Positions 1 through 33,137 of a stretch of DNA of 33,137 nt are shown piece by piece. The stretch spans positions 1-33,137 of the IMG/VR virus record IMGVR_UViG_3300018876_000055. One strand, given 5' to 3'. How positions within the stretch are numbered: position 1 is the first letter of the stretch; the number at the start of each line of letters is the position of its first letter. The position numbers and the translations under genes were made by a program. The notes under the pieces were generated by a model. It was not told where the DNA came from. It did not search any database and saw only the letters and a list, made by a program, of their open reading frames with translations. Source of the DNA: a virus.

Positions 1-2
1 AA

Positions 3-950
3 CAAGAACTACAGCACAGTCTATGGCGCAAGATCTGTTTTAGAAACGGTCAGCCCAAAGGACGTGTGGCACTGTTCAGTCTATGGATGACTGGCGAAGG
101 TGTAGACACAGATCAATATATTGAAGATAGACTGCGTGAATATGAGTGGTGTGAACCTGAATACTATGTGCATAGTAACAGTGCAGCAACACAGGGTATC
201 TATTGGGACATAATGTTTAACAGACACAAAGCATTCTTTACAGACAGAACAGATAGACTGAATGGACTGCATTGGACACAAGCACATCACGACAGTATGT
301 GGGACTTGGCAGAAATACCAAAAACCAAAAGTGTAGCACGTAAGTATCTAGCACCTGTACGCATATACAGTGATGCACTGCGCAATGGCAATCCCAGAAT
401 GCAAAGACGTATGCAGTTGGTTGCACTGTGTGAAGCACACAGCGAACTGGGCATATGCAGTCATACCAAACCACTAGAGCCACAAGAAGACAATCCTATG
501 CAGTTTAATATAGTCAAACAGAGATTGAGCAGTATATGGATGCCCATACACAACAGATACTATGAACGCACATACTTTAGTGCATATATAGAAAGTGTAG
601 TAGGTGCAGGAGAAACACGCTGCATTACAGAAAAAACATATGATCCACTTATCAAAGGACACTTTGTATTGCCCTTTGGTTATTGTGGTATCATTAACGA
701 TTTACTTAATATGGGCTTTCAACTTCCTTATTGGATTGATTATGCATATGATAGAGAGCCTGATGAAAACAAAAGGTGGAAGTTATGGGAAGCAGAGTTC
801 CTAAGACTTGCACGTATGCCAGATGATGAGTGGAGTCTGCGCTATGAACAGGATCAGTGGATGCTTGAAATGAACCGAGATAGGTTCTGGAAGTTACGCT
901 ACGACAAACTGAAGTTTCCACTTGCAAAGGAAAGACAAGATGAAGATTGA
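3..950 (+). CDS. Glycosyltransferase-like protein, 5' end outside window
   Basis: The reading frame is open to the left edge with no stop, so the gene almost certainly begins outside the window; the GTG at 66 is only the first possible start inside it. The visible part has about 315 residues. The segment near the C-terminus reading ITEKTYDPLIKGHFVLPFG, followed by a GF-x-L-P-YWIDY-x-YD stretch, resembles the acceptor-proximal part of GT10/fucosyltransferase-like proteins seen in marine T4-like phages. That suggests sugar transfer to a virion or cell-surface glycan. Its stop overlaps the start of the oxygenase gene, so the two are probably cotranscribed. The family call rests on motif resemblance only. 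A conserved phage protein of unknown activity is the alternative. Confidence 0.5.
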   Translation, partial: QELQHSLWRKICFRNGQPKGRVALFSLWMTGEGVDTDQYIEDRLREYEWCEPEYYVHSNSAATQGIYWDIMFNRHKAFFTDRTDRLNGLHWTQAHHDSMWDLAEIPKTKSVARKYLAPVRIYSDALRNGNPRMQRRMQLVALCEAHSELGICSHTKPLEPQEDNPMQFNIVKQRLSSIWMPIHNRYYERTYFSAYIESVVGAGETRCITEKTYDPLIKGHFVLPFGYCGIINDLLNMGFQLPYWIDYAYDREPDENKRWKLWEAEFLRLARMPDDEWSLRYEQDQWMLEMNRDRFWKLRYDKLKFPLAKERQDED

Positions 951-1500
951 TAAAGACATTGCAGTATGGGAAGGTGTTATTCCCAGTGATCTGTGCAAAC
1001 AAATGATTGAACACTTTGAATTTAACAAAGGTATAAAAAACACAACGCCACGTAATAATTTTGCTGTAGAAGATACACAACTGTATCATTCAGAACACTA
1101 TACACAAAAGCACAGTTTCTATTTGAATCAGTTTACACCGTTCTTGAATTACTTTTGGCAGTGTTGGCAGCAGTATTCAGAATACTATCGTGTGCTAGAA
1201 AGCGACAAGCAGTTGCACATACGTCACGTAAAAACACAGCGCACAGATCCAGGACAAGGCTTCCATCAGTGGCACTATGAAGCAGACAGTTTAGAACACG
1301 CTAACAGAATTGCAGTGTTCAGTTTATATCTTAACACTGTAGAAGAAGGTGGTGAAACAGAGTTCTTAAAACAGGGTGTACGTTGTCCTGCACGTGAAGG
1401 TGATCTTGTGATATGGCCAGGCAGTTACACTCACGCTCATAGAGGCAATCCTCCATTATCTGGTACTAAGTATATACTTACAGGTTGGGTAGAATTTTAA
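940..1500 (+). CDS. 2OG-Fe(II) oxygenase (prolyl-4-hydroxylase-like)
   Basis: A 186-aa member of the 2-oxoglutarate/Fe(II)-dependent dioxygenase superfamily, which uses 2OG and O2 to hydroxylate a protein or small-molecule substrate. Visible landmarks are WHYE (His112, Glu114) as the first iron-ligand pair, YLN-x-VEEGGETEF at about 130-142 typical of P4H-type phage enzymes, HAHRGNPP (His165/His167, distal iron ligand) and KYILTGW (Lys177, 2OG carboxylate binding). I chose the ATG at 940 because an AAAGGAAAG ribosome site lies just upstream; the frame also allows a TTG at 922. It overlaps the preceding stop by 11 nt. Such enzymes are common cargo in T4-like marine phages. The substrate is unknown. 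Confidence 0.85.
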   Translation: MKIDKDIAVWEGVIPSDLCKQMIEHFEFNKGIKNTTPRNNFAVEDTQLYHSEHYTQKHSFYLNQFTPFLNYFWQCWQQYSEYYRVLESDKQLHIRHVKTQRTDPGQGFHQWHYEADSLEHANRIAVFSLYLNTVEEGGETEFLKQGVRCPAREGDLVIWPGSYTHAHRGNPPLSGTKYILTGWVEF

Positions 1501-1506
1501 TAAATA
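1499..1506 (+). promoter_or_regulatory. Late-type promoter box AATAAATA
   Basis: A T4-late-like box (consensus TATAAATA) lies 7 nt before the ATG at 1514. It overlaps the stop of the oxygenase gene. With the T4 spacing from box to transcription start, the transcript would begin at or within about 2 nt of the start codon. Motif match only. Confidence 0.5.
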
Positions 1507-1513
1507 CCCGTGT

Positions 1514-1747
1514 ATGAATTGGGAAATAAGATTAGCACTGAGTTTAATGCTGTTACTCTGTCTCCTTGCTCTACAAGCCTGCAATCAAGTTCCTGTCATA
1601 GAAAAAATTGAACAACAGCACGAACAAGAACAAGTTGTAGAACCTCAAGACAATGAATTGTCTAGTACAGGGCCAACTAACTTTGAAGGTATAGCAAACG
1701 CATTAGGCTGCGTTTTTGCACCAAATACCTGTGATTCTTCCAAATAA
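1514..1747 (+). CDS. Small lipoprotein
   Basis: A 77-aa protein with a lipoprotein signal: NWEIR at the N-terminus, a hydrophobic Leu-rich core (residues 7-20) and the lipobox LQAC with the lipidated Cys at 23. The mature part is Gln/Glu-rich and ends with two further Cys residues. It should be anchored in the inner or outer membrane of the infected cell. In phages such proteins can be outer-membrane spanins (Rz1-like) or superinfection-exclusion lipoproteins. No Rz-like partner is seen next to it, so neither role can be assigned. It is preceded by a late-type promoter box. Confidence 0.7.
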   Translation: MNWEIRLALSLMLLLCLLALQACNQVPVIEKIEQQHEQEQVVEPQDNELSSTGPTNFEGIANALGCVFAPNTCDSSK

Positions 1748-1794
1748 AAGATAACTACTCACATAACTAAAACCAACCTAACCCAAGGATAGTT

Positions 1795-1938
1795 ATGAAA
1801 TTACATAAGACATTCGTTGCTCACGAGTCTACACCTAAAAAAACTAGCATTGCTAATAAAAAGGGAAGATGTAAAATGAGTTCAATGAACAAGCATAAAA
1901 AGCGAAGTCATAAATTTTATAAAGGACAAGGAAGATAA
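1795..1938 (+). CDS. Small very basic protein (47 aa)
   Basis: An ATG frame of 47 codons, rich in Lys, Arg and His, beginning MKLHKTFVAH and ending KFYKGQGR. An AAGGAT ribosome site lies about 8 nt before the ATG. Its TAA overlaps the next ATG as TAATG, the same coupling used elsewhere in this genome, which supports both genes being real. The charge suggests nucleic-acid binding, but no family was recognised. Confidence 0.55.
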   Translation: MKLHKTFVAHESTPKKTSIANKKGRCKMSSMNKHKKRSHKFYKGQGR

Positions 1939-2126
1939 TGGCCGTTAAAAAATCGAAAGGAATGAAAATAAACCACATTCAAAGACAGCACGAAGGCAGA
2001 GATATTATGCCTACTAGATACATTGCCAAAGGTAGAGGCAGAGGTATTATGTGTGCTGCTTACAAGGATACTAGAGAATTGGTTTTGGACAGCAATGGCA
2101 ATGCTGTTCCGTGGAATCAAGCGTAA
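1938..2126 (+). CDS. Hypothetical basic protein (62 aa)
   Basis: A 62-aa protein translationally coupled to the previous small gene (TAATG), with AAGGACAAGGAAG just upstream as ribosome site. The N-terminal third is Lys-rich. The middle carries a KGRGRG patch and the C-terminal part reads YKDTRELVLDSNGNAVPW, which looks like a folded beta-rich segment. No family was recognised. It ends the leftmost plus-strand cluster and is followed by an inverted repeat before the convergent minus-strand unit. Confidence 0.6.
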   Translation: MAVKKSKGMKINHIQRQHEGRDIMPTRYIAKGRGRGIMCAAYKDTRELVLDSNGNAVPWNQA

Positions 2127-2189
2127 TATTCTATAAGCCTAACGTAAAACGCTTTAATTAGTGTATGCAATGTTTGTGGTGTTGTATAT

Positions 2190-2239
2190 GCTAAACACCG
2201 CTGTATGACGCTTAAAATGCGTTTTAGACGGTGTTTAGC
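2190..2239. repeat. 11-bp inverted repeat in convergent intergenic gap
   Basis: GCTAAACACCG at 2190-2200 is perfectly complementary to CGGTGTTTAGC at 2229-2239, with a 28-nt interior that can form a small ACGC/GCGT hairpin (2208-2211 with 2219-2222). It lies between the end of the plus-strand cluster (2126) and the end of the minus-strand exported-protein gene (2257), where a bidirectional terminator is expected. There is no clear T-run, so the termination role is only inferred. Confidence 0.5.
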
Positions 2240-2256
2240 GAAGGTTTAAACTGTAC

Positions 2257-2568
2257 TTACTGTGTAGTAGTGTAGAATCTTACTGCACCTTTTAGTGCTT
2301 TCCAAAATTTGGAAATTGTCTCTTTATTATTAGCAAGTTGGTCTTTCCCTTGTTGCCAACTTTCTTTTTGGAACTCAACTATCTCATTCTTTTCATCAAT
2401 AACAAATTGAGTTACTCTGTTATTAATAGCCCTATCCTTAACTGTTTCTACTGTGTTAATAATTGGGTTGTCTTGTGTTTCATTTGCCTGTGCTTCATTA
2501 GTAGTTACGAATAAAACAAATGCTACTGTTATCACTGCTACTATTGTCCATACTGTTTTAGTTTTCAT
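2257..2568 (-). CDS. Small exported protein
   Basis: A 103-aa protein starting at the ATG at 2568, which has GAGG 6 nt upstream. The frame stays open further upstream, but that would run through the tRNA. The N-terminus is a classical signal peptide: MKTKT, a hydrophobic stretch to about residue 20, then a likely cleavage after EAQA near residue 29. The mature part is charged and helical, with a KESWQQGKDQL segment and an aromatic C-terminus (WKALKGAVRFYTTTQ). It probably acts in the periplasm. No family was recognised. It is transcribed directly behind the tRNA from the same promoter. Confidence 0.65.
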   Translation of the reverse strand: MKTKTVWTIVAVITVAFVLFVTTNEAQANETQDNPIINTVETVKDRAINNRVTQFVIDEKNEIVEFQKESWQQGKDQLANNKETISKFWKALKGAVRFYTTTQ

Positions 2569-2592
2569 TTTTGCCTCGTTGTTGTTGTTTTT

Positions 2593-2669
2593 TGGCCTGC
2601 TCGGGAGGATTCGAACCTCCGGCCTCAAGTTCCGCAAACTTGTGCTCTATCCGGCTGAGCTACGAGCAG
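2593..2669 (-). tRNA. tRNA-Arg (anticodon GCG)
   Basis: A complete 77-nt cloverleaf with encoded CCA. It has a perfect 7-bp acceptor stem (CTGCTCG/CGAGCAG), a 4-bp D stem, a 5-bp anticodon stem CAAGT/ACTTG enclosing TTGCGGA, a T stem GGAGG/CCTCC with loop TTCGAAT, and discriminator G73. The anticodon is GCG at 2635-2633, reading CGC and CGU. A20 in the D loop and C35 agree with arginine identity. Bacteria normally read these codons with ACG (inosine-modified), so GCG is unusual. The first pair is C1-G72. Confidence 0.93.
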
Positions 2670-2687
2670 TTATTACTTCTTATTATT

Positions 2688-2716
2688 AATATATAACAAT
2701 TAACCACAATAGTCAA
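2688..2716 (-). promoter_or_regulatory. Sigma70-type promoter for tRNA-Arg and exported protein
   Basis: On the minus strand TTGACT (2716-2711), a 17-nt spacer and TATATT (2693-2688) lie about 20 nt upstream of the tRNA 5' end. The match to the bacterial housekeeping consensus is good (5/6 and 5/6, ideal spacing). Expression by host polymerase early in infection is inferred. Confidence 0.65.
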
Positions 2717-2733
2717 CCAACAATTACAACCAA

Positions 2734-2741
2734 ATTAAATA
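2734..2741 (+). promoter_or_regulatory. Late-type promoter box ATTAAATA, leaderless spacing
   Basis: The box is followed by CAGT and then the ATG at 2746. The same arrangement (AAATA-CAGT-ATG) recurs on the other strand before the gene starting at 5933, which argues against chance. Confidence 0.5.
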
Positions 2742-2745
2742 CAGT

Positions 2746-3102
2746 ATGACGGATACACAAGTTTGGACAGCAATAGTGTCCACAGTATTTCTTACTTCAA
2801 TTGTATACACACTAACAGGTTGGCGAAACATTCTAGACTGTTATAAGATGTGGTTTGATAAGAAATATTGGACCAATTATAATTTAATAGAAGCAATTGC
2901 TTGGATTGCCAAAGCAGCAATTATCATTCCAGGGTTAATTTTTGGTATTGAAATCTGGGAGCTCTATTTCATCTCTTTGTTCACAAGTATGTTGCTTATT
3001 TGGGCTAGTTACAAAAAACTATTGCCAACACTTGTAGCATTTAATACATTATGGATTTGGTTAAGTATGATGGTTATAGTGCAGCACTTACCATTTATCT
3101 AA
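2746..3102 (+). CDS. Small integral membrane protein
   Basis: A 118-aa, strongly hydrophobic protein with three to four predicted transmembrane helices: about 7-25, 46-66, 69-87 and 92-113. Between the first two lies a short amphipathic WFDKKYW segment. There are no enzymatic motifs. It would sit in the host inner membrane; possible roles such as lysis control, superinfection immunity or transport cannot be told apart. Its 3' end overlaps the convergent gene by 15 nt. The start is set by a late-type promoter box ending 4 nt before the ATG. Confidence 0.65.
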   Translation: MTDTQVWTAIVSTVFLTSIVYTLTGWRNILDCYKMWFDKKYWTNYNLIEAIAWIAKAAIIIPGLIFGIEIWELYFISLFTSMLLIWASYKKLLPTLVAFNTLWIWLSMMVIVQHLPFI

Positions 3103-3345
3103 GTTAACTCCCCTAGCATTGAACGTACCGTTTGCTCTGTTCTTACGATAATCAAATGGTACACTAACACTTCGTGGATTACTCATACCTCTACCTACCC
3201 ATTTGAAAGTGTTGTATACCGTAGATGGATTTACGTGATCGTAATATCTTTGTACCCAAGTATCTTTTTGTTCGGCATATGATTCTACTTCTTCGAATGT
3301 GCCATACACATCTTCACCGTTATCCAAACGTGCTAGTTCTATCAC
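3088..3345 (-). CDS. Hypothetical protein coupled to iscU
   Basis: An 85-aa protein with a GTG start overlapping the iscU stop (GTGA, 4 nt), so translation is coupled. It is rich in Asp, Tyr and Asn with an aromatic central part (WVQRYYDHVN, YNTFKWVGRGM). It has no Cys, so it is not itself a cluster ligand protein, and no ISC-pathway family (HscB, IscA, ferredoxin, IscX) was recognised. Association with Fe-S assembly is suggested only by the overlap. Confidence 0.6.
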   Translation of the reverse strand: MIELARLDNGEDVYGTFEEVESYAEQKDTWVQRYYDHVNPSTVYNTFKWVGRGMSNPRSVSVPFDYRKNRANGTFNARGVNLDKW

Positions 3346-3764
3346 TTTTGATTGTGTTTACGATGTGCAGTTTTTTGTTCCCAATCTTTTAGAGCTTTCT
3401 TAATTGAATCCTCTGCAAGTACAGAACAGTGTAATTTTATAGGCGGTAGTTCTAGTGCTGCTGCAATATCTTTATCTTTTATTTCTTGTGCTTGTGTCAT
3501 TGTTAAGCCTTTCAGCATTTCAACAAACATAGTTGAACTTGCAATTGCACTACCACAACCATACGTTTTAAACTTAACGTCTTCTATTACGTCTGTCATT
3601 GGGTTTACTTTTAGGTCTAGTTTCATAACATCGCCACACGCTGGTGCTCCTGTCATTCCTGTTGCCACGTTGGGGTCATTAGGATCAAAGCGACCTACAC
3701 CGTGATCCTGCGGGTTGTTAAGAACGTCCTCAAAACGCTTAACCACTTTATCTGAATATGCCAT
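3342..3764 (-). CDS. iscU: IscU-type Fe-S cluster assembly scaffold
   Basis: A 140-aa protein clearly of the IscU family, the scaffold on which IscS-derived sulfur and iron are built into [2Fe-2S]/[4Fe-4S] clusters before transfer to apoproteins. All hallmarks are present: GAPACGDVMKL (Cys43, Asp45), FKTYGCGSAIASS (Cys70), ELPPIKLHC with the HscA-recognition motif LPPIK at 106-110, then His112 and Cys113. The length is close to the usual ~128, with a slightly longer basic tail. Retention of every ligand argues for an active scaffold. It is the first gene of a two-gene unit behind a sigma70-like promoter, so early expression is likely. No IscS, IscA or HscAB is visible, so it would work with the host machinery. 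Confidence 0.95.
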   Translation of the reverse strand: MAYSDKVVKRFEDVLNNPQDHGVGRFDPNDPNVATGMTGAPACGDVMKLDLKVNPMTDVIEDVKFKTYGCGSAIASSTMFVEMLKGLTMTQAQEIKDKDIAAALELPPIKLHCSVLAEDSIKKALKDWEQKTAHRKHNQK

Positions 3765-3781
3765 AATGTATGTGAAAATTT

Positions 3782-3802
3782 ATAAGTGTATTATACACTT
3801 AT
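3782..3802. promoter_or_regulatory. 21-bp palindrome overlapping the iscU -10 box
   Basis: ATAAGTGTA (3782-3790) and TACACTTAT (3794-3802) are perfect inverted arms around TTA. The centre coincides with the -10 hexamer of the iscU promoter, an ideal place for a dimeric repressor. It could instead be a weak hairpin terminator for the unit ending at 3829. No regulator is identified. Confidence 0.4.
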
Positions 3803-3817
3803 TTATGTGTGCGTCAA
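3790..3817 (-). promoter_or_regulatory. Sigma70-type promoter of iscU
   Basis: On the minus strand TTGACG (3817-3812), a 16-nt spacer and a perfect TATAAT (3795-3790) give a transcript start about 20 nt before the iscU ATG. An ATAAATA late-like box lies inside the spacer. Confidence 0.7.
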
Positions 3818-3828
3818 CCTATTTTGGG

Positions 3829-4029
3829 CTAAACTCTTTTGCCTTTGCCTATCGGCTTACAAGTATATTCTACACTTTCCCAATCGCCGTCGACTGGAAT
3901 TTTTTTATAGGTATGTAACATTTTAAAGCAATCTTGCTTTGCTGTTTTACCATCGAACCACTGTACATCTTGCTGTAAGCACGTGCCACTCAAACATACA
4001 GTTAGTAGTATTTGCCAAATGAATTCCAC
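3829..4029 (-). CDS. Small Cys-containing exported protein
   Basis: A 66-aa protein whose GTG start overlaps the upstream TAG by one base (TAGTG). The N-terminus EFIWQILLTVCLSGTC is hydrophobic and resembles a short signal peptide or membrane anchor. Cys occurs at about 12, 17, 34 and 57, so disulfides in the periplasm are possible. The C-terminus is basic (KPIGKGKRV). No family was recognised. It is the last gene of the unit headed by the GNAT-like gene. Confidence 0.5.
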   Translation of the reverse strand: MEFIWQILLTVCLSGTCLQQDVQWFDGKTAKQDCFKMLHTYKKIPVDGDWESVEYTCKPIGKGKRV

Positions 4030-4469
4030 TATTCTATCTCATATGCAAAGTTAACTGTGTCATAGTTTTCTCGATACTTCCAAGCACCATTGCGCAAGTG
4101 AAAACGTTCTGCCATTTCAGTTGGCGGACTCAGTGTAACTAAGTTTTTAATTTTAGGATACCGTGCTTTGATTTCTTTACTTGCTTCGTTTATCAATTCA
4201 CGCCCACTACCTTTTGCGTAACTCCAGATAGTATAAAAGACAGCAGTGTCAGCATCAATTGAAGATGTCTTTTGCATTTCATTGATACCCTCAGGGATAC
4301 CTTCTGTGTATCTTACACAACATACTGCACCTAGACCATTTTCTTCCCAGTATGCAAATATTTCTGCATTTTCATTTACTCTAAATTCTGCAGATAGGTT
4401 TGGTCTAACAGGATCGTCTTTGATAATCTCTGTAACCCAATCGTCGATACCTGTAACGACTTTTAACAT
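4029..4469 (-). CDS. GNAT-like N-acetyltransferase-fold protein
   Basis: A 146-aa protein with features of the GNAT fold: a central strand with AEIFAYWEENGLGAVCCVRY, a helix containing GSGRELINEA (about 87-96, where the acetyl-CoA pyrophosphate loop normally lies) and a C-terminal LVTLSPPTEMAERFHLRNGAWKY segment like the 'NxxAxxFYxKxGF' end of acetyltransferases. The cofactor loop is not a perfect Q/RxxGxG/A, so activity is uncertain. GGAG lies 9 nt before the ATG, and a late-type AATAAATA box lies about 27 nt upstream at 4496-4503. It is followed by a coupled small exported protein. Confidence 0.55.
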   Translation of the reverse strand: MLKVVTGIDDWVTEIIKDDPVRPNLSAEFRVNENAEIFAYWEENGLGAVCCVRYTEGIPEGINEMQKTSSIDADTAVFYTIWSYAKGSGRELINEASKEIKARYPKIKNLVTLSPPTEMAERFHLRNGAWKYRENYDTVNFAYEIE

Positions 4470-4495
4470 ATAAAATCTCCATTAACTGCTAGTAA

Positions 4496-4503
4496 TATTT
4501 ATT
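4496..4503 (-). promoter_or_regulatory. Late-type promoter box AATAAATA
   Basis: Minus-strand AATAAATA upstream of the GNAT-like gene, located right at the end of the preceding SGNH gene. A leader of about 20 nt with a GGAG ribosome site follows, so this unit would not be leaderless. Confidence 0.45.
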
Positions 4504-4504
4504 T

Positions 4505-5239
4505 TTAAAGATACTGTTTTAGATATTCTTGGGCGAGGGTCTTACTACCGTGATCATCGAGGTGATAGCCATCTACAGTGTGTTTGCAGTGTCCTTCTTT
4601 GCCTTTCCACCCTTTGTGTTCTTGCCATTCAGTAACTGCTTGTGGTACAATAGTTTCTAACCTGTCGTACCAACTAGTGAACAATTCGTTACGTTTTCCT
4701 TCTATAGGATGCCATAAGAATGTTACTAATTTAGTGTTATATACTTTACATAATTGCTCAACAGTAAACAAATGTGTAGCATATTTTACAGTAGTTTCAT
4801 AATTATTGTCTGCTTGATATCGTAAATACCATTCGTTGTAATCTTTATATACTTTTACTTTGCCGAAGTCTTTACCGTGAAACTTTTTCATAGCACCTAC
4901 ATTATTACTAGGATTCAAACTCATTACAAACTCATCACCTACAAAGTTACCGTGCTGCTGCCAAGGATATGTTTTTTCTATGCCGCTGTTATCGTTTGCT
5001 TCGTTGTAGTTCATACCTACTGCTAAACGCATATTGTGTGGCGCTTCAAATATAACTAAATCATAAGTTTGTTTTGTTAATTGTAGTGCAAGTTTGTGTA
5101 CACAAATTTCTATACCTGCACCTGGAGCACTTAACACATCTATATTACCTTCAAGCCAACACGGCCAAGGTTTACGTGTAAATGTTGTTGAAGCGTGACT
5201 GTCGCCTACGCAAAGTATTCTATTGTAAGACTGGGGCAT
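4505..5239 (-). CDS. SGNH/GDSL-family hydrolase
   Basis: A 244-aa protein with the block I motif ILCVGDSHAS (catalytic Ser14) close to the N-terminus and the block V motif VDGYHLDDHGS (Asp223, His226) near the C-terminus, in the order and spacing of SGNH hydrolases. The family removes acyl or acetyl groups from polysaccharides, lipids or peptidoglycan. Given the many glycan genes in this phage, deacetylation of a surface or virion glycan is a reasonable inference. It overlaps the upstream nucleotidyltransferase gene by 20 nt, so both come from one late-type promoter. Confidence 0.75.
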   Translation of the reverse strand: MPQSYNRILCVGDSHASTTFTRKPWPCWLEGNIDVLSAPGAGIEICVHKLALQLTKQTYDLVIFEAPHNMRLAVGMNYNEANDNSGIEKTYPWQQHGNFVGDEFVMSLNPSNNVGAMKKFHGKDFGKVKVYKDYNEWYLRYQADNNYETTVKYATHLFTVEQLCKVYNTKLVTFLWHPIEGKRNELFTSWYDRLETIVPQAVTEWQEHKGWKGKEGHCKHTVDGYHLDDHGSKTLAQEYLKQYL

Positions 5240-5933
5240 TTTCTAAACTTAATTCTTCATCTTCAAGATCTTTTATTTCTGTTGCTAACTTATCTATCAT
5301 ACCTAAGTTACGCAGTACCTTGAAAACGATATTTTCAGTTGACCATTCGCCCGCTTTTTCTAATCCTGCTTTACGCATCTTTGTAATTTTTTCTTTAGTT
5401 TTGCGTAAAGTTGTAATGTCTTTTGAGTGTAATGCAGTTTCTATATCGTGCATTAAACTGTCTTTCTTGATTTTGATAGAAGCATCATTTAGATTTGGTT
5501 TAACCTTCTTAGGCTTTTCAATCCATTGATCTGCTACTATACTGTATACACCTGTTGAGTGATGTTCTTCTTCATTACCTTGCACATAACATTCTACAGG
5601 TAAGTTTTTAATTGTAATGTTATGTTCTTCTGCCCATAGTGCTTTTTTAGCATTGAATAATTCACGCTCAGTTTCACCTGGCATACCATCTACAATTATA
5701 TGTAAATCTAAATCACTATACGCTGTCCACATATAGTTTGCGTTAGACCCTGTTATTGTATAATCAATAACGTCTAAATCAATACCTATAAACTCTTCAA
5801 ACTTCTCTGCAATTTTTAACAATTGCTTCTTAACTTCAGGCTTTAATTGGCCATCGTCCCATAGTTTAGGGTTGAGGCGCCTATTAATAGTTACATATTC
5901 AGAGTTTTCTTTTATAAGATCTGTAATGCGCAT
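5220..5933 (-). CDS. Pol-beta-type nucleotidyltransferase domain protein
   Basis: A 237-aa protein carrying the minimal nucleotidyltransferase signature: TGSNANYMW (Gly62, Ser63) followed by YSDLDLHIIVDG (Asp74, Asp76), i.e. the GS-x-(D)xD metal-binding pattern of the Pol-beta/MNT superfamily. The C-terminal half (about 140-215) is a charged, coiled-coil-like helix with repeated Lys/Glu. It could add nucleotides to RNA, protein or a small molecule; the substrate is unknown. A CATAAATA box ends 4 nt before the ATG, predicting a leaderless late transcript. Confidence 0.7.
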   Translation of the reverse strand: MRITDLIKENSEYVTINRRLNPKLWDDGQLKPEVKKQLLKIAEKFEEFIGIDLDVIDYTITGSNANYMWTAYSDLDLHIIVDGMPGETERELFNAKKALWAEEHNITIKNLPVECYVQGNEEEHHSTGVYSIVADQWIEKPKKVKPNLNDASIKIKKDSLMHDIETALHSKDITTLRKTKEKITKMRKAGLEKAGEWSTENIVFKVLRNLGMIDKLATEIKDLEDEELSLENAPVLQ

Positions 5934-5937
5934 ACTG

Positions 5938-5945
5938 TATTTATG
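5938..5945 (-). promoter_or_regulatory. Late-type promoter box CATAAATA, leaderless spacing
   Basis: Minus-strand CATAAATA, then CAGT, then the ATG of the nucleotidyltransferase gene at 5933. Seven of eight positions match the T4 late consensus. Confidence 0.6.
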
Positions 5946-5952
5946 CCGTATG

Positions 5953-6207
5953 CTAAGACCACATCAAATGAAAGGTACGTTTGGTTTTTTGGTCAAAAAA
6001 TTCAACTATTAGTCTACTGCCTTCACCAAACAACTCTAAGTGTAAACAGCACTTGCTTTCGCCTTGTTTCTGTATCCATTTGATACAATCAGCACCTACT
6101 TCTTTGTGTACTTTTGGCCAGTCTATGTCAAGATATTTGTTAGGACGGTCGTCTGCAGGCCATTGATATAATGTATGGGTGTTATCGTTATATGTCGTCA
6201 TCGTCAT
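5953..6207 (-). CDS. Hypothetical protein downstream of helicase
   Basis: An 84-aa protein overlapping the end of the helicase gene by 20 nt. The overlap encodes the acidic Asp-run tail of the helicase in one frame and MTMTTYND in this one. The ATG six bases further in (6201) is an equally possible start. The protein has an aromatic N-terminal part and a C-terminal beta-rich segment (CCLHLELFGEGSRLIVEFFD, RTFHLMWS). No family was recognised. Confidence 0.6.
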   Translation of the reverse strand: MTMTTYNDNTHTLYQWPADDRPNKYLDIDWPKVHKEVGADCIKWIQKQGESKCCLHLELFGEGSRLIVEFFDQKTKRTFHLMWS

Positions 6208-7618
6208 CGCCCATATTGTTTAAGATCTCACGCAGTTTGGTCGACTCGACTTGTGCTCTTACTTTTCCAACAGGAGCACCTGCTGTAGGATCATCGCTTG
6301 GCGCTGACGTTTCAGTTTTACGTTTAATGTTGTCGATTATAGAACTAGTGCCTCTATTGCCACCGTTCGTTGCTTCTTGTTCATCTTCATCGAGATCAGT
6401 AATTCTCAAAGTCTCAATGTTAAATTCTAAGTCTACCTTTTGTCCTACACCACTACTAGAACGTGTCTTCATAAGTTGTAATTGATATCTTCCACGTTCA
6501 CGCATTGCCCTACTTGTAAAGATACCTATAACATTATCTGCTGTTTGTATTTTACTAAGTCCACCACTAATATGCGAATGATCAAATTCTACTTCTTCTA
6601 CTGCGCCTCTATTCAACTGTGCCGCAGTTACAAATACACATTGCAACTCCATTGCTAGATTACGTAGTTCTTCTGACACATACTTGTCTTTAACAAACAA
6701 GTTCTCTGCACTAATTCTTTTACCTACAGGCATCAACAAGTCTAAATAATCTACTAGTAACACATCTACTTTTTTGCCTACTTTAATTTCATATTCTTTC
6801 AAATACGCTCTAATATCATTTGCAGTTTTACCACTTGGCATATACTTGACTTGGAATGCACCTGCTTTCTTACCAATCATCTTAACTTTCATTTCCACAT
6901 CATCAATGTTCTTGAAAATGTCTCTTGTTGTAATACCTGTAGTCATACTATCTATACGCATACTAACAAGTTGTTCAGAAAGTTCAAGTGTCAAATAAAC
7001 TACATTCAATCCTTGCAATGCCCAGTTCACACCTAAGTTTGCTAAGAACAAACTCTTACCTGCACCAGATCCACCTGCAAAAATATTAAGTTCGCCTCTA
7101 TTGAATCCACCGAACAGTTTTCTGTCCATTGTTTCCCAACCAGTGCTTACCTGTCCATTCTTATCTTTCAGTCCCATAAGTCTAGCACGAGGATCATCAA
7201 AATAGTCTGTACCCATATCACGTGCAAGTCCAATTTGTACTGCATCTTTAACAAGTATTTCTACTTGTCCATATTCTTTCTTTTCTAATAAATCTGCTGA
7301 ATTAATAATTGCACGTTCAAGTGCTTTGTGTCTAGTAAAACTTTCAAACTCATCCATCAACCAAGATAAATGTCCATCTTTAAGTTCTCCTACTTCTTTC
7401 AAGTCTGTTTTACAACTTGCATTTACAGTATGAAACTCTGGAAGTACACTATACTTCTTTGCATACTCATTTATAAATTGGGCTGCATCTTGAAGTTTTC
7501 TGTCAAACAAAGTATGATCAAAGATACCTTGGCATCTTACAAAAGTTTCTGCGTCAGAAAGCATCATCTCAAGATACAGTTTCTGTACGTCAAAATCATA
7601 TGTCTTTGCTTCACTCAT
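6188..7618 (-). CDS. 41: DnaB-like replicative helicase (T4 gp41 type)
   Basis: A 476-aa protein, almost the exact length of T4 gp41 (475). It is the hexameric 5'-3' helicase that unwinds the lagging-strand template and activates primase. The N-terminal 130 residues match the helical primase-interaction domain. The RecA-like core follows, with Walker A GGSGAGKS at 182-189, a LELSEQ segment, Walker B VLLVDYLDLL, then the AAQLNRGA and ADNVIGIFTSR motifs. The tail ends in an Asp run. An AAGGAAAG ribosome site precedes the ATG. It forms an early unit with the downstream 84-aa gene and works with the gp61 primase at 9486-10505. Confidence 0.95.
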   Translation of the reverse strand: MSEAKTYDFDVQKLYLEMMLSDAETFVRCQGIFDHTLFDRKLQDAAQFINEYAKKYSVLPEFHTVNASCKTDLKEVGELKDGHLSWLMDEFESFTRHKALERAIINSADLLEKKEYGQVEILVKDAVQIGLARDMGTDYFDDPRARLMGLKDKNGQVSTGWETMDRKLFGGFNRGELNIFAGGSGAGKSLFLANLGVNWALQGLNVVYLTLELSEQLVSMRIDSMTTGITTRDIFKNIDDVEMKVKMIGKKAGAFQVKYMPSGKTANDIRAYLKEYEIKVGKKVDVLLVDYLDLLMPVGKRISAENLFVKDKYVSEELRNLAMELQCVFVTAAQLNRGAVEEVEFDHSHISGGLSKIQTADNVIGIFTSRAMRERGRYQLQLMKTRSSSGVGQKVDLEFNIETLRITDLDEDEQEATNGGNRGTSSIIDNIKRKTETSAPSDDPTAGAPVGKVRAQVESTKLREILNNMGDDDDDI

Positions 7619-7644
7619 TAATTTTTCTTTCCTTAATTATATTA

Positions 7645-9114
7645 CTAGTATACACTCACTCGGTACTTTTTTGCAAACTCTTGTGCATCCAATTTATCAT
7701 TTACCATAGGTTTGCCTTTGATGTTCAGCGAAGTATTTAACAGCATAGGACATCCTGTAGCATCATTCCAGGCTTCTAGCAATCTTCGTATACCGCTACC
7801 ATCTGGTCCAACAGTTTGTACTCTGCTTGTTCCATCCACGTGGGTGATGGCAGGATACAAGTTTGGATTGGAGCATTTGGAGGTAAATTGCATATATTGA
7901 TTGTAGTGTCCTTTGAAATGCTTATTTGCATACTCTTCGAGCACCACGGGTGCGAATGGCCTAAACTGTTGCCGTTGCTTAATGCTATTAACTCTTTGCT
8001 TAATATCATTGCCCCTAGGATCAGCAAGAAGACTACGATTACCAAACGCCCTAGGGCCAAACTCAGCCCTTCCATTAGCAACTCCCGCAATGCCTTGTTC
8101 TTTGAGTTCTTTGACAAGTTTTTCAACTGGATATTTTCCTTCTATGTTGTAACCTAAGTAAGTGTGTTTCCATTCTATATGTTTTTTATTTTTGGCAAGT
8201 ACTGCACCTACACTAGAACCTGCATCGCCTGGGTTAGGCATTATCCATACATTGTCGTAATATGAATATGCAAGATGATTAGCCACACAGTTTAATGCAC
8301 AGCCTCCACTTAACACTAGGTTATTGCTTTTATATTTTCCTCGACAGTGCTTTATAATGTCTAAGAATATTTCTTCATACAGTTCTTGAGTGGCAGCAGC
8401 AATGTCTGCTTTTTGCTGCCAATCTAATTCTCCTCGGCGCCACCACATACAACCTCTATGTAAATTTTCTTTAAATTTTACACTAGGTGTAGTCCAATGG
8501 GAGTGTGGTCCTAACTTAAAAAATAGTTCCTTAATCTCATCATAATATTTTTTATGATCGCCATATGCAGCCATACCCATTAGAATATATTCATCTTCAT
8601 TGGGTTTAAGTCCTATACGTTGTGTCATTGCACTATAGAATAAACCTATACTGTGTGGGTAACCTTGACTATAAACTTTTTTAAGTTTATTTCCTACACC
8701 TTCCCAAATTGTAAAAGTTTCAAATTCTCCAATGCTATCAATGCAAACTATAGTTGCATCATCATAACCGCTTGTATAATAACTTCCTGCTGCGTGACTT
8801 TCGTGATGGTTACTGTACTCTAAGGGTGCATTAATGTTGAAACTTTGTAAGTATGATTTAATATCATTCTCGTATAAGTTCCAGCCTTGACCAGCAATTA
8901 GTTGTCTTAACGTTTTCTTAAACGGCTTTTCATACCATACAACTTTATGAGGCTCTCCCCATTGCTTTGCATAGCGAACTATACGTTTATTAAGATCAGG
9001 ATCGTTTTTCACACGACTAAATCTTTCAGTATGGCTTGCAAAAACTAATTCGTCTTTGTCAAATACTGCAAGTGATCCGTCGTGGCTGTTTGCTGATATT
9101 CCCCAAGTAATCAA
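7645..9114 (-). CDS. NodU/CmcH-family carbamoyltransferase
   Basis: A 489-aa enzyme of the O-carbamoyltransferase family (NodU, CmcH, TobZ), which makes carbamoyl-AMP from carbamoyl phosphate and ATP and transfers the carbamoyl group to a hydroxyl, often on a sugar. The N-terminal ASKHA-type fold shows SANSHDGSLAVF, NHHESHAAGSYYTSG (metal/active-site His residues) and a LSGGCALNCVANH motif. The C-terminal half contains the EFGPRAFGNRSLLADPR and FRPFAPVVL blocks typical of the YrdC-like part. Homologues are frequent in T4-like marine phages. Modification of phage DNA, virion glycan or host LPS is possible; the substrate is not shown here. Confidence 0.93.
   Translation of the reverse strand: MITWGISANSHDGSLAVFDKDELVFASHTERFSRVKNDPDLNKRIVRYAKQWGEPHKVVWYEKPFKKTLRQLIAGQGWNLYENDIKSYLQSFNINAPLEYSNHHESHAAGSYYTSGYDDATIVCIDSIGEFETFTIWEGVGNKLKKVYSQGYPHSIGLFYSAMTQRIGLKPNEDEYILMGMAAYGDHKKYYDEIKELFFKLGPHSHWTTPSVKFKENLHRGCMWWRRGELDWQQKADIAAATQELYEEIFLDIIKHCRGKYKSNNLVLSGGCALNCVANHLAYSYYDNVWIMPNPGDAGSSVGAVLAKNKKHIEWKHTYLGYNIEGKYPVEKLVKELKEQGIAGVANGRAEFGPRAFGNRSLLADPRGNDIKQRVNSIKQRQQFRPFAPVVLEEYANKHFKGHYNQYMQFTSKCSNPNLYPAITHVDGTSRVQTVGPDGSGIRRLLEAWNDATGCPMLLNTSLNIKGKPMVNDKLDAQEFAKKYRVSVY
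7647..7676 (-). promoter_or_regulatory. Probable sigma70-type promoter of helicase gene
   Basis: Minus-strand TTGCAA (7676-7671), an 18-nt spacer and TATACT (7652-7647) overlap the last codons of the carbamoyltransferase gene and lie about 30 nt upstream of the gp41 ATG. The -35 is weaker than in the other promoters here. Confidence 0.45.
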
Positions 9115-9117
9115 GTA

Positions 9118-9363
9118 CTATACCTTTTTGTCGTTAAAGTGTTTCCACGTTTTGTGCAATAGATAAAACCAAAAACCGTTAATAATTGGTTCTACTAATG
9201 CGTCAATGGCTGCAAGTTCAATACTCGCGCCAGTAATAATAGTAACACAAGCAATAGCAATAACGATATGTCCTACAGTATAAATTACAGCAAGAGTAAC
9301 ACTGCTACCACCTAATAGTTTTTTTATTACGTTGAAAATGCCGTTTGTAAATTCCGACATCAT
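9118..9363 (-). CDS. DUF2061-like membrane protein
   Basis: An 81-aa protein with the pattern of DUF2061 proteins: two transmembrane helices around VTLAVIYTVGHIVIAIACVT (21-40) and IDALVEPIINGFWFYLLHKTW (53-73), with the diagnostic TGASIELAAIDALVEP and HKTWKHF elements. The function of the family is unknown. It sits 3 nt upstream of the carbamoyltransferase, with which it is probably cotranscribed from the primase promoter. Either of two adjacent ATGs (MM) could start it. Confidence 0.7.
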   Translation of the reverse strand: MMSEFTNGIFNVIKKLLGGSSVTLAVIYTVGHIVIAIACVTIITGASIELAAIDALVEPIINGFWFYLLHKTWKHFNDKKV

Positions 9364-9378
9364 TTTACACCTTCCTTC

Positions 9379-9489
9379 CTATTTGTATATAAAGGGGTCT
9401 TTCTTCTTCATTTCTTTTATCTTCTTGCGAAGTTTGTATTTGTAATATTGATCTTTAAACCAATCCACAATACTTTTTAACCACTTCAT
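9379..9489 (-). CDS. 36-aa basic protein coupled to primase
   Basis: A 36-codon ATG frame overlapping the primase stop as ATGA, the tight coupling used throughout this genome. It begins MKWLKSIVDWFKDQYY and continues with a strongly basic KLRKKIKEMKKK segment, giving an amphipathic helix likely to bind membrane or nucleic acid. Too short for family assignment. Its position between primase and a membrane protein gives no firm role. Confidence 0.6.
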   Translation of the reverse strand: MKWLKSIVDWFKDQYYKYKLRKKIKEMKKKDPFIYK

Positions 9490-10505
9490 ACTACTTCCTC
9501 TTTTATTTTGTTGATAAAGTGTTTCTTAGCAACACTTATCTTGATGCTGCCTGTTTGTGCTGTCTTAATAGCATCAACTGTTACAAACAACTTACCATAA
9601 CGTTGTACTGCATCAGCAACATCTTTTACGTCTGCTTCCCAGTTAGGAAAAGCAACACTCCAGCCATATTCCATTGCTTTCTTGATCAAGTTTTCTCCTG
9701 CTTCGTCTTGATCAGGAATAACAATAATCTCGTGGCCGAGTCCTTGTATTATTCTATACTGTTGATCACTAATATTGTTTGTTAGTAAAGCAACACCATT
9801 AATCGCCATAGCATCGAACGGACCTTCAGTTACAAATATGTAACGTTGATCCTCTTGCTGTGCGTCAACATTGAATACAAACTGATTGTGATGATCACTT
9901 AGATATTTAGGACGTCCACTACGTACTTTACGTGCAGTGTTGCCTACTATTTTTCCTCTATAGTAAAAAGGAATAATAACTCTATCTATGTAACCATTTG
10001 TAGGAGACCAATAAAAATTATTACTTACTGGATCATATCCTCTATCATAAATGTATTCAACTACTTTTGCAAAACTAGTTTCAAGTTTACTATCGCCTGC
10101 AAAGTCTACGTTTAACCAATCGCTTACTGGCAAACTGTGTTCAGGCAATTTCTTTTCTGCAAAAGAAACTCTTGTTTGTAATTCTCTTGGCTTATACTCA
10201 GCACTTTCTGTTTTTAGTGCTTCAAATATAAGTGTGTTTATATCACTTTCATTAGCACCTAACCATCTACATAATGATTTAAACTTTTCGCTTATTTGTC
10301 TACCAGGCTGCCAACTTGCACTGTACTTGCAATTAAAACAGTTGTACACAACTCCAGTATCAAATCTTACACCTGCACGTTTACGCTTATCAGCATTGTG
10401 TCCACGATGATGGCAACAAGGCGCATTAAAAGATGTCCAACCACTAGGACTGTGTTTAGCTCGAGGTGGCAGTAGATCTCTGAATTTGTCAAGTACAAGT
10501 GTCAT
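9486..10505 (-). CDS. 61: DNA primase (T4 gp61 type)
   Basis: A 339-aa protein (T4 gp61 is 342) that makes RNA primers on the lagging strand together with the gp41 helicase. The N-terminal zinc-binding part contains CCHHRGH (30-36) and CFNCKYSASW (Cys56, Cys59). A TOPRIM catalytic fold follows, with VTEGPFDAMAINGV and the DxD motif in IIVIPDQDEAGENLI. A near-perfect sigma70 promoter lies so close that transcription should begin at the ATG; no ribosome site is present, in agreement with a leaderless message. It is followed by the coupled 36-aa gene, DUF2061 and carbamoyltransferase genes. Confidence 0.93.
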   Translation of the reverse strand: MTLVLDKFRDLLPPRAKHSPSGWTSFNAPCCHHRGHNADKRKRAGVRFDTGVVYNCFNCKYSASWQPGRQISEKFKSLCRWLGANESDINTLIFEALKTESAEYKPRELQTRVSFAEKKLPEHSLPVSDWLNVDFAGDSKLETSFAKVVEYIYDRGYDPVSNNFYWSPTNGYIDRVIIPFYYRGKIVGNTARKVRSGRPKYLSDHHNQFVFNVDAQQEDQRYIFVTEGPFDAMAINGVALLTNNISDQQYRIIQGLGHEIIVIPDQDEAGENLIKKAMEYGWSVAFPNWEADVKDVADAVQRYGKLFVTVDAIKTAQTGSIKISVAKKHFINKIKEEVV

Positions 10506-10511
10506 ACTGCT

Positions 10512-10540
10512 AGTATACTATCTATACAGTATTTTGTCAA
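10512..10540 (-). promoter_or_regulatory. Strong sigma70 promoter of primase, leaderless spacing
   Basis: Minus-strand TTGACA (10540-10535), a 17-nt spacer and TATACT (10517-10512). The 6 nt AGCAGT separate the -10 from the ATG at 10505, so the expected +1 is the start codon itself. The promoter lies within the last codons of the upstream structural gene. Confidence 0.75.
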
Positions 10541-11417
10541 CTGTTCCTGTGTTATTATCTGCTGGTACGTGCCTAAATCTAAACCAATTATACTTTCCTG
10601 TAACATTATGGTAAAAATTTCCATCTGCTGTTGTTAGATTCCACGTTTTGATATCTGTCCAATTTTCATCAATTGGAACGCCGCCTGGGTCCAAACTACC
10701 TTGTAGTTTAAGTTCGCCTTCATATGCATTTGCATAAACTTGGAAAGTATGTAGGCTTTGTGGTGTTTGCTGATTACCTTGTGCATCAATTTGGCTGCTT
10801 TCAAAGAACTCCTCATAGCCGCTAATAGGAGTATGTCTAGCATAGTTTGGTCTTGGTAAGTCAAATGCAGGATCATCGTCACGACTGTTTGTTACTTTAT
10901 CAAAGTTTACAGTCTTGTTAAAAGTAACAACTTCAATAGTGTCGTATGGTTCACCATATACATCGCCGTTTACTTCTATTGTGCCGTCAGCACCGAACTG
11001 ACTATCTAAGTATAATGGAAATGAAGAAGTAACTTTGTACTGTCCTGAAACAACTTCTTCCCTAGTTTCTTTTATAAAACTATATGAGTATAATCCTGGT
11101 TCTATATCACGCATTTCTGTTTCTGTAAGCGTTACATAAAATCTTCCTTGTGTTGCATCATCAGCAGTTACATCTTTCTTAAGGACGAGTTCACTGTCCT
11201 CTCTGCTCACTAACGAAAACACAATTGTGGATCCTGTTAAATTAATTTTCTTTTGATCTCCTTTCCTAACCTGAAGATCGATTCTATTATCGGTTGCACG
11301 ATAAATTTTTAAAGCGCGACTGTAGACCATACGAAATCTCTCCTGTGTGTAATCACTAGCCAATTCTGTATAGGCTTCGACTACGTTTGGGTATAAATAT
11401 ATTGTAGTTAATTGCAT
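10518..11417 (-). CDS. Probable virion structural protein, BppU-like N-terminal domain
   Basis: A 299-aa protein with no enzymatic motifs and a beta-rich composition. Residues about 45-140 (LQVRKGDQKKINLTGSTIVFSLV, GRFYVTLTETEMRDIEPGLYSY, VVSGQYKVTSSFPLY) resemble the immunoglobulin-like N-terminal domain of phage baseplate upper proteins (BppU), which attach receptor-binding proteins or fibres. The C-terminal part (about 200-299) has FQVYANAYEGELKLQGSLDPGG and ends in WFRFRHVPADNNTGTVDKILYR, another beta-sandwich look. A late-type GATAAATA box lies 23 nt upstream, matching late expression of a virion component. The exact location in the particle is unknown. Confidence 0.55.
   Translation of the reverse strand: MQLTTIYLYPNVVEAYTELASDYTQERFRMVYSRALKIYRATDNRIDLQVRKGDQKKINLTGSTIVFSLVSREDSELVLKKDVTADDATQGRFYVTLTETEMRDIEPGLYSYSFIKETREEVVSGQYKVTSSFPLYLDSQFGADGTIEVNGDVYGEPYDTIEVVTFNKTVNFDKVTNSRDDDPAFDLPRPNYARHTPISGYEEFFESSQIDAQGNQQTPQSLHTFQVYANAYEGELKLQGSLDPGGVPIDENWTDIKTWNLTTADGNFYHNVTGKYNWFRFRHVPADNNTGTVDKILYR
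11392..11399 (+). promoter_or_regulatory. Consensus late promoter TATAAATA
   Basis: Exact T4 late consensus on the plus strand, about 50 nt before the ATG at 11450. It lies inside the start of the divergent structural gene. Confidence 0.55.
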
Positions 11418-11440
11418 AAGTGATTACTAAACCTTTACTA

Positions 11441-11448
11441 TATTTATC
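11441..11448 (-). promoter_or_regulatory. Late-type promoter box GATAAATA
   Basis: Minus-strand GATAAATA (7/8 of the T4 late consensus) lies 23 nt upstream of the ATG of the structural-type gene at 11417. Confidence 0.55.
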
Positions 11449-11449
11449 G

Positions 11450-11824
11450 ATGAGAATAACAGAAAACTTAAAAGAAAATATGCCATTTATCAGCGTTTTA
11501 ACACACGCAGACAAAGAATATGTAGGCATTATTATTAACCAAGACACTAATGTCACGAGTTTCTACGATTATGAACTTATCGAGGGTGAAGCAGCAAAGA
11601 AACGCTTTTTAGAACTAGGTGATGCTTGGTGGTGGGAATCAAACAGACAAATTCCTATTAATATTTTCCTTAAGGGCGAAATAGCAGAATTTAGGTATGC
11701 TATACGTAATTACACTACAAAAGATGTTGAAATACAGTTCGGGCCTGTTACTAGTTTAAATAATATTATTATTAAAAGAATTAAGCGTAGATCAATTACT
11801 CTTGTTCGAAAGCCTTCTTCATAG
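11450..11824 (+). CDS. Conserved-looking hypothetical protein
   Basis: A 124-aa protein starting at the ATG at 11450 (MRITENLKENMPF); a GTG at 11420 in the same frame is an alternative. It is mixed alpha/beta with FISVLTHADKEYVGIIINQD, an ELGDAWWWESNRQIPINIFLKGE block and a basic tail (IKRIKRRSITLVRKPSS). The well-ordered aromatic blocks suggest a conserved phage fold, but I recognise no family. It is read from a consensus late promoter divergently from the structural-type gene, and its 3' end overlaps the convergent membrane-protein gene by 29 nt. Confidence 0.7.
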   Translation: MRITENLKENMPFISVLTHADKEYVGIIINQDTNVTSFYDYELIEGEAAKKRFLELGDAWWWESNRQIPINIFLKGEIAEFRYAIRNYTTKDVEIQFGPVTSLNNIIIKRIKRRSITLVRKPSS

Positions 11825-12035
11825 ACCAATATATCCAATAGTCAACTAACAAGAATGTTACTAGTGTACCTAGTGCAGTAAGTGTTTGACCAAACAACCA
11901 CGGCAGTACGAATATCCAGAATATAACTCTTAACAAGTAGTAAGGTACATACCATATAGGTACTTGCCAGAACGGCCAACTACCTAGATCAGGCTTAGGT
12001 GGTTTATCTCTATAATCCTCAACTTCCCAATTCAT
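11796..12035 (-). CDS. Small membrane protein
   Basis: A 79-aa protein with a proline-rich cytoplasmic N-terminus (YRDKPPKPDLGSWPFW) and two predicted transmembrane helices, about 28-47 and 50-70, ending in a charged KKAFEQE. It starts inside the DnaE-like gene (17-nt overlap) and ends the nine-gene operon that begins at 15442. Function unknown. The 29-nt 3' overlap with the plus-strand gene means opposing transcripts share this end. Confidence 0.6.
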   Translation of the reverse strand: MNWEVEDYRDKPPKPDLGSWPFWQVPIWYVPYYLLRVIFWIFVLPWLFGQTLTALGTLVTFLLVDYWIYWSMKKAFEQE

Positions 12036-12597
12036 ATATCTGCTCGCATAATAAATTCATATGTACAACTACTGCAACTGCATATGCTGTTGCGTGTGAC
12101 TTTTTAAAATAGTATTCACCGCTACTTGGCTTTGTCCACACTTCTTGCATTACCTTGTCCCAACTCTGTCCTACTAGATGTCTCTTTGCTGGACGTATCA
12201 TTGCTAGTACTGCTGCTAACTGTTCGATGCTCTGTGGCTTCATCTCTTTTAGCACTCCACTGTGTTCTCCTACGTGAAATAGTTTGTTGCTGAAGTCTGG
12301 CTCTGTAAGTAATTCCCATAACGGCTCCTGTTCGGTTAGTTTGATTAAGTGTGCTTCGTCTTTAATATCGTTATACAAAGAAACATTTAAGAAGTCAATC
12401 TTAAATAAACCTTGTTCTTCTGCTTCTTTGTGTTCTATTGAACAAACGTATTTACTTGGATCTGTTGGAACCTCGTGCATATACACGCCAGTGTTGTGCT
12501 TAGTTAGTTCGCCATCATCGATACGACTTGCTCTTACGTGTTTGAATAACGCAAGTGCTTTTTCTCTATCTTTAAAGTCTATATCAATATCTGGCAT
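12019..12597 (-). CDS. Miniature DnaE-like (Pol III alpha) polymerase core
   Basis: A 192-aa protein matching, in order, several blocks of the catalytic palm/thumb part of bacterial Pol III alpha (DnaE). PDIDIDF at 2-8 corresponds to the PDFDVDF motif (Asp5 and Asp7 like E. coli D401/D403). GLFKIDFLNVSLYND at 63-77 corresponds to the KFDFLGLRTL block (Asp68 like D555). KLFHVGEHSGVLKEMKPQSIEQL corresponds to the FQLESxGMKDLxxxLxPxxFED block, and KKSHATAYAV at 165-174 to the KSHAAAYAL block. PHP, finger, beta-binding and OB regions are missing; DnaE is about 1160 aa. All three catalytic Asp are kept. It is coupled (TAATG) to a 59-aa gene in a replication-flavoured operon. Whether it polymerises is unknown. 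Confidence 0.75.
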   Translation of the reverse strand: MPDIDIDFKDREKALALFKHVRASRIDDGELTKHNTGVYMHEVPTDPSKYVCSIEHKEAEEQGLFKIDFLNVSLYNDIKDEAHLIKLTEQEPLWELLTEPDFSNKLFHVGEHSGVLKEMKPQSIEQLAAVLAMIRPAKRHLVGQSWDKVMQEVWTKPSSGEYYFKKSHATAYAVAVVVHMNLLCEQIYELGS

Positions 12598-12776
12598 TAC
12601 TTTTTAACTTCTTTCCACTGTTTGTACATCTCATAGTTACCACTAGCAATATATTCTTGTCCTGTTTCCATATCTACAATTTTCCATTTAGCAGGACACT
12701 TTGTTAGTATACTTAATTGCACAGGTTTGTCAAGTTCTTGTACTTCCATTCCATCTTTAATTTTTCTTGTCTTCAC
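12597..12776 (-). CDS. 59-aa hypothetical protein in DnaE-like operon
   Basis: A 59-codon GTG frame whose start overlaps the zinc-finger gene stop (GTGA) and whose TAA overlaps the ATG of the DnaE-like gene (TAATG). Couplings at both ends make it very likely real. It reads as a small beta-rich domain: VQELDKPVQLSILTKCPAKW, IVDMETGQEYIASGNYEMYKQW. No family was recognised. The tight link suggests a partner or regulator of the DnaE-like protein. Confidence 0.65.
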   Translation of the reverse strand: MKTRKIKDGMEVQELDKPVQLSILTKCPAKWKIVDMETGQEYIASGNYEMYKQWKEVKK

Positions 12777-13456
12777 GACACTTTACCTTCCCGAACTACT
12801 TCTTTAACTAATTCTACATCTGCTGGCAATGTTTTAAATTTCTTCATCCAAAATTTAGGATCAATAATTGGTGATACAATTGCTAACTGTTCATCATTCA
12901 TCTTTTGTAACATATCCTTACCTGCTTTGCAGTTAAGTAATACCCAAGGACTAATTTTACCTTCTTTGATATCGTGTGTTGCTCTATTCAAATTACAATA
13001 ACTAAAATAGTGATTCCAGTCTGCATTGTGTTCGTTGGCCCACTCTACCATTGTACTACAACTACGTTTTATTGCATTTTCAGCAGGTTCAATTCTAACA
13101 AGTTCTGCTAGATACTTGTCATACAATTCATCTCTACACCAGTGATCTAGTTTTACTCCACTGCGTACAACATACTCAATAAATCTATCTGGCATTAAAG
13201 GATTTACGTTTGATACAAAACTACCAAATTTTACAAATGCATTATAGTAAGGACTTTTTGCAAAGTCGTCAAACTCTCTTTTCTTTTTACCGCCTTGTGC
13301 TATTTCATAAAAACGTTGATACGTTAACAAAGCAAGTTGAACGTGTTTTTCATTCTTACTTAGATGTCTACGTTTTTGCTCACAGATATGCACTGCCAAA
13401 GTTTTCTCTTTAGCAAATGATTTGCCGCAGTATTCACATTTAAAGTTTAATTGCAT
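12773..13456 (-). CDS. Zinc-finger protein in replication operon
   Basis: A 227-aa protein with an N-terminal zinc finger: Cys7-x2-Cys10-x12-His23-x-Cys25 within FKCEYCGKSFAKEKTLAVHIC. A long helical body follows with KKKREFDDFAKSPYYNAFVKFG, a WCRDELYDKYLAEL segment and a C-terminal DPKFWMKKFKTLPADVELVKEVV. It probably binds DNA or a replication protein. T4 has a similar-sized helicase loader (gp59, 217 aa) but I see no clear resemblance. It overlaps the gp62-like gene by 17 nt upstream and the 59-aa gene by 4 nt downstream, so all are made together. Confidence 0.65.
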   Translation of the reverse strand: MQLNFKCEYCGKSFAKEKTLAVHICEQKRRHLSKNEKHVQLALLTYQRFYEIAQGGKKKREFDDFAKSPYYNAFVKFGSFVSNVNPLMPDRFIEYVVRSGVKLDHWCRDELYDKYLAELVRIEPAENAIKRSCSTMVEWANEHNADWNHYFSYCNLNRATHDIKEGKISPWVLLNCKAGKDMLQKMNDEQLAIVSPIIDPKFWMKKFKTLPADVELVKEVVREGKVS

Positions 13457-13910
13457 TGACCTGTTTCTTATCCCAACCTAATTCTTTACAGTATTCTTTT
13501 ATCTCTTTGTCACTAGTAATTGCTGCCATAGTGCGAATATCTTCAGTTTTCATATTCGGAAACAGTGTACCCAAAAACTCTTCTTTCTTGTTTTTAGTTT
13601 TAGTAAGTTTTAGCCATTTATGGAAAAACACTTTTTTGGATTCGTGTCCACAACTACAAGCCAATTGCCAAAGTAGTTTGTTATGCTTGTTTAACAGCAG
13701 GAAAAGGTTCTTATTAAAGCGTTCATTTCCTAGTAGTACAAAGTGCTCCTGATCTTCTCTAGACCCTTGTACGCTGCTTATATAGCGATTAAGAGTAAAG
13801 AATACGACACTCTTACGTTGTTCTTCTGTAAGATCATCCCACACTTCTTTACCGTTCAAATCAACGGCTGCTAATATTTCATTTAATTTTAATCCGGGCT
13901 GCTTACTCAT
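13440..13910 (-). CDS. Probable clamp-loader small subunit (gp62-like)
   Basis: A 156-aa all-helical protein. The layout FFTLNRYISSV near residue 40, a hydrophobic middle (NKNLFLLLNKHNKLLWQL) and a C-terminal KWLKLTKTKNKKEEFLGTLFPNM-x-TEDIRTMA-x-ITSDKEIKEY resembles phage gp62-type proteins, which carry a FxxNRxLS motif, a Lys-rich KWxK segment and a final helix pair. gp62 joins gp44 to load the gp45 sliding clamp. gp44, gp45 and gp43 are not in this window, so context gives only partial support. The adjacent zinc-finger and DnaE-like genes make a replication role likely. Confidence 0.45.
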   Translation of the reverse strand: MSKQPGLKLNEILAAVDLNGKEVWDDLTEEQRKSVVFFTLNRYISSVQGSREDQEHFVLLGNERFNKNLFLLLNKHNKLLWQLACSCGHESKKVFFHKWLKLTKTKNKKEEFLGTLFPNMKTEDIRTMAAITSDKEIKEYCKELGWDKKQVNAIKL

Positions 13911-14133
13911 TTTCAGGATCCTTAGTTAACATATATAACAGTTTAAGCTCTTTTAGTGTTTTTTGCAAGGCCTTATTTCCCCTAACTGCCTTATGTTGTA
14001 TTTCACTAAATTGATGATCATCAATGTACCAATCAGGATATACTTTTTTTTGGACTATAGTACGCTCTCCAGATTCAGTGTCACGTGCGAAGACAGTTTC
14101 TCCTCCGTCTGGTGATTCGTATATTTTAACCAT
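13903..14133 (-). CDS. Hypothetical protein (76 aa)
   Basis: A small protein starting one base after the methyltransferase stop region and overlapping the gp62-like gene by 8 nt. The N-terminal half is beta-rich (MVKIYESPDGGETVFARD, RTIVQKKVYPDWYIDDHQ); the C-terminal half is one basic helix (NKALQKTLKELKLLYML). No family was recognised. The repeated overlap pattern in this operon supports it being translated. Confidence 0.6.
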   Translation of the reverse strand: MVKIYESPDGGETVFARDTESGERTIVQKKVYPDWYIDDHQFSEIQHKAVRGNKALQKTLKELKLLYMLTKDPENE

Positions 14134-14134
14134 T

Positions 14135-14683
14135 TTATTGTTCTGCCATTACGTAATAATTTTTTACTGGCAATTTTCTCTGTAGTTGTTTTGAATATTT
14201 AGATAACTCGTGATACTGTTCATTAGTTACTGTATACCCAATATTTTCAAATTGTTCTTTCCACCAAGTAGGAGATTCTTGTATTAAATGTGCATTACGG
14301 CCATCGGGCAAAATTAGTTTTGCAGGTGCGCAACTTATTAAATGGAAAATGTATTTGCTATTGTTTTTTATTTCTAGTAGGGTATCTGCAAGACAGTGCG
14401 GCTCAATATGTTCTAGTACATCTGTTGATATAATCATATCAACACTGTGTAGTGGTATATCATATGTAGGATTAGCAGGATCAAATCCAAATATCTTTTT
14501 GTTAGGATATTTCTCTTTTAACGTGTCTACAAGATTACCTTTGCCACAACCAAAATCTAAAATGCTACTAGGATTTTTTTCTGCAATGTAGTTTTCTAAC
14601 ATTGCAGGTAGTTTGCGCCTTTTGCCAAACTTTGTCTTTGCGTGAATGTCCGTGAGGACTTTTTTGTACTTCTCGGTAATCAA
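14135..14683 (-). CDS. SAM-dependent methyltransferase, class I (copy 1)
   Basis: A 182-aa Rossmann-fold methyltransferase with motif I ILDFGCGKGNL, an acidic motif II KIFGFDPANPTYDI and motif III/IV VDMIISTDVLEHIEP. A distinctive later block, KLILPDGRNAHLI followed by ESPTWW, is shared with the paralogue at 14885-15442. The substrate is not evident; small phage enzymes of this kind may act on sugars or small metabolites. The pair flanks a 65-aa gene in the same operon, which looks like a tandem duplication. Confidence 0.8.
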   Translation of the reverse strand: MITEKYKKVLTDIHAKTKFGKRRKLPAMLENYIAEKNPSSILDFGCGKGNLVDTLKEKYPNKKIFGFDPANPTYDIPLHSVDMIISTDVLEHIEPHCLADTLLEIKNNSKYIFHLISCAPAKLILPDGRNAHLIQESPTWWKEQFENIGYTVTNEQYHELSKYSKQLQRKLPVKNYYVMAEQ

Positions 14684-14881
14684 TTAAGACTCCGACTTGG
14701 TATAATTTTGCTTATCCCTACTTATAATAAAACAGTCTGCCTGTATCTGTTCTATTAGTCCTTGAATCATATGATCACGTTCTGGTGTCTTTGGCTGGTT
14801 GTACTTTAGGTCACGTAACATATCAGCATCTTTTTTCAGACCGTCAATCTTATCACAAAACTCGCTTATCTTATGAAGCAT
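14684..14881 (-). CDS. Hypothetical helical protein (65 aa)
   Basis: A 65-aa protein between the two paralogous methyltransferase genes, separated from the upstream stop by 3 nt with GGAG before its ATG. The sequence is helical: ISEFCDKIDGLKKDADMLRDL and MIQGLIEQIQADCFIISRDK suggest a two-helix coiled coil. No family was recognised. Confidence 0.6.
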   Translation of the reverse strand: MLHKISEFCDKIDGLKKDADMLRDLKYNQPKTPERDHMIQGLIEQIQADCFIISRDKQNYTKSES

Positions 14882-14884
14882 ACA

Positions 14885-15442
14885 TTACTCCTTTATAATC
14901 AATACCTCAAGTTGTTTACGTTCTCTCTTTTTTACGTACTCTAGTATTGTTTTATTATACACAAGTTTGCAAGTACTGTCAAGTGTTGATTTAATTTTTT
15001 CAATCCACCATTCTGGTTCTTCAATTATAAGGTGTGCGTTGCGTCCATCTGGAAGTTTCTTTTTTGCAGGAAAACAAGCAATTTTGTGGAAGTTTACTGG
15101 AGCAGTTTGCCATAACAAACGTAGTGTGCTGTCTATATGTGCTGGCTCAATGTGTTCAAATACGTCTGTGCTATAAATTAAATCAACGGTTTTTGGATAT
15201 GTTTGATACTCGGGCATACCTGGATCATAACCATTTAGTTTTATGTTTGGATATAAGCCTTGCATATGGTCTTTCATTGCTCCACTACCACAGCCATAAT
15301 CCAAAATTGTTTGAGGTTTGTATTGATTAATAGTTTCTACAAGTTTGGCAGGTGGTTCTAATCCCCAACCCATTTTCTTCCCTGTACCGCTATGAATCTG
15401 CTTTAATTGTTCTTTATATTCTTCGCTGATTTTTATAGACAT
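14885..15442 (-). CDS. SAM-dependent methyltransferase, class I (copy 2)
   Basis: A 185-aa paralogue of the enzyme at 14135-14683 with motif I ILDYGCGSGAM, motif II KLNGYDPGMPEYQTY, motif IV VDLIYSTDVFEHIEP and the shared KKLPDGRNAHLI block followed by EPEWW. Retention of all SAM-binding motifs in both copies suggests both are active, perhaps on different positions or as a heterodimer. It heads the nine-gene operon running to 11796. AAGGAG lies 8 nt before the ATG. A late-type GTTAAATA box, one arm of a 13-bp inverted repeat, lies about 20 nt upstream. Confidence 0.8.
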   Translation of the reverse strand: MSIKISEEYKEQLKQIHSGTGKKMGWGLEPPAKLVETINQYKPQTILDYGCGSGAMKDHMQGLYPNIKLNGYDPGMPEYQTYPKTVDLIYSTDVFEHIEPAHIDSTLRLLWQTAPVNFHKIACFPAKKKLPDGRNAHLIIEEPEWWIEKIKSTLDSTCKLVYNKTILEYVKKRERKQLEVLIIKE

Positions 15443-15458
15443 TCACGTACTCCTTATG

Positions 15459-15501
15459 CTCTTATTTAACTTTTAACAAATCCAATGCAGTTAAATAAGA
15501 G
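15459..15501. promoter_or_regulatory. Divergent late-type promoters formed by a 13-bp inverted repeat
   Basis: CTCTTATTTAACT (15459-15471) and AGTTAAATAAGAG (15489-15501) are perfect inverted copies, 17 nt apart, between two divergent genes. Each arm, read outward, presents GTTAAATA as a late-type box. The right arm puts the box 5 nt before the ATG at 15503; the left arm gives a leader with AAGGAG for the methyltransferase gene. Confidence 0.6.
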
Positions 15502-15502
15502 T

Positions 15503-16297
15503 ATGATCAAGTATGCTTATTGTAAAGAAGTTATAGAAAATAAATCATCGAATTGGATACTTGCACCTTTTATTAAGAAAGGCGCCACTGAATTCAGTAG
15601 TGTAGCAGATATTCCAAATGATTATGTGCTTATTTCTTGTCATCATCCGCCTTGGCGTTCTCCATATAAAGAATGGATTGCAAAAGGCAATAACCATATT
15701 GAAATAGACTATGGTTATTGGGGAGTTAATAATCCAAGAAGAAACACTAGACGTGTAACATATAACGGCTCGCACAATTTAAATATGCGTCCTGTACCAA
15801 GTTCAAGATTACATACACTTAATCCACGTATTAAAAAATGGCAGAAGAAAAGAGGCGATACACTTCTTGTTATTGAGCCTCAGCAAGGTATAATCTTTGA
15901 AAGGACAGGTGTTACGTTAGGCGACTGGAAGTTAAACATTGAAAAACAAATAAGAGAATTCTGGGATGGACCAATTAAATTTAGAAGAAAGTCAGGAGGT
16001 AAAAATCCTGCACGTTGGCCTACATTCCTTGAAGACTTAGCAGCAAGTCACGCTGTAATAGGTGAACGCACAATGGCTTGTGTAGAAGCAGTTATGTGTG
16101 GTATACCTGCATATACTGTTGACCATAGTGCAGTTAGTTTGATAATGGGTAATGATATTACACAAATTAAAAATCCACAGTTTCCTGATAGAACTGAATG
16201 GTTAGAACATATTGCGTGGAGTCAATTTACGCCTGAAGAGTTTGCAAATAATACATTCGTAGTAGACTGTTTAGAATCATATCAAATAGGAGTATAG
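15503..16297 (+). CDS. GT-B-like glycan enzyme, family copy 1
   Basis: A 264-aa member of the six-copy family described for this window. Family features are IDYGYWGVNNPRR near residue 70, DTLLVIEPQQGIIFERTGV as the strand opening the C-terminal domain, GPIKFRRKSGG, a SHAVIGERTMACVEAVMCGIPAYTVD block (nucleotide-sugar-site-like), NPQFPDRTEWLEHIAWSQFTPEEF at the end. The layout resembles KpsS/KpsC-like capsule glycosyltransferases. I start it at 15503 because a late-type box ends 5 nt upstream; the ATG at 15485 lies before that box. It is followed after one base by an FkbM methyltransferase, suggesting a transfer-then-methylate pair. Confidence 0.6.
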   Translation: MIKYAYCKEVIENKSSNWILAPFIKKGATEFSSVADIPNDYVLISCHHPPWRSPYKEWIAKGNNHIEIDYGYWGVNNPRRNTRRVTYNGSHNLNMRPVPSSRLHTLNPRIKKWQKKRGDTLLVIEPQQGIIFERTGVTLGDWKLNIEKQIREFWDGPIKFRRKSGGKNPARWPTFLEDLAASHAVIGERTMACVEAVMCGIPAYTVDHSAVSLIMGNDITQIKNPQFPDRTEWLEHIAWSQFTPEEFANNTFVVDCLESYQIGV

Positions 16298-16298
16298 G

Positions 16299-17000
16299 AT
16301 GTACAAAATGCACAACCACTGGAAGTTTCCAGAGTATGAAAAACGATTACTACAAGTTAACGAAGAAGGCGAAAGCACATATACCGGACTTAATACAATT
16401 TTAAAAGCAGGATTACCTCAAGTAAAGAAACGTGATGTAATGATTGATGTTGGTGCAAATGTAGGATTAGTAACTGTACCATTAGCAAGTAGATTTAGCA
16501 AAGTATATGCATTTGAATGCATACCAGAAACATTTGAATGTTTACAATATAATACACGTCATTTAGAAAATGTAGAATGCTTACAATTTGCTGTAAGTGA
16601 TCATACAGGATTTATTGAAGCAGCAAGACCAGTGCAAGACGGAGTTATTAATTCATCAGGCTGGGCAACAATATCTAGTGAAAGAATTGCTATGTGGGAA
16701 GCAGAAGGCATCCACGCAGGTAAAGTAAAAGTTAATACTCTTATGTTAGATGATATGGATTTTGAAAGTGTTGACTTTATTAAAATTGATGTCGAACAAG
16801 CAGAAATGGCAGTAATAAAAGGTGCGTTCAAAACTATTATGAAACATTTGCCTGTAATTGAGTTTGAAAACAAACGCAGAGAAAATCATCACGTAATAGA
16901 GTTTTTACTTGGTCACGGATATCAATTATTGCCAGGACGTTCTACAAAGAAAGCAGAGTGTATTATGATGCCTGTGCCTGTCGAGAAAGAAACTTGTTAA
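16299..17000 (+). CDS. FkbM-family methyltransferase (copy 1)
   Basis: A 233-aa SAM-dependent methyltransferase of the FkbM type, usually O-methylating sugars or polyketides. Visible are motif I VMIDVGANVGLVTVPLA, motif II YAFECIPETFECL, AVSDHTGF, and the family-typical VDFIKIDVEQAEMAVIKGA followed by PVIEFENK. GGAG stands 7 nt before the ATG, one base after the stop of the glycosyltransferase-like gene. The 3' end overlaps the convergent GT-A gene by 38 nt. The likely product is an O-methylated sugar on a phage or host glycan. Confidence 0.85.
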   Translation: MYKMHNHWKFPEYEKRLLQVNEEGESTYTGLNTILKAGLPQVKKRDVMIDVGANVGLVTVPLASRFSKVYAFECIPETFECLQYNTRHLENVECLQFAVSDHTGFIEAARPVQDGVINSSGWATISSERIAMWEAEGIHAGKVKVNTLMLDDMDFESVDFIKIDVEQAEMAVIKGAFKTIMKHLPVIEFENKRRENHHVIEFLLGHGYQLLPGRSTKKAECIMMPVPVEKETC

Positions 17001-17715
17001 CTTTATAACTTTTGTCTTTACCTTTTGAATGGTTAATGTAAGGGCCTACTAGACTAGCGTGTATAGGGTGCTTACCTGATTTAGCAACATTCAAATCATA
17101 AAATAATTTAGGATCAAAGTTTTTACGCATTACATCGAATGTGTAACTGTCGTGTGTCTGTGGCAGGTTAATAAATTCGCCGCTTAAAAATAATTCTTCC
17201 CATTGCTCCATAAACTTATGTGTTTCTGGTCTGTCTAAATTAAATGCCATAAATCCACACTCGCTATACTTGTGTGGTCTTCCTACATAAGCAGCAATTA
17301 TATCTCTATTAAAAACTATTGATTGGAATCTTTCGTCAAATGGTTTGTGAAATAAACTATCTGCATCCATCCATACAAGCCAACCTGTTTGTGTTTTTCT
17401 CCAGGCTTGCCATATAGCAAAAGTTTTATGACTAAACTTAACAGCGTCCCATTTAAATCCTTTTGCACCATTTGCTTTAGGATGATCCTTCCATTTTTCA
17501 GCAAACGCAGGAAGTGCTGGACAATCTTTATATAGATCAATCCATTCGCATCTATTGGAAAATCCGCCTATTGATTTTTTAGTAACTGCTTTAGGTAGTT
17601 CGTGGTAAAAGAGAAGTTTTGATTCTTTATGCCAGTTTTTATCTAATTCTCTGGTAGTTGTACTTGTAAGTTCGTTCCAATATTTTTCGTTAAAACTTGT
17701 AACGACTGTGTACAT
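16963..17715 (-). CDS. GT-A glycosyltransferase (paralogue 1)
   Basis: A 250-aa nucleotide-sugar glycosyltransferase with a DxD motif in GWLVWMDADSLFHKP (Asp117-Asp119). The KANGAKGFKWDAVKFSHK block before it, KYSECGFMAFNL after it, THDSYTFDV, and the terminal YINHSKGKDK are shared with the plus-strand gene at 22798-23643. This defines a paralogous pair. Its start is coupled to the cupin gene (TAATG) and it is the last gene of the UvsW operon, so it may be made early, unlike its paralogue. The acceptor is unknown. Confidence 0.75.
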   Translation of the reverse strand: MYTVVTSFNEKYWNELTSTTTRELDKNWHKESKLLFYHELPKAVTKKSIGGFSNRCEWIDLYKDCPALPAFAEKWKDHPKANGAKGFKWDAVKFSHKTFAIWQAWRKTQTGWLVWMDADSLFHKPFDERFQSIVFNRDIIAAYVGRPHKYSECGFMAFNLDRPETHKFMEQWEELFLSGEFINLPQTHDSYTFDVMRKNFDPKLFYDLNVAKSGKHPIHASLVGPYINHSKGKDKSYKVNKFLSRQAQAS

Positions 17716-18065
17716 TATTTCTTACTCTTGCTGCCTGAAGTGCGTCTTACAATGTCATCGTGATTGAACTCTGCCCAATACAATTCAAATGCTACACCAT
17801 CTTCAAGTCCTTCAAACTGATGCACTTTACCAGGCTTCACTTGTGTAAAGTCGCCTGCATTAAGAATAGTTTCATCAACAAGTCCTTGGTCATCTTGCCA
17901 AACACGTACAAGCATCTTACCTGATTCTACAAAGAAGCCATTCCATTTAAATTGGTGTTCGTGTTCACTGCATTTGAATCCTGCTTTGTATTCAATACGG
18001 TGAAACTCTAGTACACCATTAGCGTGGATCAATTCTGTTTGACCCCAAATCTTTCCTGCTTTCAT
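17715..18065 (-). CDS. Cupin-fold sugar-isomerase-like protein
   Basis: A 116-aa single-domain cupin. KAGFKCSEHEHQFKWNGFFVESGKMLVRVW holds the first cupin motif with HxH metal ligands (SEHEH), and AGDFTQVKPGKVHQFEGLEDGVAFELYW the second with its His. Similar small cupins act as mannose-6-phosphate isomerase-like or sugar-nucleotide epimerase-like enzymes. It is coupled by single-base overlaps to a coiled-coil gene upstream and a glycosyltransferase downstream, so a role in sugar supply is likely. The tail (RRTSGSKSKK) is basic. Confidence 0.7.
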   Translation of the reverse strand: MKAGKIWGQTELIHANGVLEFHRIEYKAGFKCSEHEHQFKWNGFFVESGKMLVRVWQDDQGLVDETILNAGDFTQVKPGKVHQFEGLEDGVAFELYWAEFNHDDIVRRTSGSKSKK

Positions 18066-18265
18066 TAATCTATCTCCGTTCTTACGATATGCTTTCTTAA
18101 AGCTCTAACAAGTTCTTCTATCTTATCTACTACTGCAATCATATTTCTATCAGTAATATATTTTTGTTTTTCTCTTAACCTGTCATATTCTTTTAGTGGT
18201 ATTGTTACCATTGATTGTTCATTTTCAAACGTTCTGTCGTCGTCTCTTTCCTCAACACTAGTCAT
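18065..18265 (-). CDS. Hypothetical coiled-coil protein (66 aa)
   Basis: A 66-aa, highly charged protein. The centre MVTIPLKEYDRLREKQKYI and DKIEELVRALRKHIVR form a probable coiled coil. An AGGAGG ribosome site lies upstream of the ATG. It shares one base with the cupin start. No family was recognised. Confidence 0.55.
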   Translation of the reverse strand: MTSVEERDDDRTFENEQSMVTIPLKEYDRLREKQKYITDRNMIAVVDKIEELVRALRKHIVRTEID

Positions 18266-18292
18266 AAACCTCCTGGGTTGTATTAGTAATTA

Positions 18293-18799
18293 TTATAGTA
18301 GTTTGGCCAGTTCAACCATTTCTGATTGCCTACTAATTTCTTTAACAAAATATGCACACGGGGGATTGTGTCCATTATGCAGTGGTACTGTTAGTAACTG
18401 TCCGTTTTTCATCTTAGGAAAGAACCAACGTACATCTTGATATATGTTTGTTATTTCTACTGGTTGAAAATCTACTCTATATCCTTTAATTGGATTCATT
18501 ATCATTGCTTCGAATCCTCTTTCATTAATACTTGTTAAAGGCATAACTTCTGGATCTGCTAAACATTCGCTGTCGCCTACTAACATACACCAATCTAAAG
18601 GCATTTGTATTTCGTGGCCGCCAATATTTAAACATATAGCAGGACTGTTAAAACTTTCTAAAAATATTAAAGGCATAAAGAAGAAGTCTGGTTCTGCAGG
18701 TGTACTATTATCTAGCACACTAAATCTAGCATCTTCTTCTACCTCTTCAGGCAATTCGTTTAGATCAAATGCCTTATTATCTAGTGTTAGTATTCTCAT
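18293..18799 (-). CDS. Conserved T4-like marine phage protein of unknown function
   Basis: A 168-aa mixed alpha/beta protein. FDLNELPEEVEEDARFSVLD, FFFMPLIFLESFNSPAICLNIGG, PLDWCMLVGDSE, MPLTSINERGFEAMIMNP and the C-terminal GQLLTVPLHNGHNPPCAYFVKE look strongly conserved; I recall very similar proteins in T4-like cyanophages near uvsW, but cannot verify this here. It has no catalytic motif I can name. It lies 9 nt downstream of uvsW in the same operon. Confidence 0.7.
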   Translation of the reverse strand: MRILTLDNKAFDLNELPEEVEEDARFSVLDNSTPAEPDFFFMPLIFLESFNSPAICLNIGGHEIQMPLDWCMLVGDSECLADPEVMPLTSINERGFEAMIMNPIKGYRVDFQPVEITNIYQDVRWFFPKMKNGQLLTVPLHNGHNPPCAYFVKEISRQSEMVELAKLL

Positions 18800-18808
18800 T
18801 TATTCTCC

Positions 18809-20266
18809 TTAAATGTCTACCTTTGTAACGCTATGCGGATACTTTGCTTCGCGGTAGAATCGTTTTCTTTCTGTTAAGTGTCTTTTTGCATATTTGCAAG
18901 TAGAAGTCATATCCCAAATCTGGACAAAATCTTTGTCCTCTGCTTTTCGTATGCCTCTGCCAATTGACTGAATAACACGTATAAAAGACTTGCCAGGCTC
19001 AATAAGAACAAGGTTAAAAATACGAGGAATATTAATACCAACTGCGGCAACGCCGTAAGTAGCGATAATGATTTTACCATCACTAGTTTTAATTTCATCA
19101 TATTGTTCTTTTCTGTCATCGAGTTTAACATCTCCTCTGATAAACGTTGCATCAGGTAATCTTTCTAATAGTTTCTTACCTGTGTCAATTCTGTTTACTA
19201 GTACAAGTGTGTTTCCGTCTTTAATAATTTTGTTGATATGATCTCCAACCCAATCTAAACGTTTGCTATCTGTAACTAGCCAAGTGTACTCTTCTGCATA
19301 GTTTCTAAATGTTTCTATGTCTTTGCTTTGTAAAATTTGTATATCAAGATTTGCTAACACACCTTTTTCTTGTAAGTCGTGTGCTGATACATTATTAATT
19401 ACAGGTCCAATTCCTGCAAGTATACCTTGGAACTCCCATTTCTCTTTAGGCACTGTACCTGTTAATCCCCAACGTATAGGAGCATTACGGAAGTTAACTG
19501 TAAGTAATTTTTTAAGCACATCTGCTTTTGCTTGATGTACTTCGTCAATAATAATTGCACTGACACCATCAATAAATTCTGCAAGTGTAAGTGCTGCCTC
19601 ATAGTCTTTACTTTTCTTATCAAGTATGTTTAGACTTTGCCAAGTACAGATAGTATGTGTTTTGCCAAGTTCTTTTCTATCACCAAAGTAAACACCTACA
19701 TCTAATCCTAAGTTAACATAATCTTCTTCTGTTTGTGTTACAAGCGACTTATTAGGAACAATTACCATTGTACGTCCGTAAGGTTCGCACAAATGACTTA
19801 GTGTTGCTGTTGTAATAGTTTTACCTGCGCCCGTTGCAACTTCTTGTAGTGCTTGTGGATTTTCTAAAAACTTATTAACTACATCATATTGATAATCACG
19901 TAGCACAATAGGCTTACCTTCTTCAGGATGACCTTTAGGCCAAGTCTTACCTTGATCAGCCCAATAGTTTTCTGTAATTTTATCAAACTCAAGATTAGGT
20001 GCTATACGCTGATCAATAACCTCAATATCATAACCATCATTCTCAACTATAGGCAGTGCAACATCTAAGTGTGCAAGATATCCATTACCACCAATACCAA
20101 AGAAACTTACAGTACCGTCCCATCTACCTAATTTAAATGCAGGCATATGACGGGCATAAGGTAAATCAAACTTTAGTTTGTTTACAATCTTTCTGCGTGT
20201 TTCAACAGCAAGACCTTCAAACTTTACGTTTACTTCATCTTTAATTATTAACTTACAGTTCGACAA
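18809..20266 (-). CDS. uvsW: UvsW-type recombination DNA/RNA helicase
   Basis: A 485-aa superfamily-2 helicase (T4 UvsW is 503) that unwinds R-loops, regresses forks and branch-migrates recombination intermediates, helping to switch from origin- to recombination-dependent replication. The N-terminal domain (1-110) shows the family's PYARHMPAFKLGRWDGTVSFF. The core follows with LRDYQYDVVNKF, Walker A ATGAGKTITTA, DEVHQA (motif II), GLTGTVPK (motif III), and motif V/VI AAVGINIPRIFNLVLIEP with QSIGRGIRK. It overlaps the upstream gene by 14 nt and is transcribed from the sigma70-like promoter at 21435-21463. Confidence 0.95.
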   Translation of the reverse strand: MSNCKLIIKDEVNVKFEGLAVETRRKIVNKLKFDLPYARHMPAFKLGRWDGTVSFFGIGGNGYLAHLDVALPIVENDGYDIEVIDQRIAPNLEFDKITENYWADQGKTWPKGHPEEGKPIVLRDYQYDVVNKFLENPQALQEVATGAGKTITTATLSHLCEPYGRTMVIVPNKSLVTQTEEDYVNLGLDVGVYFGDRKELGKTHTICTWQSLNILDKKSKDYEAALTLAEFIDGVSAIIIDEVHQAKADVLKKLLTVNFRNAPIRWGLTGTVPKEKWEFQGILAGIGPVINNVSAHDLQEKGVLANLDIQILQSKDIETFRNYAEEYTWLVTDSKRLDWVGDHINKIIKDGNTLVLVNRIDTGKKLLERLPDATFIRGDVKLDDRKEQYDEIKTSDGKIIIATYGVAAVGINIPRIFNLVLIEPGKSFIRVIQSIGRGIRKAEDKDFVQIWDMTSTCKYAKRHLTERKRFYREAKYPHSVTKVDI

Positions 20267-21428
20267 TAGTTCTTTTTCCTCGACTTGGTTCTATTTCTCC
20301 TACATAAAACACAATAGGACTTGACTCAATCAAGTCTCTAGTTAAGCCAAATGTAGAAGGCATTAAATTGTTTGTAGCAACTATTATAACATCATTTTCC
20401 TGTTTGAACAACCACTTAGCAGGCTTATGTTGGAAGATTAGGAACTTTGCACCTTCAATTTTTCCTCCAAACTTGTTATCACGCACCCAATTATTAAATT
20501 CTGGATCATCTTTATTGTTAGTACGGAAACAAACTCTAAAGTCATTAGGGTTATATTTGTTGGAATCTATACACTTTTTTAGTTCTTTCATATACTCTAG
20601 TGCATCTGCTGCTCTGTCTAATAATACTACAATTTTGCCTTCGACTTGATAAGATAGACTTACAAACTCATCAACATTTTTTAGCCAAAATGTATTATGA
20701 TGGTTACTGCTTATTTGTTGTGCAGTTGTATTATTAGGTTGTTTTAACGGATACCCCATACTTTTTGCAAGTAGCATATCATTTACTAAATTACCATTTG
20801 ACTTTTTAAGAAAATAATTTTCAGCATCTTCAGTACAGTTTACAATTTGTACTTCGTCATCATCAATAATACTATGTGGTTCATATATAGCACGTTCTTG
20901 CCAAATTTCTTCTATCTGGTCAACACAACTTCTAAAGGTGTCGTCTATTTTAAAATCATTTTCTTCACACCATTTTTCTACTTCTACAATATTTGCTTTG
21001 TAGATATTAATTTGTCTAATGCGTCTATCCGCATTCCAGAAATGGCCTTTTTCAACATTGGGTCTAAATGTAGACTCAAAGTTATCTTTTAAACTATAAG
21101 GAAATTTCAAGCAAATGAGAGGAGTTTTAACACTGCCTTGCTCAACCCATATTTCTTTAGACATATCTACAACTCTAAAAGGCTTCTTCCACATAGGATG
21201 TTCTAGGTGGGGTTCGACTTCTATAAACGGCCTTACACTGTTTCTATATTTGTAGATAATCTTTAAGATATATGCACCTTGTTTTTCCGTCAAGTCTTTA
21301 CCAGAGTTGATGCTATTGTAAAAACTTCTAGCAGCAGACTGATCGTGATATTGCATACCTAGAAGGTTCTGGTCCATAATGTCCATAACCTTGACGAATA
21401 GATCTTCTATATAAGTTAAGTGTGTCAT
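20253..21428 (-). CDS. Conserved-looking protein heading the UvsW operon
   Basis: A 391-aa soluble protein overlapping uvsW by 14 nt. The N-terminal third is helical and ends in AYILKIIYKYRNSVRPF, the middle has LICLKFPYSLKDNFESTFRP and HFWNADRRIRQINIYKANIVEVEKW, and the C-terminal third alternates strands and helices (KIVVLLDRAADALEYMKEL, DVIIVATNNLMPSTFGLTRDL, PIVFYVGEIEP), resembling a helicase-like Rossmann domain without Walker motifs. Co-translation suggests it partners UvsW in recombination. I recognise no named family. The -10 box of its promoter ends 6 nt before the ATG, predicting a leaderless message. Confidence 0.7.
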   Translation of the reverse strand: MTHLTYIEDLFVKVMDIMDQNLLGMQYHDQSAARSFYNSINSGKDLTEKQGAYILKIIYKYRNSVRPFIEVEPHLEHPMWKKPFRVVDMSKEIWVEQGSVKTPLICLKFPYSLKDNFESTFRPNVEKGHFWNADRRIRQINIYKANIVEVEKWCEENDFKIDDTFRSCVDQIEEIWQERAIYEPHSIIDDDEVQIVNCTEDAENYFLKKSNGNLVNDMLLAKSMGYPLKQPNNTTAQQISSNHHNTFWLKNVDEFVSLSYQVEGKIVVLLDRAADALEYMKELKKCIDSNKYNPNDFRVCFRTNNKDDPEFNNWVRDNKFGGKIEGAKFLIFQHKPAKWLFKQENDVIIVATNNLMPSTFGLTRDLIESSPIVFYVGEIEPSRGKRTIVEL

Positions 21429-21434
21429 AAATTT

Positions 21435-21463
21435 ATTATACGGTCTATAAACTAAGAAGTCAA
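21435..21463 (-). promoter_or_regulatory. Sigma70 promoter of UvsW operon, leaderless spacing
   Basis: Minus-strand TTGACT (21463-21458), a 17-nt spacer and perfect TATAAT (21440-21435) are followed by six bases and the ATG at 21428. The expected +1 is the start codon, as for primase. The -35 overlaps the stop of the next gene. Confidence 0.72.
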
Positions 21464-22320
21464 TAACTTACTTGCTTTTTTATAAACTTTTCTAGTCTTT
21501 TTATAGGAATGCCTTGCTTAATCTCATCAACTGTCCACTCACAATGTGTAAGTTTTGTAAACCATAAAAGTCTTTCATCAGGTAATTTAGGGTCTTCGAT
21601 GTTTTCTAGTTTGTCACTAACAGGATATGCAAGGCTGCTATCCCCAGTGATAACCGGTGTGCCATTTATTGCTGCAAGTATTGGCGGACCACTGTTATGG
21701 TTAATTACTACGTGGTAGTTATAATTGATATCAAAGTTATCATACGTGCCAGTTACTTGTATAGGCTGCTGTCTTGTAACGTTTTGCCATTCGTGTTCTA
21801 TACCTGGCATCGGTGACCTTGGATGGGGACGGATAACAATTGGTCTGTCTGTTATTTTCCTTATTGCATCAATCGTTTGCATAGTCCAGTCTGCCATAGA
21901 AGGCATACCTTGCCACTGTAAACTTTTCTGATGTTGCGTTGCAATTAGAATTGCTTCCTTTCTATTAGTGTTAGGTAATGACATTTGCAATCCTAACTTC
22001 TTAGGTCTATTAACATCAATATCTTCGTTGGCTCCGAACTCGCCTAGTCCATTAATATGGTTAAGACAAATACGCCAAGTTTCATTTCTTTTTAAATTTC
22101 CAACTTCAATAATTATAACTGGCTTGTTCTCTCTTATGCATCTTTCGTAAACTTGTTGGTTTGAAGACATACGGCCATTCCATAGCACTGACCAGATTAC
22201 AGCAACATCTTCGTTGTCGCTTACCACTGTGTGTCCTTGTGCTTGAAGTCCTTGTTGAAATGCATCAAAAATACTAGGACTGTTTAACGCACCAAATTGT
22301 CTATATAACTTAAAACGCAT
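21460..22320 (-). CDS. GT-B-like glycan enzyme, family copy 2
   Basis: A 286-aa member of the six-copy family. The N-terminal domain starts MRFKLYRQFGALNSPSIFDAF and includes VAVIWSVLWNGRM and KPVIIIEVGNLKRNETW. The C-terminal domain has EAILIATQHQKSLQW, the phosphate-binding-like TDRPIVIRPHPRSPMPG, NYHVVINHNSGPPILAAINGTPVITGD and the end block DPKLPDERLLWFTKLTHCEWTVDEIKQG. The RPHP and NSGPP-x-(13)-G-x-P pattern resembles KpsS/KpsC-type or polysialyltransferase-like GT-B enzymes using nucleotide sugars. A CTTAAATA box ends 6 nt before the ATG, so this is a stand-alone, probably leaderless late gene. Confidence 0.65.
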   Translation of the reverse strand: MRFKLYRQFGALNSPSIFDAFQQGLQAQGHTVVSDNEDVAVIWSVLWNGRMSSNQQVYERCIRENKPVIIIEVGNLKRNETWRICLNHINGLGEFGANEDIDVNRPKKLGLQMSLPNTNRKEAILIATQHQKSLQWQGMPSMADWTMQTIDAIRKITDRPIVIRPHPRSPMPGIEHEWQNVTRQQPIQVTGTYDNFDINYNYHVVINHNSGPPILAAINGTPVITGDSSLAYPVSDKLENIEDPKLPDERLLWFTKLTHCEWTVDEIKQGIPIKRLEKFIKKQVSY

Positions 22321-22326
22321 CAGTAG

Positions 22327-22334
22327 TATTTAAG
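22327..22334 (-). promoter_or_regulatory. Late-type promoter box CTTAAATA, leaderless spacing
   Basis: Minus-strand CTTAAATA followed by CTACTG and the ATG at 22320. A plus-strand CTTAAATA about 45 nt away serves the divergent gene. Confidence 0.5.
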
Positions 22335-22372
22335 TGCAGTAGCCAAGATTTTTGTGCAGAATGGATAAAATA

Positions 22373-22380
22373 CTTAAATA
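22373..22380 (+). promoter_or_regulatory. Late-type promoter box CTTAAATA
   Basis: Plus-strand CTTAAATA lies about 19 nt before the ATG at 22400. Same octamer as the divergent box at 22327-22334. Confidence 0.42.
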
Positions 22381-22399
22381 ACTTAAAGTATGTTAGCCA

Positions 22400-22801
22400 A
22401 TGAACAAATATACCAAACGAATAAAAAAAACTTTACTGCACAAACCAAAAGATGCAATCGTAATTGGTTCAGGAATGAACTTATTGCCGTCTATTATAGA
22501 AATATTCGATACTGTTTTCCTGCATAGTAGAACAGGAATGTATGTAAAAGATAAAAAAGTTGTTTATAGAAAAGACATTAAAACTTTATATGCATTATCT
22601 TCAGTTTCAGCAGTATTTGTTGACCTTGAACACATAAAGGCACTTGATTTGATATCACCATTATATTATAATCCAGGTCCAGAAATTGTAATCGAAGGTA
22701 CAGAAGTAATTGGAAGAGATAGAAGTGTTGCTTTGTATGCGGCTAACTATAATGCACTAGTACAAGGTGATAACTTTCATATATGGGACAAAGTAAAATG
22801 A
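22400..22801 (+). CDS. Hypothetical protein paired with GT-A gene
   Basis: A 133-aa alpha/beta protein with Rossmann-like strands: KDAIVIGSGMNLLPSIIEIF, TVFLHSRTG, VSAVFVDLEHIKALDLI, PEIVIEGTEVIGRD. The GSGMN turn could bind a nucleotide but is not a full motif. Its stop overlaps the next start as ATGA, so it is made together with the GT-A glycosyltransferase, perhaps as an accessory sugar-nucleotide protein. No family was recognised. Confidence 0.6.
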   Translation: MNKYTKRIKKTLLHKPKDAIVIGSGMNLLPSIIEIFDTVFLHSRTGMYVKDKKVVYRKDIKTLYALSSVSAVFVDLEHIKALDLISPLYYNPGPEIVIEGTEVIGRDRSVALYAANYNALVQGDNFHIWDKVK

Positions 22802-23643
22802 ACATAAGTGTTGTAACTACATTTCATAAGCCAGGCTATGAGCAATATGGCAAAAGAATGATTAAAACTTTCTTAGAAAATTGGCCTAAAGATATCAATT
22901 TGTATGTGTATGCTGAAAATTGTGAAGTAGAAGAAAAAGCAGACAATCTTATTGTGAAAGATTTACACGCAGAAAGTCCAGAGCTCGTAAAATTTAAAGA
23001 AAAATGGAAAAATGTACCTAAAGCAAACGGTGACGTTTCAGATGATCCTATTAGATCACGTAGACGTGATAGTGGCAAAGGTTTTAAATGGCACGCTATT
23101 AGATTTGCACACAAAGTTTACAGTATTTTTGCTTGTGCTAAAGAATGTAACACAGATGTGCTTATGTGGATGGATGCAGATACTATTTGTCATAGTCCAA
23201 TTACACACGCAGACTTGCAAAGACTTATTCCTGCAGATAAAGAACTTTCATATTTAGGTCGTAGAGGCAAATATAGTGAATGCGGATTATATGCTGTTAA
23301 GTTAAGTAGTCCAAGAGCTGTAAAATTTTTAAATGAATTTCAACGTGTTTATGATGAAGCAGAAAGTGGTATTTTTACAATGGCAGAATGGCACGATAGT
23401 TTTGTATTTGATGAAGTTCGTAAAAGATTCCCTAAATTAATTCAACATAACTGGGCAGGACACTTAGTTGACTTACGTCCAAGACCTGGAATGTCAACAG
23501 GAGAAGGACATCCTCTAATTAATTGTGATTGGGGAGCATATTTAGACCATTTAAAAGGCGATAGAAAACGTATGGGTCGTAGTAAGCGTGATGATTTAAA
23601 AGTTATGCGTACAGAACCTTATTGGCAGCAGCAATTACGTTAA
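22798..23643 (+). CDS. GT-A glycosyltransferase (paralogue 2)
   Basis: A 281-aa glycosyltransferase with the DxD motif in VLMWMDADTICHSP (Asp126-Asp128). Blocks shared with the minus-strand gene at 16963-17715 are KANG...GKGFKWHAIRFAHK, KYSECGLYAVKL, WHDSFVFDEV and a final DHLKGDRK. I start it at 22798, where ATG overlaps the upstream stop (ATGA); the frame is open 15 nt further. The insert between KANG and GKGF is about 12 residues longer than in its paralogue. Its 3' end overlaps the convergent FkbM gene by 4 nt. Confidence 0.75.
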   Translation: MNISVVTTFHKPGYEQYGKRMIKTFLENWPKDINLYVYAENCEVEEKADNLIVKDLHAESPELVKFKEKWKNVPKANGDVSDDPIRSRRRDSGKGFKWHAIRFAHKVYSIFACAKECNTDVLMWMDADTICHSPITHADLQRLIPADKELSYLGRRGKYSECGLYAVKLSSPRAVKFLNEFQRVYDEAESGIFTMAEWHDSFVFDEVRKRFPKLIQHNWAGHLVDLRPRPGMSTGEGHPLINCDWGAYLDHLKGDRKRMGRSKRDDLKVMRTEPYWQQQLR

Positions 23644-24386
23644 TTTCCGTGGCGTTCAGCAGCAATTTTTTGTTTATCTTCAGGTAAAAGTTTAACATAA
23701 GGTCCAGGCCCCATTCTTCTACCAAATGCTTCTTTAGAAGGAGCATTTTCTCCAGACGTTGGAGCGTAAATTAAGATACGTTTACTTTTATTATCAATCA
23801 TATCGTAATTTCTATCCTCTAAAAACTTGCAAATTACGTCTACGTCAGCACTTACTTCAAATGCTATCCAAGGTTGCTGTTGTTCTATGACATTTTGTGC
23901 GCCTTGTATCACTTGCCATTCATAACCTTGTACATCCATCTTAATCAATGAAATATTTTCAATATTTTCTTCATCAAGTTTTCTTACAGGCACATTATAT
24001 AGACCTGGTACATCACCTTCATTCCATAATTTACTATTTCCACAATTTTTTATCTCATCGTGGAAGGTTGATTCGCCATTAAAATTAGAAAGTGCAACAT
24101 TTTTAATAATTGTTTTACCTTCTACATTTTTTTCTAAACATTCTCTGTTTCTAACACTAGGTTCGTAACTATAAACAGTGTCAAAATGTTGTGCAAGTGT
24201 AATACTCCATACACCAACGTTAGCACCTACGTCTACAAATGTGTTTTTTACAGGAATATTTTTTAAAATTGTTTTTCTTTGTTTATGTTCGTACTCAGCA
24301 AGTGCAGGTGACTTATCACTTTCGATATGACGTGTCATTTTAGTGTCACCTTCTGGTACGTGCCATCCGTTTGGCAGTTGTCTCAT
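23640..24386 (-). CDS. FkbM-family methyltransferase (copy 2)
   Basis: A 248-aa SAM methyltransferase with motif I TFVDVGANVGVWSITLA, YSYEPSVRNRECLEKN, NVALSNFNGESTFHD, and the FkbM block ISLIKMDVQGYEWQVIQGA with PWIAFEV. The last 35 residues are a basic extension (FGRRMGPGPYVKLLPEDKQK). It is the final gene of the glycan operon starting at 29440 and overlaps the preceding frame by 4 nt. Together with the copy at 16299 it gives the phage two sugar O-methyltransferase candidates. Confidence 0.83.
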   Translation of the reverse strand: MRQLPNGWHVPEGDTKMTRHIESDKSPALAEYEHKQRKTILKNIPVKNTFVDVGANVGVWSITLAQHFDTVYSYEPSVRNRECLEKNVEGKTIIKNVALSNFNGESTFHDEIKNCGNSKLWNEGDVPGLYNVPVRKLDEENIENISLIKMDVQGYEWQVIQGAQNVIEQQQPWIAFEVSADVDVICKFLEDRNYDMIDNKSKRILIYAPTSGENAPSKEAFGRRMGPGPYVKLLPEDKQKIAAERHGN

Positions 24387-25307
24387 ATGTATCTCCTAAA
24401 AAATTCCCACGCTTCGCCGCTTTTTAGTTCATTAAAGTTCCAATGACACATTGACAGTCTTTCTATCCACTGTTGTCTATCAGGAAATTTAGGATCTTCT
24501 AATCTTTTTAGGTTTGTGTTACAAACTCCATTCACTTGGCTGACACTTGGATCAGGATCTGTAACAAATACAGGCACACCTTCAATTAAACTTGCAACAC
24601 TAGGGGAACTATTGTAAACTACAGTTGCCCAAGCATTAAGTAAGTCGTGTCTAATATTAGGAGCCCAAGAAACAAACACATTAGGTTCATTAATACGCAA
24701 ATACTGTCTTGCTTTTTTATCTCCTGGGTGAGCTCGTATAATAATTGGTCTATCTGTAAATCCTTTTATCTTTTTAATTGTATCTGTAAGCCATTGCATT
24801 ACAGGAATACCTTTCATTGACCAACCACCGTTACGTTGTAAGCATACTAAGATGTGTTTGCCGTCTTTTCTATATTCTTTTAATGGTAAATTTAGTGCAG
24901 CACTAATTTTCTTCCATCTTGTAGGATCAACATCTTGGTCAAAGTAAAAACCTGTTGTAGGAAACACGCCGTCAAAACTATAACGTAGATAAGTTTTTGT
25001 ATTCCCTGGATCAGCATACAAAAAATAAATTACTGTCTACAATTAATGAACGTTTTCCTGTTTGTTTTTGTTTTTCTACCGCATTTCTGCGCAATAATAA
25101 GTGTGGTGCAGTTTTTCCGTGTTCGTGTACAAATCCTTGAATGAATGCAACGTCACAATCAAGCACATTAAAGCCTTGATGTTCAATTCCATTGTCTCCT
25201 ATTGCGTTTACACCTGCAATAAAGTTTTTTAAAATTAAAGGTTTCTCAGGATTGTTATTTTGTGGTGGAATACCAGCAAAATATGCTACTGCTGTGCGTT
25301 TACTCAT
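24383..25307 (-). pseudogene. GT-B-like glycan enzyme, family copy 3, frameshifted
   Basis: Two overlapping frames together equal one family member. The upstream part (25307-25011, 98 aa) supplies the N-terminal domain (NVLDCDVAFIQGFVHEHG, KRSLIVDSNLFF). The downstream part (25021-24383, 212 aa, only a TTG to start) supplies the rest: YADPGNTKTYLRYSFDGVFPTTG, HILVCLQRNGGWSMKGIP, TDRPIIIRAHPGD, WATVVYNSSPSVASLIEGVPVFVTD, and the end block DPKFPDRQQWIERLSMCHWNFNELKSG. The change of frame falls at a T6 run around 25022-25027 (minus strand TTA TTT TTT G); losing one T restores a ~307-aa protein. It could be a real inactivating mutation, an indel error in the assembly, or +1 recoding. Confidence 0.65.
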
Positions 25308-26418
25308 TGACTGTATACTTTTTAACTAAGTTCCCTGCTGTTCCTGTTACAATTTCTTCTTTAGTAAACTGTTGGTAACTTAACATACACAACCATTCAC
25401 CTAATGGTCCTCTATATAGGCTGTTTATGTCACTTAGTTTGTCTACAGTTACTGGATTTGTTACGTGTGCGCCCAATGTAACAGCCGGCACACCTTGCCA
25501 AATTGCTTCTGTAGCAGCATTACTGTTAATGCTGACAATACAGTAATAATCTTCGTCTGCTAATTCTTTATACAAGTTTGTACGTTCTTTCTTAGGCGCT
25601 TTTTCTCTAAATTTAATTTTTTTGTCTGTATACTGCCTTAATTCTCTTTCAATGTCGTACTTCCAAGTCTTCAAATCACAATGAAATACACTTGCAGCAA
25701 AAGGTCCTGGTTCAATAATGTAAATTATGTCTCCCCCTTCTCTCCAAGGCTTAGGAAACTGCTTAAAGTTGCCTAATCTGTCTGCAGGGGCTTGAAAAAA
25801 CTTGCCGTAATGTAAATGGTTGCGAACTAACCTATGCCATTTCTTATTATCTTCTAAAAAGTTTGTGTAACCGCTATCTATAAACCACATAGGATAGTTG
25901 TTATCTATTTTTGTAACAAGTAGTTCTTCATTACCTACTGTATTCCTAATTACACAATCATCTGTGTAACTATTGAACTTATGTCTACGCATTAATTGAC
26001 CTTTAGGGTCTAAATTAAGTCCACATCCTTTTACAAACTCAGTTATTTCACTTTTCTTGTATGCATTTAGTACACGTTGTTCTCCAAAACGATCAAGTAT
26101 TGTTTCTATTTCTTTATGGATTGTATTAAAGTATGCATTACGTAAATTAAATTTTTCTTGCTTGACAGCGTTGCGCCAATCTGTTAAATCTTGTGCAATT
26201 GCCTTTTTAAGTTTCTTTGCAAATTTTCTTTTTTCAGATCTTGCTTCATCTGGATTCATACGCCATTCTTTTTGACGCTTTGATCCTCGTTTTAAAAATC
26301 CTTGTACAACTTCAGCAGCATTTCTGTCAGTTGGGTGTAACTTATATAACTCTTGTGGCACACCTATCAAGTGTAGTAGGTAATTTGCAATTTCTTTGTT
26401 ATTTAAAAGTAGTTTCAT
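25300..26418 (-). CDS. GT-B-like glycan enzyme, family copy 4
   Basis: The longest family member, 372 aa. About 140 extra N-terminal residues are helical and very basic (RGSKRQKEWRMNPDEARSEK and KKAIAQDLTDWRNAVKQEK). The shared region then follows: MWFIDSGYTNFLEDNKKWHR, a PADRLGNFKQFPKPW block, DIIYIIEPGPFAASVFHCD, KKIKFREKAPKKER, YYCIVSINSNAATEAIWQGVPAVTLG, and the end LCMLSYQQFTKEEIVTG. The NSNAATEA-x2-GVP motif is the likely sugar-nucleotide site. It overlaps copy 5 by 4 nt and copy 3 by 8 nt. The extra domain may bind an acceptor or membrane. Confidence 0.65.
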   Translation of the reverse strand: MKLLLNNKEIANYLLHLIGVPQELYKLHPTDRNAAEVVQGFLKRGSKRQKEWRMNPDEARSEKRKFAKKLKKAIAQDLTDWRNAVKQEKFNLRNAYFNTIHKEIETILDRFGEQRVLNAYKKSEITEFVKGCGLNLDPKGQLMRRHKFNSYTDDCVIRNTVGNEELLVTKIDNNYPMWFIDSGYTNFLEDNKKWHRLVRNHLHYGKFFQAPADRLGNFKQFPKPWREGGDIIYIIEPGPFAASVFHCDLKTWKYDIERELRQYTDKKIKFREKAPKKERTNLYKELADEDYYCIVSINSNAATEAIWQGVPAVTLGAHVTNPVTVDKLSDINSLYRGPLGEWLCMLSYQQFTKEEIVTGTAGNLVKKYTVNE

Positions 26419-27194
26419 CTATATTTCTCAGTAAGTTTATATGCAACACCACTTAGTATTTCATCAATAGTAAATTGTGTGTATGCAAGATTCCTACAAT
26501 GCCTTTCTATTAATTTAGTTTTAGGTTTAAAAGGATTTGCTAGTTGTGATAAGTCAGTTGATGCCAAAGGACTAGCAGCACAAGGCACACTTACAAAAGC
26601 AGGTATACCATAAAGTACTGATTCGAGTGCAGCCATACTATTCATTGCAACAGTTGCATATACGCCACTATCAAATGCATCATATATTGTATACCCTTTA
26701 TTACGTTCACTACGCGAACCTTTTATACGTACTTCTACTGGCAAATCGCTGTATTTTGCAATTTGTTCTTTCGTATCTTTAACCCACTTGTCATAATCAA
26801 TGTTATACCACTTACAGGCTTTTGGATTTGGCATTACTAACAATATTTTTTTGTTATAATTTTTCCAACCTTTCCAAACTAACCTTGGGTCATCTGTTAA
26901 CAATCTTTCCCAACGATCACCTGGAACATCTACAATGTCAACTTGTTGATTTTCGTTTTTAACAATACGATGCCACTTCTTTTGTCCTTTTTTATTACCT
27001 GGACTTGGAAAGTTACCAAAGTATCCTGTATCTATGTACCAAAAATCTCTTCCAATTGCTTGTGCGTTGTCACGATGGCCGTTTTTTATGACACCACGGA
27101 TTACGTGTGGCTTGGTGATATCTTTAGAATCTAGTGTAAGGCGGTTTTCACTTCCTCTTACTAATGCTTCTTCAAGACCTATTGTATCATCCAT
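26415..27194 (-). CDS. GT-B-like glycan enzyme, family copy 5
   Basis: 259 aa with the full family pattern: FWYIDTGYFGNFPSPGNKKGQKKWHRIVKN, a VPGDRWERL block, KILLVMPNPKACKWYNID, LPVEVRIKGSRSER, VYATVAMNSMAALESVLYGIPAFVSV, LSQLANP and the end LAYTQFTIDEILSG. It is closest in layout to copy 6. It overlaps the GT8 gene upstream by 8 nt. These enzymes probably build or decorate one glycan in sequence, each adding a different sugar; this is inferred from copy number and operon structure. Confidence 0.65.
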   Translation of the reverse strand: MDDTIGLEEALVRGSENRLTLDSKDITKPHVIRGVIKNGHRDNAQAIGRDFWYIDTGYFGNFPSPGNKKGQKKWHRIVKNENQQVDIVDVPGDRWERLLTDDPRLVWKGWKNYNKKILLVMPNPKACKWYNIDYDKWVKDTKEQIAKYSDLPVEVRIKGSRSERNKGYTIYDAFDSGVYATVAMNSMAALESVLYGIPAFVSVPCAASPLASTDLSQLANPFKPKTKLIERHCRNLAYTQFTIDEILSGVAYKLTEKYR

Positions 27195-27876
27195 TCATCA
27201 TCTCTTGTAATTCTTGTTTCCATTCGCTGTGGTATTCACAGTAACGATAATTTTCAAACCACGGACCACCTTCTGTATAGTGTATAAGTTTAGGCTTACC
27301 ATCATCTGGTTCTTTATACCAACCTGCTAACCAATTCCATTCTGGGCTTAGTTCTCCAATTTCGTCATCTTTCAACCAACTAAATCTGTGTAAATATTTT
27401 CCTGTAATTTTAGGATCGTTAACAAGTTCTACATTTATTTCTTGATTACTCGGATGTGAACAATTAAAAAGCATTACACTTGACCAATTTTTACGTGGAT
27501 AAACTGTTTGTGCCTGTCCGTCCATTTTGATTCCTTCTTTAGGAGTGTAGTCGTGTTTAACACACATCAATGCATACTTGTTATCTGCTTGTGCAAATAA
27601 TTCATTGATATCTGTTTGTAAAATCATATCACAATCCATAAACATAGCCCAACCATTAAAGTTGCTTAGTTCAGGTACTAAGAATCTTGTAAATGTAAAT
27701 TCTGTACTTGCTAATTTATCAATTGGTCTGTCATAATACCCTTGTTCTCTTAATTCTTTTTGTATTAAAGGTTTTACTACAGCATTAGGACTTCTTTTTT
27801 CAATACTGTGTTTGCACACTTGGTATGCAATATCTTCTCTAGGATCATATCCTACAAATACTTTTAGTTCTTCCAT
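27187..27876 (-). CDS. GT8-like glycosyltransferase
   Basis: A 229-aa retaining-type GT-A enzyme resembling LgtC/GT8 proteins. VFVGYDPREDIAYQVCKHSI at the N-terminus is the nucleotide-binding start. WAMFMDCDMILQTDI holds the DxD motif (Asp81-Asp83) that binds the metal and UDP-sugar. The C-terminal PEWNWLAGWY and KLIHYTEGGPWFENY match the donor/acceptor loop with its HxxGGxPW-type pattern. It lies between two copies of the GT-B-like family and overlaps both (13 and 8 nt), so it belongs to the same pathway. Confidence 0.82.
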   Translation of the reverse strand: MEELKVFVGYDPREDIAYQVCKHSIEKRSPNAVVKPLIQKELREQGYYDRPIDKLASTEFTFTRFLVPELSNFNGWAMFMDCDMILQTDINELFAQADNKYALMCVKHDYTPKEGIKMDGQAQTVYPRKNWSSVMLFNCSHPSNQEINVELVNDPKITGKYLHRFSWLKDDEIGELSPEWNWLAGWYKEPDDGKPKLIHYTEGGPWFENYRYCEYHSEWKQELQEMMNG

Positions 27877-28676
27877 TGTTCCTCCAATAGCTCTTTTGCC
27901 TTACCTGTTCTTAATTCACTAACGTGATATTGACCATATGCTAAATGACAACCCCAAGCATATCTTTTATCTTCTGATGGATAGTAAGGTGTTTCTATTA
28001 GACTTAAATCAGTACATCCAACTGGTCTTGCAGAGTTTGCAGGTGCTAACGGAAAAACAGGTATACCGTGAAATACTGCTTCTGTTGCTGCATTGCTATT
28101 GTATGTAACTAGTGCAAATACATCTTTGTTTAATGCTTGTTCTAATGTATCTGTCAAACGTGTAATTCTTTGTTTATCTCTTTGTCTTACTTCTATAGGA
28201 CGATCTGTGAATTTTTTAATTTTAGTAATAGTAGAATGTATCCATTCATCTAAATTAATACCATAAAACTTACAAGGTTTTTCATCCGGTGCTGCTATAA
28301 GAATTTTTCTGCCATTCTTTTTCCAAGGCATAAATTTTTTATTAAATCTTTTAAATCTGTCGTCGGAGCGTTCAATAATATCGCCGTGTTGTAAATTATT
28401 TTTAACAATTCTGTGCCAATACTTCCAACCATTAGGATTGCTTTTTGTAACTTCGTTACCAAAATATCCTGTGTCCATATAATAGAAGTCTCTATTATCT
28501 TCAAAACATTTATGTATAATTTTCTTTTTTAGAATACCTCTAAGCACAATAGGACGTTCATCTAAACTATCGTATTCAAATGTTTTCGGATCAGTTGTAG
28601 TTGCTTTACAACCTGATGCAAATTCATTTATATATGGATCTTTGTGATCCTTGCTTAAAAATATCCAATCATTCAT
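27864..28676 (-). CDS. GT-B-like glycan enzyme, family copy 6
   Basis: 270 aa with FYYMDTGYFGNEVTKSNPNGWKYWHRIVKN, SDDRFKRFNKKFMPW, KILIAAPDEKPCKFYGINLDEW, TDRPIEVRQRDKQR, FALVTYNSNAATEAVFHGIPVF, DLSLIETPYYPSED and LAYGQYHVSELRTG. It overlaps the cytidylyltransferase-cupin gene by 4 nt and the GT8 gene by 13 nt. Strong similarity to copies 4 and 5 along its whole length indicates duplication inside this operon. Confidence 0.66.
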   Translation of the reverse strand: MNDWIFLSKDHKDPYINEFASGCKATTTDPKTFEYDSLDERPIVLRGILKKKIIHKCFEDNRDFYYMDTGYFGNEVTKSNPNGWKYWHRIVKNNLQHGDIIERSDDRFKRFNKKFMPWKKNGRKILIAAPDEKPCKFYGINLDEWIHSTITKIKKFTDRPIEVRQRDKQRITRLTDTLEQALNKDVFALVTYNSNAATEAVFHGIPVFPLAPANSARPVGCTDLSLIETPYYPSEDKRYAWGCHLAYGQYHVSELRTGKAKELLEEQWKN

Positions 28677-29440
28677 AAACGTTCGATGTCCTCTTCGACA
28701 CAGTTTGTACCGTATTGGATTTCTACAACTTGTAAAGGTTCATCAGTTTCATTTGCTAACATATGCCATTCCATATTATCAATGTGTAATGACTGATGTT
28801 TTTCATATGTACCTCTAAGTTCATAATCTGTTGAGTTGTTAATAGTGTAAACGTTTGCTGTGCCTTTGGCAACAAACCAATGTTCTGCTCTATCCTTGTG
28901 TCGTTGCATACTTAGCATCTTACCTGGATCAACAGTAAGTTCTTTTACTTTAACGTTATTACCATATTCGTGAATTACTCTGTAGTAACCCCACTTACGA
29001 ATTGTTTTAGGATGTTTCCATTCTTCAAGTATCCAACTACTACTATTCTTTTTTGTATCGCCGCCAACGCCATATGCAAATGTTAGTTCGCCTGTGTCGT
29101 CATCGAATAATTCTGGAATGTTGTCTGGAGTTCTGTCGCCGCCATTAGCAAAAACTATTTCTGTAGCAGGAAATTTTTTCCTTACTTTGCGTATTGCATC
29201 TGTAGCACTTCCATCGCTGTCATCAAATGTAATGACTTCATCAACAACTTCTAGTTCTTGGATAATTGCAATACGTTCTTCTCCAGGCATAAATGGTCTG
29301 CCTTTTTTACGTACTAACCAATCATCACTGTTAACACCAACAATTAGTTTGGAGCCAAGTTTTTTTGCTTCTTTAAAATAGGCAATATGTCCACTGTGTA
29401 AAGGGTCAAATCCGCCTGTTACTAGTACAATTGTTTTCAT
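28673..29440 (-). CDS. Cytidylyltransferase-cupin fusion enzyme
   Basis: A 255-aa two-domain protein. Residues 1-140 form a cytidylyltransferase of the RfaE/TagD type, with GGFDPLHSGH (His15, His18 of the HxGH motif), VGVNSDDWLVRKKGRPFMPGEER and a downstream VFANGGDRTPDN; it would activate a phospho-sugar or glycerol-phosphate with CTP or ATP. Residues about 155-255 form a cupin like the C-terminal domain of mannose-6-phosphate isomerase type II (WGYYRVIHEYGNNVKVKEL, LSMQRHKDRAEHWFVAKGTANV, IDNMEWHMLAN). It begins the eight-gene glycan operon, so it likely makes the activated precursor. A consensus TATAAATA box ends 5 nt before the ATG. Confidence 0.85.
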   Translation of the reverse strand: MKTIVLVTGGFDPLHSGHIAYFKEAKKLGSKLIVGVNSDDWLVRKKGRPFMPGEERIAIIQELEVVDEVITFDDSDGSATDAIRKVRKKFPATEIVFANGGDRTPDNIPELFDDDTGELTFAYGVGGDTKKNSSSWILEEWKHPKTIRKWGYYRVIHEYGNNVKVKELTVDPGKMLSMQRHKDRAEHWFVAKGTANVYTINNSTDYELRGTYEKHQSLHIDNMEWHMLANETDEPLQVVEIQYGTNCVEEDIERL

Positions 29441-29445
29441 ACTTT

Positions 29446-29453
29446 TATTTATA
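29446..29453 (-). promoter_or_regulatory. Consensus late promoter TATAAATA of glycan operon, leaderless spacing
   Basis: Exact T4 late consensus on the minus strand, then AAAGT, then the ATG at 29440. In T4 the start site lies about 6 nt after the box, which is the A of this ATG. No ribosome site is possible upstream in such a transcript. Confidence 0.75.
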
Positions 29454-29498
29454 TGCTCAGTTTATGTGTAAATATAGAAGTGAAAGAGGAGCAAATTA

Positions 29499-29873
29499 TT
29501 GAAAATACTTATATGTGGACCAGAAGGGTCAGGAAAAACAACACTAGCAAAACCTTTTGCAGAATTAGTGGGCGGTGTATATGTGACTGGTGATACATAC
29601 CAAAATGAACTACGTGGTTACGTAGATGGTATTGTTGCAGCAGGAAAAATTGCAATAATAGATAAACGCTGTAATTCAAATAGTGCAAAAGAATATTTAG
29701 ATCCAGATTATCTAGTTTGGATGGACACAATTAAAGAAACTACAGAATTTCAAAAACCTAAAAAATTTAATTATCACGTTGCAACGTGGTTTCAGGATAC
29801 ACACGCACAACTTGCGGATGTTGTAAAAAGTTATCTTGAGAAAAAAGAAAAAGCGTTAGAAACTACAAAGTAG
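29499..29873 (+). CDS. P-loop nucleotide kinase (adenylylsulfate-kinase-like)
   Basis: A 124-aa protein with Walker A ILICGPEGSGKTTLAKPFA (residues 7-14) at the very N-terminus, a Walker-B-like KIAIIDKRCNSNSAKEYLDPDYLVWMDTI and a C-terminal helix. The pattern resembles small adenylylsulfate kinase-like or nucleoside kinase phage proteins, but lacks a full lid region. It uses a TTG start with GAGGAG 8 nt upstream. It is transcribed divergently from the glycan operon, possibly from the TGTAAATA box at 29467-29474, and overlaps uvsY by 11 nt at its 3' end. Confidence 0.6.
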   Translation: MKILICGPEGSGKTTLAKPFAELVGGVYVTGDTYQNELRGYVDGIVAAGKIAIIDKRCNSNSAKEYLDPDYLVWMDTIKETTEFQKPKKFNYHVATWFQDTHAQLADVVKSYLEKKEKALETTK

Positions 29874-30321
29874 CATCATCAAGTCCAGCAGTTCTTAACT
29901 TTACAATGTTAGTTAATTGCCACTGTTTCTGATCAAGTCCTTTAATAATTCCTAACCACTTATTTCGTATAAGAGCGAATTCGTTAATAATTTTTTCAAA
30001 GTCAACTACATCTGCTTCACCGTCAACAAACTTCTCTGCATCACGTGAACTTAATTGTCTTTGATAGTTTTCAACATATCTTCTAAAATGCGAAGAACGT
30101 AATCTTCGGAGTTCAATGTTAAGATATTCTAGTATTGCTTCAATTTCTTGAAGTTGGCTAAATCTAGTCTCTACGGATGCCGGCAAATGTGCTGAGGCTT
30201 TTTCAATCCTACCACTAATTTTAATTTCTGCTTTTGCAGCAATTAGTTCCGTATTGAAATACTCAACAGCATCAGGTATCTTGCTGATATCTTTCGAAAC
30301 TAGATCATACCAATTTGTCAT
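29863..30321 (-). CDS. uvsY: UvsY-type recombination mediator
   Basis: A 152-aa helical protein of the UvsY family (T4: 137 aa). It loads UvsX onto single-stranded DNA covered by gp32. The family's central block is visible as FRRYVENYQRQLSSRDAEKFVDGE, followed by DFEKIINEFALIRNKWLGIIKGLDQKQWQLTNIVKLRTAGL. Operon context agrees: gp32, uvsX, a 78-aa gene and uvsY follow one another on the same strand. The start is 3 nt behind the 78-aa gene. Confidence 0.9.
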   Translation of the reverse strand: MTNWYDLVSKDISKIPDAVEYFNTELIAAKAEIKISGRIEKASAHLPASVETRFSQLQEIEAILEYLNIELRRLRSSHFRRYVENYQRQLSSRDAEKFVDGEADVVDFEKIINEFALIRNKWLGIIKGLDQKQWQLTNIVKLRTAGLDDATL

Positions 30322-30324
30322 ACT

Positions 30325-30561
30325 TTAATCCCAACGATCATCTTCATCTTCATCATAGTCTTCGACTTCATCGTCATCCAAGACATACTCGACTGCTTCA
30401 TCTAGATAAGTGTCTATGCCAAACAGTCCTTGAATAACTGATTCGCTCACACCATAATCTAGTAGCGTATTAATGTAACTTGCTGCCACATCTTTCTTTT
30501 TCTTTTCTTCAATGTGTTCAACCATTATAGTCCAAATATCTGCTATTAGATCACTATTCAT
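30325..30561 (-). CDS. Acidic protein between uvsX and uvsY (78 aa)
   Basis: A 78-aa protein with a helical N-terminal domain (IADIWTIMVEHIEEKKKKDVAASYINTLL and a YGVSESVIQGLFGID segment) and a C-terminal tail that is nearly all Asp and Glu. Acidic tails of this kind in phage recombination proteins often mimic DNA or contact gp32-type proteins. GGAG precedes the ATG, 6 nt after the uvsX stop. No named family was recognised; position implies recombination. Confidence 0.65.
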   Translation of the reverse strand: MNSDLIADIWTIMVEHIEEKKKKDVAASYINTLLDYGVSESVIQGLFGIDTYLDEAVEYVLDDDEVEDYDEDEDDRWD

Positions 30562-30566
30562 ATGTT

Positions 30567-31643
30567 TTATACTCCGTTGCTTGTTACTGGTTCCTCTTCA
30601 ACCTCGACTGGTTCTTCGACTTCTTCCAGTTCAGGCTTTGATTTAAGATCATTCATTATCATATTTAATTTATCGCCTGTCCAGTTCTTTCTATACTCTA
30701 AATGAACTTCTCCATTTAAGTCTGTATATTTAAGTCTATTACCGTCTTTTTTAAGCAATCCTTTTGCTTCAAACAAGTCAACGCAGCCACTATAAGGATC
30801 CATACCTGTTTCATATGGAATCTTTACTTGCACTGCTTCAAATGGTTTTGCATAACGTGTTTTCATTACTTTACACGCAGCTCTAATACCATTTACTGTA
30901 GTAGTTTTATTACCATCTAAATCTTCTTTAAGTTTTAGTTTACGCATAGCAACAACAATACTACTTGCATAGATAAAGCCTTGTCCACCACTAATCTTAT
31001 CATCTGGATCAAACATATCCTGTGATGCATAAGTGTGGTTAGTACATACCATACCTACATTGTAACTACCAAACATATTAACACAGTTACGTACAAGTGC
31101 TGTTAGTGCTTTAGGCTTTCTACCCATATCACCTTTTAAATCACCTTTACCAAACTGATCAACATCTGTTGGAGTTAGTAGCATACCAAGTGAGTCAATT
31201 ACAAATAATACTTTAGGACGTTCTTCGCCTGCCATATCTCTGTATTCTTTCATAAACTCTGATACTGTTTTAGCAACATCATCAATCATTGACATATTAA
31301 GTTTAAGAAGTTTTTCTTCACTTGTGTCAACATCTAATGCGTGTAGCCATTTCTCATCAAGTGCATTCTCTGAGTCAATTAGTACTACAAAGATACCTTG
31401 TTCTTGTGCTGATTTTACAATATTGCCGGCTGCAATATAAGATTTACCTGCACCGGATTCACCTGCTAGTACAGTAACTTTACCAAGAGGTACACCTCTA
31501 TTAAAGTCACCACTAATAAGATAGTTTAGTGCATAGTTGCCTGTGCTGATCCAATCAGTAGGATCATTAAAGCCAATACCTAATCCGTCAATGGACTTTG
31601 TAAGGCTCTTTCTAAATTTAGTTACGTCAAACGCTTTTGCCAT
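30567..31643 (-). CDS. uvsX: UvsX RecA-like recombinase
   Basis: A 358-aa strand-exchange protein of the RecA/UvsX family (T4 UvsX is 391). It forms ATP-dependent filaments on ssDNA, guided by UvsY and gp32, and drives recombination-dependent replication and repair. Features: Walker A LAGESGAGKSYIAAG (61-68), IDSENALDEKW, Walker B VLFVIDSLGMLLTP, an L2-like SGGQGFIYASSIVVAMRKLKL, and a Glu/Val-rich C-terminal tail (VEEVEEPVEVEEEP). AAAGGAAAGG precedes the ATG. The leader contains a structured element at 31666-31717. Confidence 0.96.
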   Translation of the reverse strand: MAKAFDVTKFRKSLTKSIDGLGIGFNDPTDWISTGNYALNYLISGDFNRGVPLGKVTVLAGESGAGKSYIAAGNIVKSAQEQGIFVVLIDSENALDEKWLHALDVDTSEEKLLKLNMSMIDDVAKTVSEFMKEYRDMAGEERPKVLFVIDSLGMLLTPTDVDQFGKGDLKGDMGRKPKALTALVRNCVNMFGSYNVGMVCTNHTYASQDMFDPDDKISGGQGFIYASSIVVAMRKLKLKEDLDGNKTTTVNGIRAACKVMKTRYAKPFEAVQVKIPYETGMDPYSGCVDLFEAKGLLKKDGNRLKYTDLNGEVHLEYRKNWTGDKLNMIMNDLKSKPELEEVEEPVEVEEEPVTSNGV

Positions 31644-31665
31644 AATTACCTTTCCTTTGTTAAAG

Positions 31666-31717
31666 TATGAGAGACCTCGCTGGTTACCGTACGGAGGTTT
31701 TTGCCGGAACTCTCATA
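31666..31717 (-). ncRNA. Structured RNA element in uvsX leader, pseudoknot-capable
   Basis: Read on the minus strand, TATGAGAG (31717-31710) pairs with CTCTCATA (31673-31666). A second stem, ACCTC (31698-31694) with GAGGT (31678-31674), stacks directly on it on one side, leaving an 11-nt bulge TTCCGGCAAAA and a 15-nt loop CGTACGGTAACCAGC. The bulge CCG can pair with loop CGG, giving a compact pseudoknot. No T-run follows, so it is not a terminator. It ends about 22 nt before the uvsX ATG and may control translation or be a processing site. Confidence 0.5.
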
Positions 31718-31725
31718 AACTCTTT

Positions 31726-32733
31726 TTATTGCTGACGGTTGCGAATCATTGCAAGAATGTCTTGCGCACGACCCGATCCATTGTCCTCAGTAGTTGCAGT
31801 TTCTGCCGCTGGTGCTGCTGCTGGTGCTTCAGTTACAGGCGCTGCTGCTGGAGCAGGTTCTGCCGCTGGAGCAGGTGCAGGAGTTACCGGAGCACTTGCT
31901 GCTGGTGCTGCTGCCTTATTAGGATCGCCAGTTGCCTGACTCATTCCCGCTGGACGGAAATATTGACCCCAACGTTCCGGATCATATGCTTCACCATCAA
32001 CTGATGCTTCAAACATTTCCTTCATTACCTGAAGCTCAACTTCACCTGGCTTCTTAGGAAGGAAATCATTTAAGTTAAACAACCCGTGTTGTTCAACTGC
32101 TGCATTCTCTGTATCATTTAATGCACGTTCTTTACGTGACCATTGTGATGTAGAGTAGTCAGCATAACCACCTTTTGATGTTTTCTTAATACGGAAGTCA
32201 ACACCACGAAGATAATCTGTTGGCAATTCTTCCAACTCTGGATCCATCAAAGCACCTTTAATGATTTGATAAATCTGTGGACCAATAATAAACCTACGGA
32301 TAGGATTCTCAGGTGTTCTCTCTTCGTTAAGAGGATCGTCTGTTACAAACCCTTGGAAAATGTACGAACGCTTTTTCCAATATTTACGTCCCATATCTTC
32401 TAGTGATTTGTCTTTAAACCAACCACGTACCTCAGAAAGAATTGGACAAGTAGTACCATCGTTGTACATTTCCACACACGGAACTTGCACAATAGTATTA
32501 CGACTGTCTGTTTCTCCTTTGATACCTGCGAATGGTAATTTAATCATCGCACGTTCTACCCAAAAGAATGTGTTGTCAGCGTTACCGTCTGGTAAGAATC
32601 TTACCACGGCTTCTCTGCCTTCTTGCATATTCCAATGTGGGTAAATTGCGTTGTCACCGCCTCCAGTAGAATTACCAGATGAGCGATTGTTTGCTTCTTG
32701 CAGTTTTGCACGAATTTCTGCTAATGATGCCAT
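31726..32733 (-). CDS. 32: Single-stranded DNA-binding protein (T4 gp32 type)
   Basis: A 335-aa homologue of gp32 (T4: 301), which coats ssDNA and coordinates replication, recombination and repair. The N-terminal 20 residues (SLAEIRAKLQEANNR) form the LAST-like cooperative-binding segment. The OB-fold core includes IYPHWNMQEGREAVVRFLPDGN, VQVPCVEMYNDGTTCPILSE (two of the zinc-ligand Cys) and KYWKKRSYIFQGFV. The C-terminal protein-interaction domain has an unusual long Ala/Pro linker (about 270-315), then a mildly acidic end (TTEDNGSG) and AQDILAMIRNRQQ. It has an AAGGAGG ribosome site and a consensus sigma70 promoter. Confidence 0.95.
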   Translation of the reverse strand: MASLAEIRAKLQEANNRSSGNSTGGGDNAIYPHWNMQEGREAVVRFLPDGNADNTFFWVERAMIKLPFAGIKGETDSRNTIVQVPCVEMYNDGTTCPILSEVRGWFKDKSLEDMGRKYWKKRSYIFQGFVTDDPLNEERTPENPIRRFIIGPQIYQIIKGALMDPELEELPTDYLRGVDFRIKKTSKGGYADYSTSQWSRKERALNDTENAAVEQHGLFNLNDFLPKKPGEVELQVMKEMFEASVDGEAYDPERWGQYFRPAGMSQATGDPNKAAAPAASAPVTPAPAPAAEPAPAAAPVTEAPAAAPAAETATTEDNGSGRAQDILAMIRNRQQ

Positions 32734-32793
32734 TTGTTAGCCTCCTTTGTTTGCCTAATAAAAAATGTCATTTTATGCCTAATGCATATATGT

Positions 32794-32822
32794 ATTATAT
32801 GCAACTTTATTTATCTTGTCAA
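32794..32822 (-). promoter_or_regulatory. Consensus sigma70 promoter of gp32-uvsX operon
   Basis: Minus-strand TTGACA (32822-32817), a 17-nt spacer and TATAAT (32799-32794): a perfect housekeeping consensus. A late-like GATAAATA sits inside the spacer, so the operon could also be read late. The leader is about 55 nt and includes AAGGAGG, so this unit is not leaderless. Confidence 0.85.
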
Positions 32823-32862
32823 GTGTATTTTTAACTAAATGTGATTTTGTTTAGCCAAAAGA

Positions 32863-32882
32863 AAAGGATCCTAAGATCCTTT
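32863..32882 (-). terminator. Intrinsic terminator downstream of pqqA
   Basis: AAAGGATC (32882-32875 on the minus strand) and GATCCTTT (32870-32863) form an 8-bp stem with a 4-nt loop, followed by TCTTTT. It would end transcripts coming from pqqA just before the gp32 promoter. Confidence 0.7.
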
Positions 32883-32884
32883 CT

Positions 32885-33010
32885 TTATTCACAGTCCAAT
32901 GTTTCTAACAATCTGTGTATATCTACTTCTACTTCTTTATCTATCGGTTGGCTACATACATCGTTACTTCGAAGCCAAATCTCATCTCTGTTGCTATTGG
33001 TTTTGTCCAC
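32885..33010 (-). CDS. Possible 41-aa frame overlapping pqqA
   Basis: A second frame beginning with the GTG inside the pqqA ATG (ATGTG) runs 41 codons and stops 2 nt before the downstream terminator. It encodes an acidic peptide with two Cys ([20 protein letters not shown] and LETLDCE). The exact fit between start region and terminator makes it worth listing, but it has no ATG, no own ribosome site and no recognised family. Chance openness is quite possible. Confidence 0.25.
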
Positions 33011-33012
33011 AT
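32941..33012 (-). CDS. pqqA: PqqA, precursor peptide of pyrroloquinoline quinone
   Basis: A 23-residue peptide with every hallmark of PqqA, the ribosomally made substrate for PQQ. It begins MWTKP, has the central RFGFEVTMY core with Glu15 and Tyr19, the two residues PqqE crosslinks and PqqF/PqqG and PqqB/PqqC then process into the cofactor, and ends in ANR. Length and Glu/Tyr positions equal those I remember for Klebsiella PqqA (23 aa, E15, Y19); comparison with other recalled PqqA sequences gives about two-thirds identity by eye. AAAGGAAAA stands before the ATG. It is too short for normal gene calling. No pqqB, C, D or E is in the window, so host enzymes would be needed. It lies between two terminators. 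Confidence 0.9.
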
Positions 33013-33033
33013 AATGTTTTCCTTTATAAAGTG

Positions 33034-33069
33034 AAAAAAAATAGTGTAGCAGTTTCCTACTACACTATT
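33034..33069 (-). terminator. Intrinsic terminator upstream of pqqA
   Basis: On the minus strand AATAGTGTAG (33069-33060) and CTACACTATT (33049-33040) form a perfect 10-bp stem with a 10-nt loop, followed directly by a run of eight T (33041-33034). It ends the transcript of a gene beyond the right edge. Only 28 nt separate its T-run from... the pqqA ATG region (33012), so pqqA is read either by read-through or from a promoter hidden in TTTATAAAGG. Confidence 0.8.
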
Positions 33070-33137
33070 ATTTAAACATCTTTACGTAAAAAATCAATAC
33101 GTAAAATCATTAAAACATACTAAGTTGTTTAATTCTT

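Follow-up and report, generated by a model that had tools for sequence, protein, structure and literature searches.

A pqqA gene beside a gp32-like gene in a viral genome fragment

The DNA analyzed here (the window) is the whole of a 33-kb IMG/VR virus record (IMGVR_UViG_3300018876_000055; 33,137 nucleotides) with a G+C content of 36%. Close to one end, on the minus strand, lies a 23-codon gene, for which the sequence, strand, length and coordinates given in a first-pass annotation of this DNA were all correct on re-reading (Table 1). The encoded peptide contains Glu15 and Tyr19, the residues that are turned into PQQ, with three residues between them. The profile search proposed in that annotation retrieved the peptide with both family models, at 42.1 bits for PF08042 (cutoff 21.1; E-value 7.8e-11) and 41.7 bits for the TIGR02107 equivalog (cutoff 20; E-value 7.1e-11); as these scores lie far above the curated cutoffs, the match to PqqA is not a chance one. 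The PHROGs collection gave no family match for the 23-residue peptide. Judged by its sequence, the window gene is a genuine pqqA.

The ribosome-binding site, the terminator-bounded slot and the adjoining gp32 promoter described in the first-pass annotation were all recovered, the promoter as a perfect consensus match and the slot as a pair of hairpins on either side of the gene. Three terminator-like sites were observed, against 0.1 expected from shuffled sequences, and the hairpin that precedes the gene was considered as a candidate attenuator.

Table 1. Features of the pqqA locus and its surroundings in the window.
Feature	Coordinates	Strand	Basis
pqqA, 23 codons plus stop	33012..32941	-	translation, family profiles, conservation of the gp32 slot
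Shine-Dalgarno-like AAAGGA, 7 nt 5' of the ATG	33020..33025	-	direct reading
Terminator-like hairpin with U8, separating pqqA from the gene upstream	33040..33069	-	fold z-score -4.7
-10-like TTTAAATA, about 35 nt after the start of the box; likely pqqA promoter	33069..33076	-	shared register; inferred
Box AATGATTTTACGTATTG, common to the upstream regions of other viral and some host pqqA genes	33095..33111	-	motif enrichment; function inferred
Overlapping 41-codon GTG ORF, rejected as a gene	32885..33010	-	broken in relatives; no family match
Bidirectional terminator-like hairpin, 3' of pqqA	32862..32883		hairpin scan
Sigma-70-type promoter TTGACA-17-TATAAT, serving the gp32-like gene and not pqqA	32794..32822	-	perfect match
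gp32-like ssDNA-binding protein, slot neighbor and lineage marker	31726..32733	-	phrog_1192, 223 bits
UvsX/RecA-like recombinase	30567..31643	-	family profiles

The PqqA frame is conserved and under purifying selection

The pqqA gene is overlapped by a longer frame that opens with GTG. This frame ends after two codons in the related loci L019, L069 and L181 and after 13 codons in L049, and nothing in Pfam, TIGR or PHROGs matched it, while the PqqA frame is intact in every gp32-clade relative compared; the frame conserved among relatives is thus that of PqqA. In the window, L034, L041, L078 and L123 the GTG frame is open, and the ends of its products resemble one another (...ETxDCE). The tail of the overlapping frame (...RLLETLDCE; window 32885-32940, minus strand) is kept with changes in the same four loci, just before the terminator, and may be what is left of a further short gene.

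Synonymous differences prevail among the pqqA genes of the gp32 slot, with pS of 0.57 and pN of 0.12, and the sampled viral pqqA genes gave values of 0.64 and 0.14, respectively. Viral pqqA is under purifying selection, with a pN/pS ratio of about 0.2.

The gene lies in a jumbo-phage context

With gp32 and uvsX as its neighbors, the window pqqA sits in a bona fide phage context. The first-pass annotation had spoken of marine T4-like genomes; the neighboring gene does encode a phage ssDNA-binding protein, but its product scored below the cutoff of the gp32 model PF08804 (23.3 against 26.8 bits) and its best named relatives are the jumbo phages PA5oct, Atu_ph07, Phosso and 121Q, so that 'T4-like' should read jumbo phage. 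A 356-kb viral record encodes a gp32 that is 73% identical to that of the window; a megablast search with the whole window did not find a near phage.

A scan of related genomes for the same slot, also proposed in the annotation, showed that the gene order recurs: pqqA and gp32 share a strand, with pqqA directly upstream, in 11 gp32-clade loci, among them L019, L025, L034, L041, L049, L057, L069, L078, L123 and L181. Several are near-copies of each other or of the window, and others share only 74-80% gp32 identity. Among more distant gp32 relatives pqqA was not seen beside gp32, and in the 356-kb record and a 71-kb relative, which carry both genes, pqqA is not near gp32; the slot is therefore not universal.

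Elsewhere in the window, an IscU/NifU_N-like Fe-S scaffold protein is encoded at 3342-3764 (minus strand; PF01592, 137 bits), a gene present in few other phage records; a link to PqqE, an Fe-S radical SAM enzyme, is conceivable. A carbamoyltransferase gene (7645-9114, minus strand; Pfam match) and, between 14000 and 29500, many ORFs that read as glycosyltransferase- or methyltransferase-like suggest a large sugar-modification region.

Orphan pqqA genes are widespread in viruses

Scanning IMG/VR with the DNA pattern for G[FL]EVT[ML]Yxx[NS]R returned at least 120 loci, and all 120 matches listed encode PqqA-like peptides. Hits obtained with this core pattern were not used to assess conservation of Glu15 and Tyr19, because that would be circular. 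A second scan with an N-terminal pattern, which does not require the two residues and whose totals are likewise lower bounds, yielded 108 complete new peptides among the matches listed, every one of them 23 residues long and with both Glu15 and Tyr19 kept; conservation of the pair, which the first-pass annotation had named as a check, thus holds in relatives collected blind to it. Viral pqqA is widespread, occurring on more than 200 environmental phage contigs. The last two residues of some viral peptides are NK or NS instead of NR. A second viral type, MWTKPTYxxIRLGFEVTMYFKN[RS] (L002, L004-L006, L046, L056, L060, L075 and L093), departs from the Methylophilaceae pattern and suggests, by its sequence, pqqA-bearing phages of other hosts.

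Neither pqqB-E nor methanol dehydrogenase was found at any of the 232 viral loci among the matches listed (1.87 Mb, window included), whereas pqqB accompanies pqqA at 31 of 120 host loci; the viral genes are therefore orphans and not contamination from host operons. Within the 33-kb fragment the window gene likewise has no linkage to pqqBCDE, a linkage that is usual and not required.

The gene also recurs in isolated phages that are unrelated to that of the window. Venkman, P19250A, MEP301, MEP401, MEP402 and four Melnitz isolates in the phage database carry PqqA peptides 77-87% identical to the window's, and the published lineages of the pqqA-bearing Methylophilales isolates are called distinct. 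A 2023 paper counts Venkman, MEP301 and Melnitz as the OM43 phage isolates to date and adds MEP401 and MEP402; all five have pqqA. In the Methylophilales phage records inspected, the pqqA strand has no annotated gene at its site, and in the Melnitz record an ORF is called there on the opposite strand. The expectation that gene callers would easily miss such a gene is borne out in these records: even a gene present in all reported OM43 phage isolates can be overlooked during annotation because it has only 23 codons. A phage pqq gene goes unmentioned in the MEP401/402 (2023), MEP301 and Melnitz papers; in the last of these PQQ appears solely as an addition to the medium. The sole earlier report of viral pqqA that we found concerns VP_266 of Lake Baikal (PMC7678222). 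Viral pqqA is thus a known but barely reported kind of gene, to which the window adds one member.

A methylotroph of the Methylophilaceae is the probable host

GTDB genomes matching EMR[FY]GFEVTMY carry record titles that are almost all Methylophilaceae (Methylotenera, Methylophilus, Methylobacillus, Methylovorus, OM43 and Methylopumilus), and the best match to the window peptide among 369 evenly drawn Gammaproteobacteria is an OM43 genome, at 87%. These titles and this one class sample make a methylotroph of this family the most likely host of the window phage. Methanol dehydrogenase is encoded in Methylophilaceae genomes, and the window host would share it if this assignment is right. The IscU-like protein was dropped as a host marker, being too conserved to place the host.

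A shared box and a putative promoter upstream of pqqA

The viral box has the consensus TTTAATGATTTT[CA]nnTA[TG]G, with a peak near -90 and a TATAAT-like hexamer about 38 nt later. It is present in 63 of 218 viral pqqA upstream regions, a density of 1.8 per kb, while the remainder of these contigs has 0.013 per kb. The ratio is somewhat inflated by the motif having been picked by eye on these data and is still more than 100-fold in the viral set. In host pqqA upstream regions it occurs in 10 of 126 (0.50 against 0.015 per kb). In the form TAATGATTTTCAYTAGG the box is absent from five host genomes; in some hosts the box is an inverted repeat (GCCTAATGATTTTCATTAGGC in L247). The box is perhaps the site of a regulator. 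Given the box at 33111-33095 and TTTAAATA at 33076-33069, the window pqqA likely has its own promoter.

A structured leader RNA precedes other pqqA genes

A structured element of 50-70 nt precedes pqqA in 28 of the viral contigs searched and in the isolate MEP402. In 27 of these 29 loci it ends 16-30 nt 5' of the pqqA ATG; the exceptions are L118, where another N-terminus stands in frame ahead of the PqqA core, and L416, which ends soon after the element. Its layout comprises a helix P1, an internal loop UCAA/GAUCU, a 6-bp P2 with strong covariation and a variable P3. Two observations provide fair tests of this structure, further counts for the inner stem being inflated by the way it was selected. 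The inner stem, found by matching of sequence only, is 92% paired, against 71% with shuffled partners and 79% in the best of 2000 shuffles, and the outer helix, which lay outside the selection and was predicted by RNAalifold, shows compensatory changes in all four of its pairs. Leader-bearing viral loci include L009, L019, L063, L069, L092, L123, L181, L376, L388 and L433, and host loci are L472-L478, L221, L224, L302 and L310.

Among 80 Methylophilaceae genomes, a covariance model found the leader in seven. Each of the seven measures 1.2-1.4 Mb and has one strong match, which in every case precedes a tandem pqqA pair. Under stricter filters, an OM43 genome alone has it in a class sample of 274 genomes, and it was found at none of 76 gp32 loci without pqqA. 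Rfam has no family at this position, and our literature search turned up no description of a riboswitch for pqqA or PQQ. These data point to an undescribed structured RNA, a candidate regulator whose occurrences seen here all lie ahead of pqqA, in OM43 genomes and their phages. The window pqqA does not have the element.

Discussion

Each molecule of PQQ uses up one PqqA. The remaining pathway enzymes are catalytic and single-copy, so more precursor would raise or maintain PQQ. Methylophilaceae have 3-12 pqqA genes and usually one pqqBCDE set (PMC4109929), and a passage of PMC11317620 that cites Ge 2015 describes PqqA availability as rate-determining in Methylovorus MP688; for these reasons we regard a boost of the precursor as the best explanation of the phage gene. 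Methylorubrum extorquens AM1, which has orphan copies, tolerates deletion of pqqA (PMC11317620), and an extra copy therefore need not matter in every host.

It is likely, in our judgment, that a genuine phage PqqA feeds host PQQ synthesis and so sustains the methanol dehydrogenase of a Methylophilaceae host during infection. In the proposed sequence of events, phage pqqA would be transcribed from its own promoter and translated during infection; host PqqD would bind the peptide, the radical SAM enzyme PqqE of the host would crosslink Glu15 to Tyr19, and a host protease, PqqB and PqqC would complete the cofactor. The added precursor would then raise or maintain PQQ for the periplasmic methanol dehydrogenase, and methanol oxidation would be kept running. 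The first-pass annotation had suggested a supply of PQQ to periplasmic alcohol or sugar dehydrogenases; supply is the best available reading, with the beneficiary now narrowed to what is likely Methylophilaceae methanol dehydrogenase.

The annotation had also raised the opposite effect, in which the peptide acts as a decoy or inhibitor that occupies PqqD or PqqE and reduces the PQQ level, with slower methanol oxidation or diversion of SAM as possible aims. If strongly expressed, a mimic of the substrate could titrate PqqD, and the NK and NS ends of some viral peptides might be read in this way, but NK is the commonest end of Methylophilaceae host PqqA in our sample, the hosts themselves are multi-copy for pqqA, and a decoy would be expected sometimes to alter or lose the crosslinked pair, which is kept in all 108 peptides listed. 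Strict conservation, the host-type sequence, multi-copy pqqA with single-copy pqqBCDE and PqqA limitation make supply of the precursor appear the better reading, and we consider a decoy improbable. It is also quite improbable that PqqA or a product derived from it has another role in infected cells, such as lanthanide handling or signaling. Regulation of orphan pqqA copies is separate from that of the pathway's remaining genes, and a connection with the uptake of lanthanides has been suggested (PMC11317620), but the PQQ-forming residues are conserved along with the remainder of the core, and nothing in the window, the IscU-like gene aside, suggests metal handling.

An origin of viral pqqA as host DNA misassembled into viral contigs, or as a non-selected passenger, is highly improbable. 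One record named as a phage, 'Acinetobacter phage MD-2021a' (CAKLQF020000010.1, L437), does carry ppk and pqqABCDE and is therefore evidently a piece of bacterial chromosome, but the complete genomes of isolated phages carry pqqA, the gene lies beside phage gp32 and uvsX in many independent contigs, and the low pN/pS speaks against a passenger. That the GTG frame is the real gene and the PqqA match its by-product is scarcely credible, since its uninterrupted run and like ends in the window and four relatives are set against its breakage in four others, its want of a family match and a PqqA frame that is intact throughout.

The phage peptide resembles bacterial PqqA, including the orphan copies of Methylophilaceae, in its 23 residues, MW.KP start, E15-x3-Y19 spacing and GFEVTMY core. 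Like those orphan genes it stands apart from pqqBCDE, and unlike them it lies in a phage, beside gp32. The Baikal VP_266 report likewise describes a methylotroph virus with PqqA and proposes an equal benefit (PMC7678222); that population also encodes methanol dehydrogenase, whereas in the jumbo-type fragment studied here pqqA was found and methanol dehydrogenase was not seen, and we find pqqA to be common among phages of the host family. Venkman, MEP301, MEP401/402, Melnitz and P19250A are other phage types than that of the window. Cyanophages with photosynthesis genes such as psbA provide a limiting part of the host energy machinery. The product of psbA is an enzyme subunit, while phage PqqA would be a cofactor precursor that is consumed.

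Methylotrophs that are abundant in aquatic habitats depend on PQQ for their first step in using methanol. If several unrelated kinds of phage, jumbo phages included, supply its precursor, then cofactor supply would be a bottleneck that phages have found repeatedly, and viral infection would be tied to the turnover of methanol in the sea and in fresh water. It is probable that, during infection, phages of methanol-eating bacteria feed the machinery with which their hosts oxidize methanol, an idea that is testable now since isolated OM43 phages with pqqA exist. A specialist would be surprised most by how general pqqA is among phages of methylotrophs, and by the leader RNA.

The leader may represent a new class of cofactor-pathway regulator. 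As a tentative reading, the OM43 and phage element could be a riboswitch that responds to PQQ or a precursor and senses the state of the pathway; phages would then carry the host control along with the gene, and the sublineage of the window would have lost the leader and escaped that control. Separately, the gp32-clade relative L049 has a glutamine riboswitch (RF01739, 54 bits) at 7999-8048 on the plus strand, about 210 nt upstream of its pqqA.
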